DNA from: Rufibacter sp. DG15C
GTDB taxonomy: Bacteria; Bacteroidota; Bacteroidia; Cytophagales; Hymenobacteraceae
Length of the DNA: 64,000 bases
Direction of reading: 5' to 3'
NCBI RefSeq assembly: GCF_001577755.1
Contig: NZ_CP010776.1
Location: 1,116,001 to 1,180,000 of the forward strand
Positions 1 through 64,000 of this stretch are shown one piece after another (the stretch's first letter is position 1; every line of letters starts with the position of its first letter). Below the pieces are notes generated by a model. That model saw nothing but the letters and a program-made list of their open reading frames with translations, did no database searches and was not told the origin of the DNA. Both the position numbers and the translations under genes were made by a program.

Positions 1-1938
1 AATGTTGGCTCTTGTCTTATCTACTGTTTTTACAACCTGTAAATCTGTAAAGACTGTTGGCACTTCTGGGCCAGCACCTACCACTGTAATCACGGTAGAG
101 GTATTGCTTTCTGGGCGCTCATCTAATTGATCACCACTAATCACAGCCGTGTTTACAATGACTCCGTTGGCTTTAATGGTACTGTTAACGGTTAATGTAG
201 CCGTCTGACCAACCGCTAGGTTGCCAATGGTCCAGATGCCGGTAGTGGCATTATACGTACCGGTAGAAACCGTCACATTGCCTACCAGGTCAATCTGAGA
301 AAGCGGCAACACATCTCTTACGGTTACACCAGTTGCGTTGTCAGGACCTAGGTTGCGAGCCGTCACGGTATAGACTAGGGCATCGCCTACGCTAGCGCGG
401 GTTTTGTTTACCGTTTTTTGCACTTGCAAATCTGCCATGGCACCCGGCCCAACGCCTGGGGTTACTACTGTTACCACCGTTGAGGTGTTATTGGCAGGCT
501 GTTGGTCTGCCTGGTTTCCTCTAATGATAGCGGTGTTGACAATGGTACCAGTGCCGGTGATTGTGGCATTGATGGTCAGGGTCACTGACTGGCCGCTGGC
601 CAAGTTCCCGATGGTCCAAACTCCGGTAGTGATATCCAAGTTGGTTCCGTTGGTGGACGTCTGGCCAGTGATGTTGATTTGACCAATTGGCAACACGTCT
701 CTAATGATAACACCCGTGGCGGCGTTTGGTCCGTTGTTACGGGCCACAATGGTATAGGTCAAGGCATCGCCTACGTTGGCGCGGGTCTTGTCTACCGTCT
801 TAATGGTCTGAAGGTCGGTTACTACGCCAGGTACTACTACCGGCTCCTCGTCTTCATCATCGTCTTTATCTGGATCTGGCTCATTGCCAATCACGCGTAC
901 ACGGTTCACCAAGTTACCAGAGGATAACACACGCACTCTCAATTTAATGGTAGCGGTCTCGCCAAAGGCAAGGTTACCAATTGTGAAGGTGCTGGTAGTG
1001 GCATTGTAAGCAAAAGTAGCCGGCACATTGTCCCGGAACGACGTATAGTCAATAAATGCCAGGGAAGAAGGCAAGGTCTCTACCACCTGAACACCGGTAG
1101 CGTCATCTGGCCCTTGGTTTCTTACGGTGATGGTATAAGTAATGGTATCACCAACGGCTACCTCAGATCTGTCTGCGGTTTTGGTAATGGCTAAGTCTGT
1201 CTCTACAATAAGCGGAAGGAAGACCGTATTGTTGTTTAAAACCACGTTGCCACCCAAAGACAAAAGACGTCCTTCATGCGTGGTACCGTTGCTTAAAGTT
1301 ATGTTGTTTTGAACCAGCACGTTGCCCTTCAAGGCCGAAGAGGTACCAACCAATCCTTGGTTACCCACCACTACGTTGCCGGTTACTCTAAAGAAGATGT
1401 TCTTAGGTTGCGCGCCGTTTTGTACCGAGATAACTGAGCCCTCATCTACAATCAAGTCTCCGTTGACCTGGATCACAAACACAGCGTTAGGATTTCCCTT
1501 GCCGTCTAGGCGCAACTGGCCTTTTAGGCGAGCGTCACCGTCAAAACGGTAAACGCCAGGCCCCAATACGGTACCGGCTACTGCCTCAGGGGTTCTGGAG
1601 AAACCCTTACCCAACTGCTGACCCGTCATGTTACTGGTGGGGGTTAGCGTGGCTAGGAAGTCATAGGCTTTGCGGGCGTCTACCTGCGCAGCGGCAGGCT
1701 CTACCCCACCAGGTCTAATCTCACCCAGCACAATCCCGGGAGGGAAACCAAGAATCACGTTACCGGGGGAGGTACCCAAATCTGCATACACCAGCGTGCT
1801 ACCTGTGTTTACCACAGAGCCACTGGCCAACACGGCAAACTCCTGTGCCGCCCCTAAACCTGGGGCGTTCTGAGTTTGTGCGTTCGTTGAAATTGAAATA
1901 GCAAACAGTGCTGCTATTAGGTGTAAAATTTTCTTCAT
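1..1938 (-). CDS. Secreted ice-binding-like (DUF3494) protein with DUF11 repeats, 3' end outside window
   Basis: Open reading frame of 646 codons running off the left edge, read from the ATG at 1938. Residues 1-20 form a signal peptide ending ISTNA. Residues about 28-242 match the DUF3494 ice-binding/adhesin fold (AAQEFAVLASG, YADLGTSPG, GFPPG, AYDFLATLTP, VFVIQVNGDL, NVVLNNNT). Three DUF11-type beta-sandwich repeats follow at about 247-350, 374-490 and 502-620, each with (S/A)VGD..(T/V)YT, RN.GP..ATGV and WTIGNLA-type signatures. A fourth starts at 631. An acidic linker (DPDKDDDEDEE, 355-365) separates repeats 1 and 2. Likely a cell-surface or secreted adhesin or antifreeze protein; a C-terminal T9SS sorting domain would lie outside the window. 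DUF3494 includes true ice-binding proteins, but not every member is proven to bind ice. Confidence 0.85.
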   Translation of the reverse strand, partial: MKKILHLIAALFAISISTNAQTQNAPGLGAAQEFAVLASGSVVNTGSTLVYADLGTSPGNVILGFPPGIVLGEIRPGGVEPAAAQVDARKAYDFLATLTPTSNMTGQQLGKGFSRTPEAVAGTVLGPGVYRFDGDARLKGQLRLDGKGNPNAVFVIQVNGDLIVDEGSVISVQNGAQPKNIFFRVTGNVVVGNQGLVGTSSALKGNVLVQNNITLSNGTTHEGRLLSLGGNVVLNNNTVFLPLIVETDLAITKTADRSEVAVGDTITYTITVRNQGPDDATGVQVVETLPSSLAFIDYTSFRDNVPATFAYNATTSTFTIGNLAFGETATIKLRVRVLSSGNLVNRVRVIGNEPDPDKDDDEDEEPVVVPGVVTDLQTIKTVDKTRANVGDALTYTIVARNNGPNAATGVIIRDVLPIGQINITGQTSTNGTNLDITTGVWTIGNLASGQSVTLTINATITGTGTIVNTAIIRGNQADQQPANNTSTVVTVVTPGVGPGAMADLQVQKTVNKTRASVGDALVYTVTARNLGPDNATGVTVRDVLPLSQIDLVGNVTVSTGTYNATTGIWTIGNLAVGQTATLTVNSTIKANGVIVNTAVISGDQLDERPESNTSTVITVVGAGPEVPTVFTDLQVVKTVDKTRANI

Positions 1939-2360
1939 GCGACCAACTAAACTATTATCAAAATAAACTTAACCGTATATAGTCATATTAATATATGAGT
2001 CCTTACGTGTACTCTCTGCCAAACCAAAGGTTTCGAGGTATAAAAAAGATGCAAATACCCCAAAGCACCTCAAAGGTGGTTATTTAAAACTACTTCCTAC
2101 CACTTATCTTCCCATTACCCTCTCTCCATCACTTAAGTGAAACAAATAATTTAATTATCAATAAGTTATATATAAATTCTTCAATATTCAAGGCTGCTCT
2201 CATCTCCTAGGCACAGCTACCTATTTCAACTCATCCAGACACACAGAACCAGGCTTAAAACCACTATATGAGTTTTATGCAAAATCTGGAATTCATGCTG
2301 ATGGAATAGGTTTTAGGGGAATAGCCACAGAAGCTTGGAAAAGCACCAGAGCCCTAAACG
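1939..2360. other. AT-rich intergenic region, no gene seen
   Basis: About 420 bp between the start of the DUF3494 gene and the lipA terminator. It is much more AT-rich than the flanking genes and presumably carries the promoter and leader of the surface protein. I see no convincing ORF, tRNA, repeat copy or riboswitch fold. Confidence 0.5.
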
Positions 2361-2390
2361 AAAAAAGCCTCGCAGGGTTGCGAGGCTTTT
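2361..2390 (-). terminator. Rho-independent terminator after lipA
   Basis: Perfect 11-bp stem AAAAGCCTCGC / GCGAGGCTTTT with a 6-nt loop. Read on the minus strand it is followed by a run of six T. It starts 24 nt downstream of the lipA stop. Confidence 0.8.
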
Positions 2391-2413
2391 GAAGAAATTC
2401 AGTTTTAAAAAGA

Positions 2414-3307
2414 TTATACGTGCACGTGACGCTCTGCGTGGTAAGAAGAACGAACCAGCGGCCCGGACTCTACATACTTGATGCCCCGTCTAAGGCCTTC
2501 TTCCTTATAATGCGCAAACAAATCCGGGTGGATGAACTCGGCTACCTCTAAGTGCATCTTGGTAGGCTGCAGGTATTGGCCCAGCGTCAAGATATCCAGC
2601 CCAACAGCGGCCAAGTCATCCATGGCTTGGTAGACTTCTTCCTGGGTTTCGCCTAGACCCAACATGATCCCGGTCTTGGAACGCTTGCCGTATTCCTTGA
2701 TGCGGCGCAACTGCTCCAGGCTTCGCTCATACTTGGCTTGCGGACGCACCCGGCGGTACAAGCTCTGCACGGTCTCCACGTTATGGGAAACTACTTCCTG
2801 TCCCGCTGAGATCATCACCTCCAAGGCCTCCCAGTTTGCTTTCACGTCTGGAATAAGGGTCTCAATGGTAGTCTCTGGCGAAAGCTTCTTGATTTGCACA
2901 ATAGTCTCATGCCACACGCTGGCGCCGCGGTCTTTCAACTCGTCACGGTTCACAGAGGTGATCACGGCATGCTTTACGCCCATAAGTTGAATGGCCTCGG
3001 CCACGCGGCGCGGCTCATCCAAGTCATACTCATTGGGACGACCCGTGGCCACCGCGCAGAAAGAACAGGAACGGGTACACACATTGCCCAAGATCATGAA
3101 CGTGGCCGTGCCGGCTCCCCAGCACTCGCCCATGTTAGGACAGTTGCCGCTCTCACAGATGGTATGCAGTTTATAGGTATCTACCAGTTGGCGCACTTTC
3201 GCGTATTCTTTGCCCACGGGCAGTTTTACACGAAGCCAGTCTGGTTTGCGGTTTTTTGTCTGAGCTTCTGCCGGTTGTATAACGGGCAATGCAATCAATT
3301 GATCCAT
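2414..3307 (-). CDS. lipA: Lipoyl synthase (radical SAM)
   Basis: 297 aa, normal length for LipA. It inserts two sulfur atoms into protein-bound octanoyl groups to form lipoyl cofactor. It shows both iron-sulfur motifs: the auxiliary cluster C51/C56/C62 ([12 protein letters not shown]) and the radical-SAM cluster C77/C81/C84 (CTRSCSFC), plus the C-terminal RSSY (286-289). The ATG at 3307 lies only 4 nt after a TACCTTTG -7 box. lipB, which supplies the octanoyl substrate, is at 63.0-63.8 kb in this window, and a likely lipoate-dependent E1 lies 2 kb away. LipA itself is not in an operon with either. Confidence 0.97.
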
Positions 3308-3311
3308 GGGG

Positions 3312-3343
3312 CAAAGGTACTAAGCGTGGAGCGGATAGACAAA
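3312..3343 (-). promoter_or_regulatory. Bacteroidota-type promoter of lipA
   Basis: On the minus strand TTTG, 20 nt, then TACCTTTG, matching the Bacteroidota -33 TTTG / -7 TAnnTTTG arrangement. The -7 box ends 4 nt before the lipA ATG, so transcripts would be nearly leaderless, unless the box is misread. Confidence 0.55.
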
Positions 3344-3367
3344 AAACAGCCGAGGTGGCCGAATTGT

Positions 3368-4144
3368 TCAACGGCGGCGTCCGTAATACAAGGTTAAGTA
3401 CACAGACGTGAAATGACTGCTCTGCTCTGCCACTGGAATGATAGGAATCTTGTCTGTAAAAGCCTCATACACCATGCCCACCTCAATGCCAGTCACACTC
3501 TCCATATAGCGCCCGTACTCAAAACTGACACCCGCCTTTACGTGCGCGCCCACTTTGAATGTTGGGTCACCCAGGCCTTTGAAAGGACCAGAACTACCCA
3601 GAATCAAGGCGTCATTATGGATGGCGGGATCATAGGGTTCTGAGGCCACAATCATTTCGCCGGTGCGGTAATAGGTTCTGGTCTGCGGGTTATAGACATA
3701 CCGGCTACGGTCATAGTCAATGTAATAGGGCGCCTGAATGCCAATGGAAGGCCCAATGGCCGCAATCCCGTTTACCTGCACGCCAGACTCGGCGGCTTTT
3801 TTAAAGAAGGTATACTCCCGGCCATACTCTGGACGAAGCACAAAGAAATAATTGCTTTTGCCGAAGACAAAATTCGCCCCGGTGTTCACATTCTGGTATC
3901 TATATTCCTTGGGGTGTTTCACCTCAACGCCTTCAATCGCCCAGAATTGGTACCAGTTGTTGGTTAGGTGGTAGGCAGACTTGATCATGAGACCACCAAT
4001 AAGGCCGCCGTTGGAGTTGAAGTTGATGCCGTAAGTAAACTCACGGGTGTAGGTCTCCTCTTCCTCTACGTTCTGACCAAAGGCCCACGAACAAGGAAAG
4101 CAGATACAGGCCAAAAGGATGAGTAGATATTTGCGCACGGGCAA
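3368..4144 (-). CDS. Predicted outer-membrane beta-barrel protein, unknown function
   Basis: 258 aa. Residues 1-23 look like a signal peptide (LLILLACICFPCSWAFGQ). The rest alternates polar and hydrophobic residues with many Tyr/Phe/Gly, as in strands of a small outer-membrane barrel, and ends in an aromatic strand (SVYLTLYYGRRR). No family with known function is recognised. It lies 60 nt upstream of lipA on the same strand, but lipA appears to have its own promoter in the gap. Confidence 0.8.
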   Translation of the reverse strand: MPVRKYLLILLACICFPCSWAFGQNVEEEETYTREFTYGINFNSNGGLIGGLMIKSAYHLTNNWYQFWAIEGVEVKHPKEYRYQNVNTGANFVFGKSNYFFVLRPEYGREYTFFKKAAESGVQVNGIAAIGPSIGIQAPYYIDYDRSRYVYNPQTRTYYRTGEMIVASEPYDPAIHNDALILGSSGPFKGLGDPTFKVGAHVKAGVSFEYGRYMESVTGIEVGMVYEAFTDKIPIIPVAEQSSHFTSVYLTLYYGRRR

Positions 4145-4288
4145 AAAGGCTAAATTTTGTTAAAACTACTAAAATATAAGCACCTCTAAAACAGACCCAA
4201 GGCCAGGCTTTCAGACAATAGCAGCTGTGAAGCCTTTCTCCCTTGAATGACAAGGACTACTTTCTCCTTAACGGCAGCAATTAATTTC

Positions 4289-4326
4289 CGTTTTTGGCCT
4301 ATTTGCTGTAAAACGGGCCAAAAACG
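4289..4326. repeat. 38-bp palindromic repeat, copy 1
   Basis: Arms CGTTTTTGGCCTATTTGC and TAAAACGGGCCAAAAACG around a 2-nt centre. It begins 11 nt after the ytxJ stop codon. Family consensus arms are CGTTTTTGGCCTGTTTTC and GAAAACAGGCCAAAAACG. Confidence 0.85.
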
Positions 4327-4337
4327 GATAGTATTGT

Positions 4338-4676
4338 CTACGCTGAATGTTTCTTAACTTCTTGCAGGTTAATGCCTAAATGAGAACCATGGTACTGCAC
4401 CTGCCCGTCTTTAATCAACAGCAACTGCGGGGACTCATGACGCACGCTAAACTCTTCTGCTATCTGGTTAGAGATAGGTCTATAGCTTAACAAATCCAGG
4501 TAATACGGTTTCACCTGGGCTAACCCACTGTCACCCCACTGGCGCTCCAGCCGGCTTTTGGCCGTGGCACTAATGGAACAAGTAGTACTATGCTTGAAAA
4601 TAACTACTGGTTGTGTTTTAGACTCTTCTCTTATCTGGGCCAGCTGTTCTTGGCTGGTCAATGAATTCCATTCCAT
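4338..4676 (-). CDS. ytxJ: YtxJ-like bacillithiol-system thioredoxin-fold protein
   Basis: 112 aa from the ATG at 4676; a TTG at 4703 would add nine residues, but the family normally starts near MEWNSLTS. The FKHSTTCSIS motif with single Cys33 is the hallmark of the YtxJ family, monothiol bacilliredoxin-like proteins tied to bacillithiol. These would reduce or swap protein-bacillithiol disulfides in the cytoplasm. The RPISNQIAEEFSVRHESPQ segment resembles the thioredoxin-fold cis-Pro region. It is followed 11 nt later by a 38-bp palindrome, and the upstream neighbour (stop at 4707) is a small exported basic protein. Confidence 0.85.
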   Translation of the reverse strand: MEWNSLTSQEQLAQIREESKTQPVVIFKHSTTCSISATAKSRLERQWGDSGLAQVKPYYLDLLSYRPISNQIAEEFSVRHESPQLLLIKDGQVQYHGSHLGINLQEVKKHSA

Positions 4677-4706
4677 ACACTCTAATCTAACGTGGGGGTT
4701 CAACCT

Positions 4707-5036
4707 TTACTTCTTCTTAGCCTTCTTACGTTTTTTAACAGGAACGTCTGGCTTGGCGGCGGTGCCGTCCTCCTTGATCTCCATTTTATCACGGGCCTCC
4801 TTCTTCTTTGATCGCTTGCGCGAGCTTTCGCCGTCTTTAAAGCTGTGGTTGGCCAGATTCAAATGAGACTCGCTGTACTCAGACTCTACCTTCTGGGCCT
4901 CGCGTAGACTCTTACGTACCTCTTGGCGTTGCTGGTTACGGGACTTATGCTCCACCTGCGCGTTGGCCGTCGTAGATAGCAGCAAAAACACGCCCAACAT
5001 CCCCGTAAAAAGAAAGAAGTGTAAAGATTGTTTCAT
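4707..5036 (-). CDS. Small exported lysine/arginine-rich protein
   Basis: 109 aa, unknown. Residues 1-26 are a clear signal peptide (FLFTGMLGVFLLLSTTANA, cleavage before Q27). The mature part is highly charged and ends in a basic tail (KKRKKAKKK). It lies directly upstream of ytxJ and 11 nt downstream of another small exported basic protein, so the three likely share a transcript. No domain is recognised. It could bind anionic envelope polymers, which is a guess from charge only. Confidence 0.7.
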   Translation of the reverse strand: MKQSLHFFLFTGMLGVFLLLSTTANAQVEHKSRNQQRQEVRKSLREAQKVESEYSESHLNLANHSFKDGESSRKRSKKKEARDKMEIKEDGTAAKPDVPVKKRKKAKKK

Positions 5037-5047
5037 GAAATTGGGGG

Positions 5048-5356
5048 TTAATTTTTACTACTGGGTCCTTTGCCAAATTTGACTACTACCTTCTGTTTCT
5101 TCTTGGCACCTGGCATCTTCACTTTCTTCTTCTTGAGCAATCCGTCCTTGGCGCCAAACTCCATGTTACGGCCGCCAATGTCTGTTCCTTCTTTGGCCTG
5201 GTCCTCTGGGGTGGGTTCTTTTGGCTTGAACATGGCCAAGGGATTCAGGCTTTTTTTACCCGTCACGTCTGGGCAGGGAATCCTGCCAGAGTTACAGCTA
5301 CTCATCACAATTCCTGCCACCAGCAGGAACATCCACAATCTGTCTTTTAGATTCAT
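5048..5356 (-). CDS. Small lipoprotein with lysine-rich C-terminus
   Basis: 102 aa from the ATG at 5356. Lipoprotein signal with lipobox IVMSSC (Cys21). The C-terminal half is rich in Lys (LLKKKKVKM, GAKKKQKVVVKFGKG). A longer reading frame back to 5443 exists, but it starts inside a palindromic repeat and has no signal sequence at its N-terminus, so it is rejected. Function unknown. It lies 11 nt upstream of the other small exported protein. Confidence 0.7.
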   Translation of the reverse strand: MNLKDRLWMFLLVAGIVMSSCNSGRIPCPDVTGKKSLNPLAMFKPKEPTPEDQAKEGTDIGGRNMEFGAKDGLLKKKKVKMPGAKKKQKVVVKFGKGPSSKN

Positions 5357-5410
5357 AACGGCACAATCAAAGAGTATACGTAATACAGCCCAGCCACGGA
5401 TATTGTGAAT

Positions 5411-5448
5411 CGTTTTTGGCCTGTTTTCATCAAAACAGGCCAAAAACG
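5411..5448. repeat. 38-bp palindromic repeat, copy 2
   Basis: Near-perfect: CGTTTTTGGCCTGTTTTC, AT, CAAAACAGGCCAAAAACG. It starts 6 nt after the stop codon of the E1 gene. Confidence 0.9.
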
Positions 5449-5454
5449 GAAAGG

Positions 5455-7434
5455 TTAGAAGTTAAGCAGATGCTCTACTTTCTCTCGTAAGCGCTTGACA
5501 GGCAAGAACTCCTGCTCCAGCGGCGGCGCAAACGGAATAGCAGTATCCAGACCGCCCACGCGTACTACTGGTCCATCCAACTGCTCAAAGCAATGCTCCG
5601 ATATCCAAGCGGCAATCTCGGCGCCAATGCCGCCCGTGATAGTATCTTCATGCAAGACCAATACGCGGCCGGTTTTGGCCACGGTCTGGCGCACCGCTTC
5701 TTTGTCCCAAGGCAATAGGGTACGCAAATCCAAAACGTCTACGCTGGCGTCTGGCATGGTGGCCAGCAACTGCTTCGCCCAGTGTACGCCCATGCCGTAG
5801 GTAATGATAGACAAGTCGGTTCCTTCCTGAGCCAGTCTGGCGCGACCGATTTCTACGGTGTAATAATCATCCGGGATAGATTCTGTGAGTGAGCGGTACA
5901 GCATCTTGTGCTCAAAATACATGACCGGATTCGGGTCTTCAATGGCGGCATTCAAAAGGCCTTTGGCGTCATACGGCGTACTTGGGTACACAATCTTCAA
6001 GCCCGGCGTATGGAAGAACCAAGCTTCATTGCTTTGGCTGTGGAACGGACCCGCGGCGGCCCCGGCACCCGTAGGCATGCGCACCACCACATCGGCGTTC
6101 TGGCCCCAGCGGTAATGCGTCTTGGCCAGGTTGTTCACCACTTGGTTAAAGCCTGAGGTCACGAAGTCTGCAAACTGCATCTCCACCACCGACTTCTTTT
6201 TCTTAATGGACATGCCCAGACCCACACCTAGAATGGCACTCTCGCACAATGGCGTGTTACGGATGCGCTCCTTCCCAAACTTCTCCACGAAGCCCTCGGT
6301 GACTTTGAAGACGCCACCGTATTCCGCGATGTCCTGGCCCATCACCACCAACTCTGGGTAGCGCTCCAAACTCTGCTTTAAACCATCTGAGATAGCATCC
6401 ACGAAGCGCTTATCAGTGCGGGCGCTGTCCTTGGGCGTCATGACCGTCTGGATGAACGGCGCGTACATGTCAGCTAACTCCTCTTTAGGGTCCGCGACCG
6501 GCATTGGCGTATTGAACGCAGTTTCTAAACCTTGCTCTATCTCGGCTCTAATTTCTTCTCTAACCGCGGCCAGTGACTTAGGCGTTAACACCTTTTCATC
6601 CAGCAGGTACTTCTCAAAGTTCTCTACCGGGTCCTTCTTCGCCCAGCGCTCAAACAGCTCCTGCGGCACGTATTTGGTTCCGGATGCTTCCTCGTGTCCG
6701 CGCATTCTGAAGGTCATCGCCTCAATGAGCATGGGGCGCGGATTCTTTCTGATGCTGTAGGCGGCCTGACGCACAGTGTCATAGACTTCTAGCACGTTGT
6801 TGCCGTCTATCTGCAAGGCGTCCATGCCATAGGCCGGGCCTTTGTCTATAAAGTATTGGCACTTGAACTGCTCGTTGCTAGGCGTAGACAGTCCATAACC
6901 GTTGTTCTCAATAATGAAGATGACCGGCAGGCCCCACACGGCGGCCACGTTCAGGGCCTCATGGAAGTCTCCTTCGCTGGCGCCGCCATCCCCGCTGTAT
7001 ACCACGGTTACTTTCTCGCGCTTGTCCAACAGGTCTGCCAGGGCAATACCGTCTGCCACAGCCAACTGCGGGCCCAGGTGCGAAATCATGCCTACAATGT
7101 GGTGCTCATTGGTCCCGAAGTGGAAGGAACGGTCCCGGCCTTTGGTGAAACCGGTGCGCTTACCCTGGAACTGCGCGAACAACCTGTCCAACGGAATCTG
7201 ACGGCAGGTGAACACGCCCAGGTTGCGGTGCAAGGGCAGAATGTACTCGTCTGGCTCCAGGGCCAAGGTAGAGCCCACCGAGATAGCCTCTTGCCCGATG
7301 CCCGAGAACCACTTGCTCACTTTCCCCTGACGCAGTAGAATCAGCATCTTCTCCTCAATCATTCTTGGTTTGAGGATGCCGCGGTACAACATCAGTAAAT
7401 CATCGTCGGTATAGTCTTTTCTATTGAAATTCAT
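5455..7434 (-). CDS. Fused 2-oxoacid dehydrogenase E1 alpha/beta subunit
   Basis: 659 aa. Thiamine-diphosphate enzyme that decarboxylates a 2-oxoacid and passes the acyl group to the lipoyl domain of an E2. The N-terminal half (to about residue 330) is an E1-alpha with the TPP motif GDG (148-150) to NN (177-178). The C-terminal half, from about 340, is an E1-beta (TDKRFVDAISDGL, VMGQDIAEYGGVF, PTGAGAAAGPFHSQS, DLRTLLPWD). Alpha-beta fusions of this kind are common in Bacteroidota and probably serve branched-chain 2-oxoacids, pyruvate or both; substrate cannot be told from sequence. No E2 or E3 gene is adjacent. It is divergent from the M16 peptidase. Confidence 0.92.
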   Translation of the reverse strand: MNFNRKDYTDDDLLMLYRGILKPRMIEEKMLILLRQGKVSKWFSGIGQEAISVGSTLALEPDEYILPLHRNLGVFTCRQIPLDRLFAQFQGKRTGFTKGRDRSFHFGTNEHHIVGMISHLGPQLAVADGIALADLLDKREKVTVVYSGDGGASEGDFHEALNVAAVWGLPVIFIIENNGYGLSTPSNEQFKCQYFIDKGPAYGMDALQIDGNNVLEVYDTVRQAAYSIRKNPRPMLIEAMTFRMRGHEEASGTKYVPQELFERWAKKDPVENFEKYLLDEKVLTPKSLAAVREEIRAEIEQGLETAFNTPMPVADPKEELADMYAPFIQTVMTPKDSARTDKRFVDAISDGLKQSLERYPELVVMGQDIAEYGGVFKVTEGFVEKFGKERIRNTPLCESAILGVGLGMSIKKKKSVVEMQFADFVTSGFNQVVNNLAKTHYRWGQNADVVVRMPTGAGAAAGPFHSQSNEAWFFHTPGLKIVYPSTPYDAKGLLNAAIEDPNPVMYFEHKMLYRSLTESIPDDYYTVEIGRARLAQEGTDLSIITYGMGVHWAKQLLATMPDASVDVLDLRTLLPWDKEAVRQTVAKTGRVLVLHEDTITGGIGAEIAAWISEHCFEQLDGPVVRVGGLDTAIPFAPPLEQEFLPVKRLREKVEHLLNF

Positions 7435-7517
7435 GGCGGATTACAACATTCTGAACGTGTAAATTTAAGGCAATCCCAGTCACACGGAAATATTCCTGAT
7501 CTTATTTTTACTTTTAC

Positions 7518-7555
7518 TGTTTCTGGGCTCGTTTCCAGAAACCAGGCCAAAAACG
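7518..7555. repeat. 38-bp palindromic repeat, copy 3 (degenerate left arm)
   Basis: The right arm is close to consensus (AAACCAGGCCAAAAACG); the left arm is TGTTTCTGGGCTCGTTTCC. It lies between divergent genes, so it cannot be a terminator for either. Confidence 0.65.
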
Positions 7556-7629
7556 AAACCAGCCCATCGGCAACACCCGCGGCACGGGCTCGTTACTACG
7601 TATTGGCTTCGCCTAAAAAGAGCATCCCT

Positions 7630-8913
7630 ATGATTCAATTCAAAGAATTTACCTTAGATAACGGTCTTCAGTGCCTGGTGCATGAGGACCCTACCACGCC
7701 ACTGGCGGTTTTAAACGTGTTGTACAACGTAGGCTCCCGGGACGAAGTGGAAACCCACACTGGGTTTGCGCACTTGTTTGAGCACCTCATGTTCAGTGGC
7801 TCGGTGAACATTCCCAGCTACGACGAGCCCCTGCAACAGGCCGGCGGCGAGAACAACGCCTTCACCAGTCCAGACATTACCAATTACTATTTGACGGTAC
7901 CGGCCCAGAACATAGAGACCGGTTTCTGGCTGGAGTCTGACCGCATGCTGGACCTGGCCTTCAGTGAGAACGGCTTAGAGGTACAGCGCAAAGTGGTAGT
8001 AGAGGAATTCAAGCAGAACTACTTAAACCAACCGTACGGCGACATTTGGTTGAAGCTTCGTCCGTTGGCCTACCAGCACCACCCTTACAAATGGGCGACC
8101 ATCGGCAAGGAAATCAGTCACATTGAGAACGCCGTGATGGATGACGTGCGTGCCTTTTTCAAAAAGCACTACTCGCCGGCCAACGCCATTCTGGTGGTGG
8201 CCGGCAACATCACGTTTGAACGCGCGAAGGAGTTGACGGAAAAATGGTTCGGACCGATACCGGGAGGCGTGAAGTATGAGCGTAACCTGCCCCTAGAGCC
8301 GCGCCAGACCGAAGCCCGCCTGTTAGAAATGGAAGCCGATGTGCCCTTGACCGCGCTTTACAAAGCCTACCACATGCCCGGCCGCACCAGCCCGCATTAC
8401 CACGCCGCCGATTTACTAAGCGACATTTTGGGCAACGGCAACTCGTCCAGGCTCTATAATGAGCTGGTGAAAGAGCAGAAGCTGCTCAACTCCATCGGGG
8501 CGTTTGTAACGGGCTCTCTGGAACCCGGCCTGCTCATCATCCAAGGCAAATTGAACGTGGGCGTAGACCCATACCAGGCCAATGCCGCGGTAGAGGAAAT
8601 TGTAGCCCAGGTACGCGCCCACCACGTAGCTGAGGACGAGTTGCAGAAAGTCAAAAACAAGGCCGAGACCTCTATTGTCTTCTCTGAGATTGAGCTCCTG
8701 AACCGCGCCATGAACCTGGCCTACGGCAAACTGATGGGCAACCCCAACTACGTCAACGAGGAAGCCAGCCGTGTCCAGTCCGTCACCGCCGAAGACCTCT
8801 ACCAACAGGCCCAGGAAGTCCTCAGACCAGAGAACTGCTCTACCTTAATTTATAAAGCCGCTCCCAGCGCCGCCACCTTGTCTGAGCTGGAAGAAGCCAT
8901 GGCAGAGGAGTAA
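7630..8913 (+). CDS. M16 family zinc metallopeptidase
   Basis: 427 aa from the ATG at 7630 (a TTG at 7603 is possible, but MIQFKEFTLDNGL is the usual family start). The inverted zinc motif HLFEH is at 48-52, with a distal Glu at about 125 (KVVVEEF). This single-unit length, half of pitrilysin, is typical of M16B/processing-peptidase-like proteins. No signal peptide is evident. Many Bacteroidota carry two adjacent M16 genes, one active and one inactive; only one is here. A 38-bp palindrome follows the stop by 11 nt. Confidence 0.93.
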   Translation: MIQFKEFTLDNGLQCLVHEDPTTPLAVLNVLYNVGSRDEVETHTGFAHLFEHLMFSGSVNIPSYDEPLQQAGGENNAFTSPDITNYYLTVPAQNIETGFWLESDRMLDLAFSENGLEVQRKVVVEEFKQNYLNQPYGDIWLKLRPLAYQHHPYKWATIGKEISHIENAVMDDVRAFFKKHYSPANAILVVAGNITFERAKELTEKWFGPIPGGVKYERNLPLEPRQTEARLLEMEADVPLTALYKAYHMPGRTSPHYHAADLLSDILGNGNSSRLYNELVKEQKLLNSIGAFVTGSLEPGLLIIQGKLNVGVDPYQANAAVEEIVAQVRAHHVAEDELQKVKNKAETSIVFSEIELLNRAMNLAYGKLMGNPNYVNEEASRVQSVTAEDLYQQAQEVLRPENCSTLIYKAAPSAATLSELEEAMAEE

Positions 8914-8924
8914 TCTCATACTCT

Positions 8925-8962
8925 CGTTTTCGGGCTGTTTTGGTGAAAACAGCCCGAAAACG
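8925..8962. repeat. 38-bp palindromic repeat, copy 4 (compensated variant)
   Basis: Arms CGTTTTCGGGCTGTTTT and AAAACAGCCCGAAAACG are perfectly complementary, yet differ from consensus at two paired positions each. It starts 11 nt after the M16 gene stop. Confidence 0.9.
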
Positions 8963-8998
8963 GAAAATCTAAGCTTCGGCTCCTTTCTTTAACTCTCT

Positions 8999-9024
8999 TT
9001 TGTCATCCTGAAAGGAACTTGTGG
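8999..9024. repeat. 26-bp inverted repeat, left copy
   Basis: An exact reverse complement of 9596-9621. Core TCATCCTGAAAGGAACTTG. It lies upstream of the orphan gene at 9077. Confidence 0.9.
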
Positions 9025-9076
9025 GCCAGCTGTAGTAGCGTTTGCTCATAGCTGGGAGCTATACAAAGTATTCAAT

Positions 9077-9514
9077 ATGTCTCTTGAGGACTTCCAAGCA
9101 TTTGTAGATAAGACTTTAAGCGAGCTAATTCTTTATGCCGAAGTACATGCGGGTAAAAGTTTTAGCGACCATGAGCTAGCATTTGAATGGACATCTTATG
9201 ACCGAACCATTACTACTGGCAGAGAAAACATTGTTTATGCAATAGCAGACAGGGTTTTTGTTTCTGAAGAAGAGATTTACCCCTGTGTGGACTTAGTCAT
9301 TGAGAAACCAGAATCAAGGGAAAATATTTTGAGAATAACAGGAAGGAGAGCAGGGTACCCACCTTGTCCTTTTGGAATTGGCTGGAGCAAAAGACCGGGA
9401 CCGTTCATCTACGGAATAGGGAAAGGCATTAAAACTAAATTAGTGAACACCAAAGATCCGCAGTTTAAGAAGAAGCTCAGAGATTTGGGACTAATTCACC
9501 ATGACATAGACTAA
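9077..9514 (+). CDS. Orphan protein of unknown function between inverted repeats
   Basis: 145 aa, soluble, with no signal peptide or membrane segment. No family recognised. It is more AT-rich than both neighbouring genes. Features seen: an acidic N-terminal helix (LEDFQAFVDKTLSELI), central strands (YAIADRVFVSEEEIYPCVDLVI), and a Pro/Gly/Cys-rich stretch (RRAGYPPCPFGIGWSKRPG). The gene sits between two exact 26-bp inverted repeats (8999-9024 and 9596-9621) in an otherwise conserved gene neighbourhood, which suggests acquisition. Real coding is likely from codon structure but unproven. Confidence 0.6.
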   Translation: MSLEDFQAFVDKTLSELILYAEVHAGKSFSDHELAFEWTSYDRTITTGRENIVYAIADRVFVSEEEIYPCVDLVIEKPESRENILRITGRRAGYPPCPFGIGWSKRPGPFIYGIGKGIKTKLVNTKDPQFKKKLRDLGLIHHDID

Positions 9515-9595
9515 AGTAAACTAACCTCTTCTAGCCTTTCACTTTCAGCAGTACAGGCTTTGTGCTTCCTAGTCAAAACTGTCTGTCTAGTTTGA

Positions 9596-9621
9596 CCACA
9601 AGTTCCTTTCAGGATGACAAA
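9596..9621. repeat. 26-bp inverted repeat, right copy
   Basis: An exact reverse complement of 8999-9024. No transposase lies between the copies. Confidence 0.9.
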
Positions 9622-9682
9622 GCGGGGAGTCTTAGTTCAAATACACGGCTTTTACTTTAGCCCGGACAAACATCTTTGACGC

Positions 9683-9720
9683 ATCTCTGTCTTGTATCTT
9701 ATATCTTGCATCTTATGTCC
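9683..9720. repeat. Degenerate heptanucleotide tandem repeat
   Basis: Units of 7 nt: TCTTGTA TCTTATA TCTTGCA TCTTATG. It lies just upstream of ispF. The same TCTTGnn unit recurs at 15410-15455. Confidence 0.65.
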
Positions 9721-9737
9721 ACTATCTAAACAATACC

Positions 9738-10229
9738 ATGAGTTTTCACATAAGAACCGGCTTCGGCTATGACGTGCACCAATTACAGGAAGGACTGGAC
9801 TTTTGGCTGGGCGGCATCAAAATCCCGCACACGCACGGTGCCCTGGGCCACTCAGACGCAGACGTCCTCATTCACGTCATTTGTGATGCCCTGCTAGGAG
9901 CCGCCAACCTGCGTGACATTGGCTACCATTTCTCAGACAAAGACCCCAAATACAAAGGCATTGACAGCAAGATTCTGTTGCGCGAGGTGATGGTGTTGCT
10001 GAGAGAGAAGGGTTATGAAGTAGGCAACATTGACTCCACCGTCTGCTTGCAAGAGCCAAAGGTAAACCCGCACATCCCTGGTATGAAAACCTGCCTGGCC
10101 GAGGTGATGGGCATTCCGGAGGACGATATTTCCATTAAAGCCACCACCACGGAGCAATTAGGATTTGTGGGTAAGAAGGAAGGCGTAGCCGCCTATGCCA
10201 CGGTATTGATTCATAGAGTAGCCAATTAA
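9738..10229 (+). CDS. ispF: 2-C-methyl-D-erythritol 2,4-cyclodiphosphate synthase
   Basis: 163 aa, full length. Cyclises CDP-methylerythritol 2-phosphate in the non-mevalonate isoprenoid pathway. Metal ligands D12 and H14 (GYDVH) and H46 (DADVLIH) are present, as are HSDAD and the TTTEQLGFVGKKEG C-terminal signature. It stands alone, with no other MEP-pathway gene in the window. A palindrome follows the stop by 10 nt. Confidence 0.97.
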   Translation: MSFHIRTGFGYDVHQLQEGLDFWLGGIKIPHTHGALGHSDADVLIHVICDALLGAANLRDIGYHFSDKDPKYKGIDSKILLREVMVLLREKGYEVGNIDSTVCLQEPKVNPHIPGMKTCLAEVMGIPEDDISIKATTTEQLGFVGKKEGVAAYATVLIHRVAN

Positions 10230-10239
10230 ACCTTCTCCC

Positions 10240-10277
10240 CAGTTTTCAGTCTAAACCCAGAAAACAGGCCAAAAACG
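10240..10277. repeat. 38-bp palindromic repeat, copy 5 (degenerate left arm)
   Basis: The right arm GAAAACAGGCCAAAAACG is exact consensus; the left arm is decayed. It starts 10 nt after the ispF stop. Confidence 0.75.
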
Positions 10278-10347
10278 GTTTAAACTTGATTTTAGCCGCA
10301 ACTTTGCCTATCATTAGACTACCAAAACAACAAACAAACTCCAGTAC

Positions 10348-11994
10348 ATGAAAAAGCATTTGTATACCCTGGGCATGGCCGCCGCCTTTTTGTCGGCGTG
10401 TTCAACGTCCCAGACCCCGGCTGCATCTGGCGCAGACGCGGTGAGCACGGCCGCTAAGGCGGTAGGCGCCATTGCCGCAGACCCAACCAAGTACGCCAGC
10501 ACTATCACCGCAGCAGACCTTGAGAAACACCTGCGCATCCTAGCCTCAGATTCACTGGAAGGTCGTGAAACGGGTCGTCGTGGGCAGAAGATGGCTGCTG
10601 ATTATATCTCTAAGCACTTCCGGAACATTGGCTTAACAGGTCCAGTGAAAACTGGTGCTAATCCATATTATCAAACCTTTGACCTGGAAGAAAGCTCATG
10701 GGGCGAAGGCTACATGACCATTGCTGGCAAGAAATACACCATGGGCAAAGACTTCTTTGTGCTGGGCGCTTCGCCGTTCCAGGCAGAAGAGACCGCGCAA
10801 GTGGTATTTGCGGGCTACGGTATTGACGACCCGGCCTACTCAGACTACACCAACCTGGACGTGACCGGCAAAGTAGTGGTGGTCCTGGCCGGTGAGCCTA
10901 AGAAAGCCGATGGTACTTATATGATCAGTGGCACTGACAAGATGGGCACCTGGAGCCAAGACCCACGTACCAAAGCTGCCGCAGCCACTAAAAAAGGCGC
11001 CAAAGCAGTACTGCTGGTAACGGGCACCACAGATGAGGAATTCCAAAAAATGACCGGCCGTTACGCCAACGCCTTGACGCGCCCGTCCATCGGGTTTGGC
11101 GCTACAGCTACTCAGCCACGTGCCGCCTTGATGATGGTGTCGCCTACCATGGCTTCAGCGTTGTTGAACACCAAAACCACTAATTTAACTGCCTACGGCG
11201 CTAGCGTAGCCAAAGCCGGCAAGCCGGTGGCCTCTACGTTTAAGCCCGCCACTGGCGTGAAAGTAAAGACCGAGCGCAAGCGCCAGCCGTTGCCAACTGA
11301 AAACGTATTGGGCTATCTGGAAGGCTCTGACCTGAAAGACGAACTGATTGTGATCAGCTCGCACTATGACCATGAAGGCATCAAAGACGGCGTGGTATAC
11401 AATGGCGCCAATGATGATGGTTCTGGTACCGTAGCCGTGATGGAACTGGCCCAAGCCTTCGCCGAGGCTAAGAAAGCCGGAGCCGGACCACGTCGTAGCA
11501 TTTTGTTCTTGACCGTAACCGGCGAGGAAAAAGGCCTGTTAGGTTCTGAGTACTACACAGATCATCCTGTGTTCCCGTTGGCCAACACCGTGGCTGACTT
11601 GAACATTGACATGATTGGCCGTCATGACAAAGAGCACGAAGGCAAGCCAGACTATATCTACGTGATTGGCTCTGACAAGCTTTCTTCTGAGCTGCACGCC
11701 ATCTCTGAGAATGTCAACAAGACGTACTCTAACCTAGAGTTGGACTACACCTTCAACGACCCTAATGACCCGAACCGTTTCTACTACCGTTCAGACCATT
11801 ATAACTTCGCCAAGCACCGTATTCCAATCGCGTTCTACTTCAACGGCGTGCATGATGACTACCACCAGCCAACCGATGACGTGGAGAAAATCAACTTCCC
11901 GTCTGCTGAAAAAGTAAGCCGTTTGGTATTCCACACCGCTTGGGAACTGGCCAACCGCACCGAGCGCATCAAAGTAGACAGCAATAAGAAATAA
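10348..11994 (+). CDS. M28 family aminopeptidase, lipoprotein with PA domain
   Basis: 548 aa. Lipobox LSAC (Cys18) predicts a lipid-anchored envelope protein. A PA-like insert lies at about 150-300 (VVFAGYGIDDPAYSDY, GKVVVVLAGEP). The M28 peptidase domain follows: H339/D341 (SHYDHEG), N352-D357 (NGANDD), catalytic E393/E394 (GEEKG), D421 (DMIGRHD) and a C-terminal His (DDYHQPTDD). It probably cleaves N-terminal residues from peptides outside the inner membrane. Monocistronic; a strong hairpin follows at 12067. Confidence 0.93.
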   Translation: MKKHLYTLGMAAAFLSACSTSQTPAASGADAVSTAAKAVGAIAADPTKYASTITAADLEKHLRILASDSLEGRETGRRGQKMAADYISKHFRNIGLTGPVKTGANPYYQTFDLEESSWGEGYMTIAGKKYTMGKDFFVLGASPFQAEETAQVVFAGYGIDDPAYSDYTNLDVTGKVVVVLAGEPKKADGTYMISGTDKMGTWSQDPRTKAAAATKKGAKAVLLVTGTTDEEFQKMTGRYANALTRPSIGFGATATQPRAALMMVSPTMASALLNTKTTNLTAYGASVAKAGKPVASTFKPATGVKVKTERKRQPLPTENVLGYLEGSDLKDELIVISSHYDHEGIKDGVVYNGANDDGSGTVAVMELAQAFAEAKKAGAGPRRSILFLTVTGEEKGLLGSEYYTDHPVFPLANTVADLNIDMIGRHDKEHEGKPDYIYVIGSDKLSSELHAISENVNKTYSNLELDYTFNDPNDPNRFYYRSDHYNFAKHRIPIAFYFNGVHDDYHQPTDDVEKINFPSAEKVSRLVFHTAWELANRTERIKVDSNKK

Positions 11995-12008
11995 GCTTCG
12001 CTTATTTC

Positions 12009-12066
12009 AGTCCTGAGTTCTGAGTCGCGAGTCTTGAGTCAAAAATGAAACTCAGAACTCAGGACT
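12009..12066. repeat. Heptanucleotide repeats forming an inverted repeat
   Basis: Four 7-nt units TCCTGAG TTCTGAG TCGCGAG TCTTGAG (12011-12038), then their partial reverse complement. AGTCCTGAGTTCTGAG (12009-12024) pairs perfectly with CTCAGAACTCAGGACT (12051-12066). Confidence 0.75.
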
Positions 12067-12067
12067 G

Positions 12068-12113
12068 TTTCAAAGAAAAAGGAGAGGCGTTGGCCTCTCC
12101 TTTTTCTTTGAAA
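12068..12113 (+). terminator. Long terminator hairpin
   Basis: A stem of about 21 bp (TTCAAAGAAAAAGGAGAGGC with its complement, GTTG-type loop) ends in CCTTTTTCTTTG. It should end transcription after the M28 peptidase gene and is symmetric enough to work in both directions. Confidence 0.75.
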
Positions 12114-12190
12114 GTATATCTTCTTGCAGGTTTGGTCGTTAGTTTTGTGGGGATGTTTGTTTTCTTGAAGAAAAGTAGAACTTGCACCGC

Positions 12191-12228
12191 CGTTTTTAGC
12201 CTGTTTTCCAGAAAATAGCCTAAAAACG
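12191..12228. repeat. 38-bp palindromic repeat, copy 6
   Basis: CGTTTTTAGCCTGTTTTC, CA, GAAAATAGCCTAAAAACG. It lies 71 nt upstream of lutB, after the preceding terminator. Confidence 0.85.
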
Positions 12229-12299
12229 AAGACCTATAGACAAAACACAGGCAATCAAGCATACATAGCGAGTAGCCTATACAACATAGAGGAGTTACC

Positions 12300-13676
12300 T
12301 TGAGCACTAAACTAAAACAGTTTTTGCTGGACTCAGAGGCCAAGGCTTTTGACCTGGACCACCGGCAGAAGATTCGTTTCAATATTGGCAAGTACAACGC
12401 GGCCGTGCACAACGGCATGCAGGCCTATGAGCACCATGAGTTGGCCCGGGAGCGCGCGTCCTTCATCAAGACCCAGACCATCAACAACCTGGACAAGTAC
12501 CTGGTGGAGTTTGAGAACAACTTTACCAAGCGCGGCGGCAAGGTCATCTGGGCCCAGAATGATGAAGAAGCCCTGCGCGAGATTGGCGCCATCATGAAAC
12601 GCAAGCGTGCCAAATCGGTGGTGAAGTCAAAGTCCATGATCACCGAGGAGATTCACATGAATGAGTTTCTGGAGAAGAATGGCATTGAGACCGTAGAGAC
12701 CGACCTGGGCGAATACATTGTGCAACTGGCCGAGCAGCGCCCCTACCACATTGTGACGCCCGCCATGCACATGTCCAAGAAAGACATCTCTGAGCTGTTC
12801 ACCAAGAAACTGGGCATTCCTTTGACGGATGATGCCCAAGAACTAGTGGCTACCGCCCGAAAGCTGTTGCGCGACAAATACACCAGCGCAGAAGTGGGCG
12901 TGACTGGCGCAAACTTCATTCTGGCAGACATTGGCGGCATTGCACTCACAGAGAATGAAGGCAATGCACGTCTGTCTACTACCTTCCCCAAGACGCACAT
13001 AGCAATTGTGGGGATTGAGAAGATGCTGCCGTCTGTGCATGACCTAGACTTGTTCTGGCCTTTGCTCAGCACCAGCGGTACCGGCCAGAACGTGACCATC
13101 TATAACACCATCTTGACCGGCCCGCGCCAGCCCACCGAGAAAGACGGCCCCGAGGAGATGTACGTCATCCTGCTAGACAACGGCCGCACCAACCTATTGG
13201 CCCAGCCAGAACAGCGTGAGGCCTTGAATTGCATCCGGTGCGGCGCCTGTTTGAACGTGTGCCCCGTGTACAAGAACATTGGGGGCCATACCTATGAAAC
13301 CACCTACAGCGGCCCTATTGGATCGGTGATTACGCCGCACTTGGCGGGCATGGAAGAAAACAAGCACTTGAGTTTTGCCAGTTCGCTCTGCGGCGCCTGC
13401 ACCAGCGTATGCCCGGTGAAAATCAACCTGCACAACCTGCTCTTATTGAACCGCAAACAAAGCGTGGACGAAGGCCTGGTGGATAAGAATGAAAAGCTGG
13501 CCTTTAAGTTCTGGGTACGTGGCATGAAGAGCCGCACCCTCCTTAATCTGGCGCCCGCCTCGGTCAAGAACTTTGTGTTGCGCCATGTCCAGAAGGACAC
13601 TTGGAGTAAACGCCGGGAGCCCCTTCTGGCTGCGCCGAAGTCGTTTAATGAGATGTGGCGAAAGCAACGAGGATAA
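12300..13676 (+). CDS. lutB: LutB/LldF-type iron-sulfur L-lactate oxidation protein
   Basis: 458 aa. The start is TTG at 12300, supported by AGAGGAG five nt upstream (12288-12294) and by the family's usual N-terminus; no nearby ATG fits. An LUD domain spans about 60-290. Two 4Fe-4S motifs follow: C311/C314/C317/C321 (CIRCGACLNVCP) and C364/C367/C371 (CGACTSVCP). In Bacillus, LutABC together oxidise L-lactate to pyruvate. lutA and lutC are not adjacent here, so the partners must be elsewhere, or the protein has another quinone-linked oxidation role. Confidence 0.9.
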   Translation: MSTKLKQFLLDSEAKAFDLDHRQKIRFNIGKYNAAVHNGMQAYEHHELARERASFIKTQTINNLDKYLVEFENNFTKRGGKVIWAQNDEEALREIGAIMKRKRAKSVVKSKSMITEEIHMNEFLEKNGIETVETDLGEYIVQLAEQRPYHIVTPAMHMSKKDISELFTKKLGIPLTDDAQELVATARKLLRDKYTSAEVGVTGANFILADIGGIALTENEGNARLSTTFPKTHIAIVGIEKMLPSVHDLDLFWPLLSTSGTGQNVTIYNTILTGPRQPTEKDGPEEMYVILLDNGRTNLLAQPEQREALNCIRCGACLNVCPVYKNIGGHTYETTYSGPIGSVITPHLAGMEENKHLSFASSLCGACTSVCPVKINLHNLLLLNRKQSVDEGLVDKNEKLAFKFWVRGMKSRTLLNLAPASVKNFVLRHVQKDTWSKRREPLLAAPKSFNEMWRKQRG

Positions 13677-13680
13677 AAGA

Positions 13681-13710
13681 AAAGGCTCGCTTTATTAGCG
13701 GGCCTTTTTT
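13681..13710 (+). terminator. Terminator after lutB
   Basis: AAAGGCTCGC TTTATTA GCGGGCCTTTTTT: a 10-bp stem with one imperfect pair and a T6 tail, starting 5 nt after the lutB stop. Confidence 0.75.
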
Positions 13711-13713
13711 GTT

Positions 13714-13725
13714 GGGGGGGGGGGG
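13714..13725. repeat. G12 homopolymer tract
   Basis: Twelve consecutive G on the plus strand, directly after the lutB terminator and outside any gene. Confidence 0.9.
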
Positions 13726-13778
13726 AGCAACACAGTCTCTAAATGGCATAAGGGGGAAATGCGTTTGAGTTAAAACGC

Positions 13779-14003
13779 TTACCAATTACGCTTCGGTTTG
13801 CTGGTGCCTTTCTTAGCTCTTTTCACCACCGGGTTATATTTTTTAGCCGTGGCGGCGCGGCTTAGCTTGGCGGTTTTTTTCTTTTTGAAGATAGGCAGTT
13901 TCCAGGTAGTGGTGGAAGTGGTGACTGTCTCAGTGGCAAACACCTCAGGCGCCAGCCCTACTAAGATAGAGGCGAGTACTAAAGCAAGTAGACTTTTTTT
14001 CAT
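13779..14003 (-). CDS. Tiny exported basic protein
   Basis: 74 aa. Residues 1-23 are a signal peptide (LLALVLASILVGLAPEVFA). The mature 51 residues are Thr- then Lys/Arg-rich (KKKKTAKLSRAATAKKY, RAKKGTSKPKRNW). It resembles in style, but not in sequence, the two small exported basic proteins at 4.7-5.4 kb. Function unknown. Confidence 0.6.
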   Translation of the reverse strand: MKKSLLALVLASILVGLAPEVFATETVTTSTTTWKLPIFKKKKTAKLSRAATAKKYNPVVKRAKKGTSKPKRNW

Positions 14004-14091
14004 AGGTTGGACATGGAATTAGTGACACATGCCCTATCCTACGAACTTGTTTTATTTGGGATTCACTGGAAGAGATGAGACATCGCCAACC

Positions 14092-14129
14092 CGTTTTTAG
14101 CTCGTTTTCCAGAAAACACGCCAAAAACA
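14092..14129. repeat. 38-bp palindromic repeat, copy 7
   Basis: CGTTTTTAGCTCGTTTTC, CA, GAAAACACGCCAAAAACA. It starts 6 nt after the stop of the SerC-like gene. Confidence 0.8.
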
Positions 14130-14135
14130 AATTTC

Positions 14136-15212
14136 TTACAATAACCTCAGCGCCTTTACCAATCGCTCCATGTCGGCCTCAGAGACCGCCGGGAAATTAG
14201 CGATGCGCACGTGCTGATCCTTGTACTTCCCGTACCCCGATCCCAATACTAAACCCTGCTCTTTCAACTTGGAGATGACGTCAGAAGCAGGTTTCCCCTT
14301 CACCTCGGCTACTATCACGGTGGGTGACCTATGGGCAGGCTCCTGCACAAATGGTTGGAACAACTCGCTCTCTTCTAGAAAATTGTACACCATCTCGGCT
14401 TTGACCTCTGTCTCCTTTCTGATGGTGTCTATGCCTTTGGCCAGCATGTCTTCCACCACATGCGTGAGCAGGTAAATGGCCAGGACGTTTGGCGTACACG
14501 GCGTCTGGAACTGCTGGTAAAACTCATGCAACATGGCAATGCTGTGATGGCCACCCGTGTACTGCTGCCCTTGTAAAGAAGCCGCTTTGGCTAAGCATTT
14601 TTCGTTCACCAGCCATACGCCCAATCCCGCAGGCAAGCCAAACCCTTTCTGTACCGAGAAGAACGCTGTATCTACCAGATTGAAGTCCAGTTGGGCATAG
14701 GGTGCTCCTGAGACCATATCCACCGACAGTAACGGTTCTGGGTAACGGGCCTTTAAAGCATGAATGTCTGAGACGGGCGTGCAGACGCCGGAACTGGTCT
14801 CATTCTGAGCAATGCCTATCAGTTCTGCCTGCGTTGGCACGTGCACTTGGGCCATGTCAAACCCCTCTCCGAACGGTACTTGATACGCGTCTGCCTCTCT
14901 TCCCAGCCACTGCGCATGCTCCAGGTACTTCATGGAAAAGGAGCCGTTCACCAGATGAAAGGACGTGTTAGCCGTAAGACTCTGCAGGCTTCGCTCCCAA
15001 ATCTCCGTAGCGGACCCCGTAAAGTAAATGGCATAGCCCGCAGGCAGTTGGAACAGCTCTTTGAGCGCCGTGTCTGCCCGCTTGTACAATTCCTTAAATC
15101 CCTGGCTCCTATGCGACTGCGAAAGCACCTGATTATCCAATGCCTGTTGCAGATGTCTCTCAACAGTTGGGTATAACTGCGCCGGGCCGGGTGTGAAGTA
15201 AACAGAAGCCAT
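14136..15212 (-). CDS. serC: SerC-like class V aminotransferase (phosphoserine transaminase)
   Basis: 358 aa. PLP-dependent; the likely Schiff-base lysine is K189 (FFSVQKGFGLP), with D165 in SVDMVSG. The N-terminal FTPGPAQL is the phosphoserine-aminotransferase type start. It would convert 3-phosphohydroxypyruvate plus glutamate to phosphoserine. The next gene upstream on the same strand encodes the dehydrogenase and phosphatase steps, which supports the serine role, but they are separated by about 250 bp with repeats, so an operon is uncertain. Confidence 0.85.
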   Translation of the reverse strand: MASVYFTPGPAQLYPTVERHLQQALDNQVLSQSHRSQGFKELYKRADTALKELFQLPAGYAIYFTGSATEIWERSLQSLTANTSFHLVNGSFSMKYLEHAQWLGREADAYQVPFGEGFDMAQVHVPTQAELIGIAQNETSSGVCTPVSDIHALKARYPEPLLSVDMVSGAPYAQLDFNLVDTAFFSVQKGFGLPAGLGVWLVNEKCLAKAASLQGQQYTGGHHSIAMLHEFYQQFQTPCTPNVLAIYLLTHVVEDMLAKGIDTIRKETEVKAEMVYNFLEESELFQPFVQEPAHRSPTVIVAEVKGKPASDVISKLKEQGLVLGSGYGKYKDQHVRIANFPAVSEADMERLVKALRLL

Positions 15213-15329
15213 TTTGTTTAATGTGCTAATTGGTTAATGTGCTGATGTACTATTCTTTGATTTGAAGATGTGGAGATTTTAGAAATGAGCAGGAGTTAGA
15301 ATACAAGTCCCATTGCACACTTCTACTCT

Positions 15330-15367
15330 CGTTTTTGGCCTAGTTTCCAGAAAATACGCCAAAAACG
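15330..15367. repeat. 38-bp palindromic repeat, copy 8
   Basis: CGTTTTTGGCCTAGTTTC, CA, GAAAATACGCCAAAAACG, between serC-like and serA, both on the minus strand. Confidence 0.85.
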
Positions 15368-15409
15368 CTTCTCAATCTATTCGTCCTTAAATCGCTTAAT
15401 GAAATAAAT

Positions 15410-15455
15410 CTTGTGTCTTGAATCTTGTGTCTTACATCTTGCTTCTTGTGTCTCA
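15410..15455. repeat. Degenerate heptanucleotide tandem repeat
   Basis: Six 7-nt units: TCTTGTG TCTTGAA TCTTGTG TCTTACA TCTTGCT TCTTGTG. They end just 5 nt before the serA stop codon. Confidence 0.75.
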
Positions 15456-15459
15456 AAAC

Positions 15460-17352
15460 TTAATACAGCGTTCTGGACTTAATGGTGTCTGGAATCTGCT
15501 TCAGTTCACGGGTCATGGAGCGGTCATAGGTGGTGTCCACGTCGGTGATCACGTACCCGATGGTCTCGTTGGTCTTTAGGTACTGGCCCAGGATGTTGAT
15601 GTTGTGCGCCGCCAGCACGTTGTTGATTTTAGCCAGGATGCCCGGCACGTTGCGGTGCACGTGAATGAGGCGGTGCGCGTTTCTGAGTTCGGGAAGTTGC
15701 AGGTTAGGGAAGTTGACGCTGTTGTAAGAGCCGCCCGTGTTGATGTAGTCTATCATCTTGGAAGGCACGTACTGGGCAATGTTCTCCTGCGCCTCTTCGG
15801 TACTGCCGCCAATGTGCGGGGTGAGCAGGGTGTTGGGCAGGCCTCTTAGTTCAGACTGGAATACCTCATCGTTGTTTTTAGGCTCATACGGGAACACGTC
15901 AACGGCACAGCCTTTAATCTTTCCGCTTTTGATGTTGGCCGTTAACGCCTCCAAATCCACCACGTGCCCGCGCGACAAATTGAGGAACAGAACACCCGGC
16001 TTCATCTTCTCAAACTCCTGCGCGCCTATCAAATGCTTGTTCTCCTGGCGGCCGTCTACGTGCAGAGTTACAATATCTGAGATGGCCAGCAACTCTGCCA
16101 GCGAGTAGCAGACCTTGGCATTGCCCAGCGCCAGCTTGTCCACGATGTCATAGAAATACACCTCCATCCCCAGCGACTCAGCCAGAACAGATAGTTGAGA
16201 ACCGATGCTTCCGTAGCCCATAATACCCAGCTTCTTACCACGTATCTCCCTAGCCCCCGCCGCTGATTTGTCCCAGATGCCCTGGTGCAGTTTGTTGCTC
16301 TTCTCCACAATGCCGCGGGACAATAAAAGGATTTCGCCCAAGGCCAGTTCCACCACACTGCGGGTGTTGCTGTAAGGCGCGTTGAAGATAATGATGCCGC
16401 GCTCAGTGCAGGTGGTCAAATCAATCTGGTTGGTGCCTATGCAGAACGCCCCAATGGCCATGAGCCGGGTGGCGTTTTCCAGCACCTTGGCGGTGACCTG
16501 CGTCTTGGACCTGATGCAGAGAATGGACACGTTGTGGATCCGCTCACATAGTTCGTCTTCTTCTAGGGCGCCGCTCACCACTTCCACTTGATAGCCTTCG
16601 TTTTTGAACAGTTGGATGGCCTTGTCATGGATGCCTTCCAGCACCAAGACCTTGATGCGGTTCTTAGGATAGGACAGCGCGCTAGGCAGGTTGTTCACGT
16701 ACAGGAATTCGTCCAGGCTGGGCGTGACGTGGTCAGCTTTGTCCATGACGCTTTCGCGCTCCACGTTCTCCGTGAAGGCGTAGAACTTGTCGGCGATGCC
16801 GGCGCCTTTGATTTCATAATCCGTGTAGCCGTCACCGATCACGTAGATTTCGCCGGGCAAGTTCAAGGCCAGAATCTGCTTGCCTTTGCCTTGGTTCTGC
16901 GTCAGGACATTGTCGCGGTCAAAGCCGGTGATGTTGCCGTCTGCGTCATATTCAAAACTGTTCGCGAAGACGTTCTCGGGCTTCACGCCCAGTTCCTGCA
17001 CAATGGGCACAATGAACTCTTTGAACCCGTTGGAGATGATGTAGATATCTTCCCGGAAAGCGTCAAAAAACGCCTTGTTGTGCTTAAATGATTCTGACAC
17101 TTGTCCGTGCAGCTGCCGGATGAGCTCGGCCAGGTGCGTGCGGTTGGCCTTCAGGAGGGCCAGACGGCGTTCCAGGGACTCGGTCAGGGGAATCTCGCCT
17201 TCCATGCCCAGGTCGGTAAGGCGCTGGATTTCCCGCAGGGTCTGTTGGCGTTGCTCGGGGTCTGGGATGCAGATGGTGCACAGCACGTCCAGGGCTTCTA
17301 CCTTGGTGAAGGTGCTGTCAAAATCTATGATAAAGTGCTTCTGGGTGGGCAT
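15460..17352 (-). CDS. serA: Fused phosphoserine phosphatase - phosphoglycerate dehydrogenase
   Basis: 630 aa. Residues 1 to about 220 are a HAD phosphatase with nucleophile motif DFDST (D10, D12, T14) and GDGYTD (SerB-like). Residues about 230-550 are a D-3-phosphoglycerate dehydrogenase with a GxGxxG NAD site (GIMGYGSIGSQ) and a catalytic His region (TPHIGGSTEEAQ). A C-terminal ACT domain (VHRNVPGILAKINNVL) suggests serine feedback. One polypeptide thus carries the first and last steps of serine synthesis, and the middle step is the adjacent SerC-like enzyme. The fusion is seen directly; activity of the HAD half on phosphoserine is inference. Confidence 0.92.
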   Translation of the reverse strand: MPTQKHFIIDFDSTFTKVEALDVLCTICIPDPEQRQQTLREIQRLTDLGMEGEIPLTESLERRLALLKANRTHLAELIRQLHGQVSESFKHNKAFFDAFREDIYIISNGFKEFIVPIVQELGVKPENVFANSFEYDADGNITGFDRDNVLTQNQGKGKQILALNLPGEIYVIGDGYTDYEIKGAGIADKFYAFTENVERESVMDKADHVTPSLDEFLYVNNLPSALSYPKNRIKVLVLEGIHDKAIQLFKNEGYQVEVVSGALEEDELCERIHNVSILCIRSKTQVTAKVLENATRLMAIGAFCIGTNQIDLTTCTERGIIIFNAPYSNTRSVVELALGEILLLSRGIVEKSNKLHQGIWDKSAAGAREIRGKKLGIMGYGSIGSQLSVLAESLGMEVYFYDIVDKLALGNAKVCYSLAELLAISDIVTLHVDGRQENKHLIGAQEFEKMKPGVLFLNLSRGHVVDLEALTANIKSGKIKGCAVDVFPYEPKNNDEVFQSELRGLPNTLLTPHIGGSTEEAQENIAQYVPSKMIDYINTGGSYNSVNFPNLQLPELRNAHRLIHVHRNVPGILAKINNVLAAHNINILGQYLKTNETIGYVITDVDTTYDRSMTRELKQIPDTIKSRTLY

Positions 17353-17448
17353 GAGGGAAAGCGTTTGGCTCTAGGTATCTGTACTACGTTTCTGCCGCCT
17401 AAACCAGCTACGTGCGTTTATGCTTGAGGGCAATTTAAAAGGAGAAAT

Positions 17449-17486
17449 CGTTCTTGACCTGATTCCTGAAAAACAAGCCAAAAACG
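17449..17486. repeat. 38-bp palindromic repeat, copy 9 (diverged)
   Basis: CGTTCTTGACCTGATTCC, TG, AAAAACAAGCCAAAAACG. It starts 20 nt after the stop of the gene at 17507. Confidence 0.7.
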
Positions 17487-17506
17487 ATTCTTCCTCTACG
17501 CAACGT

Positions 17507-18460
17507 TTAGAAAAGCGCCGGCTGGCCTGGTCTTCTGGAGAAAGGCGTCACGTCGTTGATGTCCTGCACGCGGCAGATGTAGCGGGCCATGCGCTCCACG
17601 CCAAAGCCGGCGCCGGCCGTCACGGGCAGACCGTCCTTGGCCACCTCTAGGTAGTTTTTGAACACCTCCTGGTTGGTGCCCGTCTCTTCCATGCGTTTTA
17701 GGATCTGGTGGTACTCATGCTCGCGCTCTGCGCCAGACAAGCCTTCGCCAAAACCTTCTGGCCAGATGAGGTCATAGTTGAGGAACGTGCCCGGGCGGCT
17801 CAGGTCTTCTTTGTCATAGAACTCGCGGCGGTGGTTCAAAAGCCAGAACGGCGCACTTGATTCCTTGGATTTGATGTGCTCAAAATCAGGGCCGTGTTGG
17901 GCTTCCAATTCCTCTGTTCTAAACACCTTTAATTTGTCAAAAACAGGCAGTAAACCAGGTCTGTATTTAGCCACAATTTGCGGCAATTGCGCGTTGACGG
18001 CGCAGAAAATATATTCCACCAAATCTTCCATAAACTGCCGAACATAAGCGCCATCCTGGTTCTTAAACTCAAAGTCAATTTGCGTGAACTCAAACATATG
18101 GCGACCGGTAAAGGCACGATCGGCGAACTCCAGGCGCACGTTAGGCGACACAATATAAATGGCGTCCAGCTCCTCGTTCAACAGGGCCAGCTGCTTGTGA
18201 AAAATCATGGACTTGGTGAGGCTCCAGCGACTTCCGGCGTAGGAAATAGCGGCGTCTACCACCCCGTGGTTCAAGGGGTCTGTGATGGGCGACAGCATGA
18301 GGGGCATGAGTTGCACCAAGCCGCGGTTGAACATAAACGTGTGCGTTGCCCGTATGATAGCCTGTTGTACTTTGAGAACATCTACGGTGGCAGGGTTCTT
18401 TACCTGCGCCAGGGTGGCCTCCAGAGAAACTTCGGCGTCTTCTATAAGATCAGTTTGCAT
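17507..18460 (-). CDS. Asparagine synthetase-like class II aminoacyl-tRNA synthetase core
   Basis: 317 aa. It matches the catalytic core of aspartyl/asparaginyl-tRNA synthetases: motif 2-like FTGRHMFEFTQID and motif 3-like GFGVERM (285-291). It lacks the N-terminal OB-fold anticodon-binding domain. This is the architecture of the archaeal asparagine synthetase related to AsnRS (AS-AR), which makes asparagine from aspartate, ammonia and ATP. The divergent neighbour is an AsnC/Lrp regulator, the same arrangement as asnA-asnC in E. coli, although asnA is a different family member. Function as an asparagine synthetase is a well-supported inference, not proven. Confidence 0.82.
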   Translation of the reverse strand: MQTDLIEDAEVSLEATLAQVKNPATVDVLKVQQAIIRATHTFMFNRGLVQLMPLMLSPITDPLNHGVVDAAISYAGSRWSLTKSMIFHKQLALLNEELDAIYIVSPNVRLEFADRAFTGRHMFEFTQIDFEFKNQDGAYVRQFMEDLVEYIFCAVNAQLPQIVAKYRPGLLPVFDKLKVFRTEELEAQHGPDFEHIKSKESSAPFWLLNHRREFYDKEDLSRPGTFLNYDLIWPEGFGEGLSGAEREHEYHQILKRMEETGTNQEVFKNYLEVAKDGLPVTAGAGFGVERMARYICRVQDINDVTPFSRRPGQPALF

Positions 18461-18509
18461 GCCTTCTATTTTTTATAAATGTGTTAACAAAATCAATTAT
18501 TACTTAACA

Positions 18510-18517
18510 CAAACATA
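18510..18517 (-). promoter_or_regulatory. TAnnTTTG -7 box for the asparagine synthetase-like gene
   Basis: Minus-strand TATGTTTG, 49 nt before the ATG. It overlaps a direct repeat AAACATACCAAACAT (18511-18525, plus strand) that could be an AsnC-type operator. No clear -33 TTTG. Confidence 0.4.
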
Positions 18518-18588
18518 CCAAACATGCTTTTTAATTGATAATATTGTAAGGATAAAATTTATATATTAGTACATCATTAAAATATGTT

Positions 18589-18596
18589 TATTTTTG
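18589..18596 (+). promoter_or_regulatory. TAnnTTTG -7 box for the AsnC/Lrp gene
   Basis: Plus-strand TATTTTTG, 30 nt before the ATG, in the 166-bp AT-rich divergent region. No clear -33 TTTG. Confidence 0.4.
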
Positions 18597-18626
18597 TTGT
18601 TGATTTGATAAAAAGAGCTCTACACA

Positions 18627-19091
18627 ATGCCTCAAGTTTCAGAAATTGACAATCTTGACCGGAGGATTTTATCCATGCTGATGCAGGATGCCACCCGGGC
18701 GTATACAGATATAGCGAAAGAGTTACAGGTTTCTGGCGGCACGGTACACGTGCGCATGAAAAAACTAGAGGAACTGGGCGTCATCAAAGGCTCTCATCTG
18801 GTGATCAATCCCAACGCGGTGGGCTTTGACATCTGCGCGTTCATTGGCATTTACCTGGAGAAGGGTTCTGTGTACCAGCAGGCCGTGGAGCAGATGCGCG
18901 AAGTGCCCGAGATTGTGGAGATGCACTACACCACTGGCCAGTGGAGCATGTTTGCCAAGATTGTCTGCCGTGACACCCTGCACCTGCGTGAGGTTCTGAA
19001 TGAGAAGATCCAGATCATCCCGGGCGTGGAGCGTACAGAGACCATCATCTCTCTAGAGGAAAGCATCACCCGCCAGGTAGACATCCTCTAA
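18627..19091 (+). CDS. AsnC/Lrp family transcriptional regulator
   Basis: 154 aa. An N-terminal winged HTH (LDRRILSMLMQDATRAYTDI, then VSGGTVHVRMKKLEELGVI) is followed by a RAM ligand-binding domain (about 70-150, VEMHYTTGQWSMFAKIV). Such proteins sense amino acids as octamers. Divergent transcription from the asparagine synthetase-like gene points to asparagine-responsive control of that gene and of itself. Confidence 0.93.
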   Translation: MPQVSEIDNLDRRILSMLMQDATRAYTDIAKELQVSGGTVHVRMKKLEELGVIKGSHLVINPNAVGFDICAFIGIYLEKGSVYQQAVEQMREVPEIVEMHYTTGQWSMFAKIVCRDTLHLREVLNEKIQIIPGVERTETIISLEESITRQVDIL

Positions 19092-19181
19092 TTGCCTTTG
19101 CGCCACCCTTTTTACCTTGGTGACATTTTACAGTTGAGTTATCTTTCTAAGCGATAGCCACCCCTGCCGGGACAAGTCTTT

Positions 19182-20057
19182 ATGATTGAAAGATTTACCT
19201 GTTCTTCCCTATCCATCTTTCGGTTTGTTCTGCCCGTACTACTGTTAGCGGTAGTTTCCTGCACTCCCTCAGACCCCAACGCCAAGGTAAAACTCATGAA
19301 CAACAAAGGCCGAAAAGTCTCTGTCATTGCCCACCGCGGCGCCTCTCACCAGGCCCCCGAAAACACGTTGGCAGCCATTAAAAAGGCAATAGAGACTGAG
19401 GCAGATTTCATTGAGATTGACGTGCACCTGAGCAAAGACGGTGAAGTGGTGGTCATCCATGATGCCACCGTGGACCGCACCACCAACGGTACCGGCCAAA
19501 TAGCCAACCTCACCCTAGAAGAACTTAAAAAACTGGACGCCGGCCGCAAGCTGGACTCTGCCTTTGCAGGCGAACGCATCCCCACCTTGGCGCAGGTGCT
19601 GAAGGTCGTACGGGGCAAGAAGAAACTCCTCATTGAGCTCAAGAAAGGCGAAAAAGACTACTACGAAGGCCTGGAACAGAAAACCCTGGACCTGCTGCGT
19701 GAACACAAGGCCACGGACTGGTGCGTGCTACAGTCCTTCTATGACCCCATTCTGGAGCGCATCTGGCAGTCAGACTTCATGATTCCCACGCACAAGCTCA
19801 TGATGGGCAAGGTGCCGTTTCTACCCATCTTCTTTGACCACGAGTTCAAGTTTGGCAGCCTGGACCGCTACCACAAAGCCGCCGCCATCAACATTCATCG
19901 CCACTTCGCGTCCAAGTCCTTTATCTCTTCGCTGCACAACCAGGGCTTCAAGACCTTCGTCTGGACAGAGGATGACCCCGAGAACATCAAACAGCTCTTT
20001 AAAAACGGCGCAGACGGCGTCATTACCAACCGCCCAGAGTTGATAGAAAGACCGTAG
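19182..20057 (+). CDS. Glycerophosphodiester phosphodiesterase lipoprotein
   Basis: 291 aa. Lipobox AVVSC (Cys27) indicates an envelope lipoprotein. GDPD domain: H51 in AHRGASHQAPENT, EIDVHLSKDG and VIHDATVDRTTNGTG (metal and catalytic residues), and a C-terminal TWTEDDP-like VWTEDDPENIKQLF. It hydrolyses deacylated phospholipid head groups to glycerol-3-phosphate. Its start follows the AsnC gene by 90 nt, but no functional link is apparent. Confidence 0.93.
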   Translation: MIERFTCSSLSIFRFVLPVLLLAVVSCTPSDPNAKVKLMNNKGRKVSVIAHRGASHQAPENTLAAIKKAIETEADFIEIDVHLSKDGEVVVIHDATVDRTTNGTGQIANLTLEELKKLDAGRKLDSAFAGERIPTLAQVLKVVRGKKKLLIELKKGEKDYYEGLEQKTLDLLREHKATDWCVLQSFYDPILERIWQSDFMIPTHKLMMGKVPFLPIFFDHEFKFGSLDRYHKAAAINIHRHFASKSFISSLHNQGFKTFVWTEDDPENIKQLFKNGADGVITNRPELIERP

Positions 20058-20133
20058 CCTTTGGTGGGAAGTTTCGCGAGGGTGTAATCATCCCCCTACC
20101 CCCTTCAAAGGGGACGAAATGCGTGTTAATTGT

Positions 20134-20158
20134 AGAGACCAGGCATCACCTTGTCTCT
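20134..20158. repeat. Small hairpin repeat
   Basis: AGAGACCAGG and CCTTGTCTCT pair with one mismatch around a 5-nt loop. It lies beside a C-rich stretch with CCCCTTCAAAGGGG (20102-20115). Confidence 0.55.
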
Positions 20159-20212
20159 GATGTATTACCTTCTTCTTTTGATTTCATCTGCAAGACGTAA
20201 TTAGTAGCATTT

Positions 20213-20251
20213 CGTTTTTGGCCTGTTTTCTGAAAAGCAGCCCCAAATACG
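20213..20251. repeat. 38-bp-family palindromic repeat, copy 10
   Basis: The left arm CGTTTTTGGCCTGTTTTC is exact consensus; the right arm is altered and one base longer. It lies between convergent genes. Confidence 0.75.
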
Positions 20252-20257
20252 AAGTAC

Positions 20258-20309
20258 ATATAAACGAAGAAGCCGCTCCCATGATTAGGAGCGGCTTCTT
20301 CGTTTATAT
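20258..20309. terminator. Bidirectional terminator between convergent genes
   Basis: Perfect 22-bp stem (20258-20279 with 20288-20309) and an 8-nt loop. It has a GC-rich core (AGCCGCTCC) and A/T-rich base, placed between the GDPD and DUF4407 gene ends. Confidence 0.8.
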
Positions 20310-20333
20310 TGGGTGTATCTTTCTAGAACAGTG

Positions 20334-21476
20334 CTACACCAAATCCATGTACGCGTCTGTCTCGCGGCGAATTTTCTCTTTGCCGGTTTTCAGGCGGGCT
20401 TGGGTGTTGGTTCGGGCTAGTTCCAAATCCGCATCAGCGTCTGCCTTGACGGTCTCGCGGCGGTTGTAGCTGTAGTGCTCAATGCGGGCGTCTTTGCCCA
20501 CGTCTTCAATGGCTTTGCGGGTGTCGTATTCGCGGCGGCGGCCTTCCAGTTTCTCCAAGCTGTCCAGTTCCACCTCAGACTCTACATCGCGGAGCAGGTC
20601 ATCATAGGGTCCACGCTTGGAAATGAGCTTGGAGAAGATAGGCGCGGTCTCCAGGCAGATAAATAGCAGGGTGATGAAGAGACTGGGCAGCAACGGAAGC
20701 TTCTCCATGGCCTCAATGCGCGCCATCAAGCCACCGTAATTATCGAAGCGCTCCTTGCCCTGCGCAATGCTCTTGTCGCGCTGGGCGGTGAGGGTGTCTA
20801 TGCGTTTCTGGCGTTCGGCAATGAGCTGGGTGGTTTGCTCCTGCAGTTGCTTCAGCTCCAGGTCGATCTTGTCATGCTGGGCTTTCTTCTCGGTGTAAAT
20901 AGGACCTCGACCTATTTTCTTGGTACCGCCGGTGCCGTCGCTTTCGGCAGACATCTGGGTGTAGAGCGTGTCGCGCTGGGCCGACTTGGTGGCCATCTCG
21001 GCCTTGAGGCGGTCAATGTCCTTGCGCACCGAGTCGGTCTCGGTGAACTGCTTGTTCACTAGCTTCTGGTGCTCCAGGGCCAGTTCGGCCTTCTTCTCCA
21101 TGAGCACGCTGTCAATCTCCTTCTGGAAGATGCGCAGCTCCAAAGGCTTGGAAATCACAATGGCCAACACCAGCGCCAACAAGATACGCGGCAGCACCTG
21201 CAGAAACTCGCGGCCAAACTTGCCTTCTTTTCTGAGGGTGGAGACAATGAAACGGTCCAGGTTAAAGATGACGGCGCCCCACAACAGGCCAAAGGCCACG
21301 GCGAAGGGAACGGAGTCAAACACGGTGTAGAGGGCGTAACCACCCGAAAGGGAGGCCAGGATGCCGGTAAACAAAACGGTAGCGCCTATACCGCCAAACT
21401 TGATGTGTTCAGATTTAGGGCACTGTGCCAGAATGCGGTCGTCGGCGCCGGCACACCACCAAAAGAAGTTTCTCAT
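20334..21476 (-). CDS. DUF4407 membrane protein
   Basis: 380 aa. Membrane segments lie near residues 28-50, 58-75 and 95-115, and a fourth near 270-290 (LPSLFITLLFICLE). A long charged coiled-coil region (about 120-265, rich in K/E/Q/D and Thr) lies between the third and fourth. The C-terminus is a second helical charged segment. This is the DUF4407 family, abundant in Bacteroidota, function unknown. It appears to be transcribed alone. Confidence 0.9.
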   Translation of the reverse strand: MRNFFWWCAGADDRILAQCPKSEHIKFGGIGATVLFTGILASLSGGYALYTVFDSVPFAVAFGLLWGAVIFNLDRFIVSTLRKEGKFGREFLQVLPRILLALVLAIVISKPLELRIFQKEIDSVLMEKKAELALEHQKLVNKQFTETDSVRKDIDRLKAEMATKSAQRDTLYTQMSAESDGTGGTKKIGRGPIYTEKKAQHDKIDLELKQLQEQTTQLIAERQKRIDTLTAQRDKSIAQGKERFDNYGGLMARIEAMEKLPLLPSLFITLLFICLETAPIFSKLISKRGPYDDLLRDVESEVELDSLEKLEGRRREYDTRKAIEDVGKDARIEHYSYNRRETVKADADADLELARTNTQARLKTGKEKIRRETDAYMDLV

Positions 21477-21568
21477 AAAATACTGGGATGCAGCTGCATC
21501 CGTGTTAAAATTAGTTTCTGGGTAACGCTAAAAAGGCGGGAATTGTATAGTAGTCGTCAAAAAGTGGG

Positions 21569-21576
21569 CAAACATA
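21569..21576 (-). promoter_or_regulatory. TAnnTTTG -7 box upstream of the DUF4407 gene
   Basis: Minus-strand TATGTTTG about 90 nt before the ATG. Confidence 0.3.
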
Positions 21577-21659
21577 CAGAAACCGCCCCAGCTTTCCTGT
21601 ATTTGGAACAAGCCGAGGCGGTAACTACCACAGAATGAGATTGGTTCCTGTGCGGTGGT

Positions 21660-22406
21660 TTACTTCTCTTCACCTAGTTTATCATAGAGCAGCAGGGAAC
21701 CGCTGGCACTGGCCAGCACCATCTGCAGGTCTGGGCTTAGGCCTTGTTTCAGCCAGACTTTGCCGCTGTTCACGGTCTGCACGGTGGCCAGCACCTCGCC
21801 GTTTACAGAGAACTCATAGCCCAGATTGGTACTGGACGGCAACGATTTGCTCTGCCATTTGTAGAGCGGCCTTACTTCAATCTCCTCTTTGCCGTTGGCC
21901 AGGCTTCCTTTAAAGTGCACGCGCTCTATGTAGGTGCCGGGGTCGGCCAGCGCCAGTTGCCAGACACCACTCTCCGGCGAGGTGAACTCTGCCTGCAGGA
22001 ACTCGCGCTGTTTGTCCAGAGAAATGGAGAGACCCTCGGCCTCCAGGGCAGTGGAGCTGTGCAAGGCCGCCGCCTGCACCGGCCAGGTTTTCTGCCGGGC
22101 CGTGTCCTTCACCGCGAAGGTGTATTTCTGGTAGGCATCTGACACTTTGAGCCAGAAGGCGTCTGGCTCTGTCTTTCTGGTCCAGCCTCTTTGAATGTCG
22201 CGCAACTGGTACTGCCCAAATTGGAAGCCCTTCTCCTTGCCTATGGACATGCGCACCAGCGGACGGCCCTCAACCGGCAGCACCGTGGCCTTCTCCGCGA
22301 AACTCTGGCTTACCTGCATGTCTGGCACCGAGCAGGCGCTTACGGTCAGCAAAAACAAGGGCAGCGCGCCCGCTAAAACAGCCCGAAGGCGAGACTTTGA
22401 TTTCAT
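21660..22406 (-). CDS. Predicted lipoprotein, unknown function
   Basis: 248 aa. Signal peptide with lipobox VSAC (Cys25). The remainder looks all-beta, with no family recognised. Motifs seen include KGFQFGQYQLRDIQRGWTR and a repeated aromatic pattern. It sits alone between the DUF4407 gene and a divergent antiporter, and its ATG abuts a decayed palindromic repeat. Confidence 0.75.
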   Translation of the reverse strand: MKSKSRLRAVLAGALPLFLLTVSACSVPDMQVSQSFAEKATVLPVEGRPLVRMSIGKEKGFQFGQYQLRDIQRGWTRKTEPDAFWLKVSDAYQKYTFAVKDTARQKTWPVQAAALHSSTALEAEGLSISLDKQREFLQAEFTSPESGVWQLALADPGTYIERVHFKGSLANGKEEIEVRPLYKWQSKSLPSSTNLGYEFSVNGEVLATVQTVNSGKVWLKQGLSPDLQMVLASASGSLLLYDKLGEEK

Positions 22407-22443
22407 AGTTTTGGGTTGGTTTGGGAAAAACAGGCTAAAAACG
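22407..22443. repeat. 38-bp palindromic repeat, copy 11 (half-decayed)
   Basis: The right arm AAAAACAGGCTAAAAACG is recognisable; the left arm is largely lost (AGTTTTGGGTTGGTTTG). Between divergent genes. Confidence 0.6.
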
Positions 22444-22640
22444 GAGGAGCTGGCGCACGGGCAAGTGCCTTATGGCAGGGGTTTGTTTAATAATTCTGCC
22501 TTTGGTGCGTACTAACTAATAGACCGTTGTCTGCCGGTTTCCCCCTATTCCTGCGCTGATTTTCATTGAATTTGGAAACCATTCCGTATCTTCTTTATCC
22601 TTTAGGCCGCCAGTGCGTGCCTTCACCTAAAACCTACTGA

Positions 22641-23837
22641 ATGATTCTAGACGTATATACCTTCCTGATTATCCTGAGTGGCCTGGTAGTGGTCTCCTAT
22701 CTGTTTGATGTTTTGTCCAAGCGCAGCAAGGTACCGTCTGTTATTATGCTGCTCACCACCGGCATTTTACTGCAACTGGCCGGCACGTATTTTGGCGTGA
22801 GCACCCCACCGCTGCGTAACATCTTAGAGCTGTTTGGCATCATAGGCCTCATCTTAATTGTATTGGAAGGCGCACTGGACTTGGAGCTGTCCAAAGAGAA
22901 ACTGCCGGTCATCCGTAAATCCCTTATCACGGCCACATTAACGCTTCTTATTACAGCCGCGCTTATTGCCCTCTTTGTGCATTATTGGTTAGAGGTAGGC
23001 TACAAGGTGGCCTTCATCAATGCCATTCCCTTGGCGGTAATCAGCAGTGCCATTGCCATCCCCAGCGTGTCTAACCTTACGCCAGAAAAGCGCGAATTCA
23101 TTGTCTATGAGGCCACTTTCTCAGACATCATTGGCATTATGCTGTTTAACTTTGCCATCCAGAATGAGCAGATTGGGTTCGGCTCTTTTGTAGGGCTGGG
23201 TGTTGACATCTTCACCATTCTGGCCATCTCCATAGTCTGCTGCCTTATTCTGCTGTTCTTTCTGGATAAGATTAAAACGCACATCAAGTTCTTCCTCATT
23301 ATTGCGCTCCTGATTCTGCTCTACTCCATTGGCAAGAAGATGCACCTTTCCTCTCTTTTGATGGTCTTGGTCTTCGGCCTGATGCTCAACAACGCGGCGC
23401 TGTTTGTGAAAGGCAGGATGGCCAACTACCTGCACTTGGGCAACCTGAGCGCAGAGCTTAAGCAACTGAAACAAATCAACGGTGAGTCTGCCTTTGTCAT
23501 CAGGACGTTTTTCTTCCTGCTCTTTGGGTTTTCCATTCAGTTGGAGGACTTGTACAGCCTGGATGTCTGGGTCTTGGGCTTTACTATTTTCTCCATCACC
23601 CTGTTGGTGCGCTTCTTATACTTGCAGTACGTGGCCCGCACGCCGCTTATCCCAGAATTGTTCATTGCGCCCAGGGGGCTCATCACCATCCTGCTGTTTT
23701 ACAGCATCCCACCTCAATATTCCATTACAGGCTTGGGCGAAGGCGTATTGTTCTTTGTGGTGATTCTGACAAGTCTCTTAATGATGCTGGGCCTGCTTCT
23801 AACTAAGCGAGATGTAGAGGATATTCCTAATTATTGA
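22641..23837 (+). CDS. Cation:proton antiporter (CPA family)
   Basis: 398 aa, almost entirely hydrophobic with about 11-12 membrane helices. Antiporter landmarks are IGLILIVLEGALDLEL, AISSAIAIPSV-like AVISSAIAIPSVSNL, and the paired acidic site region TFSDIIGIMLFN. It lacks the C-terminal TrkA domains of many CPA2 proteins. It probably exchanges Na+ or K+ for H+ across the inner membrane; the ion cannot be assigned. An extended palindrome lies after the stop. Confidence 0.9.
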   Translation: MILDVYTFLIILSGLVVVSYLFDVLSKRSKVPSVIMLLTTGILLQLAGTYFGVSTPPLRNILELFGIIGLILIVLEGALDLELSKEKLPVIRKSLITATLTLLITAALIALFVHYWLEVGYKVAFINAIPLAVISSAIAIPSVSNLTPEKREFIVYEATFSDIIGIMLFNFAIQNEQIGFGSFVGLGVDIFTILAISIVCCLILLFFLDKIKTHIKFFLIIALLILLYSIGKKMHLSSLLMVLVFGLMLNNAALFVKGRMANYLHLGNLSAELKQLKQINGESAFVIRTFFFLLFGFSIQLEDLYSLDVWVLGFTIFSITLLVRFLYLQYVARTPLIPELFIAPRGLITILLFYSIPPQYSITGLGEGVLFFVVILTSLLMMLGLLLTKRDVEDIPNY

Positions 23838-23868
23838 GTTGCGAGTGTTGAGTCTAGAGTCGCGAGTC
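23832..23868. repeat. Heptanucleotide tandem repeat
   Basis: Five 7-nt units: TATTGAG TTGCGAG TGTTGAG TCTAGAG TCGCGAG. They begin at the antiporter stop codon. A partial inverted copy (AGACTCGCGACT, 23977-23988) lies across the intervening palindrome. Confidence 0.75.
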
Positions 23869-23888
23869 ATTTAAAGTGCGGATATCAT

Positions 23889-23958
23889 TAATACAGAACC
23901 GTCCCGTTTTTGGCCTGATTTCACAAATTCAGGCCAAAAACGGGACGGTTCTGTATTA
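23889..23958. repeat. Palindromic repeat copy 12 with extended arms; likely bidirectional terminator
   Basis: The core is at 23905-23942. The flanks add a further 16 bp of perfect complementarity on each side (TAATACAGAACCGTCC / GGACGGTTCTGTATTA), giving a stem of more than 30 bp between convergent genes. Confidence 0.85.
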
Positions 23959-23993
23959 TCGGTTTAACTACAATCCAGACTCGCGACTAAGTT

Positions 23994-24893
23994 CTAGTCT
24001 TCGTCTGGAAGGATTTCTACGTCCTGCACCAGCACCATGTTCTCTATCTCTCTTCCCTTGGGCGTGTTGGCGAGGCCTCCTAGCGCGGTTTCTTTGTACT
24101 TGGTTTCCATGCTCTGGCCTACCTCACCCAAAGCCATCACGCACTGGTCTACCGGAATAACCGGATTGACGCCGGCAATGGCAATCTGGGCGCTGGAGAA
24201 GGCAATGGCGGCGGCGCTAGCGTTGCGCACCACGCAGGGCACCTCCACCAAACCGGCTACCGGGTCACAAATCAAGCCCAACATGCACTGGATGGTCACG
24301 GCCACCGCCGCGAAGGTCTGGTCCACGTTTCCGCCCAGGCAGTAGACAATGGCGCCCGCGCCCATGGCGGCGGCGCTGCCCGTCTCGGCCTGGCAACCGC
24401 CCACGGCGCCGGCCAGAGAGGCGTTAGTTTCAATGATGAGGGCAATGCCGGCGGCAATTAAAAGGCCCTCGTGGATTTTGCGGTCGTCTAGTTTGTGCAG
24501 GTCCTGGATGGTGGTGAGGATGCCGGGCAGGATACCGGAGGCACCCGCCGTGGGAGCGGCCACCACGCGGCCCATGCAGGAGTTCACCTCCTTGGCACCC
24601 AGCGCGCGGCTTATCAGCATCTGAAACTCAGGGGACAAGACGGTCACCGGGGCGGCGGCCACTTTCTTGGCGCCGTTGTTTATCATGCCGGAGCGCGAGG
24701 TCATGTCATCCGTTAAGCCGGTGTGCACGGCGTCGCGCATGACGTCATAGGCGCGGGCCAGACCGTCCCAAATCACGTCCTCGGTGCGGCCCTTCTGCTC
24801 CACCTCATAGGTGAGGACGGCCTGCCAGAGCGGTTCGCCGGTTTCGGCGCAATGTTTTCCCCAGCTCGCGAAATCGTTAAATAGTAATGCCAT
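23994..24893 (-). CDS. sdaAA: L-serine dehydratase, iron-sulfur, alpha subunit
   Basis: 299 aa. It deaminates L-serine to pyruvate. Candidate 4Fe-4S ligands are C167 (GGCQAETG), C209 (LICDPV) and C220 (VEVPCVVRN), in the SDH alpha pattern. PTAGASGILPG is also typical. Length fits a separate alpha subunit, and no beta subunit gene is adjacent. It stands convergent to the antiporter and divergent from a Crp-like regulator. Confidence 0.93.
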   Translation of the reverse strand: MALLFNDFASWGKHCAETGEPLWQAVLTYEVEQKGRTEDVIWDGLARAYDVMRDAVHTGLTDDMTSRSGMINNGAKKVAAAPVTVLSPEFQMLISRALGAKEVNSCMGRVVAAPTAGASGILPGILTTIQDLHKLDDRKIHEGLLIAAGIALIIETNASLAGAVGGCQAETGSAAAMGAGAIVYCLGGNVDQTFAAVAVTIQCMLGLICDPVAGLVEVPCVVRNASAAAIAFSSAQIAIAGVNPVIPVDQCVMALGEVGQSMETKYKETALGGLANTPKGREIENMVLVQDVEILPDED

Positions 24894-25064
24894 ATTAGTA
24901 AGACCAAAAATCAGTGGTGGGTATGCGCGCTTCAGGACGAACTATGGTCTATCTGCAAGCTTGCGCACGTGCGTTTAGCCTTTAAATTTACGGAAAGAAA
25001 AACAGATTCTGCTCTTCTCCCGCCCCTAGCAGAAGCGAAATACCGCTGGCACTAGTTCTGGCGT

Positions 25065-25102
25065 CGTTTTTTGCCTGTTTTCTGGATTTCAGCCCAAAAA
25101 CA
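25065..25102. repeat. 38-bp palindromic repeat, copy 13
   Basis: CGTTTTTTGCCTGTTTTC, TG, GATTTCAGCCCAAAAACA. It ends 9 nt before the ATG of the Crp-like gene, between divergent genes. Confidence 0.8.
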
Positions 25103-25111
25103 ACCTTGCCT

Positions 25112-25669
25112 ATGCTGGCCAAGCTCTTACGCCAAGTTCCTTATTTCACGCCTGAGGACGTGGCCGCCTTTGTGCCCCTCTGGAACAAGCAGATGCACGT
25201 GAAGCGCAACGACTTTCTCATCCATGAAGGCCAGGTGGAGCACAATCTGTACTTTGTGCTAAGCGGCGCGTTCAGGCTCTACTATCCAACGCCCGAGGAG
25301 GATATCTGCGTGGGCTTCGCCTATCCTAATACGTTGATTACCGCCTTTCCGTCTTTGGTCACGCAGACGCCTTCTACCTACTGCATCCAGGCCCTGAAGA
25401 AAAGTGAGCTGCTGGCCATTTCCAGGGCAGATTTCTACGCCTTGCAGGAGGAGCGGCCGGTGTTTGGCAAATTCTGGCGGCATGAACTGGAGAAAGCCCT
25501 CATTGGCAAGATGGAGCGCGAGATAGACCTACAATTGCTAGACCCGCAGCAGCGCCTGGACCGCCTGTTGGCCCGAAGCCCGCATATCTTCCAACTGGTG
25601 CCCTTAAAGTACATTGCCTCCTACCTGCGGATGACCCCAGAGACCCTGAGCCGCATCCGGAGATATTGA
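25112..25669 (+). CDS. Crp/Fnr-family cyclic-nucleotide-binding-type regulator
   Basis: 185 aa from the ATG at 25112 (a TTG two codons upstream is possible). A cNMP-binding beta-roll lies at about 25-115 (FLIHEGQVEHNLYFVLSGAFRLY). A compact C-terminal HTH (YIASYLRMTPETLSRIRR) ends the protein. The usual phosphate-binding RxS pair is not evident, so cAMP binding is doubtful. The stop overlaps the spacer to a DinB gene, so the two form an operon. Confidence 0.88.
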   Translation: MLAKLLRQVPYFTPEDVAAFVPLWNKQMHVKRNDFLIHEGQVEHNLYFVLSGAFRLYYPTPEEDICVGFAYPNTLITAFPSLVTQTPSTYCIQALKKSELLAISRADFYALQEERPVFGKFWRHELEKALIGKMEREIDLQLLDPQQRLDRLLARSPHIFQLVPLKYIASYLRMTPETLSRIRRY

Positions 25670-25727
25670 TTTGCATCAAGGATTCAGGAGAACCGGCCCT
25701 ATACCTTTGGTAAAAAAAGAAATCGCT

Positions 25728-26297
25728 ATGGAAACGAAGACCTTTCTCACCCACTTGCAGGACCGCTTCCAGCACATCAAAATCACTGCCCAAACAGAAT
25801 TCTCTTCTTTGGAGGCCGCCGCCCTCAACTTCAAACCGCAAGCCGGCAGCTGGAGCATTCTGGAATGCCTGGAGCACCTGAACCGCTACAGCCGCTTCTA
25901 CCTGCCCGCCTTTGCCAAAGCCATTTCCCATGCGCCGGCCTCTGCTTCTGCCCAGGTCGTAAGGTACTCCTGGTTCGGGAAGAAGTCTCTGGAGATGGTA
26001 AACCCAGAAAGCGCTAAAAAGCACAAGACCATTGCTCGCATGAACCCGCAGAACAGTCAACTTACTAAGGCAGTTTTAGACGAGTTTTTGCAACACCAAG
26101 ACACGCTTCTGCAATTACTTAAGGAATCTACCTCTGTGGATTTAAACAGGAAAGTCGTGCCGGTGGAGTTCTTTCAGCTTTTGAAACTACGCCTAGGCGA
26201 GGCGCTAGAGTTTGTGGTACTGCATGAGCAACGCCATCTGCAACAGGCCCTAAGAGTAAAGGAAAGCGCCGGACAGCCTTTGAGTTTGGTGGTGTGA
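25728..26297 (+). CDS. DinB superfamily protein
   Basis: 189 aa from the ATG at 25728; an upstream TTG is rejected because METKTFLTHLQD is a normal start. A four-helix DinB-like bundle with putative metal histidines in EHLNRY and LHEQRHLQQ. DinB proteins often act as metal-dependent thiol transferases, including bacillithiol transferases. The window also has a YtxJ-type bacillithiol protein, but a shared pathway is only a suggestion. Co-transcribed with the Crp-like regulator. Confidence 0.82.
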   Translation: METKTFLTHLQDRFQHIKITAQTEFSSLEAAALNFKPQAGSWSILECLEHLNRYSRFYLPAFAKAISHAPASASAQVVRYSWFGKKSLEMVNPESAKKHKTIARMNPQNSQLTKAVLDEFLQHQDTLLQLLKESTSVDLNRKVVPVEFFQLLKLRLGEALEFVVLHEQRHLQQALRVKESAGQPLSLVV

Positions 26298-26372
26298 AAG
26301 AGGTCGGCGGTTCTAGTTCTTTTGGATAAGTTAAAGATGCAAAGACTTCTCTAAGACCATTATCCGCCTTCT

Positions 26373-26984
26373 TTACTTATCTTTTTGTAAGACTAAACTT
26401 TTTTGCTCAGTAAGCTTGATAGAGTACCCACAAGGAATATCATCAAAAAAATAATTATCTACTTCTTTTGAGATTTTACCATCACAATCTTTAGTGATTC
26501 GCCAAGCTAAATAATGTTCTAACAGATAGTCTTGAGTTTGCTTGTATCCGTTTTCTTTCATGTAGGCTTGAACTTCCTTAAAAGGACCATCATGAGCAAT
26601 AACCTGCTCAACACCTCCATATAATAGGACAATATAAGAGTCAACCACAGCAAATAAAATGGGCTTTGCTTCTGCCTTGTCTATGCTGTTATATGAGTGA
26701 GTTAGATAATAATTGTATCTCTCTCCAGACCTCCTTATTGTGAGAAAGACAATTACTTCTTTATGCTTCAGCTTATTCTCCTTAAAATAAGCTTTAATAG
26801 ACTGTAACAGCAAAGTATCTGTTATTTCAGTTTCATAAGCATACGTATTGGGCAACTTGTTATTCTCATCTTTCTGAACACACCCAGTTGAAAAGATTAA
26901 GATAGTAAAGCCTATACAGGCAAAAACATATATCCTAAGATTGGCAGATAGGCGATTTTTCTTCTTACTAGCATTAATATTCAT
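26373..26984 (-). CDS. AT-rich predicted lipoprotein, unknown
   Basis: 203 aa. Lipobox FSTGC (Cys35) after a long N-terminal segment. The rest is mixed alpha/beta with no recognised family. The gene is much more AT-rich than its neighbours and uses many AAA/AAT/ATA codons, as do the orphan genes at 9.1, 30.4 and 33.1 kb. Possibly acquired recently. Confidence 0.65.
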   Translation of the reverse strand: MNINASKKKNRLSANLRIYVFACIGFTILIFSTGCVQKDENNKLPNTYAYETEITDTLLLQSIKAYFKENKLKHKEVIVFLTIRRSGERYNYYLTHSYNSIDKAEAKPILFAVVDSYIVLLYGGVEQVIAHDGPFKEVQAYMKENGYKQTQDYLLEHYLAWRITKDCDGKISKEVDNYFFDDIPCGYSIKLTEQKSLVLQKDK

Positions 26985-27052
26985 TAGTTATTCAAATAAA
27001 ACAGCCTTTTAACTAGTATCTAAAGTTGCTAAAACTTAATCATATCTTTCAA

Positions 27053-27556
27053 CTACTTTGCTAAATATCCAGTTTTCACCAAGTCCTCATCTTGTATTCC
27101 CAGTTTTGATTTCATGGCCAGGCACTGGTCCTTCAGCTCATCCTTGGTGAAGGCGTTGGTTAGGTCCATGGCTTCAATCTCTATGAACCGCTGTTGGTTG
27201 GGCAGGGTGTCCAGGTGAATTTTGATGTTCGCTAGTGTATAAATCTCCCTGTTTTTCAGGACCACGGCTATCTGTCTATGCTTGGCTCTGAGTTCCTCCA
27301 TCTCCTCTTCAGTCGGGTGTTGGTCATACCGGTAGACGATGGTCCTTTCTACCCCGTTTTCTACTACCCGCTCATAGTGGGTGATGAGGTTCTCAATGGT
27401 CCCTTGCCGCAGTTTGAGCTTTCCTTGCGGTGTGTCAAAATACGTGTCCACCTGCCGGTCAAGCCCCACAAATTTTGCCTCCATTCTTACAAGCCGCTCC
27501 TTCACCGCTTCAAGGTCTTTTGATACAGCTTTAAGGGTATAGTCTTTGTAATCCAT
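27053..27556 (-). CDS. CYTH domain protein (class IV adenylate cyclase / thiamine-triphosphatase type)
   Basis: 167 aa. A triphosphate tunnel fold: charged strands DYTLKAVSKD, QVDTYFDTPQGKLKLR, GVERTIVYRYDQ, KIHLDTLPNQQRFIEIEA. The N-terminal ExExK signature is replaced by YTLKAV, so metal binding may differ. It could make cAMP, hydrolyse a triphosphate such as thiamine triphosphate, or act on polyphosphate; sequence alone does not decide. Confidence 0.8.
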   Translation of the reverse strand: MDYKDYTLKAVSKDLEAVKERLVRMEAKFVGLDRQVDTYFDTPQGKLKLRQGTIENLITHYERVVENGVERTIVYRYDQHPTEEEMEELRAKHRQIAVVLKNREIYTLANIKIHLDTLPNQQRFIEIEAMDLTNAFTKDELKDQCLAMKSKLGIQDEDLVKTGYLAK

Positions 27557-27680
27557 CAGGAAATCAGTTGGGTCTAGGTTGGGGCTGGTGATTGGATGAG
27601 TTTGGTGCTTTAGCCTTTCAGCCTCCTCAAAGTGAAGATGGATGATTTTCTATCATTTACCGGTATTGGCTGGAAAACAA

Positions 27681-27728
27681 AAATGCGTTTTTGGCCTGCT
27701 TTTCAGAAAGCAGGCCAAAAACGCATTT
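27681..27728. repeat. Palindromic repeat copy 14 with extended arms
   Basis: A perfect core at 27686-27723 (CGTTTTTGGCCTGCTTTT...AAAGCAGGCCAAAAACG), with a paired inner change (CTG to CTGC/GCAG) and 5 extra paired bases outside (AAATG/CATTT). It starts 21 nt after the stop of the NHL gene. Confidence 0.9.
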
Positions 27729-27744
27729 CGCATTACATGAAAAC

Positions 27745-29160
27745 TTATCCCTTCACCTCCACTACTTCCTGCTCTCCGGTCTCTAGGTTTACTTTCACCA
27801 GCTGATGGGCATTGGTATTGGTGACCCATAGATAGCCTTGGTGCACGAGGACGTCATTGGGTTCCTGCAGGCCGTCCAGCACGGTGTGGATTTGCTCTTT
27901 CTCTAGGTCTAGCACTTTGACTTTGCCGTTGTAGGTGTCCGCCACATAGAGCAGGCCGTTGTGGAAGGTGAGGCCCATGCAGTGCTGGAGGTAGGCCTCG
28001 TCAAAATAGCCGTCCTCATCACCGAACTCAAAGAGACCGCGGCCAATCAGGGTAGAGACAGCGGCTTTGTCTAAATCCAACGCTCTTATGGCGCTGGCCT
28101 CGGGGTCTGCGATGTACAGGGTGCGGCCATTCAGGGCCAGGCCGCTGGGCTGGTTAAAGGCGGCTTCGCGCAGAGAACCGTCTGCCAGGGCCTCGCGGCC
28201 GGTGCCGGCAAATCTTAGCACGTGCTTTGTCTGCAGGTCCATGCGCAGAATCTGGTGGTTGCCGGCGCTGGCGATGTAGAGTTGGTTACCGTCCAAGAGT
28301 AAATCCCAGGGGCTGTTGGGGTTGACGGGCGCGCCCAGTTGGTCGTCAAAGAAGTAATAACTCAGTTCGCCGGTGCCGGCTACCGTGGCCACTTCTTTCG
28401 TCTCAAGGTTGACGACCCTGATGGCGTTGTTCTTGGCGTCTGCCACGTACAGCGTCTGCCCGTGCAAAGCCAGGCCGTGCGGCTCATTGAACGTGGCCTG
28501 CGCGTAAGAACCATCCGTGAATCCAGCATCACCGTTGCCAATTTCTTCTAGTATTTGCCCCGACGTTGAAAGCTTGAGAATACGGTTATGACCGCTGTCT
28601 GACAGATACAGGTTGCCTTCTGGGTCTGCGATGAGCTTGGACGGGAAATTGAGGACCTGCCTGGCGGCTTGCTCTTGGGTAAAGGGAAACGGCTCGCGGT
28701 TAATTCTGTCCCCGAAGTCCTTTATCAATTGGTCCAGGTGCGGTTTGATGGTGTCATAAATGCCTTCGCCGGGTTTCTGCCCAATCACCTTGCCGTTGGG
28801 GTCAATGAGGACCACGGTGGGCCAGGCGTTGACAGCGTAATGCTTCCATACTTCAAAATCGGCGTCGTTCACCACAGGATGCGTAATCCCGAACTTGAGG
28901 ATGGCCTGCTTGATGGCTTCGTGGCTTTTCTCTGCCTCAAACTTAGCCGAGTGCACGCCAATGATGACCAGTTCCTGGGGGTATTCCTTCTCCAGGCGGT
29001 GCAGGTCTGGCATGAGGTGCTGGCAGTTGATACAGCCGTAGGTCCAGAAGTCCAGCAGCACAATCTTCCCCCTGAAGTCTTTTAAGGTATAGGAGCGGTC
29101 TGTGTTGAGCCAGCCGTGCTTGGTGTTTATTTCGGGGGCGTTGACAACTCCTGTCAGCAT
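27745..29160 (-). CDS. Thioredoxin-like - NHL repeat protein (NHLRC2-like)
   Basis: 471 aa. Residues about 5-160 form a thioredoxin/TlpA-like domain with C43-x-x-C46 (YGCINCQH) and a cis-Pro in NAWPTVVLID. Residues about 165-470 are an NHL beta-propeller with repeats such as LYLSDSGHNRILKLS, LYVADAKNNAIRVV, LYIADPEASAIRALD and LYVADTYNGKVKVLD. This two-domain layout is that of NHLRC2. Role probably redox sensing or scaffold; substrate unknown. No signal peptide, so cytoplasmic. Divergent from nuoA. Confidence 0.9.
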   Translation of the reverse strand: MLTGVVNAPEINTKHGWLNTDRSYTLKDFRGKIVLLDFWTYGCINCQHLMPDLHRLEKEYPQELVIIGVHSAKFEAEKSHEAIKQAILKFGITHPVVNDADFEVWKHYAVNAWPTVVLIDPNGKVIGQKPGEGIYDTIKPHLDQLIKDFGDRINREPFPFTQEQAARQVLNFPSKLIADPEGNLYLSDSGHNRILKLSTSGQILEEIGNGDAGFTDGSYAQATFNEPHGLALHGQTLYVADAKNNAIRVVNLETKEVATVAGTGELSYYFFDDQLGAPVNPNSPWDLLLDGNQLYIASAGNHQILRMDLQTKHVLRFAGTGREALADGSLREAAFNQPSGLALNGRTLYIADPEASAIRALDLDKAAVSTLIGRGLFEFGDEDGYFDEAYLQHCMGLTFHNGLLYVADTYNGKVKVLDLEKEQIHTVLDGLQEPNDVLVHQGYLWVTNTNAHQLVKVNLETGEQEVVEVKG

Positions 29161-29277
29161 AGAGAATCCGTAAAATGAATATGATGAATGAACTAAGCTT
29201 TCTTAACCGCGGCTCCAAAAAAAGGTTGCGCTCGGCCCCGCCCAGTATATTTACACTAGACTTTTAAAGAAATGGGT

Positions 29278-29285
29278 TAGTTTTG
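29278..29285 (+). promoter_or_regulatory. TAnnTTTG -7 box before nuoA
   Basis: TAGTTTTG ends 16 nt before the nuoA ATG, implying a leader of about 10 nt. No -33 TTTG at proper spacing. Confidence 0.35.
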
Positions 29286-29301
29286 TATAGGCCTGTAGCT
29301 C

Positions 29302-29784
29302 ATGACAAAAAGCGCATATTTCTCAGACTTCGGAGTGATTCTGCTCTTCCTGATTGGCGGAGTGGTGTTTGTGGCGCTCGGGCTTTTTACCAGCAGACTG
29401 CTGCGGCCCAACAACCCCAACACAGAGAAGCTGGCCACCTATGAATCTGGTGAGGAGGCCCTAGGCAACGCCTGGGGCGCTTTTAACCCCAGGTTCTACG
29501 TCATTGCCCTGGTGTTTCTGCTGTTTGAGGTGGAGTTGGTCTTCCTCTTCCCCTGGGCAGTGGTCTTTGGCGACAAAAAACTGATAGACGCTTCTAATGG
29601 CACCTGGGGGTGGTTTGCGGTGGCCGAGATGTTCTTCTTTGTATTGGTGCTGGCCTTGGGCCTGGCCTATGCCTGGGTGAAAGGCCATTTAGATTGGATT
29701 AAGCCCAAACCGGTAGTGCCTAAAAGCCGGTCTAAGATTCCGGGCGATTTGTACCAGCAGGTGAATGACAGATATAAAAAATAG
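29302..29784 (+). CDS. nuoA: NADH-quinone oxidoreductase subunit A
   Basis: 160 aa with three membrane helices; a bit longer than the usual 120-150 because of a charged C-terminus. Signature [32 protein letters not shown] (shown in part: [21 protein letters not shown]). Part of the membrane arm of complex I beside the quinone site. First gene of a nuoA-nuoB-nuoC-nuoD series interrupted by other genes. Confidence 0.96.
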
Positions 29785-29791
29785 ACCCAAC

Positions 29792-29829
29792 CGTTTTTAG
29801 CCTATTTTCATCAAAACAACCCAAAAACG
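29792..29829. repeat. 38-bp palindromic repeat, copy 15, inside the nuo operon
   Basis: CGTTTTTAGCCTATTTTC, AT, CAAAACAACCCAAAAACG. It begins 7 nt after the nuoA stop and ends 5 nt before the nuoB ATG, covering the nuoB ribosome-binding region. Confidence 0.85.
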
Positions 29830-29834
29830 CACCT

Positions 29835-30359
29835 ATGCTCCCCACAGACAAAACCGGCGAAGGCGGCGTCCTCATCGCCAAACTGGATGACCTGCTCAAC
29901 TGGGCCAGGCTGTCGGCGTTGTGGCCTATGGGGTTTGGTCTGGCGTGTTGCGCTATTGAGATGATGGGCGCGTATGGGTCTAACTATGACATGGATAGGT
30001 TTGGGATTCTGCCCCGGCCCTCGCCGCGCCAGAGCGACGTCATGATTGTGGCCGGCACTGTCACTTTTAAAATGGCCGACCGCATACGCCGCCTCTACGA
30101 ACAGATGCCCGAGCCGCGCTACGTCATCTCCATGGGTTCCTGCTCTAACTGCGGCGGTCCGTACTGGGAGCACGGCTACCACGTGGTCAAAGGCGTGGAC
30201 CGCATCATTCCGGTAGACGTCTACGTGCCCGGCTGTCCGCCCCGTCCCGAGGCCCTGATTGGCGGCTTCCTGAAACTGCAGGAACTCATTAGAAAGGAAA
30301 GTATCACCGCGCCTAGGGCCGTTTTGAGGTTATTGGACCAAGAGGAAGCTAAAGGATGA
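29835..30359 (+). CDS. nuoB: NADH-quinone oxidoreductase subunit B
   Basis: 174 aa. It holds the N2 4Fe-4S cluster that gives electrons to quinone: C38, C39, C103 and C134 ([23 protein letters not shown]) are all present. Its stop overlaps the start of the next small gene (ATGA), so that gene is translationally coupled to nuoB. Confidence 0.97.
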
Positions 30360-30736
30360 ACTCCACAGAAAAATCAGCCCTGTTTGGAATTATATTCCTC
30401 TTAATATTTATCTGTTTTCAATGCAGGTATAACAGTATGTTCTTTTCGCAGTCACAGAAAGAAGCTTGTACTAGGGAAATCTCATTTAGGGGAGTGGTTA
30501 GTGCCAAATACCCTAATCCAAGTAGAAAGTACATTCTATCAGTGCAAGCCGCAAACAGTTTAAATGAAGGATATTATTACTCCACTACAGATACTCTAGA
30601 GTTTCAACAATTTGAAATAGGCGATTCAATTATTAAGAACGCAAGCGAACTCACCTACAGAATCATTAAAAAAGATACTATCATCACCAGAGTTCATAAT
30701 AACAGCGCCACTTGTCCTATGTTCGTCTTCAAATAA
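30356..30736 (+). CDS. Unknown small membrane-anchored protein inserted between nuoB and nuoC
   Basis: 126 aa. N-terminal hydrophobic segment with Cys20/Cys23 ([10 protein letters not shown]), either a lipoprotein signal or an anchor. The remainder is probably beta-rich with two further Cys (ACTREISF and ATCPMF). AT-rich compared with nuoB and nuoC. The start overlaps the nuoB stop as ATGA, and nuoC begins 10 nt after its stop, so it is expressed as part of the operon. Not a known complex I subunit; no family recognised. Confidence 0.65.
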
Positions 30737-30746
30737 CTGTTGTTAC

Positions 30747-31298
30747 ATGACCTTCGCAGAAATCAAAGACTTGCTTCTTTCCCGGTTCGGGCCAAACATG
30801 ATTTTGGGCGAAGAGATGCATCCTTTGCAGAGTTATGCGTTGGTGGCCGTGTGGGCCTTGCCCGAGGTGGCGGAGTTTCTGCATGACCAGGAGCAGACCT
30901 ATTTTGACTTCCTCTCCTGCCTCACGGGCGTAGACAACGGACCAGAGGCGGGCACCCTGGAAGTAATTTATCACCTCTACTCCATCCCGTACAACCATCA
31001 TTTTGCGTTAAAGGTACAGGTACCCCGCAATCTACCCGACCAGCACCTGCCCGCCGTCCCCACGGTGAGCCATGTGTGGCGGTCAGCGGATTGGCATGAG
31101 CGCGAAGTCTATGATTTGGTGGGCGTCTCGTTTCCAGACCACCCAGACCTGCGGCGCATTCTGTGCGCGGCCGACTGGGAAGGACATCCGCTCAGGAAAG
31201 ATTACGTGTGGCCGGCCACCTACCATGGCATCAAGGTGCCTTATGACCGGCACAATGAAGAGAACGGTGTTAAAAACGATTGGAATCTACCCTCATGA
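30747..31298 (+). CDS. nuoC: NADH-quinone oxidoreductase subunit C
   Basis: 183 aa, the 30-kDa subunit of the peripheral arm. Hallmarks are FLSCLTGVDNG-like FDFLSCLTGVD, the DWHEREVYDLVGVSFPDHPDLRRIL signature (in part: WHEREVYDLVG, HPDLRRIL) and a C-terminal HPLRKDY. Separate from nuoD (not fused). Its stop codon overlaps the start of the next small gene (ATGA). Confidence 0.96.
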   Translation: MTFAEIKDLLLSRFGPNMILGEEMHPLQSYALVAVWALPEVAEFLHDQEQTYFDFLSCLTGVDNGPEAGTLEVIYHLYSIPYNHHFALKVQVPRNLPDQHLPAVPTVSHVWRSADWHEREVYDLVGVSFPDHPDLRRILCAADWEGHPLRKDYVWPATYHGIKVPYDRHNEENGVKNDWNLPS

Positions 31299-31768
31299 GA
31301 AAGATTAGAAATATATTCGATTTTCTGGCCCTGCTGTTTGGCGTGAGAACCAGAAACAACTTTGAAGGCCGACGTGGCTTTTGGAACAGCTTCACAAGAA
31401 CCTTGGGACCCGTCATTCGCCTGGCCATGATTGTACTAGTAGGCGGCTTTGTGCTGATGTTGTTAGTCTACGCTTTGACTTACAACATGGTCAAAGAACG
31501 AAACACCTCGCTCAAACTAAACCGCCTAAGCGGACAGATTGCCCAGTATTACCAAACACGGGCTATGCTTCCGGCGCACTTAAATGAGGTAGTAGCCAAT
31601 GACCCGATGATTAGAAACAACACCTATGACAGCTGGGGCAATCGCGTGGTATATCAACCTATGTTGCCTAACCTAGGCTTTAAACTGACATCGGCGGGCA
31701 AGGACCGGAAGATTAACACGGATGATGACATTGAACGGCTGGTCACCCAGGCACGCTCGGTGAACTAG
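31295..31768 (+). CDS. Membrane protein with GspG/pseudopilin-like C-terminus, between nuoC and nuoD
   Basis: 157 aa from the ATG at 31295 (ATGA overlap with the nuoC stop). A basic N-terminus is followed by one membrane helix at about 45-66 (LAMIVLVGGFVLMLLVYALTY) and a periplasmic domain. The end (DSWGNRVVYQP, SAGKDRKINTDDDIERL) matches the C-terminal calcium-loop region of GspG major pseudopilins. It lacks a prepilin peptidase motif at the N-terminus, so it is not a normal pseudopilin. Not a complex I subunit; its role in this operon is unknown. Confidence 0.7.
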   Translation: MRKIRNIFDFLALLFGVRTRNNFEGRRGFWNSFTRTLGPVIRLAMIVLVGGFVLMLLVYALTYNMVKERNTSLKLNRLSGQIAQYYQTRAMLPAHLNEVVANDPMIRNNTYDSWGNRVVYQPMLPNLGFKLTSAGKDRKINTDDDIERLVTQARSVN

Positions 31769-31775
31769 CTGTTTC

Positions 31776-31813
31776 CGTTTTTGCCTTGTTTTCCAGAAAT
31801 TAGCCTAAAATCA
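31776..31813. repeat. 38-bp palindromic repeat, copy 16, before nuoD
   Basis: CGTTTTTGCCTTGTTTTC, CA, GAAATTAGCCTAAAATCA. It begins 7 nt after the preceding stop and ends 10 nt before the nuoD start. Confidence 0.8.
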
Positions 31814-31823
31814 CTAATTCCCT

Positions 31824-33032
31824 TTGGCCACCACCACGCGCTACACAGAGTACCTGCTTCAGTCTGAACCCAACAAGTTTGACGTAGACGGCCTGCAACA
31901 CGGCGAACTGCTCTTGAACATGGGCCCCCAGCACCCGGCCACGCACGGCGTTCTGAGGCTGGAGGTGGTCACGGACGGCGAGCTGGTGGTGGAGGTGGTG
32001 CCGCACATTGGCTACCTGCACCGCTGTTTTGAGAAACACGCCGAGGCCCTGGCCTACCACCAGACCATTCCGTACGTGGACCGCATGGACTATCTAGCCG
32101 CCATGAACTCTGAGCACGTCTGGTGCATGGCTGTGGAGAAGATGCTGGGTCTGGACGGACAACTGCCCAAACGTGTGGAATACATACGCGTGCTGGTAGC
32201 AGAGCTCAACCGCATTGCCTCGCATTTTCTGGCCATTGGCACCTATGCCATTGACATTGGCGCCTTCACTCCGTTCCTGTGGCTGTTGCGCGACCGTGAG
32301 CACATCCAGCGCCTGCTGGAGTGGGTGACGGGCGCGCGCATGCTCTACAACTACATCTGGATTGGCGGTCTGTACTATGACCTGCCTGTGGGCTTTGAAC
32401 AGCGCTGCCGCGAATTCATCATGTACCTCCTGCCCAAACTCACAGAACTAGACACACTTCTGCTTCAGAATAAAATATTCATTGACCGCACCGCCAACGT
32501 GGGCACTCTGCCGCTGGACGTGGCTATCAACTACGGGTGCTCGGGCCCTTTGCTCCGTGGGTCTGGCCTTCGGTTTGATTTGCGACGGGTGGACGGTTAT
32601 TCTGTCTATCCAGAGCTGGACTTTGACATTCCCATTGGGCAGGGCTTGGCCGGCGCCGTGGGTGATTGCTGGGACCGGAATTACGTGCGCGCGCAGGAAT
32701 GCCATGAGAGCATCAAAATCATCTCTCAGTGTTTGGACCAACTAGAAGGAGACCACAAACGCACCCCAGACTTCGACCCGCAGGCCCTATGCCCCAAAAA
32801 GATACGACCGGCGGCACAGGACTTCTACTTCAGGGCAGAAACCCCGCGTGGTGAATTAGGCTACTTCTTTAGAACCACCGGTCGCACCGATGTGCCGTTC
32901 CGGTGCAAAGGCCGTTCACCGTGTTTCTCTAACCTTTCTGTGTTGCATGAAATCAGCAAAGGCTGTATGGTCTCTGACCTCATCGCCATTGTAGGTTCAG
33001 TGGACATTGTCTTGGGTGAGTTAGATAGGTGA
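31824..33032 (+). CDS. nuoD: NADH-quinone oxidoreductase subunit D
   Basis: 402 aa, the 49-kDa subunit that forms the quinone cavity with NuoB. Starts at TTG (31824); the next in-frame ATG would remove conserved residues before MGPQHPATHGVLRL. Signatures seen: GYLHRCFEKHAE, DRMDYLAAMNSEH, GPLLRGSG and C-terminal DIVLGELDR. No nuoE or later nuo genes follow; the operon ends here and the other subunits must be elsewhere. Confidence 0.96.
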   Translation: MATTTRYTEYLLQSEPNKFDVDGLQHGELLLNMGPQHPATHGVLRLEVVTDGELVVEVVPHIGYLHRCFEKHAEALAYHQTIPYVDRMDYLAAMNSEHVWCMAVEKMLGLDGQLPKRVEYIRVLVAELNRIASHFLAIGTYAIDIGAFTPFLWLLRDREHIQRLLEWVTGARMLYNYIWIGGLYYDLPVGFEQRCREFIMYLLPKLTELDTLLLQNKIFIDRTANVGTLPLDVAINYGCSGPLLRGSGLRFDLRRVDGYSVYPELDFDIPIGQGLAGAVGDCWDRNYVRAQECHESIKIISQCLDQLEGDHKRTPDFDPQALCPKKIRPAAQDFYFRAETPRGELGYFFRTTGRTDVPFRCKGRSPCFSNLSVLHEISKGCMVSDLIAIVGSVDIVLGELDR

Positions 33033-33089
33033 TAACTATGGCGCACCTCTTAATTCAGTTTATCACTTAAGTACATGACATAAAAAAGA

Positions 33090-33890
33090 ATGAGGAGGGT
33101 CCTATATTTACTTCTTTACTTTATCGTCTCCTGTAAAGCGCCAAGCCAGGAAGATGTAGCAATGCGTCCAATCGGCGAGATAAAAGAGACGGTCTATATC
33201 TATGAGGAAAAGGGAAAGGAAGGACTTTCTGACTCCATAGGTAATATCATTCTGCCGGCCCAGTTCGACTATATCCAAGACTGGCAAGAATACGGGTTCA
33301 TCTTGGTAGATTCAGGAGGCAAAAGGGAATACAATGATTACAAATTCAACAAATACGGTCTTATTAATGCAACTGGCAAAGTGCTGTTCAGGCCACAGTT
33401 CGATTATGTTTTAGTGGATGACTATTCCGCCTTGGTGCTTAAAGACTCTTTGTATGGATATGTCGATACCACAGGAAATTGGCTGATTAAGCCTAAGTTC
33501 AAACATGCCGTTCCATTTTACAGGGGAACTGCTGTTGTGGAGATAAAAGGAAAATATTACATGATTAATAAAAAGGAGGAGTTGATTTCCGCCATCCCAT
33601 TTGATACAGTTTGGGGATTCAAGAACGGCGTCTCCGTTGTCGGAAAAGGCAATCAATATGCTTTTATTGATTACAAAGGTAAACTTTTCTCATCTTTCAG
33701 CCGAAGCGGCATATCAGAGTTCAAATGGTACCATGGCCAGATAGAGAGAGATGGCAAGTGGTACGTTATTGATACGACAGGGCAAAGAAAAATCAAGAAT
33801 GGGTTTGACTTGCTCTCCATAGAGCATAAGAAAGGAAAGATTTATGCAGAGGGAGTTATGGACGGCAAAAAAGCGAGAATAGAGCTATAA
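33090..33890 (+). CDS. WG-repeat lipoprotein
   Basis: 266 aa. Lipobox FIVSC (Cys15). Several WG/KWG-type repeats follow (EEKGKEGLSDSIGNIILPAQFD, in part: GLSDSIGNIILP, KYGLINATGKVLFRPQFD, YGYVDTTGNWLIKPKFK, WYVIDTTGQRKIKNGFD). WG-repeat proteins are surface or envelope proteins of unknown function. It is AT-rich and 57 nt downstream of nuoD, but unlikely to work with complex I. Confidence 0.82.
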   Translation: MRRVLYLLLYFIVSCKAPSQEDVAMRPIGEIKETVYIYEEKGKEGLSDSIGNIILPAQFDYIQDWQEYGFILVDSGGKREYNDYKFNKYGLINATGKVLFRPQFDYVLVDDYSALVLKDSLYGYVDTTGNWLIKPKFKHAVPFYRGTAVVEIKGKYYMINKKEELISAIPFDTVWGFKNGVSVVGKGNQYAFIDYKGKLFSSFSRSGISEFKWYHGQIERDGKWYVIDTTGQRKIKNGFDLLSIEHKKGKIYAEGVMDGKKARIEL

Positions 33891-34001
33891 AACTACGCCA
33901 CATAACACTGCATAAATTTCAAGGTTCTGCCAGCTGCATTGCCACCTCCAGCACAAGACCTTATTCCCATCTCTATTTGTGACGATGTAAAGAATGCTTT
34001 C

Positions 34002-34039
34002 TGTTTTCCTTCTATTTTCTGAGAAACAGGCCAAAAATG
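34002..34039. repeat. Palindromic repeat, copy 17 (diverged)
   Basis: The left arm is degraded (TGTTTTCCTTCTATTTTC); the right arm AGAAACAGGCCAAAAATG is close to consensus. Upstream of the PAP2 gene. Confidence 0.7.
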
Positions 34040-34093
34040 ATTCTATTCCTTTCTAATTCAGTAGCTTGCGCACCGCTTAAACAAATTTGGGAT

Positions 34094-34101
34094 TACTTTT
34101 G
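34094..34101 (+). promoter_or_regulatory. TAnnTTTG -7 box for the PAP2 gene
   Basis: TACTTTTG, 58 nt before the proposed TTG start at 34160. It lies downstream of the ATG at 34037 and so argues against that longer start. Confidence 0.35.
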
Positions 34102-34159
34102 TGAATTCTCTTGTTGGCTTGTGCGTTATGTCTCTGTTTCACCAAAAATCAAGAAGCGT

Positions 34160-34960
34160 TTGAATCTCAGAAAATATGTAGCGGTCCCGCTCCTGTCCTT
34201 GAGCCTTTTGGGCAATGTGCAGGCGCAGCAGGTGACCCCGCCCGTTGAACTTTCTAGTTCTTCTGTTTCTATCCTCACCAGGACAGACTCTCTTCATAAA
34301 ATAGAGCAGAAGCGTAGCAATAGACAGTTTTTGAAGAAGGCGGTTCTGCCATCGGCTGTCTTGGTGGCGGCTGGTATCTATACCATCAAAGACAACGGTT
34401 TCTACAGCAGCTATGACGCCAAGAATGACGCCCGAACAGAATTCCCCAGGTTCAGTACTAAGGTAGATGATTACCTTTTCTTCGTGCCTATTGTAGGGCT
34501 GTATGGGTTCAACCTGTTCTCCTCGCAGAACAAGCATGACATTAGGCGCCAGACCGGTTTGCTACTGGCCTCGGGAGCTCTAACAACGGCCATTGTCTAT
34601 CCTACTAAAATTTTGTCTAACCAGACCCGGCCCAATGGTTTGCCACGGGCGTTCCCTTCGGGGCATACGGCCTACGCCTTTACCATTGCCACCATTGCAG
34701 ACAAAGAGTTCAGAGACAAGAGCCCTTGGATAAGCGTGGGCAGTTACACCATTGCCTCTGCCACAGGCGTGATGCGCGTCTTGAACAATGAGCACTGGAT
34801 GTCTGACGTACTGGCCGGCGCCGGAATTGGAATCCTATCTGTAAACACGGTCTATTGGCTTCATGACAAGTTTGCCAGAAACAAAGGCCTTAATGCGACG
34901 CTGGCACCCACCGTCTTACCCAACGGCGAAATGGGCATGGGGCTGGCCGTAAAGTTTTAA
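34160..34960 (+). CDS. PAP2-family membrane phosphatase
   Basis: 266 aa from a TTG at 34160. An ATG at 34037 would give 307 aa, but it begins inside the palindromic repeat and would bury a good signal peptide (YVAVPLLSLSLLGNVQAQ). The three PAP2 motifs are present: KILSNQTRP, PSGHT, and MRVLNNEHWMSD. It probably dephosphorylates undecaprenyl pyrophosphate, lipid A or phosphatidate outside the inner membrane. The start is the weak point of this entry. Confidence 0.85.
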   Translation: MNLRKYVAVPLLSLSLLGNVQAQQVTPPVELSSSSVSILTRTDSLHKIEQKRSNRQFLKKAVLPSAVLVAAGIYTIKDNGFYSSYDAKNDARTEFPRFSTKVDDYLFFVPIVGLYGFNLFSSQNKHDIRRQTGLLLASGALTTAIVYPTKILSNQTRPNGLPRAFPSGHTAYAFTIATIADKEFRDKSPWISVGSYTIASATGVMRVLNNEHWMSDVLAGAGIGILSVNTVYWLHDKFARNKGLNATLAPTVLPNGEMGMGLAVKF

Positions 34961-35348
34961 TTGATTATTAATTATTGATAGCTGATTGTAAAAGAAGGCA
35001 ATCAGAAGAAAAAATCCGTTTTTGGGCTAGTTTGGTGAAAACAGCCCGAAAACGGATTTCTTCTTTTACTGGAGTTGGGAAAGGACTTGGGTTGAGAGAG
35101 GCTGATAGGGTTGTTGGGACAATACCAACAACGGCGGCTAGAATGGAGGTGGGCACTAGCAATGGGCTACGCCTAAACTAATCATGGGCGTACTTCCATC
35201 AGTTCTTCGTCTAAGAAGCGTATTAATAGAAGCATTCAAGACGACTCTCTTTCTATATGCCTTTTCTCCAGCACCATGCTTTTTTCTGCACGTAGAATAA
35301 GGTACATAACCTCTACTCTTCCCAGCAATTGACAATCAACAATTCATT
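34961..35348. other. Intergenic region with one extended palindrome
   Basis: 388 bp between the PAP2 gene and nnrDE. It holds repeat copy 18 with imperfect flanking complementarity (GTAAAAGAAGG... and ...TTCTTCTTTTAC). AT-rich stretches lie beside both genes. No ORF, tRNA or riboswitch seen. Confidence 0.5.
35017..35054. repeat. 38-bp palindromic repeat, copy 18 (variant)
   Basis: CGTTTTTGGGCTAGTTT, GGTG, AAAACAGCCCGAAAACG: the same right arm and centre as copy 4. ATC/GAT pairing extends the stem outward. Confidence 0.85.
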
Positions 35349-36860
35349 ATGAAAATCCTTTCCGCCGCCCAAACCCGCTCCGCTGATGCCTACACCATTC
35401 AGCATGAGCCTATCACTTCCCTGGACTTGATGGAAAGAGCATCGGGGGCATTGGTGAAATGGCTAACGGCCAGGTATTCTCCAGCGGTGCCGTTTGCAAT
35501 CTTCTGCGGACCGGGCAACAACGGCGGAGACGGACTGGCGGCGGCCAGGCTTCTGCACAACAGCGGCTATAACGTGCAGGTGTTTCTGGTGGAAGAGGCC
35601 GGTCAGACCAAATCTGAGGATTTCAGCCAAAACTTAAAACGGCTTCCGAAGGAAATTCCCCAGCACTCCATCCAATCCATAGAAGATTTGCCTAATGTAT
35701 CATCTGATACCGTTCTGCTGGATGCGTTGTTTGGGTCTGGCTTGTCTAGGCCTTTGCACGGAATTTATGCGCAGGTGGTGGAGAAGATGAATCAGTTTGG
35801 CGGCACCGTTATCTCCGTGGACATCCCTTCGGGGCTTTTTGCCGATGAAGGTTTGCTGCAAGACAATGCCGTGGTACATGCCACGCACACCGTCACGTTT
35901 GAACAGCCCAAATTATCGTTCCTTTTGCCTTCTTCGGGCATATATGTGGGCAAATGGCATGTGGTGCCCATTGGCCTCCACCCAGCCTTTTTACAGGAGG
36001 TTTCTTCACCTTATCAATTTCTCACGCCCGCTTTTGTAAAGACCATTCTTAAGCCACGCCAGAAATATGCCCACAAAGGCACTTATGGCCACGCCCTGAT
36101 TATTGGCGGAAGCTACGGTAAACTGGGAGCGCTTATCCTGGCTGCAAAGGCGGCCTTGCGGGCTGGCGTGGGATTGTTGACCGTGCAGGTTCCGCAGGTG
36201 GGCTATAGCATTGTACAAACCGCCGTACCCGAAGCCATGGCCCTCACAGACGCCCATGACCTGCACTTCACGCGGTTTACCGGTCAGCCAGACGCCTATG
36301 CGTGCTTGGGCATTGGCCCCGGCCTGGGACAGGCAGAAGACACCCGACTAGCGCTGGAGGTATTGTTTAGACACCATCTTCCGCCGCTGGTCTTGGATGC
36401 CGATGCCCTCAATCTATTGGCCGCCGACCGTACGCTGCTCAGAACCCTACCCGAAGGAAGCATTTTAACCCCGCACCTAAAGGAATTTGAACGTTTGGCT
36501 GGCCCCGCCACGGATGATTTCCATAGACTGCAGCTGCTCCAGAGTTTCTGTCATGAACATAAATGTTACGTGGTTTTGAAAGGGGCGCATAGTTGCGTGG
36601 GCACGCCTACCGGTGAGTTCTACTTCAATAGCACCGGTAACCCGGGCATGGCCACCGGGGGCTCTGGCGACGTGCTCACAGGCATCCTCACGTCTTTGCG
36701 GGCCCAAGGCTACACCGCCTTAGAAACATGCCTGTTGGGCGTCTATCTGCATGGCTTGGCCGGGGACTTGGCTGCGCAGGAAATGGGACAGGCTTCTTTG
36801 GTTGCCTCAGACCTTACTGCTTTTCTGGGGAAAGCCTTTCTAGCCTTGCAGGCGTCCTGA
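35349..36860 (+). CDS. nnrDE: Bifunctional NAD(P)H-hydrate epimerase / ADP-dependent dehydratase
   Basis: 503 aa. The N-terminal YjeF epimerase domain spans about 1-210 (FCGPGNNGGDGLAAARLL, DALFGSGLSRPL, SVDIPSGL). The C-terminal dehydratase (carbohydrate-kinase fold) spans about 225-503 (GHALIIGGSYGKLGA, GPGLGQ, LDADALNLLA, NPGMATGGSGDVLTG). It repairs hydrated NADH and NADPH. Normal length and layout for bacterial Nnr. Convergent with the next gene. Confidence 0.95.
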   Translation: MKILSAAQTRSADAYTIQHEPITSLDLMERASGALVKWLTARYSPAVPFAIFCGPGNNGGDGLAAARLLHNSGYNVQVFLVEEAGQTKSEDFSQNLKRLPKEIPQHSIQSIEDLPNVSSDTVLLDALFGSGLSRPLHGIYAQVVEKMNQFGGTVISVDIPSGLFADEGLLQDNAVVHATHTVTFEQPKLSFLLPSSGIYVGKWHVVPIGLHPAFLQEVSSPYQFLTPAFVKTILKPRQKYAHKGTYGHALIIGGSYGKLGALILAAKAALRAGVGLLTVQVPQVGYSIVQTAVPEAMALTDAHDLHFTRFTGQPDAYACLGIGPGLGQAEDTRLALEVLFRHHLPPLVLDADALNLLAADRTLLRTLPEGSILTPHLKEFERLAGPATDDFHRLQLLQSFCHEHKCYVVLKGAHSCVGTPTGEFYFNSTGNPGMATGGSGDVLTGILTSLRAQGYTALETCLLGVYLHGLAGDLAAQEMGQASLVASDLTAFLGKAFLALQAS

Positions 36861-36870
36861 GATTGAAACG

Positions 36871-36908
36871 CATTTTTGGCTTGTTTTCTGGAAACCAGGC
36901 CAAAAACG
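36871..36908. repeat. 38-bp palindromic repeat, copy 19
   Basis: CATTTTTGGCTTGTTTTC, TG, GAAACCAGGCCAAAAACG. It begins 10 nt after the nnrDE stop, between convergent genes. Confidence 0.85.
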
Positions 36909-36926
36909 ATTTATTGTGCAGGAAAG

Positions 36927-37775
36927 TCAAATCAAAAGCCAGACCAGCAGAAACTGCAGCAGCATCATGCCATCGGCTAGAATCAGGAAGTAGTAATAAG
37001 ACCGTTTCTCATGGGCGTTCCATACTACCCAGGCAGCCGCAACCGCAGATAGCCCCAAGGCAATGCGCACCGGCCAGCTAACGCTTGCGGGCAAAAGCAG
37101 GGCGAAAAGCAGCAAGGCCATCAGCGCCAGACGTTTGGTTCTGGCAATTCCCCACATCCCCGGAAACGTCACCGTCCCCGTCAGTTTATCCTTCTGCATG
37201 TCCCTGATGTCAAATACCAGCGTCAAGGCAAAGATGAACAGGAAGCGGCGCACAAACAGGATAAGACTGTCCGCGGCAAACAGGTCGCGGCCGGCTTCCA
37301 TCTGCGGCAATTGCACCGTGATGGCAGACCAGACGTAGGCAATAAGAAATACCTTTAATAAGGGAACATCGCGCAGCGGAATATAGCCTTCTCGGTCTGG
37401 CAACACGGGGATGGAATATACGCCCGCCACCACCGCCAAGTGCAGCATAAACCAGAAGCTCAACTCAAAGGCGGCGGTCCAATACAACGTAAATACGCAC
37501 ATGGCGCTGGTGGCGGCAATGGCCATCAAGACCAATCTATTTTTCTGCACCCAGGCCATGCGCGGCGTGAGCGGCACGTCCTGGTTGAACTTGTAGGGCA
37601 AGAGGCTGTCTGCGTTGTAGACAAACAGCGTGGCAAAGAACGCCATCACCCCTAACCTCACAGAGATGGGCATGCCGTTGAGCAAATAGGTCTCCCATAC
37701 CAACGCCGTTGCGCAGATGGCAATGAAAAAGTTACTGAACAAGAAGAAATCCAGAATTTTCTGAAGGAGGCGCAT
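36927..37775 (-). CDS. UbiA-like polytopic membrane protein
   Basis: 282 aa from the ATG at 37775; a TTG at 37811 would add 12 residues. Eight or nine membrane helices. The second Asp-rich motif is DIRDMQKDKLTG, as in UbiA prenyltransferases. The first site is only YNADSLLPYK, lacking the usual NDxxDxxxD. It may be a diverged prenyltransferase, or an inactive relative. No quinone or heme gene is adjacent to suggest a substrate. Confidence 0.7.
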   Translation of the reverse strand: MRLLQKILDFFLFSNFFIAICATALVWETYLLNGMPISVRLGVMAFFATLFVYNADSLLPYKFNQDVPLTPRMAWVQKNRLVLMAIAATSAMCVFTLYWTAAFELSFWFMLHLAVVAGVYSIPVLPDREGYIPLRDVPLLKVFLIAYVWSAITVQLPQMEAGRDLFAADSLILFVRRFLFIFALTLVFDIRDMQKDKLTGTVTFPGMWGIARTKRLALMALLLFALLLPASVSWPVRIALGLSAVAAAWVVWNAHEKRSYYYFLILADGMMLLQFLLVWLLI

Positions 37776-37854
37776 TGATCTGGTTACGGCAAGAATGAGT
37801 CCGTATGGCAAGATACGTTGCAGATGAGAAACCTGACAACATGTTCAAAAATCT

Positions 37855-37926
37855 CTTTCGTTTTTGGCCTCTTTTCTGGAAAACTGGCTAAAAACGAAAG
37901 CGCCGCTCCCTTTGCAGGAAGCGGCG
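37855..37926 (-). terminator. Terminator after ppa, merged with palindromic repeat copy 20
   Basis: The palindrome core is at 37859-37896 (CGTTTTTGGCCTCTTTTC, TG, GAAAACTGGCTAAAAACG) with TTT/AAA extension. Immediately beyond is a GC hairpin CGCCGCTCC...GGAAGCGGCG (37900-37926). Read from ppa (minus), the GC hairpin is followed by CTTTCGTTTTT supplied by the repeat, so the repeat provides the terminator's T-tract. Confidence 0.75.
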
Positions 37927-37947
37927 CTTTTGATGAGTACTTACAAA

Positions 37948-38511
37948 TTACGCGTCGTTGCGGAAGGTGTCATTGTAGAGCTTGATGCTGTCTTCAATGA
38001 TTCTGTAAGCGTCTTCACGGCCTAGGAAGTTCTCTACCACTACTTGCTTGTTCTCCAGCTTCTTGTAGTCTTCAAAGAAACGCTGAATCTCTAGCAAGGT
38101 GTGCGGCGGCAACTCAGAGATGTCATTGATGTGCTTCACAGACATGTCATTGGCAGCCACGGCGATGATCTTGTCATCTTCCTCGTTGTTGTCAATCATC
38201 TGCATCACACCAATCACCTTGGCATCAATAAGGCACATAGGAGCCACGTCAATAGAGCAGAGCACCAGGATGTCCAAAGGGTCTTTGTCATCACAGTAGG
38301 TCTGCGGAATGAAGCCATAGTTGGCCGGATAATGCACCGCTGAGAACAACACGCGGTCCAGTTTCAAAAGGCCGCTTTCTTTGTCTAACTCGTATTTTGC
38401 TTTGGATCCCTTCGGGATTTCAATGATACCGGTTACTACTGCTGGCGCTTGATCGCCGTATTCAACATCATGCCAAGGGTTGCTGGCTGTTTTTTTTGAG
38501 GTTTCTAACAT
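37948..38511 (-). CDS. ppa: Inorganic pyrophosphatase (family I)
   Basis: 187 aa. It hydrolyses pyrophosphate in the cytoplasm. The metal-binding signature [11 protein letters not shown] is present, as are [18 protein letters not shown] and [11 protein letters not shown]. Full-length, single gene. Confidence 0.96.
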
Positions 38512-38559
38512 ATGTACTTTAAATTCTATTCTATTTTTATCGTTTTGCGCAGAAACAGA

Positions 38560-40230
38560 TTATTTCTGCATGTATTGCTGTAAGGCTTTTCCGGTGGTGC
38601 CGTTGGGCTCTTGAATGTTCAGCCAGTTGGCCAGGCTTGGGGCAATGTCTGTGATTTGGCTTCTCTGGGAACTCTCACCCGCCGGTATCTGCCAGCCGTA
38701 CCACAGCAGCGGCACATGGGTGTCATAGGCCCAGGGACTTCCGTGGGTGGTGCCTTTCGGTTCGCCGCGTCCGTAGCCTTCATACCAGCCGGGCTGCAGC
38801 ATCACCATCACATCACCTGAGCGGTAAGGCATATAGCCGTTCTCTACCAGCATGCCTACGCCGCTCTCCCAATGAGACTTCATGAGGGCATCAGAGGTGA
38901 TACAACGTAAAACACCCGGGAAACGCTGCATAAATCTTGCAGTTTCTTCCTGAATGGCTATTAAGTCTACTTTCTTGCTCTCAATGACCGCGTGGTTCAG
39001 GTACACTTGCTGGTTAAAGAAGCTGGACACCCATTCTGCCGCGCCAAATTTCTGATTCAAATGCTTCTTAAGAGAGTCTGTCATCACAGCGCCGCCCGTG
39101 GTACCCGCCGGAATACGCAGGCTCTTCAGATAATTAGGGTTGTGGGCCGCGCCATGGTCTGCCGTTAAGAAGATGAGCACATTCTCCTTGCCTAGGTGAC
39201 CGTCCAGGAACTTGAGGAAATCAGCTAAGTCCTTGTCCAAACGCAAATAGTTGTCTTCTACCTCAATGGAATTTGGACCGTATTGGTGACCAATGTAATC
39301 TGGCGAAGAGAAGCTCATAGCCAGAAAATCTGTTACTTGTCCTTTCCCTAGATTTTCAGCTTTAATGGCCTCAATGGCGAAGTCCTTGGTGTAAGTATTC
39401 CCGAAGGGCACCGCCCGCAGCAAATCAAAATTCTTGCCGCGCAGTTCTGGTAAATTATGCGGGAAAACCGGTTTCTTCTCACCGGTGAACAATCCTTCAA
39501 ACAGCTGGTCATCAGCGGTACTTTCGGTGTATTGTTCTATAGGCAACAACGTCGTCCACGGCTGGCTTAGGTATTGGTCAGCTAACTTGCGGTTGTTGAA
39601 GGCCTGCACCCAGGTTGGCAATTCCTGCATGTAATAGGTGCTGGTGATCATGTTGCCGTTAGTGCCGTCAAACCAATAAGCAGCGTTGGCGGCATGTCCG
39701 GCCGGCAGAATGGACCCACGGTCCTTCAGGCTCAAGCCAATCACTTTGCTCTTCTGGTTAGTGGCCAGTTTTAGCTCGTCCGTGATGGTGGTAGAAATCA
39801 TGTTCACCGGCGACATCTGCCCGGCGGCGGAAGTAGAGCCTACTGACTGTACCGTCTTATCCTCGGCGCAGTAGATGTTCTTACCCGTAGTTCTGTTGTA
39901 CCAATCATTGCCTACAATGCCGTGCATAGCGGGCGTGGTGCCTGTGTAGATAGACGCGTGGCCCGGTCCCGTGTACGTGGGCACGTAGTTGTAATGGTTG
40001 TTTTTGAAATTGAAGCCTTCGCGCAACAGCCGTTTGAAGCCGTCATTAGAGTATTTGCTCCAATAGCGGTACAGGTAGTCATAGCGCATCTGGTCCACCA
40101 CAATCCCCACTACCAGTTTAGGCTGGGCTGGTAGATTTTTGCGAGAACGGTTTCTCTTCTGCGCCTCCGCAGAGAAAGACAACAGCAAGAAGAGAAGAAC
40201 CAGGGGGAAGTTGAAAAATCTTCTTTCCAT
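38560..40230 (-). CDS. PafA-like alkaline phosphatase, secreted
   Basis: 556 aa. N-terminal signal peptide (FPLVLLFLLLSFSAEA). Alkaline phosphatase superfamily: metal D in GIVVDQMRYDY, nucleophile Thr in TYTGPGHASIYTG, DYIGHQYGP, TADHGAAHNP, and a C-terminal GTTHGSPWAYDTHVPL. This is the pattern of PafA, a calcium-tolerant phosphate-irrepressible alkaline phosphatase of Flavobacteria. It would release phosphate from monoesters in the periplasm. A TATCTTTG box lies 61 nt upstream, with a palindromic repeat between it and the ATG. Confidence 0.92.
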   Translation of the reverse strand: MERRFFNFPLVLLFLLLSFSAEAQKRNRSRKNLPAQPKLVVGIVVDQMRYDYLYRYWSKYSNDGFKRLLREGFNFKNNHYNYVPTYTGPGHASIYTGTTPAMHGIVGNDWYNRTTGKNIYCAEDKTVQSVGSTSAAGQMSPVNMISTTITDELKLATNQKSKVIGLSLKDRGSILPAGHAANAAYWFDGTNGNMITSTYYMQELPTWVQAFNNRKLADQYLSQPWTTLLPIEQYTESTADDQLFEGLFTGEKKPVFPHNLPELRGKNFDLLRAVPFGNTYTKDFAIEAIKAENLGKGQVTDFLAMSFSSPDYIGHQYGPNSIEVEDNYLRLDKDLADFLKFLDGHLGKENVLIFLTADHGAAHNPNYLKSLRIPAGTTGGAVMTDSLKKHLNQKFGAAEWVSSFFNQQVYLNHAVIESKKVDLIAIQEETARFMQRFPGVLRCITSDALMKSHWESGVGMLVENGYMPYRSGDVMVMLQPGWYEGYGRGEPKGTTHGSPWAYDTHVPLLWYGWQIPAGESSQRSQITDIAPSLANWLNIQEPNGTTGKALQQYMQK

Positions 40231-40250
40231 ATAAGTGGAGGTTGATTGGC

Positions 40251-40288
40251 CGTTTTTGGGCTATTTTCCAGAAAACAGGTAAAAAACG
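40251..40288. repeat. 38-bp palindromic repeat, copy 21, in a likely 5' UTR
   Basis: CGTTTTTGGGCTATTTTC, CA, GAAAACAGGTAAAAAACG. It lies between the presumed -7 box (40292-40299) and the start of the PafA-like gene. Confidence 0.85.
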
Positions 40289-40291
40289 AAG

Positions 40292-40299
40292 CAAAGATA
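40292..40299 (-). promoter_or_regulatory. TAnnTTTG -7 box of the PafA-like gene
   Basis: Minus-strand TATCTTTG, directly beside palindromic repeat copy 21, which would then be in the transcript leader. Confidence 0.4.
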
Positions 40300-40378
40300 C
40301 CTGTGCTTTGCATTTGCACTGTCTCTTCTGCTAACGTTTTACAAATGATAACCTTACGGTAACACGCACCGCTTTAAA

Positions 40379-40408
40379 ATGCGAAACGCCCATCTTTCTG
40401 GATGGGCG
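40379..40408 (-). terminator. Terminator after atpG
   Basis: CGCCCATC / GATGGGCG stem of 8 bp and a 6-nt loop (40387-40408). On the minus strand it is followed by TTTCGCATTTT, 24 nt downstream of the atpG stop. Confidence 0.65.
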
Positions 40409-40431
40409 CCGCAAATATGGGTGAAAGTAGC

Positions 40432-41322
40432 TTATCTGCTGGCCGCGAGCGCCTCTGCACCACCCACAATCTCTAGGATTTCTGTGGTAATGGCCGCTTG
40501 ACGCGTTCGGTTGTAGGTCAGTTTCAATTGCTTCAAGAGCTCACCGGCGTTCTCAGTGGCTTTGTCCATGGCGGTCATACGAGCACCGTGCTCAGAAGCG
40601 TTAGACTCCAACACCGCTTTGTAGATTTGAATCTTCAAAGACTTAGGAATCAACTGCTCCACAATCTCTTCTTTTGAAGGCTCAAAGATATAGTCAGAGT
40701 TGGCGTTGTTGGCCGTCTCTTCTTCAGTCTTCTCAGGGATTGGCAAGAATTGCTCTGTGCGCACAATCTGGGTAGCCACGTTCTTGAACTCGTTGTACAC
40801 AAGATCAATGCGGTCATACTGACCCAAGATGAAGCCTTCCATGGCCTGCTCTGCGGCAACGCGTACGCGCTCAAAGGACAGGTTGTTGAAGACCGTAGTA
40901 TAGTCACCGGCTAGCGTGTAGTTACGCTTGGTAAAGAACTCATGTCCTTTTTTACCAATAGCCATAATCTCTACGTTGCCGGCGGCTTCTTGTGCGCTGT
41001 ATCTTTCTTTAATCAAAAGGTTAGCCGCTTTCATCACGTTAGAGTTGAAAGCCCCGCACAAACCGCGGTCAGAGGTCACCACAATGATCAATACCCGCTG
41101 CACATCACGCTTCTGCGAATAGATATTAGTGTCTGACTCTGCATTTACCGTAGAGACGTTAGACAAAATACTGTTCAAGCGTTGTGCATAGGGACGCATA
41201 CGGATAATGTTGTCCTGTGCTCTTCTCAACTTGGCCGCCGCCACCATTTTCATGGCTTTGGTGATCTGTTGCGTAGACCCAATGGAAACAATTCTATTGC
41301 GTACTTCTTTTAAACTAGCCAT
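40432..41322 (-). CDS. atpG: F1 ATP synthase gamma subunit
   Basis: 296 aa. The central rotor shaft. N-terminal RNRIVSIGSTQQITKAMKMVAAAKLRRAQ-type sequence (in part: ITKAMKMVAAAKLRRAQ) and C-terminal YNRTRQAAITTEILEIVGGAEAL (in part: RTRQAAITTEILEIVGGA) are diagnostic. Last gene of the operon. In most bacteria atpD and atpC follow here; in this window they do not, as is usual in Bacteroidota. Confidence 0.97.
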   Translation of the reverse strand: MASLKEVRNRIVSIGSTQQITKAMKMVAAAKLRRAQDNIIRMRPYAQRLNSILSNVSTVNAESDTNIYSQKRDVQRVLIIVVTSDRGLCGAFNSNVMKAANLLIKERYSAQEAAGNVEIMAIGKKGHEFFTKRNYTLAGDYTTVFNNLSFERVRVAAEQAMEGFILGQYDRIDLVYNEFKNVATQIVRTEQFLPIPEKTEEETANNANSDYIFEPSKEEIVEQLIPKSLKIQIYKAVLESNASEHGARMTAMDKATENAGELLKQLKLTYNRTRQAAITTEILEIVGGAEALAASR

Positions 41323-41341
41323 TAATAGTTAGTCAAATATG

Positions 41342-41388
41342 AACAGAGAAAGAAGAGCCTGCCGGGTGGGCAAAGCTCTTCTTCTGTT
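41342..41388 (-). other. Hairpin between atpA and atpG
   Basis: AAGAAGAGC (41350-41358) pairs with GCTCTTCTT (41375-41383), and CAG/CTG pairs extend outward. It fills most of the 69-bp atpA-atpG gap and could act as a partial terminator or processing site. Confidence 0.55.
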
Positions 41389-41391
41389 GAG

Positions 41392-42975
<1,584 letters not shown>

Positions 42976-42977
42976 GA

Positions 42978-43535
42978 TTATAGTTTAGTAATGTATGGAT
43001 TTTCTTTAAACTTATTTTTCAACTTCTGCACCTTGGCGCGGACTGTGTTATCAATCTGCTCATCACCAACGCGCAATACGTACCCGCCTACAACGGCTGG
43101 GTTCACCACTTCTTTCAAGTCTACTGTCTTGCCAGAGCGCTCTCTCACCATGTTCTGGAAAGTAGCGCGCAGCTCATCAGTTAATGGCACGGCAGTGGTC
43201 ACCGTTGCTATTTGAATGCCTTTGACTTCATTGTACTGGGTCACAAACTCTGTGGCCACCGTTTCTAAAATCTTCTCGCGGTTCTTTTGAGTAAGAATCT
43301 TGAAGAAGGCAAGGGTCAACTCGGTTACCTTCCCTGAGAAAATAGAGGTAAGGATGGCAAGTTTCTTATCGTGTTTTACTATGGGGTTTTGCAACACCAG
43401 GTGCAAGTCGCGGGTCTCGGCAACAGCTTTTGTAAATAAAAGCATGTCTGCGTACACCTGCTCTAGCTGGCCTCTCTCATTGGCTAGCTCCAACAGCGAC
43501 TTGGCGTATCTGGAGGCAACTCTAACGTCTGACAT
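42978..43535 (-). CDS. atpH: F1 ATP synthase delta subunit
   Basis: 185 aa. Stator connector between F1 and the b subunits. N-terminal [17 protein letters not shown] and C-terminal [22 protein letters not shown]-type ending (in part: [14 protein letters not shown]) fit the OSCP/delta family. Separated from atpF by 68 nt. Confidence 0.96.
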
Positions 43536-43603
43536 CTCTCTAGCGTGGTTTAAGGTTCAGGCTTCCTTTTCAATGGGCGGGAAGCGGCTCGCCTTTACCG
43601 GTC

Positions 43604-44101
43604 TTAGCTTAAGTTGGCGTCCTGTAGGTAGCTTTGCACCAGCGCACGTTGCGCCTGCTCGTCTTGCAACTCGCGGTTCAACAGCTTCTCAGCGATGTTG
43701 ATAGACAAGGTAGCCGCCAGGTTTTTCACCTCGGTCAGGGCTGCTTGCTTCTCATGACCAATCGCCTCACGGGCGTTCTCAATCATGCGCTGTCCTTCTT
43801 CAGTGGCTTTAGAACGAGCTCCTTCTATTAGAGAGTTAGCCGTTTCTGTGGCTTCTTTCAAGATGCGCTCACGCTCTACGCGGGCTTCGTTTAAAAGACG
43901 CTCGTTGTCTGCTTTCAAAGACTGCATCTCCAGTTTGGCTTTCTCAGCCATCTGCAAGGCGCTGTCAATAGATTGTTCACGTTCGCGCAAGGCGGCCATG
44001 ATAGGCTTCCAGGCAAACTTAGACAATAAAAACATCACAATCAGGAAGGTGATTGCTTGCCAGATAAGTAGCCCTAGATTTGGAGTTACTAATGGATTCA
44101 T
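43604..44101 (-). CDS. atpF: Fo ATP synthase b subunit
   Basis: 165 aa. One N-terminal membrane helix (LGLLIWQAITFLIVMFLLSKF) and a long charged coiled coil (about 35-140, KAKLEMQSLKADNERLLNEA type) forming the stator stalk. Start ATG follows the atpE gene by 120 nt, a gap holding a hairpin. Confidence 0.96.
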   Translation of the reverse strand: MNPLVTPNLGLLIWQAITFLIVMFLLSKFAWKPIMAALREREQSIDSALQMAEKAKLEMQSLKADNERLLNEARVERERILKEATETANSLIEGARSKATEEGQRMIENAREAIGHEKQAALTEVKNLAATLSINIAEKLLNRELQDEQAQRALVQSYLQDANLS

Positions 44102-44177
44102 TTCTTTCTATTTAAAGTCTTGGAGGGCAATCCCTCTAATAACGCATATACTCTACCCACTCCTTTTATCACTTCAT

Positions 44178-44204
44178 CCCGTCCAGACCAATCGTCAGGA
44201 CGGG
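44178..44204 (-). other. Hairpin downstream of atpE
   Basis: CCCGTCC (44178-44184) pairs with GGACGGG (44198-44204), with inner GAC/GTC pairs. It lies 17 nt after the atpE stop on the transcript. It could stabilise the atpE mRNA end or attenuate read-through into atpF. Confidence 0.55.
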
Positions 44205-44221
44205 AGAAGGATAGAATCATC

Positions 44222-44497
<276 letters not shown>

Positions 44498-44515
44498 TTA
44501 AAAAAGAAATTCAGA

Positions 44516-45598
44516 TTAATGGTGTGCGTCCACTACGTAAGGAGCATCGCCGTGGCCCATGTCATCATGGCCGTCATGTTCTTCTACCGCACCACCAAAG
44601 TACATGGCAGACAGCAGGGTGAAAATGTACGCTTGCAGTAAAGCCACAAACAGCTCCAAAAAGTTCATGAACGTGGCAAAAGCAACACTCACCGGACCAA
44701 TGGCCACAGACTTGAAGATGAAGATCAAGCTAAACAAGGAAAGGATAATGATGTGACCCGCCGTGATGTTGGCAAAAAGTCGGACCATCAAAGAGAACGG
44801 CTTGGTAAAGATACCAATCACCTCTACTAATGGCATGATGGGAATACCCCACTTCAACCACCACGGAACGCCCGGCGTGTTGAAGATGTGACCCCAGTAG
44901 GATTTGTTACCACTGAACACCGTGATCAACAACGTGAATACAGCCAAGATCAACGTCACCGTGATGTTACCAGTTAAGTTGGCACCACCTGGCAAAAGAC
45001 CCAATAGGTTGTTAAACCAGATAAAGAAGAATACAGTCAATAAATATGGCATGTAGCGCTCATACTTAGGCCCGATGTTGGTTTTTGCTATCTCGTCTCT
45101 TACAAAGATAATGATGGGCTCAAAGAAAGACTGAAGACCTCTTGGCGCTCTGCCTCTATTCTTTTTGTAAGCGCCTGCAATAGACATGAACACTAAAAAC
45201 AGCAGCAACACACTTAACAGCATAGAAGCAACGTTCTTAGTGATAGACAGGTCAAAAGGACCCACGTGCTTCTCCTCGCCGTTCACCAATTCAGTTCTTG
45301 GATGACCGTTGGCGTCTGCGTAATAGATGTGACCATGCTCCATCACATAGCCTTTGTAAGGCTGCAACTCATGGTTGGCATTATAGAAGTTAGCAGATGA
45401 GAACACATCCCATCCGTTTTCACCTTTTACAATTACTGGCAAGGGAAGCACCAGACCATCAGCGAAATGCCATGTATAATCATCACCAATGTGGTGCATA
45501 ATCATGTCGCCGGGCTTGAATTCTCCACCCTCAGTAGATTCTGCCGCCTGGGCTGAAAAAGTAAGAATAGAAAGCAGAAAAACGAATATCTTCTTCAT
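44516..45598 (-). CDS. atpB: Fo ATP synthase a subunit
   Basis: 360 aa from the ATG at 45598, which starts a signal-like segment (IFVFLLSILTFSAQA); an earlier codon at 45637 would place extra residues before it. A long N-terminal periplasmic extension (about 20-130) is typical of Bacteroidota AtpB. The conserved proton-path Arg is in SLMVRLFANITAGH. C-terminal His/Asp-rich tail (EEHDGHDDMGHGD). Confidence 0.95.
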   Translation of the reverse strand: MKKIFVFLLSILTFSAQAAESTEGGEFKPGDMIMHHIGDDYTWHFADGLVLPLPVIVKGENGWDVFSSANFYNANHELQPYKGYVMEHGHIYYADANGHPRTELVNGEEKHVGPFDLSITKNVASMLLSVLLLFLVFMSIAGAYKKNRGRAPRGLQSFFEPIIIFVRDEIAKTNIGPKYERYMPYLLTVFFFIWFNNLLGLLPGGANLTGNITVTLILAVFTLLITVFSGNKSYWGHIFNTPGVPWWLKWGIPIMPLVEVIGIFTKPFSLMVRLFANITAGHIIILSLFSLIFIFKSVAIGPVSVAFATFMNFLELFVALLQAYIFTLLSAMYFGGAVEEHDGHDDMGHGDAPYVVDAHH

Positions 45599-45641
45599 TA
45601 AGAGCGGTTTAAAAGTAACGTGCCTTAGTTGACACATTCCC

Positions 45642-46025
45642 CTAGATTTGCTTTTTTGAATTTTGGCGCAAGTTACTCAACAATGAGTAGATTTCAAATC
45701 CAGTGTAAATAAAATAAAGCACGAAAAAGTTGAACACGAATTGGATTACCCGCTCCTCATTGAAATATCTATATATAAAAATTGCTATAATCACGAACAC
45801 CATCCGCACCCCCATGGAGGCGTAGTAGTAGGCGTGCAAATGCTCTTGATCATGCTTTAAGCCCATGTGCGCCACATAATGGGCAAAGCCGGTCACAAAG
45901 ACAAAGAAGCCCACCATCCACCAGATCAAGGGATGGATAAACTCGTTTCCGGTAAAAGCGATGAAACCACTGGCTACTAGCACCACCAATCCGGTGATCA
46001 AAACCAGTCCTCTAATAAAACCCAC
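45642..46025 (-). CDS. Small membrane protein, AtpI-like position
   Basis: 127 aa with four membrane helices. His-rich loop HMGLKHDQEHLHAYYY. It occupies the atpI position between the AtpZ-like gene and atpB, with 3-nt spacing to the former, so it is probably an assembly or Mg2+/c-ring-loading factor like AtpI. The sequence match to AtpI is weak and the function is inferred from position. Confidence 0.7.
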   Translation of the reverse strand: MGFIRGLVLITGLVVLVASGFIAFTGNEFIHPLIWWMVGFFVFVTGFAHYVAHMGLKHDQEHLHAYYYASMGVRMVFVIIAIFIYRYFNEERVIQFVFNFFVLYFIYTGFEIYSLLSNLRQNSKKQI

Positions 46026-46028
46026 GCG

Positions 46029-46271
46029 TTAATCTTTTTTAGTCAGGGAGACAATGACCAGGTACATGGACGCGGCAATGGCCACCAACAGCAGACCCAA
46101 GGTCCACCACGGCGTGTCATTGCCAAAATGCGCATCCAGCTTGCGTCCGCCTAAGGCGGCCAGCACCATGATGCCTATCATCTGAAACGCCAGCCCAGAA
46201 TACTTCAGGTACGGCTTGGCTGCCTGTGATTCTTGCCGTGGCTTCTCGGTTGGTTTATTCTCTGGCTCCAT
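46029..46271 (-). CDS. AtpZ/AtpI-family protein
   Basis: 80 aa from the ATG at 46271 (a TTG at 46289 would add 6). Cytoplasmic N-tail rich in E/K/P, then two membrane helices (SGLAFQMIGIMVLAALGG, WTLGLLLVAIAASMYLVI). The pattern YSGLAFQM...GRKLDAHFGNDTPWWTL (shown in part) is that of AtpZ. First gene of the ATP synthase operon. Confidence 0.88.
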   Translation of the reverse strand: MEPENKPTEKPRQESQAAKPYLKYSGLAFQMIGIMVLAALGGRKLDAHFGNDTPWWTLGLLLVAIAASMYLVIVSLTKKD

Positions 46272-46286
46272 AGGTCGTTGATTGAA

Positions 46287-46294
46287 CAAAGGTA
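46287..46294 (-). promoter_or_regulatory. TAnnTTTG -7 box of the ATP synthase operon
   Basis: Minus-strand TACCTTTG, 15 nt before the AtpZ-like ATG, implying a very short leader. Confidence 0.45.
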
Positions 46295-46331
46295 CAAAAG
46301 CATCTTATAAGGTAAGGTCTTGTAAATCTTC

Positions 46332-46369
46332 CGTTTTTGGCCTATTTTCTAGAAATCAGGCCAAAAACG
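46332..46369. repeat. 38-bp palindromic repeat, copy 22
   Basis: CGTTTTTGGCCTATTTTC, TA, GAAATCAGGCCAAAAACG, between the divergent atp operon and the SprE-like gene. Confidence 0.9.
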
Positions 46370-46454
46370 CCTCGGGCATATCCATCTGCCGCGCCTGTGC
46401 GTTATCTATCTACCGGGCATTTGCGTACTAGGGTAGCATGAGCCCAAAAAAGCG

Positions 46455-46462
46455 TAAGTTTG
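46455..46462 (+). promoter_or_regulatory. TAnnTTTG -7 box upstream of the SprE-like gene
   Basis: TAAGTTTG, about 111 nt before the proposed start. Confidence 0.3.
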
Positions 46463-46573
46463 CTATATAGCAATTCGCTCTTTCATACGTCCTTCTGGTG
46501 TAAGAAAGGCGGTTTGCCGGTAAAATAAATCTAACCCTGCACAGTTCTACTGTTGTTCCAATACTCCTATACG

Positions 46574-49156
46574 TTGAAGCTGACGCGTTTCTTTGTCTAT
46601 TTCCTTCTGCTTGGCCTGCTGGCCGGCTGTTCTTCTGAGAAGAATGGCCCCATGAGCCGTGCCTTCCGCAACCTGAACGCCCGGTTCAACGGCTACTTTC
46701 TGGCCAGGGAGAAGATGCTGGAGATTGAGAACAAGCTGGCTGCCGCCAACGTCAACGATTACAACCGCATCCTGGACGTGCTGCCGCCCATAGACACCAC
46801 GGTACTCAGAACGCTTCAGCCAGACCTGGACGAAGTCATCAAACGCGCCTCCTTCCCCATTGCCCGCCATCCCAAATCCAAGTGGATAGATGACTGCTAC
46901 GTCTTGATAGGGAAAGCCCGTTATTACCAAGGTGAGGAAGCCGAGGCCATCAAGACCTTCAGGTACGTGCAGTCCACCAGCAAGGACCCCAATGCCAAGC
47001 ACGCCGCGCTGGTCTGGCTTATGCGCACATATTTGAGGGCCAAAGACTATGACAACGCCTCCTCCATCTCAGAGCTGTTCAGAAATGAGCGCATGAACGA
47101 GGACAACGGCCGCGAGTTACTCTTGACCAGAGCCCAGCTGGCCAGCGAGCAGAACAACCTGCCAGACATGATCGCCAACCTGGAGAACGCCTTACCATTT
47201 GTAGAGCAGCGCGATGAGGAGTCAAGGGTACGGTTCATCTTGGGGCAAGCCTATCAAGCTACCAACCAAGATGCCAAAGCCTATGAGCAGTTCTCTCAAA
47301 TCCTCAAGAAAAGGCCGCCCTATGAACTGGGCTTCTACTCCAAGCTGAACCAGGCGCAGGTCACTGAACTAAAGGACGCCACCGACCAGGACAAAGTAGA
47401 AGGCTTCCTGAACAACCTGGCCGAGGATGAGAAGAACCGCGAGTACCTGGATAAGATCTACTATGACCTAGCCCGTCTGGAGCTGAAGCAAAAGCAGTAC
47501 CCGGCGTCTTTGGAGTACCTAGGCAAGTCCACCAAAGCCGCCACCTCTAACCGCACCCAGAAGGCCTACTCCTATCTATTAGCGGGACAGATTCATTACG
47601 AGCACCTGCAACAGTACAAGCTGGCCCAAGCCTACTATGACAGCACCTTGCAGTTGCTGCCGCAGAACACCCTGGGCTACGAAGAGCTGGCCGACAGACG
47701 TACGGTCCTCACCGCCTTTACGCAGCAACTGGAGATCATCAGGACCGAGGACAGCTTGCAAGCCTTAGCCCAATTGCCTGCTGCCGAACGCACCCTGCGC
47801 ATTGCCCAGCAGCTTGAAAAAGAACAGCAGGCCTTGACTGCCGCCGAATCTGCGCCAGCCGCTGCCAGAACTAGCGCGGGGACGTCCGGCCCACCACCAG
47901 CCGGAGGATTTGGCGCCGCGGGCGGCACCTGGTACTTTGACAACCCGGTGGCCATGGCCGGCGCTAGAAACGACTTCCTGCGCGTATGGGGCGAGCGTCC
48001 TTTACAAGACAACTGGCGCCGCACCACCGCGCTGTCCATGAGCGGCGGCCAGCCAGCCGATGCAACCGTGCGCCCAGCTGTGGACAGCACCGCCTTGGCG
48101 ACGGCAAACGCCCAAAAGCAGGAAGCCTATTTGCAGGCCATCCCGGTCACCGTGGAGCAACGCCAGGCCTCTGACAAGAAGGTGGAAGAGGCGCTGTTCA
48201 CCTTGGCCAATATCTATCAGCAGCGCTTGCGCGAGCCGGAGCAAGCTACCAAAACGTTCCAGCAGTTACTGCAACGCTTCCCTAACTCAGTGCATGCCTC
48301 TGAGGCCTATTATGGTCTTTACCTGATTGCGCAGGCCCAGAAGCAACCCGAACAGGCCGCCCAGTTTGCCAAAGCCTTAAAAGACCGCTTCCCTAACTCC
48401 AAGTACAGCCGCCTCATTGACCAACCAGACTTCCTGAATCAGTTCACTGCCGAGAATGCCGCGGCGCATGCCTTGTATGATTCGGCGTACCAGCTGTATG
48501 ATGAGGAAAAGTATGCGCTGGCTTCTGCTGTTTTAGGCGAGATTTCGCAAAAATACCCCGGAAATGACATTCCTGACCAGGTCACGTTTTTACAGGCTTT
48601 GATTACGGGCCGCACCCAGTCACCCGCGGCGTTCAAGTCGGCGTTGGAGGCTTTCCAGCAGCAATACCCAGACAGTCCCTTACAACCAAGAGCCAAGGAT
48701 TTGCTGAGTCTGCACCAGCGCCTGGAAAGCGGAGAACTAAACAAAAAACCAGACCCTGTTCCAGTGGCACCGCCGGTGGTTGAAGCTCCCAGCTACAAGG
48801 TAAATATAGCCGCACCGCATGCCTTTGTCGTTTCTTACCCCAACGACAGCCTGGCGGCGCAAAAAATGATGGCTGCTTTTCAGCAATACAACACGCGATA
48901 CCACGCCAAAAAGAACCTGACTATCCAAGTCATCCCGCTTACAGACAGCACTAGGCTTCTTGTGGTGCAGCCGTTTGCCGACTACAAAACCACCGATCAA
49001 TTCTCCAGGTTGCAGAAAGCCCGTAACTCTCCCTTGGTTACCGTAAAAGGCCCGAAATTTGCTACCTTTGTCATATCTGCAGAGAACCTGCTGTTGCTGC
49101 AACAGCTCAAGGACTTGCCTGCGTATTTAGCCTTCTTTGAAAAAAATTACCAATAG
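46574..49156 (+). CDS. sprE: SprE/PorW-like TPR lipoprotein (type IX secretion)
   Basis: 860 aa from a TTG at 46574, which yields a lipoprotein signal with lipobox LLAGC (Cys19); a TTG 7 codons upstream is also open, and no ATG precedes the lipobox. The start of the mature protein (FRNLNARFNGYFLAREKM) and the many TPR repeats (about 90-350 and 550-690) match SprE/PorW, a lipoprotein needed for T9SS and gliding in Flavobacterium. A Pro/Ala/Gly-rich linker lies at about 425-455. The C-terminus (about 745-855) is an extra SPOR-like domain. The gld genes lie 4 kb away. Confidence 0.82.
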   Translation: MKLTRFFVYFLLLGLLAGCSSEKNGPMSRAFRNLNARFNGYFLAREKMLEIENKLAAANVNDYNRILDVLPPIDTTVLRTLQPDLDEVIKRASFPIARHPKSKWIDDCYVLIGKARYYQGEEAEAIKTFRYVQSTSKDPNAKHAALVWLMRTYLRAKDYDNASSISELFRNERMNEDNGRELLLTRAQLASEQNNLPDMIANLENALPFVEQRDEESRVRFILGQAYQATNQDAKAYEQFSQILKKRPPYELGFYSKLNQAQVTELKDATDQDKVEGFLNNLAEDEKNREYLDKIYYDLARLELKQKQYPASLEYLGKSTKAATSNRTQKAYSYLLAGQIHYEHLQQYKLAQAYYDSTLQLLPQNTLGYEELADRRTVLTAFTQQLEIIRTEDSLQALAQLPAAERTLRIAQQLEKEQQALTAAESAPAAARTSAGTSGPPPAGGFGAAGGTWYFDNPVAMAGARNDFLRVWGERPLQDNWRRTTALSMSGGQPADATVRPAVDSTALATANAQKQEAYLQAIPVTVEQRQASDKKVEEALFTLANIYQQRLREPEQATKTFQQLLQRFPNSVHASEAYYGLYLIAQAQKQPEQAAQFAKALKDRFPNSKYSRLIDQPDFLNQFTAENAAAHALYDSAYQLYDEEKYALASAVLGEISQKYPGNDIPDQVTFLQALITGRTQSPAAFKSALEAFQQQYPDSPLQPRAKDLLSLHQRLESGELNKKPDPVPVAPPVVEAPSYKVNIAAPHAFVVSYPNDSLAAQKMMAAFQQYNTRYHAKKNLTIQVIPLTDSTRLLVVQPFADYKTTDQFSRLQKARNSPLVTVKGPKFATFVISAENLLLLQQLKDLPAYLAFFEKNYQ

Positions 49157-49157
49157 T

Positions 49158-51455
49158 ATGTTCTCGTCGCCTAATAGCACGTTCCGGAAAATTATTTCGG
49201 CGCTGTGGCTTTGCTTTGCTGGAGGATTCATCTTCTTCGTCCTATACGTTTTTGCGGTAAGCATCAACTTTCTCAACCTGTTTGGAGACCTTCCGGACCT
49301 TAAGGCCCTGGAGAATCCCAAAAGCGAACTCGCCTCTGAGGTGTATTCAGAAGACGGCGTGCTGCTGGGAAAATACTTCAGGGAGAACCGCAGCCCGGTG
49401 ACCTATGAACAACTGCCCAAACATTTGGTAGACGCGTTGGTGGCTACAGAGGATATTCGGTTTGAAGAGCACTCCGGTATTGACTTTAAAGGCACCCTGG
49501 CGGTACCGTATTACCAATTGACTGGCAAGCAGGACCGGGGCTCCAGTACGCTTACCCAGCAGTTGGCGCGTAACCTGTTTAGAACCCGCAGTGACTTGAA
49601 CGACGGTCTGTTAAGCAGCGTACCCGGTTTGCGCATGCTCATCATCAAGACCAAGGAGTGGATCATGGCCATTAAGCTGGAGCGCTCTTACACCAAGAAG
49701 GAGATCCTCTTGATGTACCTGAACACCGTGGATTTTGGCAGCAACGCCTACGGCGTGAAAGTGGCCGCTAAAACGTTCTTTAACAAAGAGCCTGAGCAGT
49801 TAACTTTGGAAGAGTCAGCTACTTTGGTAGGCGTCTTAAAAGGTCCTTCATTTTACAGCCCGGTAAGCCAACCAGAGCGCTCTAAAGCCAGACGCAATAC
49901 GGTGCTGGACCAGATGCTCAAGTACAATTACATTGACCAGCCAGCCTACCAGGCCAGCGTAAGTAAACCCATGAAACTGGACTTCAATGTAGAAAACCAG
50001 AACAAGGGACTGGCGCCTTACTTCCGGACGGAGATGGGCAAGTTCCTGACCAAATGGGCCAAGGAGAATGGTTATGATCTGTACTCAGACGGGTTGCGTA
50101 TCTATACCACCATCAATTCGCGCATGCAGAAGCACGCCGAAGACGCTGTGGAAGACCACATGAAGGCCATGCAGAAAATTTTCTTCCAGCAATGGAAAGG
50201 CAAAAACCCTTGGATAGACGAGAACGGCAAAGAAATCAAGAACTTCCTGGCCACCCAGATAAAACGCACGGCCCGTTACCAAAGCTTGAATGAGCAGTAT
50301 GACGGCAACGAAGATTCTATCAAGTACCACCTGACCAAGAAAATACCTATGCGCATCTTCTCCTGGAAAGGTGAGATTGACACGGTCATGAGCCCTATGG
50401 ATTCGCTGCGGTATTACAAACACTTCTTGCACGCGGGCTTTATGGCCATGAACCCTTTGAACGGCCACGTGAAGGCTTGGGTGGGCGGCACTAATTACAA
50501 GTACTTCAAGTATGACCACGTGCAGCAGGGTGCCCGTCAGCCGGGCTCTACCTTTAAGCCATTCGTTTACACCGCCGCTATTGAGGCAGGCTACTCTCCT
50601 TGTTATGAGGTGGTAGATGCACCCGTAACCATCATCAACGAAGACGGTGTGCCGTGGACTCCTAAAAACAGTGAAGGCGTGTACACGGGTCGTAGGTATA
50701 CCTTGCGTGAAGCCTTAGCCCTTTCAGTGAATACCATCACTACCTTCTTAATGAAGAAGCTGGGTCCCGAAGCGGTGGTCACTACTGCCCGCCGGTTGGG
50801 CATCACCACGCCATTAGAGGCTGTTCCTTCTTTGGCTTTGGGGTCTAGTGATGTAACCTTGTTTGACATGGTGGGCGCGTATGGTACCTATGTTAACAAA
50901 GGCGTCTGGACGCAACCACAATATATCCTTCGCATTGAAGACAAGGCCGGTACCGTAGTACAGGAGTTCGCACCTAAGACGGTAGAGGCTTTAAGCGAAG
51001 AAACAGCCTACTTGATGGTGCACATGCTGCAAGGCTCCGCAGACACGCGCGGGGGTACTGCCTATTATGGCCTAAGATTCAGGAATAACTTAAAAAACGA
51101 GATTGGTGCCAAGACCGGTACTACTTCTAACTACTCTGATGCATGGTTCATGGGTATTACGCCTGACTTGGCTGCTGGTGTCTGGGTGGGCGGCGAGGAT
51201 CGTAGTATCCACTTCAGGAGTGCCGCTTATGGACAAGGGAACAAGTTAGCCATGCCTATCTATGGAGCCTTCATGCGAAAGGTGTATGCTGACAAAGCGT
51301 TGAACGTCTCTAAGGCGCCTTTCCCTAAACCAACTACGCCTTTGTCAACTAATATCAACTGTGGGGCTTATAATACAACACCTGCGCTCCCTGATTCCGT
51401 AAAACAAGACCAAGTTTTAACCGTTCCACAAAACGTAACGGAAGAAGAGTTTTAA
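49158..51455 (+). CDS. mrcA: Penicillin-binding protein 1A (bifunctional)
   Basis: 765 aa. The ATG at 49158 follows the SprE-like stop by one nt. An N-terminal membrane anchor (about 13-38) is followed by a GT51 transglycosylase domain with catalytic E98 (TEDIRFEEHSG) and STLTQQLARNLF. The transpeptidase domain has S464-x-x-K467 (GSTFKPF), SVN, and K652-TG (AKTGTTSNYSDAWF). It polymerises and cross-links peptidoglycan. Coupling to a T9SS gene and uvrC looks like a long housekeeping transcript. Confidence 0.95.
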   Translation: MFSSPNSTFRKIISALWLCFAGGFIFFVLYVFAVSINFLNLFGDLPDLKALENPKSELASEVYSEDGVLLGKYFRENRSPVTYEQLPKHLVDALVATEDIRFEEHSGIDFKGTLAVPYYQLTGKQDRGSSTLTQQLARNLFRTRSDLNDGLLSSVPGLRMLIIKTKEWIMAIKLERSYTKKEILLMYLNTVDFGSNAYGVKVAAKTFFNKEPEQLTLEESATLVGVLKGPSFYSPVSQPERSKARRNTVLDQMLKYNYIDQPAYQASVSKPMKLDFNVENQNKGLAPYFRTEMGKFLTKWAKENGYDLYSDGLRIYTTINSRMQKHAEDAVEDHMKAMQKIFFQQWKGKNPWIDENGKEIKNFLATQIKRTARYQSLNEQYDGNEDSIKYHLTKKIPMRIFSWKGEIDTVMSPMDSLRYYKHFLHAGFMAMNPLNGHVKAWVGGTNYKYFKYDHVQQGARQPGSTFKPFVYTAAIEAGYSPCYEVVDAPVTIINEDGVPWTPKNSEGVYTGRRYTLREALALSVNTITTFLMKKLGPEAVVTTARRLGITTPLEAVPSLALGSSDVTLFDMVGAYGTYVNKGVWTQPQYILRIEDKAGTVVQEFAPKTVEALSEETAYLMVHMLQGSADTRGGTAYYGLRFRNNLKNEIGAKTGTTSNYSDAWFMGITPDLAAGVWVGGEDRSIHFRSAAYGQGNKLAMPIYGAFMRKVYADKALNVSKAPFPKPTTPLSTNINCGAYNTTPALPDSVKQDQVLTVPQNVTEEEF

Positions 51456-51467
51456 GGAAGCGCACAC

Positions 51468-53267
51468 ATGGCCGTTGAGGAACAGATTAGAGAGCAGATT
51501 AAACACTTGCCGCACAGGCCTGGTATTTACAAGTTCTATGACGATAAGGGCATTATCTACGTAGGCAAAGCCATAGATATCAGGAAGCGGGTGAGCAGTT
51601 ACTTTAACCGTTCCACACAGCACAACAAAAAGACCAGAAAACTCATTTCGCAGATTCTGCGCATTGAGTTTACCATTGTAGACAATGAGGCTGATGCGTT
51701 CTTGTTAGAGAATAATCTCATCAAGCAGCATCAGCCCAAATACAACATCCTGCTCAAGGACGGCAAGACTTATCCGTACCTGGTCATCACCAATGAGCGT
51801 TTCCCCCGCATTTTTAGCACGCGCAACAAGATCAATGATGGCTCTCGGTACTTTGGGCCTTACCCGACGGGCACCAGCATGTATGTCTTGCTGGAGCTGA
51901 TCCGGTCCTTGTACCCGCTCAGGACGTGCAGTTATAATTTATCCCAAGCGAACATTGACGCCGGCAAGTTCAAGGTTTGTCTAGAGTATCATATTGGCAA
52001 CTGCAAAGGGCCGTGTGAAAATCTATACTCAGAGGAGGAATACAACCAGCATATCCAGCAGATCAGGAACATCCTTTCGGGAAACCTCACCATCGCCAAG
52101 ACCTACTTTAAGGAGCGCATGTCTGAGGCCGCCGCCGATTACCAATATGAGCTGGCGCATCAATTCAAGCAGAAGCTGGATAGGCTAGAGGACTTCCAGG
52201 CGAAGTCTACGGTGGTAAGCCATACCCTCACCAACATTGACGTCTTCACCATTACCTCTAATGAGAAATGCGCCTTTGTCAATTACCTGAAGGTGATGAA
52301 CGGGTCCATTATTGCCACTCAATCCTTGGAGTTGCAGAAGAAGCTGGAAGAAACCGACCAAGAGATCCTAGCCTCTATCATCATGCAACTGCGGCAAGAG
52401 TTTGAAAGCATGTCCAGGGAAATCATCGTCAATATTCCTGACCTAGTACTTCCCTTGGATACCGTTTCTATTACCGTCCCGCAGATTGGTGATAAGAAGA
52501 AGCTACTAAACCTGTCCATGAAGAATGCCCTTTACCTGCGCAAGGAGAAGGAGAGCATGCAGGATAAGTCCAAAGACAGCAACGAGGTACGTATCATGGA
52601 GACCATGAAGAAGGACCTTAGGCTGACCGAACTGCCCAAGCACATTGAGTGTTTTGACAACTCCAACTTTCAGGGAGATAACCCGGTGGCGTCTATGGTC
52701 TGCTTTAAAAACGCGCGGCCGTCTAAAAAAGACTACCGCCATTTCCATATTAAAACCGTGGTAGGCCCAGATGACTTTGCCTCTATGTATGAGGTGGTCA
52801 CGCGTCGGTACAGGAGATTATTGGACGAGGGCACTCCCTTGCCGCAACTCATTATTGTAGACGGCGGCAAAGGCCAGTTGGGAATGGGCGTGAAGGCGCT
52901 CAAAGACTTAGGCATTTACAGCCAGGTTGCCATAGTAGGCATTGCCAAACGACTGGAGGAGATTTTCTACCCTGGGGATACGCTACCGCTGTACATAGAC
53001 AAGAAGTCTGAGTCTTTGCGACTAATCCAACGTATTAGAAACGAAGCGCACCGCTTTGCCATTACCTTCCACCGTTCCCTGCGCGATGCGGGAACCTTGC
53101 AAACCGAGCTTACCCAGATCAAAGGACTTGGCCCTGCCACCGCCGAAAAGCTCTTGACCAAGTTTAAGTCTGTCAAGAAGATTGCCGAACTCTCCCAGCA
53201 AGAATTAGAAGCTGAGGTAGGTAAGAGCAAAACGAAACTGCTTTTAGCCCATTTCGGGAAGGTTTAA
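51468..53267 (+). CDS. uvrC: UvrABC excinuclease subunit C
   Basis: 599 aa. GIY-YIG nuclease at the N-terminus (PGIYKFYDDKGIIYVGKA). A UvrB-interacting region lies around CKGPCENLYSEEEY, with a UVR-like helix after. The UvrC RNase-H-like nuclease core is DNSNFQGDNPVASMVCF, and a C-terminal HhH (IKGLGPATAEKLLTKF) is present. Makes both incisions in nucleotide excision repair. Begins 12 nt after mrcA. Confidence 0.97.
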   Translation: MAVEEQIREQIKHLPHRPGIYKFYDDKGIIYVGKAIDIRKRVSSYFNRSTQHNKKTRKLISQILRIEFTIVDNEADAFLLENNLIKQHQPKYNILLKDGKTYPYLVITNERFPRIFSTRNKINDGSRYFGPYPTGTSMYVLLELIRSLYPLRTCSYNLSQANIDAGKFKVCLEYHIGNCKGPCENLYSEEEYNQHIQQIRNILSGNLTIAKTYFKERMSEAAADYQYELAHQFKQKLDRLEDFQAKSTVVSHTLTNIDVFTITSNEKCAFVNYLKVMNGSIIATQSLELQKKLEETDQEILASIIMQLRQEFESMSREIIVNIPDLVLPLDTVSITVPQIGDKKKLLNLSMKNALYLRKEKESMQDKSKDSNEVRIMETMKKDLRLTELPKHIECFDNSNFQGDNPVASMVCFKNARPSKKDYRHFHIKTVVGPDDFASMYEVVTRRYRRLLDEGTPLPQLIIVDGGKGQLGMGVKALKDLGIYSQVAIVGIAKRLEEIFYPGDTLPLYIDKKSESLRLIQRIRNEAHRFAITFHRSLRDAGTLQTELTQIKGLGPATAEKLLTKFKSVKKIAELSQQELEAEVGKSKTKLLLAHFGKV

Positions 53268-53270
53268 GTG

Positions 53271-53316
53271 AAATCGTTTTAGGCCTCTTTTCTTGAAAAC
53301 AGGTCAAAAACGATTT
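53271..53316. repeat. Palindromic repeat copy 23 with extended arms
   Basis: Core at 53275-53312 (CGTTTTAGGCCTCTTTTC, TT, GAAAACAGGTCAAAAACG) with AAAT/ATTT outer pairs. It begins 7 nt after the uvrC stop. Confidence 0.85.
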
Positions 53317-53433
53317 TACGTATTCTATATCTCTGGACCTCTAATGACTTCATTAGTTCAGTGCATAGTATTCACATCACCTCTCATCATTCATATAATG
53401 AAACGTCATGTTCTACTATGTAACTAAGTCAGT

Positions 53434-53471
53434 CGTTTTTGGGCTAATTTTTAGAAACTAGGTCAAAAACG
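53434..53471. repeat. 38-bp palindromic repeat, copy 24
   Basis: CGTTTTTGGGCTAATTTT, TA, GAAACTAGGTCAAAAACG. The only place in the window with two copies within 200 bp. Confidence 0.8.
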
Positions 53472-53563
53472 CATTCTTTCATCAAGACATCTAAGCATCA
53501 AGTTATAGTTGATGAAGAGAAGTGTACAAGAATCATGATAAATAAACTCTGCAATTAGAGCAT

Positions 53564-53595
53564 AAAAAAAGGAGACCAGTTGATCTCCTTTTTTT
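53564..53595. terminator. Bidirectional terminator after gldN
   Basis: AAAAAAAGGAGA CCAGTTGA TCTCCTTTTTTT: a 12-bp perfect stem with T7 on either strand, 17 nt after the gldN stop. Confidence 0.85.
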
Positions 53596-53612
53596 ATTAT
53601 ACTGTATGCTAA

Positions 53613-54635
53613 TTAGTAGCTCCAAAGGCTATACTCAAACTCAATCAGTTCTTCCATGGCTTGCTGAGCAGCCAAAAGGCCTTTCTTGCCAGAACCGTAA
53701 ACCTCGTCTAAGCGCTCGTTACCTACGTTAGATACTTTGGTGATGTAAGAGCTAAACAACCATAGGTCAAATGCATCTGACAAGTTCTTGTGCTGGGCAT
53801 CATTCTGTTGGTTGAACCAAAGCGCCTCGTCTGGATGCGCCTTGAATACTTTAGCTAACTCACTGTATTTGAAAGAAGCAGCAGGCTTCTCAATTCCAAG
53901 CGCATTGTACTTTGATGGAACTGTAATGCTGATAGCCTGAATGTCATGATATAGGCGTGAACGCTTTTTATCAAAAATCACATCCTCTTTCAATTCCATT
54001 TGATACAACTGGTTCGCGAAAAGCTCATTAGAAGCAGTCATTGGCGCAGCAGCAGCGGCAGTTTTACCACCTTTGGCTGGAGTTGCAGGAGCTCCCCAAC
54101 CATCATCAGTGGCAACGTCAGCAGTACCAAAACCAGCTTTTTTCTCTTCTTCAGTTAAGGCGGTGGCACCACCTTGGTCAGGAGAGATTGCGGCCAAAAA
54201 CTCTTGAGGAGTGATTGGTCTGTTTAAGCTGTCAGTGGCATAAGGCTGTAACTCACCACGCTTTACTGCATCTACAATAAGCTTAGTGATTTCTTTCCCT
54301 GGTGAGAACATTGGCTTGTTCTGCTTCTCACGCAAGTCTATCAAACGCCAAACTGTTTTCTTGAACATCACATCTGATGCTGGAATTGGTCTAGCCGAAG
54401 GATTTGCCGAGTCAGATTTTGCCAGTAATTGTTGGGATCTCTGGGATGCAGCTGCCTCTTGTTGTTGTCTTGCCAACTCCTCCTGACGAGCCTTCTCCTG
54501 AGCTGCAGTAGCTGCAGATGATTTGGCTGTAGTAGTAGTTGTCTTCTTTTTAGTGGTAGTGGTTCTTTTTTGAGCCACAGATACCACTGGTAAGCTCAAC
54601 AAACCCGCTAAACCCAAAACAATTAACTTTTTCAT
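53613..54635 (-). CDS. gldN: Gliding motility / T9SS protein GldN
   Basis: 340 aa. Signal peptide 1-21 (VLGLAGLLSLPVVSVA), then a Thr/Lys-rich stretch and an Ala/Gln/Glu-rich segment (about 22-80). The GldN domain starts near SDVMFKKTVWRLIDLREKQN, with FNQQNDAQHKNLSDAFDLWLFSSYITKVSN-type C-terminus (in part: LSDAFDLWLFSSYI). With GldK it forms the periplasmic ring of T9SS. Last gene of the gldKLMN cluster. Confidence 0.95.
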   Translation of the reverse strand: MKKLIVLGLAGLLSLPVVSVAQKRTTTTKKKTTTTTAKSSAATAAQEKARQEELARQQQEAAASQRSQQLLAKSDSANPSARPIPASDVMFKKTVWRLIDLREKQNKPMFSPGKEITKLIVDAVKRGELQPYATDSLNRPITPQEFLAAISPDQGGATALTEEEKKAGFGTADVATDDGWGAPATPAKGGKTAAAAAPMTASNELFANQLYQMELKEDVIFDKKRSRLYHDIQAISITVPSKYNALGIEKPAASFKYSELAKVFKAHPDEALWFNQQNDAQHKNLSDAFDLWLFSSYITKVSNVGNERLDEVYGSGKKGLLAAQQAMEELIEFEYSLWSY

Positions 54636-54657
54636 GGTACTAGGGAAAATAACTTAA

Positions 54658-56253
54658 TTAATTAAGTGCAAACGTCATGCTCATTCCGTTTGACGGAACC
54701 GTTTCTTGCTGGTCACGGTAGTTCATTCTACGAACTTCCTTCACCTCAATAGCGATACGGTCACCCGGACGCGCCTTAGACGCAAGACCAGTAATGTTTA
54801 CAGATGGGCCATTACCAGGTACTTGATCTACTGGGCGGTTACCGCGCACTAGGTACACTGTGTAGTTGGTTACTCTATAACGAGCTTCTTTAGGAAGCAA
54901 GTTTTTAAAGCTTTCATCTGGCACTGCATTCACTTGCAAAATTCTTGGACCTGGCGCTGCCATCCCTCTTACTGGGTCAACCTGACGACCATTGGCCAAT
55001 ACAGCAATCTGTGGTCTTGGAACTGTCTTCACGGTGAACTCTTGTGAACCAATCAGGTTACCCCCGCTGCTCACGTTCAATTTCACTGTTCTTCCGTTAG
55101 GAATGATCGTTACAAAACCTTTCTTCGCTCCTTTTACAACAGTTGCACCAGAAGCTGAGAACGAAGGCTCATATGTAGCACCTAACGCTGGAACTTGAAT
55201 GTTTAGTTCGTTACCGCAGTTAAAATAAAGTGAGTTAATAGCGGCAGACTGAATTTGCATAACAGGCTTGGCTACAACGTATTCTTGCTTAACTGTAAAC
55301 ACGGTATCACGGCCGCTTGGCTGACGGAAACGCACTTGGCCTGTCCATTGCTTTTTAGCGTTGCCTTCTGCATCATAGTTACCAGCGCTTGCCGTAAATT
55401 CAATCTGACCTTTACCAGCCTGTACTTTGATTGGTCTACCGTCTACAGACATTGTAGGCGTTACCGCATCAGAAGAAGCCGCTAAGAACATCTCTGCTTT
55501 GTACTTGGTACCAGCAGCTACTGTCTTAGACTCAGCACTCGCCATGGCAAATATCTTCTCAAACTTGATGATATCTGCACCCACTTTTTGGGCCAATTTA
55601 GCAAGGGTCTCTGACTCGTATTTCAATACTTCAGATTCCATGTGTGCTATGGTAGCCAAAGCAGCTACAATAGGGGTCTCCTCAAAGTTGATTTCTGCAA
55701 AGTCTTTCTTTACTTGCTGCTTGTTCCCTTGAACACGCGGGTCTTCCTTACCACTCATCGCTAATTTAGCGGGAGCGTTTTCATTGTACTGGCGTAAGAA
55801 GGCGGCGTATTCGTTTAGCTTTTTCTCTAACTCATATGCCTTACCACCCTTACCTGGTCCACCAATCATAAGCATGTTTACACGCTCATTGTTCTCTGGA
55901 TTGTTGTATCCACCAGTTTCTTCGTTCTTTCCGCCAGCTTCTTTCACAAGTTGCTCGCGTAAACCATCCATGTAAGCAATAATCTCACTGGTTTTGGTTC
56001 TAACAGCAGTAGCGTTTTCTACTACTCTAACGTCGGCTGGTCTGTTACCAGACTCACCTACGGTTGTTTTAATGCCGTTTACAATACCTCCGTTATCACT
56101 TTTAGTTTTAGTGTTCACAGTTGTTAAACTGTCATCTATAAACTGAAATTTTAGAAGAATTGCAGAGCTTACGTTCAAAGCCAACATTGCAGTAAGAACG
56201 AGATACATCATCCCGATCATTTTCTGCCGTGGCGTTTCTTTTCCTCCAGCCAT
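54658..56253 (-). CDS. gldM: T9SS motor protein GldM
   Basis: 531 aa. The start GGKETPRQKMIGMMYLVLTA with a single membrane helix (about 12-33) is diagnostic. Long periplasmic domains follow. With GldL it forms the proton-driven motor of T9SS. 60 nt after gldL. Confidence 0.97.
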   Translation of the reverse strand: MAGGKETPRQKMIGMMYLVLTAMLALNVSSAILLKFQFIDDSLTTVNTKTKSDNGGIVNGIKTTVGESGNRPADVRVVENATAVRTKTSEIIAYMDGLREQLVKEAGGKNEETGGYNNPENNERVNMLMIGGPGKGGKAYELEKKLNEYAAFLRQYNENAPAKLAMSGKEDPRVQGNKQQVKKDFAEINFEETPIVAALATIAHMESEVLKYESETLAKLAQKVGADIIKFEKIFAMASAESKTVAAGTKYKAEMFLAASSDAVTPTMSVDGRPIKVQAGKGQIEFTASAGNYDAEGNAKKQWTGQVRFRQPSGRDTVFTVKQEYVVAKPVMQIQSAAINSLYFNCGNELNIQVPALGATYEPSFSASGATVVKGAKKGFVTIIPNGRTVKLNVSSGGNLIGSQEFTVKTVPRPQIAVLANGRQVDPVRGMAAPGPRILQVNAVPDESFKNLLPKEARYRVTNYTVYLVRGNRPVDQVPGNGPSVNITGLASKARPGDRIAIEVKEVRRMNYRDQQETVPSNGMSMTFALN

Positions 56254-56313
56254 ATAATCCTTGTGTCTAGTTTTTTAGTTAAACTATTGGTTTAATAATA
56301 GGATTGGCAGAGA

Positions 56314-57108
56314 TTAACCTCTCATTGCGTTAAGCATGTTGCCATACACATTGTTCAATGAGTGAAGGTTCTTAGTTAAGTTAGTAACCTCCGTTTTGAA
56401 CTGCTCTGTATCGCGGCTTGCTTCTGTCAAATTCTCCATAGCCATAGTCAAGCTACCATAGAATTTGTTCATTGACTTCAAGTGGTTGTTGGCGTCTTGC
56501 AACTCCATTTCATACACAGCGTTCAATGCACCCAAATTCTTGGTGATGTTCTGAACTTGCATATGGTATTCTTGTGTGTCTGTAGTTGATTTTGCCATGT
56601 GAGAAACAGCTTCAACCGTCGCACCGTATGCTTCGTTGATTTTGTCTAATGACGTAGCAGCTGTTCTTACGCGAGAAGTGTATTCGTTTGTAGCGATAGT
56701 AGCATCTGACAAATCAGACATCTGAGCAGCAGTTTCGCTCAATCTGTTCAAGCCTTGGCCTAAGGTGTTGATCGTAGCAGGCGTCACGTTAGCATCACGC
56801 AGCATTTTATCTAAGTCACCAGTTAAAGAACCTTCGCTAGACTTAGAGGCAACCGTAGGAAGTGGACCATCATAGTCATCACGCAATTGAGGATATACAC
56901 GCTCCCAAGCTGGCTCATGAGCGGCTGGTTGGAATGCACTTAAGAAGAAGATAACGGCCTCAGTTCCCAATCCTACCATTAGCATAATATCTGCTGGGCC
57001 AATGTGCAAGATTTTAAACAATGCACCTAGGATTACGATTGCGGCACCAATACCATAAATTTTGGGCATTAAACCATCCCAGAACCAGTGACCTTTTGAT
57101 TTGCTCAT
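56314..57108 (-). CDS. gldL: T9SS motor protein GldL
   Basis: 264 aa. Two membrane helices (about 14-30 and 35-58; IYGIGAAIVILGALFKILH, IMLMVGLGTEAVIFFLSAF). The conserved Glu in the second helix (GTEAVIF) is the residue linked to proton use in GldL. The remainder is cytoplasmic and helical. Confidence 0.96.
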   Translation of the reverse strand: MSKSKGHWFWDGLMPKIYGIGAAIVILGALFKILHIGPADIMLMVGLGTEAVIFFLSAFQPAAHEPAWERVYPQLRDDYDGPLPTVASKSSEGSLTGDLDKMLRDANVTPATINTLGQGLNRLSETAAQMSDLSDATIATNEYTSRVRTAATSLDKINEAYGATVEAVSHMAKSTTDTQEYHMQVQNITKNLGALNAVYEMELQDANNHLKSMNKFYGSLTMAMENLTEASRDTEQFKTEVTNLTKNLHSLNNVYGNMLNAMRG

Positions 57109-57173
57109 TTTTTTGACAGATTTAAAGTTATTAAGTTTTGTATTTGTTACTCGTCAATTATAAAGGGTCTAGA

Positions 57174-58208
57174 TTAATTCCCGAAGCCAAACTCACGGCC
57201 AGAAGAACGACCTATGTAAATCATTGCACTACGGAAACCAATAAAGGATCTGGTTGAATCTTCGTGTTCAAAGTTACGAACACCTGTTTCTAAGAAATGG
57301 GCAATGTCTTTCCAAGAACCACCGCGCACTACTTTCTCTTTAATAGTATCATTGCTGAAGGTTGGATTCAAGTCCCATACCAATGGAACAGACGCTACAG
57401 AATAAGCATCTTCACACCACTCTGCCACGTTTCCAGACATGTCATACAGACCAAAGTCGTTTGGATAGTACTGGCCAACTGGGGCTGTATAAGTAAACCC
57501 ATCGCTGTAATAGTCACCACGACCTGGCTTAAAGTTAGCTAGCATACAACCTTTAGAGTTACGCAGGTAAGGACCACCCCAAGGATACGTCGCCAAATCA
57601 CGACCACCGCGGGCGGCATACTCCCACTCAGCCTCAGACGGCAAACGGAAGTTAGGCATTGGCGCCTGACCGTTATCTAGGTTGTAGTTGTTTTTGTGCT
57701 TGGTACGCCACTCGTTAAAACGCTTGGCTCCATGCCAGCTTACTCCCACCACCGGATAGTCATCAAAGGCAGGGTGCGTGTAATAGTATTCCATCAATGG
57801 ATCACCCATGTGGTTACTAAAGTCTTTTACCCAAACAGTAGTATCTGGATAAAGCTTGGTCATCACATAGTCCTCATCATAGCCAGGCGCACCTGCAGAG
57901 TCGGTTTTGATGGCATCCACAAACTGACGATACTCATTATTGGTAATCTCAGTCTCATCCATGTAAAAGCCACCAATTGTCACCTGCTTGTTCAGGTTAG
58001 ACATACTTGCAGCAATATCCTGGTCAGTCTGTCCCATGTGGAATGTACCGCCTGGGCAGGCAATCATTCCATAGGGCACCTCTTGCGGATTAAAGTCCGG
58101 ACGGTCCTCTGCACCAATCAGATCACCTTCGGAGCTTCTTCCCATACCGCAACCCACCGTCAAAATGGCGCTCAAAGCAATGGCAGAAAACTGTAAAACC
58201 TTATTCAT
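57174..58208 (-). CDS. gldK: T9SS ring lipoprotein GldK
   Basis: 344 aa. Lipobox TVGC (Cys20). FGE-sulfatase-like domain: ACPGGTFHMGQTDQDI, MDETEITNNEYRQFV, FRLPSEAEWEYAARGG, GNVAEWCEDAY, and VVRGGSWKD. First gene of the gldKLMN operon. It lacks the catalytic Cys pair of formylglycine enzymes, in line with a structural role. Confidence 0.94.
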   Translation of the reverse strand: MNKVLQFSAIALSAILTVGCGMGRSSEGDLIGAEDRPDFNPQEVPYGMIACPGGTFHMGQTDQDIAASMSNLNKQVTIGGFYMDETEITNNEYRQFVDAIKTDSAGAPGYDEDYVMTKLYPDTTVWVKDFSNHMGDPLMEYYYTHPAFDDYPVVGVSWHGAKRFNEWRTKHKNNYNLDNGQAPMPNFRLPSEAEWEYAARGGRDLATYPWGGPYLRNSKGCMLANFKPGRGDYYSDGFTYTAPVGQYYPNDFGLYDMSGNVAEWCEDAYSVASVPLVWDLNPTFSNDTIKEKVVRGGSWKDIAHFLETGVRNFEHEDSTRSFIGFRSAMIYIGRSSGREFGFGN

Positions 58209-58265
58209 ATAACTTGAAAATTGAAAAGAAAACGCGCTAATAAGAGTATTCGGATTTTAAGAAAG

Positions 58266-58273
58266 CAAATATA
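58266..58273 (-). promoter_or_regulatory. TAnnTTTG -7 box of gldKLMN
   Basis: Minus-strand TATATTTG, 57 nt before the gldK ATG, in an AT-rich spacer. Confidence 0.4.
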
Positions 58274-58407
58274 GATAACCGGTTTCAAAAATAAAACTAT
58301 TAATTTTTCTTGAACATATTTTTTTTAACGTTCCAAGAGAATTCTTAGTATTTGAAACCAGTAATATAATAGTGTCAGGTATTTGACCACCCTACCCTGT
58401 TTTGTTC

Positions 58408-59379
58408 CTAAAAGTTATATCTAGGTGTCTTGATAGGAGGTTTTGCAGTATTCTTAGATTTTGGCAATCTATAGCCCAACATTACCTCATGTGAAGTAGC
58501 GCTTTTTGCAGCAGCATCTACCAAGGTATAATCAAATGCATATCCAAAGCTTAACGCATTGTCCTTTAAAAAGTAAACGCCTAACAGACCCGTAGCGGCC
58601 TCGCCAAACCTGTAACCGGCACCTGCCCAGAACTTATCATAGAACGTAGCCCGTGCTCCAGCTTCCACAGACGATACGCCCGCGCTCAAGTCATGTTTCA
58701 AAATGGCCGTGGGCGTTACAGAAACTGAGCTAGACACCTCAGCGGTGTACCCTCCAGAAACCATAAAATGCTTTTCACCCGTCACTGTGCTTCTCTCGTC
58801 CCCGCGGTCCCTGTTCTCAAACTCATAAGTAGCACCCAGTAAATTAGTAAGTCCAGCCCCCAGGTACCACTTTTCTTGTTGGTACCATAAACCAACTCCC
58901 ATATCCAATTTCCTGTCTGAACTCTGGAAGGGCACCCTTGGATCTGACTCCGTATTGGGCCTGTAACTTCCTTTGCTCATGTTAGTTATGTTCCCCTGAA
59001 CACCTATTCCTAAATTCCCGTTCCCTAAAGTGACATGGTAGGCATAAGAAAGTTGCGCTTGGAAAACATCTACGGCTCCAATCTCATCTTTCATCACCAC
59101 CAAACCCACGCCGCTCTTCAAAGATGGAATAGGGGTAGAGATAGAGAATAAGCCTGTTTTAGGGGAACCGCCGCCGTCAAAAGAGCCCTCATAGCCCAAC
59201 CATTGGTAACGGTATAAGAAATTAAACTCAGTCTGCCCTTTTATCCCTGAATAGCCAGGACTAATAAATTGACCATTAAAGGCATAGTGACTGAACTGGG
59301 GAAGTTGCTGTGCTGCCAAAGGCTTGACAACCAGCAAACAGGCACAAACTAAAAGGGAGCGTAAAGTTTTGGGCATCAT
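58408..59379 (-). CDS. PorP/SprF family T9SS outer-membrane protein
   Basis: 323 aa from the ATG at 59379 (adjacent ATG at 59376 equally possible; the upstream codon at 59421 precedes the signal peptide without need). Signal peptide LRSLLVCACLLVVKPLAA. QQLPQFSHYAFNGQFISPGYSG is the PorP/SprF start (shown in part: PQFSHYAFNGQFISPGYSG). Predicted barrel. PorP-like proteins bridge PorKN rings to peptidoglycan or act as partners of gliding adhesins. 199 nt upstream of gldK. Confidence 0.92.
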   Translation of the reverse strand: MMPKTLRSLLVCACLLVVKPLAAQQLPQFSHYAFNGQFISPGYSGIKGQTEFNFLYRYQWLGYEGSFDGGGSPKTGLFSISTPIPSLKSGVGLVVMKDEIGAVDVFQAQLSYAYHVTLGNGNLGIGVQGNITNMSKGSYRPNTESDPRVPFQSSDRKLDMGVGLWYQQEKWYLGAGLTNLLGATYEFENRDRGDERSTVTGEKHFMVSGGYTAEVSSSVSVTPTAILKHDLSAGVSSVEAGARATFYDKFWAGAGYRFGEAATGLLGVYFLKDNALSFGYAFDYTLVDAAAKSATSHEVMLGYRLPKSKNTAKPPIKTPRYNF

Positions 59380-59518
59380 ACCAGAAGATAGAAAACGTTG
59401 GGCACAGGTGCCTTTTGGCAAAAGCTATGAAAATGATGGATAAAGACCAAAATTTATATTCATTTTCTAAGCTTTTGCTTAGCTACGTATATTATACCCT
59501 AAGGTAGAGCAAAACCTA

Positions 59519-60310
59519 TTATTTTTTGCCTGAATGTTGCTGGATATACACCTCAATAGCCCCAGTCATAGAAGGAGCATTAGGCATAGGGGCAACAATG
59601 TCCAGCTCTAAACCGGCATCTCTCACCGCCTGAGCCGTAGTGGGACCAAAGGCGGCAATGCGCGTTCCATCCTGCACAAAGTCGGGGAAGTTTGTAAACA
59701 GAGAATGGATGCCTGAAGGACTGAAGAAGGCAATGCAATCATACTTCACCTCAGCTAAGTCTGACAGATCAGAAGCTACGGTTTTGTACATGGTGGCCTC
59801 AGAGAAATCAAAGCCATTCGCTCGCATGAACTCCGGGATGTCCTCTTTTCTGATGTTAGAGCAAGGGTACAAGAACTTCTCGGTCTTGTGCTTCTTCAAT
59901 ACATCAAACAAATCTGCAGCCACTTTACCCCCTACAAATAGCTTGCGCTTGCGCAACACTATGTATTTCTGCAGGTAGTAGGCCGTTTGATCAGAAATAC
60001 AGAAGTACTTCATCTCTGCGGGCACGTCAATCTTGCCTTCAGCACAGATTCTAAAGAAATGGTCTACCGCATTCCGGCTAGTAAAGATAACCGCCGTATG
60101 TTCTAGAATATTGACCTTGTCTTTTCTGAATTCTTTGAATGGAACCGGCTCAATGTCAATAAAAGCTCTAAAATCTACTTTAATCCCATACTTCTCAGCA
60201 ATGCCTAAGTAAGGGGAGTTATCATTTGCCGGCTTTGGTTGCGTGACCAGAATACTGGTAATCTTCTTCGAATGTCTGTCCGCACCCAACTTTTCTTTAC
60301 CGTCAGCCAT
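59519..60310 (-). CDS. hemD: Uroporphyrinogen-III synthase
   Basis: 263 aa. Two-lobed fold with weak sequence conservation; motifs VIFTSRNAVDHFF, TVASDLSDL, IAFFSPSGIHSLF and IAAFGPTTAQAVRDAGL fit HemD. It closes hydroxymethylbilane to uroporphyrinogen III in heme synthesis. hemD next to a DUF4271 gene is a recurring Bacteroidota arrangement. Confidence 0.92.
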   Translation of the reverse strand: MADGKEKLGADRHSKKITSILVTQPKPANDNSPYLGIAEKYGIKVDFRAFIDIEPVPFKEFRKDKVNILEHTAVIFTSRNAVDHFFRICAEGKIDVPAEMKYFCISDQTAYYLQKYIVLRKRKLFVGGKVAADLFDVLKKHKTEKFLYPCSNIRKEDIPEFMRANGFDFSEATMYKTVASDLSDLAEVKYDCIAFFSPSGIHSLFTNFPDFVQDGTRIAAFGPTTAQAVRDAGLELDIVAPMPNAPSMTGAIEVYIQQHSGKK

Positions 60311-60382
60311 GTTGTAGAAAGTAGTTAAAACGACTTTTAGATTGAGGATTCTAGTGACAAGACGCTTATACTCCGCTTGTTA

Positions 60383-61510
60383 CTACACAAAAACAATCAA
60401 TTTGAGCAAAATCATCAAAGGGATTACTTCTGTGGCGCAAATGTACGAAAATAAATGAAGATTTTGAAGCGAATACTTTTTACTGATTGTAAGAAAAGTC
60501 CTGAATACTGTAAAAATAAGCAAAACAGCCACACTTAGATTCGCAATCCAATAGATGGTCAAAGGCGCTGATTTAGAAAGCCCTAAATGCAGAAGCAAGA
60601 TGAGCGGCAAAAATACTCCCAGGGCCAATAGCGTCCGCAAGAACTCTCGGTATTGCGTAAGTACCACTTCGGTTACCCCAAAGATGAAGCCCATCAATTG
60701 CAGAAAGAGATACTTAAAGACCACAAAGGAGAAAACCAACAGTGCGTAGAGGATAATCTTTAAGATTAAGTCTGCTTGCGTCACAGTGAAAAGCTGGTTC
60801 AACAAGGCTAGATCCTCAATATCTCTATGAATGGCCACTATCAACAAGGCAAAGGAGAGCGAGAAAGCCAGCACAAACAGGATACTGGACCAGTTGCCAA
60901 TGGGCTTTGCCAAAAGTCCCTCTTCCAAGGTTTTCTCCTTGGCAAAATTAGAAAGCTTGAAAATACTGCTGAAGTCCGTGGGGAAAGTCATGCGCAGGCT
61001 TCCGTAAATCAAGCCCACAATCACCATAAATAAGATGAGCACACTGCGCGGTGAACTGGAGGGCTTGGTTAGAAACTGAGTAGCTTTTTGCGGCAGGAAA
61101 CTACTTTGAGCGACTTGCACCTCTGGCAATTTAAAGGAATGGTAGTCGGGTTGCTGCAAAGGATGCCAGACAGATAACAGATATTTCTGACCGGGCTTCA
61201 TCCATTTGCTAAGGTCTACGGTGTACTTAGCCGTAGAATCTGCCACAAACACTAACTTGTTATCCAAGAAGACACATAACTGCTGCCGGGCGGCAAACTC
61301 AACCACCGGACTGGTAAAGGCATCAAGTTTCACCCATTGGTAAAGCGCCTGCCGTTCATCATGAAATTCTGGAAGATAAGGAACGAGCTGGTTGCTCTGC
61401 GGCTGGTAAATAAGCCAGTCAGAAGAGATGAGCGGCTTGAGTGGTACAGCCTGTGACCAAGCCACCCCCCACATCAACCAGAAGCCTAGGAGCAATCCCC
61501 AAAACCGCAT
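60383..61510 (-). CDS. DUF4271 membrane protein
   Basis: 375 aa. Signal-like N-terminus (GLLLGFWLMWGVAWS), a soluble domain to about 150, then about 7-8 membrane helices (VLILFMVIVGLIYGS, SILFVLAFSLSFALLIVA, and others). DUF4271 family, unknown function, 72 nt upstream of hemD on the same strand, so a link to heme or envelope is possible only by position. Confidence 0.88.
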   Translation of the reverse strand: MRFWGLLLGFWLMWGVAWSQAVPLKPLISSDWLIYQPQSNQLVPYLPEFHDERQALYQWVKLDAFTSPVVEFAARQQLCVFLDNKLVFVADSTAKYTVDLSKWMKPGQKYLLSVWHPLQQPDYHSFKLPEVQVAQSSFLPQKATQFLTKPSSSPRSVLILFMVIVGLIYGSLRMTFPTDFSSIFKLSNFAKEKTLEEGLLAKPIGNWSSILFVLAFSLSFALLIVAIHRDIEDLALLNQLFTVTQADLILKIILYALLVFSFVVFKYLFLQLMGFIFGVTEVVLTQYREFLRTLLALGVFLPLILLLHLGLSKSAPLTIYWIANLSVAVLLIFTVFRTFLTISKKYSLQNLHLFSYICATEVIPLMILLKLIVFV

Positions 61511-61513
61511 AGA

Positions 61514-62554
61514 TTACACTGTAGGAGTAGTGGTAGCTTTGGTGGTGTTTTGCCCCAGCACAAAGCTTAAGACCAAAGAGAAGCCCAACAAGCAGAGCAA
61601 CAGGTTCAAATTGCCCCAGTAAGAGAAATAGAACACAAAGGCTGTGACCAAGATGTTCAGCAAGGCTAGAATCAACACAGTGGTCACCTGGCTAAAGCCC
61701 ATGGCTAAAATGCGGTGATGTATGTGGTTCTTATCTGGCGCGAAAGGAGAAAGTCCTTTTAATACCCGAATAACAGAAACCCGAATGGTGTCAAACAAAG
61801 GAACAAACAAAATTCCTAGCGCCACTGATGGCGATGAAGGCACATACCGCATCTCTATGAATTGGATGGCCAGCACAGACACAATGAAGCCACAGACCAA
61901 GGAGCCCGTGTCGCCCATAAAGATCCTCGCCTTATAGAAGTTATACCGCAAAAAGCCCAGCAAGCCGCCAATCAGACAGACCGCCACCCCTGCGTAGTTA
62001 GAGAAACCACTGTAATGCGAGGCCCAGAAAAAGAAACCGAACGTGGCCACAATGATGGTCACCATGGTGCCTGCCAAGCCGTCCAAGCCGTCAATCAGGT
62101 TAATGGCATTGGTGATGCCCACAATCGCGAAAAAGGTAAAGGCATAGCTCAAGCCAATAGGCAACTCATGGATGTTGAAAATACCCTGAAAGCTGGAAAT
62201 TCTGATATCAGCCATGAACATGACCACGCCCGTGGCTAGCACCTGCATAAAGAACTTCTTAAACGCCGAGATGGACACCAGGTCATCCTTTAGGCCGCCG
62301 AAGAACAGAATGATACATCCTGCAAGCAGCTGCTGCACCCCGTTATTAAGATCACCGAAGATGGTTAGCGCCGACATGAAACCGGCAAATACCCCAAGCC
62401 CCCCTAGTCTAGGCGTAAGCGACACGTGCACCGTGCGCTGGTTGGGTTGGTCAAGGATGTTTTTCAAGTGCGCCACATACACAATAGACGGTATGGCGAA
62501 CAAGGCTATGAAAAACGACCAACTAAAGGAAAGCAGGTAGGTAACAAATTTCAT
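61514..62554 (-). CDS. MraY/WecA-family undecaprenyl-phosphate sugar-1-phosphate transferase
   Basis: 346 aa with about 10 membrane helices. Catalytic motifs: FGGLKDDLVSIS, NLIDGLDGLAG, FMGDTGSLVCGF and DKNHIHHRIL. The HIHHR motif favours the WecA/TagO type (GlcNAc-1-P onto undecaprenyl phosphate) over MraY. It would start a surface glycan such as O-antigen. Three nt upstream of the DUF4271 gene. Confidence 0.9.
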   Translation of the reverse strand: MKFVTYLLSFSWSFFIALFAIPSIVYVAHLKNILDQPNQRTVHVSLTPRLGGLGVFAGFMSALTIFGDLNNGVQQLLAGCIILFFGGLKDDLVSISAFKKFFMQVLATGVVMFMADIRISSFQGIFNIHELPIGLSYAFTFFAIVGITNAINLIDGLDGLAGTMVTIIVATFGFFFWASHYSGFSNYAGVAVCLIGGLLGFLRYNFYKARIFMGDTGSLVCGFIVSVLAIQFIEMRYVPSSPSVALGILFVPLFDTIRVSVIRVLKGLSPFAPDKNHIHHRILAMGFSQVTTVLILALLNILVTAFVFYFSYWGNLNLLLCLLGFSLVLSFVLGQNTTKATTTPTV

Positions 62555-62563
62555 GCGGTGTCA

Positions 62564-62571
62564 CAAAGGTA
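62564..62571 (-). promoter_or_regulatory. TAnnTTTG -7 box of the WecA-like gene
   Basis: Minus-strand TACCTTTG, 9 nt before the ATG, implying a near-leaderless transcript. Confidence 0.4.
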
Positions 62572-62628
62572 TAAAAAGCTGTGAAAAAGTATCATTACGC
62601 AAGCCACGGCCTGCAGATGCAGTATCCC

Positions 62629-63033
62629 TTAGGAATGCAACACCCCCCGCTTGTTCAATATAGAAATATCTATCAAGTTTTCCTCTACCACTGAGCCCGG
62701 CACAAAGAGAAACTTCTTGTCATAGATGGTCTGCCCAATGTAATAACTCACCCAGTACTCATTGGTAATGCCAAATAAGGCCGGGTCAATAGGCTCTATC
62801 TGCACAGAGCTTTTGGGTCCTACTTGCTCAAACATGTGCCGGAGCACAGATGTTTTCACCTCTTGGCCCTCATGCTCGCCGTAGCCCTTGGAAGCCACCA
62901 TCACATTGTCCAGGTACAGATCGTTGTTATTGATAAAAAAGACGTTCCATTCTTCCTGGCCCAGTTCGTTCACTTCTTGGGCAATGGCCACCGAAACGCC
63001 TTCTACTGCATGGAACTCAATATCTTTCTTCAT
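62629..63033 (-). CDS. Conserved protein of unknown function
   Basis: 134 aa, soluble, with no signal or membrane segment. It looks like a small alpha/beta protein (WNVFFINNNDLYLDNVMVAS, YWVSYYIGQTIYDKKFLFVPG in part). Its first 17 nt overlap the end of lipB, so the pair is translationally coupled. I do not recognise the family; no catalytic motif is evident. Confidence 0.75.
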   Translation of the reverse strand: MKKDIEFHAVEGVSVAIAQEVNELGQEEWNVFFINNNDLYLDNVMVASKGYGEHEGQEVKTSVLRHMFEQVGPKSSVQIEPIDPALFGITNEYWVSYYIGQTIYDKKFLFVPGSVVEENLIDISILNKRGVLHS

Positions 63034-63787
63034 GTGCTTTCTCTACTATATGTGCGTCAAATAGCTCTTGAAAATGCACCAAGAGCCTTTCCTCTACTTC
63101 CTGCATCACTACCGGCCGTCCCAATTCTTGTTGCAAGGAGGTAACAGCCTTGTCAGAAATACCGCAGGGCACAATATTCCCGAAATAGGTCAAATCTGTG
63201 TTCACGTTCAAGGCCAAGCCGTGCATGGTCACCCAGCGGCTGCACTTAACGCCCATGGCACAGATCTTACGCGGGTTCTTCTGCTCCTCAAAATCCAGCC
63301 AAACGCCCGTTAAACCCTCAATTCTACCAGTCTTCAAACCAAAGTCTGCCAGGGTCAGAATCACGGCCTCTTCTAAAAGCCGTAGGTACTTATGGATATC
63401 TGTAAAGAAGTTATCCAAGTCCAGCAACGGGTACGCCACCAACTGGCCCGGACCGTGGTACGTAATATCGCCGCCCCGGTTGATCTTGTAAAAGGTAGCC
63501 TCTTTCTCGGCTAAGCCCTGCTCATCTAATAATAGATGGTCCAGATGTCCGCTTTTCCCCAGCGTGTATACATGCGGGTGTTGGCAAAACAAGAGGTAAT
63601 TGGGGGTGATCTGTTGCTCCTCTTCGGGCAGCGTACGGTTCTGCGCCTTTATATCCAGTATGCCCTTAAACACCTGTTCCTGGTAGTCCCACGCTTGTTG
63701 GTAGTCTATCAGCCCCAGTTTTTGAAGAAGCACTTCTTTGTTTTGAATCACAGCGTCAGCTTGAAATGGGTAAAACCTTCTGTTCAC
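63017..63787 (-). CDS. lipB: Octanoyl-[ACP]:protein N-octanoyltransferase
   Basis: 256 aa. It moves octanoyl from ACP to lipoyl domains. Motifs present: RGGDITYHGPGQLVAYP (catalytic region), KICAMGVKCSRWVTMHGLALNVNTD (in part: GVKCSRWVTMHGLALN, with the acyl-accepting Cys), and PCGISDKAVTSLQ. A long N-terminus (about 40 aa) is common in this family. LipA is 60 kb away in this window. Confidence 0.95.
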   Translation of the reverse strand: MNRRFYPFQADAVIQNKEVLLQKLGLIDYQQAWDYQEQVFKGILDIKAQNRTLPEEEQQITPNYLLFCQHPHVYTLGKSGHLDHLLLDEQGLAEKEATFYKINRGGDITYHGPGQLVAYPLLDLDNFFTDIHKYLRLLEEAVILTLADFGLKTGRIEGLTGVWLDFEEQKNPRKICAMGVKCSRWVTMHGLALNVNTDLTYFGNIVPCGISDKAVTSLQQELGRPVVMQEVEERLLVHFQELFDAHIVEKAHEERY

Positions 63788-63878
63788 GCGCCGGGGCTGG
63801 GCAATTTTTTGGTTACCCCGTATAAACCAGTCCAGTAGAATTTCTGCAAATTACTCATTTAACCAGGAGCAACCAAAA

Positions 63879-64000
63879 ATGAACACCAACACCACCTTGG
63901 GCCAGCAGGGCGAAAAAACCGCTGAAACTTATTTATTGGCCCAAGGCTACACGCTCCTGCACAGAAACTACCGCTACAAACGTGCCGAAGTAGACTTGGT
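63879..64000 (+). CDS. YraN (UPF0102) family nuclease-like protein, 3' end outside window
   Basis: Opens at ATG 63879 with CAGGAGC upstream and runs off the right edge after 40 codons. LGQQGEKTAETYLLAQGYTLLHRN and YRYKRAEVDLV (in part) are the start of the YraN/UPF0102 endonuclease-like fold. Too short to judge further. Confidence 0.8.
   Translation, partial: MNTNTTLGQQGEKTAETYLLAQGYTLLHRNYRYKRAEVDL

Follow-up and report, generated by a model that had tools for sequence, protein, structure and literature searches.

A TGTC-tagged REP pair carrying an orphan gene, with a small GIY-YIG nuclease as its likely partner enzyme

Minimal mobile elements of Neisseria occupy a fixed chromosomal address, and their content varies among relatives. 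The Ssn proteins, which are GIY-YIG single-strand nucleases, reportedly occur together with NTS repeats in Neisseria, and the NTS presumably corresponds to dRS3. In the passages of Di Nocera 2013 (PMC3733652) that deal with tagged REPs, dRS3 is filed as CGTC-1, TGTC is listed as a variant of CGTC, and no dedicated transposase is reported for REPs with either tag. The same passages describe the CGTC class by a stem of 8–9 bp starting with AT, a loop of 4–5 nt and a short tail that is mostly CCA; its members are mostly HH dimers with the tags outside, and DNA insertion between the partners may occur. RAYT–REPIN systems, to which PMC3116915 and PMC2817692 relate, combine a Y1 tyrosine transposase with many paired REPs and a long-lived gene framed by REPs.

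The locus described here lies in a stretch of 64,000 nucleotides (the window, C1:1116001-1180000) of a genome assembled as a single contig of 4.14 Mb, 99.97% complete. The original prediction, made from the letters of the window, had drawn attention to exact 26-bp inverted repeats at 8999–9024 (+) and 9596–9621 (−) around an AT-rich 145-aa gene of unknown family. Both observations were confirmed: the chance expectation for a 26-nt inverted repeat in the window is 0.00 (100 shuffles), and the gene has 40.9% G+C against 49.6% for the window and no significant family match. At 91% identity, the inverted repeat reaches 33 nt (8999–9031 and 9589–9621, with 557 nt between). The segment 8999–9621 is one of many inward-facing REP pairs with TGTC tags that are spread over the genome, and on the preferred reading, which we consider probable, the enzyme of this family is a GIY-YIG nuclease of small size. 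The features of the locus are as follows.

8989..8998, no strand: left flank, pyrimidine-rich, a family-wide feature (mean 8.3 of 10)
8999..9621, no strand: whole REP pair with its putative passenger gene, 623 bp
8999..9024, + strand: left REP with its TGTC tag facing outward; GAA lies between the stem arms TCCT and AGGA
9025..9046, + strand: left inner arm, A type
9077..9514, + strand: orphan gene, 145 aa, putative loop passenger
9574..9595, − strand: right inner arm, B type
9596..9621, − strand: right REP, identical to the left REP when reverse-complemented
9622..9631, no strand: right flank, purine-rich, a family-wide feature (mean 8.2 of 10)

The 145-aa ORF is flanked by ORFs at 7603–8913 and 9738–10229, for which we use the earlier reader's putative names, M16 peptidase and ispF. 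Directly after the peptidase ORF lies a 17-bp perfect palindrome with a 4-nt loop (8925–8962), probably the terminator of the peptidase gene; similar stems also stand 3' of this gene in congeners. The window pair has A–B type ends, its left and right sides differing past nt 26, and both REPs carry the rarer base A at position 19 (found in 8 of 58 REPs).

A genome search for more copies of the 26-mer, as had been proposed, found about 60. The 15-mer GTCATCCTGAAAGGA is present in 60 exact copies genome-wide, 29 forward and 31 reverse (reversed control, 0), the 26-mer at 59 places with up to three mismatches, and a laxer scan of 214 kb gave 74 REP copies. Each copy is a short palindrome with a TGTC tag; the 4-bp stem TCCT-GAA-AGGA, with its 3-nt loop, is kept in 50 of 58 copies, and the sequence 3' of the stem is ACTTG, CCTTG or TCTTG in most. 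Two properties of the single unit count against the preferred reading: the 26-mer alone folds as ssDNA no better than shuffles (z 0.04), and the full 5-bp stem ATCCT-GAA-AGGAT occurs in only 12 of 58 copies, those in the window having 4 bp. A 94-nt pair folds as ssDNA into one long hairpin (−31.3 kcal/mol, z −10.8). The earlier description of the arms as two copies of a scattered repeat was true and incomplete, since REP neighbors within 1.5 kb are convergent with the tags outside in 31 cases, tandem in two and divergent in none; some copies within the stretches read are single. The 29 inward-facing pairs analyzed span 93–1309 bp, eight of them at 93–94, 11 at 141–161 and 10 at 228–1309 bp. 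One A-type and one B-type end, as judged from the sequence past 26 nt, are combined in 24 of the 29, and the base at position 19 is identical within the pair in 21 (13.0 expected, p 0.0007). A single pair of the 27 with enough flank read lies inside a longer open frame. No evidence supports an invertible segment, another of the earlier readings: the ends are unlike past nt 26, and A-to-B was the only order found, in the window unit and in three congeners whose ends were typed by eye (G014, G004 and G015).

A target-site duplication, the check proposed for a mobile unit, was sought at the exact ends, presumed to be the true unit ends: direct repeats of 2–9 nt were found in none of the 29 pairs. 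The longest shared word in the 40-nt flanks averages 4.90, compared with 4.86 with swapped partners; a test with shifted ends carries no information, its control also giving 0. A classical transposon is thus unlikely, and we give a low probability to a MITE or IS-derived unit whose DDE or other transposase was lost or is encoded elsewhere and whose cargo is the 145-aa gene, even though terminal inverted repeats, many short copies and sites without the unit in the congener G013 would suit it. ORFs were read in the six longest pairs, none of which shows a transposase-like gene on inspection; the transposase profile used in searching gene content was PF01797. This Y1_Tnp profile, the RAYT/IS200 domain, has no match in the genome at E 0.001, and a RAYT partner was accordingly rejected for the window genome. 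In the 10 nt outside the REPs, pyrimidines average 8.3 on the left side and purines average 8.2 on the right side, falling to 4.3 and 5.2 further out, with no element-specific complementarity between the flanks (4.10 vs 4.36 with swapped partners).

Elsewhere in the genome, the pairs contain GIY-YIG genes, other genes or none. PF01541 matches five places, three within frames of 477–603 codons and two in small stand-alone genes. Each of the two small genes, at 736 and 1056 kb, sits inside a 383-bp REP pair and encodes a protein of 98 aa, and they are 69% identical to one another. The small protein matches PF01541 at E 8e-14, and Y9, Y20, R30 and E69, which we take to be the catalytic residues, are invariant in 13 GIY-YIG sequences. 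Counted from the B end, both genes have their start codon at offset 48. The word [AT]TG[AG]AA recurs at this offset in 8 of the 11 pairs of 141–161 bp (seven from the B end, one from the other end), and in none of the eight pairs of 93–94 bp or the eight longer non-GIY pairs. From this shared start context, the 141–161-bp pairs are best read as internal-deletion derivatives of a GIY-YIG pair.

The two GIY-YIG copies differ in their surroundings. For the copy at 1056 kb, the right-hand neighboring sequence matches GIY-YIG loci of nine congeners (G012, G002, G010, G001, G015, G011, G003, G009 and G008), the gene being broken in G009 and G008; it also matches G013, which lacks the gene. For the 736-kb copy, the flanks have no match among these congener loci, and the equivalent site in G013 has neither REP nor GIY-YIG gene. 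Within the genus, exact 19-mers number 26–70 per genome with an unbroken GIY-YIG match (n=9), 24, 47 and 48 with broken copies (n=3), and 10, 11, 29 and 52 with no match (n=4). The last of these values belongs to G013, so REP copies persist without the enzyme, a point against the preferred reading.

Stand-alone GIY-YIG genes were found in 36 of 59 Bacteroidota genomes searched, the window genome included. Within 250-bp flanks, an inverted-repeat score of at least 13 was reached by 53 of 67 such genes versus 2 of 65 displaced controls, and a score of at least 18 by 48 genes versus one control; nine of the 67 lack repeats of 13 in either form, inverted or direct. The set of 67 excludes the second copy of the window genome (framed), the G051 contig 4 locus, L234 (a duplicate of L059), and L232 and L233, which repeat L087 and L085. 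Among GIY-YIG genes from the genus of the window genome, 15 of 15 are framed. The letters of the stem vary by genus while the stem is retained: in the flanks of 96 loci, 128 of 284 GTCAT words close a stem with their own triplet, compared with 4.5 on average and 11 at most over 1000 control rounds using the triplet of another word. Fifteen triplets occur, some perhaps by chance; in outer 600-bp stretches, 16 of 171 GTCAT words close a stem. A sample of the phylum gave a GIY-YIG match in 68 of 148 genomes, again counting the window genome. Among the 29 best-scoring loci, which were the ones read, inverted repeats of at least 13 were present in 17 (4 controls), direct repeats of at least 18 in 19, an uncontrolled count in which one stems from an adjoining gene copy, and either type in 23. 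Outside the order, frames are often direct repeats (19 of 29 loci), which counts against the preferred reading.

On plasmids, 30 records match GIY-YIG, and 14 loci, picked for variety, were read. Eleven score at least 13 (control maximum, 10.5). Of the Alphaproteobacterial loci, 10 of 11 are framed, two of them, from Sphingobium, being near-identical; the tag is CGTC in nine and CCTC in one. Perfect CGTC hairpins with an 8–9-bp stem starting with AT and a loop of 4–5 nt stand 5' of the gene in 6 of the 14 plasmid loci, and CGTC-ATCCCCGC-GAAG-GCGGGGAT-CCA frames the Azospirillum lipoferum GIY-YIG gene between sufB and sufC (L241, plasmid AZO_p3). The unframed loci are from Spirosoma (12.0), Rhizobium (L51/94, 7.5) and Photobacterium (8.5). 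As a separate observation, the GIY-YIG gene of Planktothrix agardhii plasmid p1 (L246) lies between an MmeI-type restriction gene and DISARM drmA, and its flanks contain strong direct repeats (score 53.5).

Loops that also contain other genes and other repeats, together with the REP-rich G013 and its lack of a GIY-YIG match, would be expected if REP pairs played a passive part, accumulating DNA as hot spots and spreading through recombination or another enzyme, the GIY-YIG genes being mere passengers. We regard this as improbable, because many genera show the framing, each time with differing stems, Alphaproteobacteria add a further stem family, and the 141–161-bp pairs retain the GIY-YIG start letters. 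The embedded genes, their start context, the framing and the covarying stems instead make a GIY-YIG nuclease, as in Ssn, the most likely enzyme partner of the REPs. By analogy with Ssn, the enzyme would recognize the tagged repeat as ssDNA and nick it, and replication or recombination could then copy, exchange or lose the DNA between two REPs. A bolder version, to which we give rather less than even credence, is that REP pairs with an embedded GIY-YIG gene form a transposase-free mobile system, in which an ssDNA nuclease frees or copies the DNA between inward-facing REPs. Such a system would disseminate short derivatives that encode nothing and occasionally carry a single gene, the 145-aa one being an example; in Bacteroidota and Alphaproteobacteria, it would provide the CGTC REP superfamily with the enzyme that has been missing.

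With Ssn, the window family shares a small GIY-YIG protein and a repeat around its gene, with the repeat as the presumed target; it differs in belonging to another phylum than that of Neisseria and in its pairs and passenger genes. The fixed address with differing content between relatives recalls the minimal mobile elements of Neisseria; here, however, the address is marked by a REP pair, and two different genes between the same two REPs were not seen. Many paired REPs and a long-lived gene framed by REPs are points in common with RAYT–REPIN systems, whereas the Y1 tyrosine transposase of those systems has no PF01797 match in the window genome. Measured against the CGTC/TGTC passages of PMC3733652, the family agrees in its tag, its outward-tag pairs, its intergenic location and the DNA between partners, and it departs in its stem of 4–5 bp, its 3-nt loop and the absence of a CCA tail. 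The repeat thus appears to work like the CGTC class without being a typical member, since tag, dimers and location fit and stem, loop and tail do not. Those passages report no dedicated transposase, whereas a GIY-YIG gene is framed here.

A literature search on a REP–GIY-YIG link, whose scope left out most subscription papers and all preprints, gave no report among the matches listed, including the excerpts of PMC12306157 and PMC6006769; a search for the letters of the repeat gave nothing relevant among its listed matches. Taken alone, the window locus is ordinary, one of about 30 pairs; it opens onto a wider system of tagged REPs and GIY-YIG genes, with a single-gene passenger. GIY-YIG is thereby a testable candidate for the REP partner: its gene lies between the repeats, with covarying palindromes, not only in the window genome but also on megaplasmids of Alphaproteobacteria and in many Bacteroidota. 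If the proposal is true, a widespread kind of bacterial repeat gains its enzyme, and gene-bearing REP pairs become candidates for a transposase-free route of moving genes. Should the Ssn work extend to these lineages, the new elements would be the pair that carries a gene, the derivatives with internal deletions and the connection with the CGTC class.

The history of the window site was read from 15 congeners, of which nine have the pair or one arm there and none the 145-aa gene. Both REPs were found by script in G014, G004, G011, G002 and G015; by eye, a pair with a diverged right arm is seen in G008 and G010, the loop of the latter holding another nested repeat, and the left REP only in G003 and G013. 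Six congeners have no REP at the site (G001, G005, G006, G007, G009 and G012). On the simplest reading of this distribution, the REP pair was in place before its passenger. The congener nearest at the site is G013, with 98% in the peptidase; there, a gene other than the 145-aa one adjoins the single left REP on its outside, not its inside, and gene swapping between the same two REPs was therefore dropped as an explanation. The peptidase–ispF gap of G010 (L104) also contains a second repeat family, inverted copies of TTGTTGGTGTTATCACCAACAA, in or beside the REP pair; the family is similar in the congener loci L097, L099, L100, L103, L106, L107 and L109.

The other sites of the window genome (n=28) were compared with G013, in which 23 were located: 12 with both REPs, five with one and six with none (474, 736, 878, 1056, 1838 and 2745 kb). 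Reading for exact insertion points gave no empty site with defined ends, which counts against the preferred reading. For spacer replacement at the 12 shared sites, the indications are mixed: eight have a similar spacer length and four are 1.7–2 times longer in G013, and the interiors have a mean identity of 0.53 compared with 0.39 for non-orthologous pairs, the near flanks having diverged too. Longer loops in G013 (L147, L152, L155 and L158) include a module resembling AGATTCTCCCCTTGAGG and GTGTTTACA, as do, with similar letters, the loops of the pairs at 1861707 and 2699868 in the window genome; the module has the appearance of a further repeat that is nested within the loops.

Among gene-bearing pairs, that at 474 kb holds a 128-aa lipoprotein-like gene and that at 878 kb two such genes. 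The 513-kb pair (876 bp) frames an isomerase gene that was rejected as cargo and is resident, because G013 carries it at the same place, with one REP. Flanking of a resident gene by REPs therefore does occur; nevertheless, we consider it very improbable that two independent single REPs came to flank the 145-aa gene by chance, with no joint movement, since the window ends share the rarer A at position 19, pairs agree at this position more often than expected, and congeners hold the pair here without the gene. Of the earlier interpretations, supported in part, the non-autonomous cargo unit comes nearest: the gene sits in the loop of a pair, other pairs have variable content, and the gene is missing here in every congener. 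There is, however, no sign of a target-site duplication, and any movement of the unit is putative. A widespread 26-mer had been named as the first half of an outcome that would overturn the earlier reading; the repeat is indeed widespread, and the other half, a repeat unrelated to gene pairs and a gene present in all relatives, did not hold.

The 145-aa protein gave best E values of 0.12 in Pfam, 0.033 in PHROGs and 0.95 against PDB sequences, and no NCBIfam or PADLOC match; two AlphaFold2 models have a mean pLDDT of 41.0 and 38.1. One homologue, 78% identical, was found among 38 relatives, in Sabulibacter ruber (G011; Hymenobacteraceae, same genus as the window genome), and a short-pattern scan of 84,980 species genomes, which detects close relatives only, returned the same single homologue. 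Comparison of the two genes (dN 0.13; dS 1.53, near saturation; dN/dS about 0.09) indicates that the gene is real. The homologue lies elsewhere, with no such REPs around it, which counts against the preferred reading. The best reading of the 145-aa gene is that of a passenger carried in the REP pair's loop; it may have reached the loop of a resident pair by insertion there, or alternatively through recombination between that pair and a gene-bearing one located elsewhere, and would have been retained for its own function. The integron integrase TIGR02249 does not reach its family cut-off in either of the two genomes scanned. In Sabulibacter ruber (NZ_JAFFID010000005.1; L057:350-3010), the homologue stands in a row of small genes split by long palindromes, an arrangement that has the look of integron cassettes.
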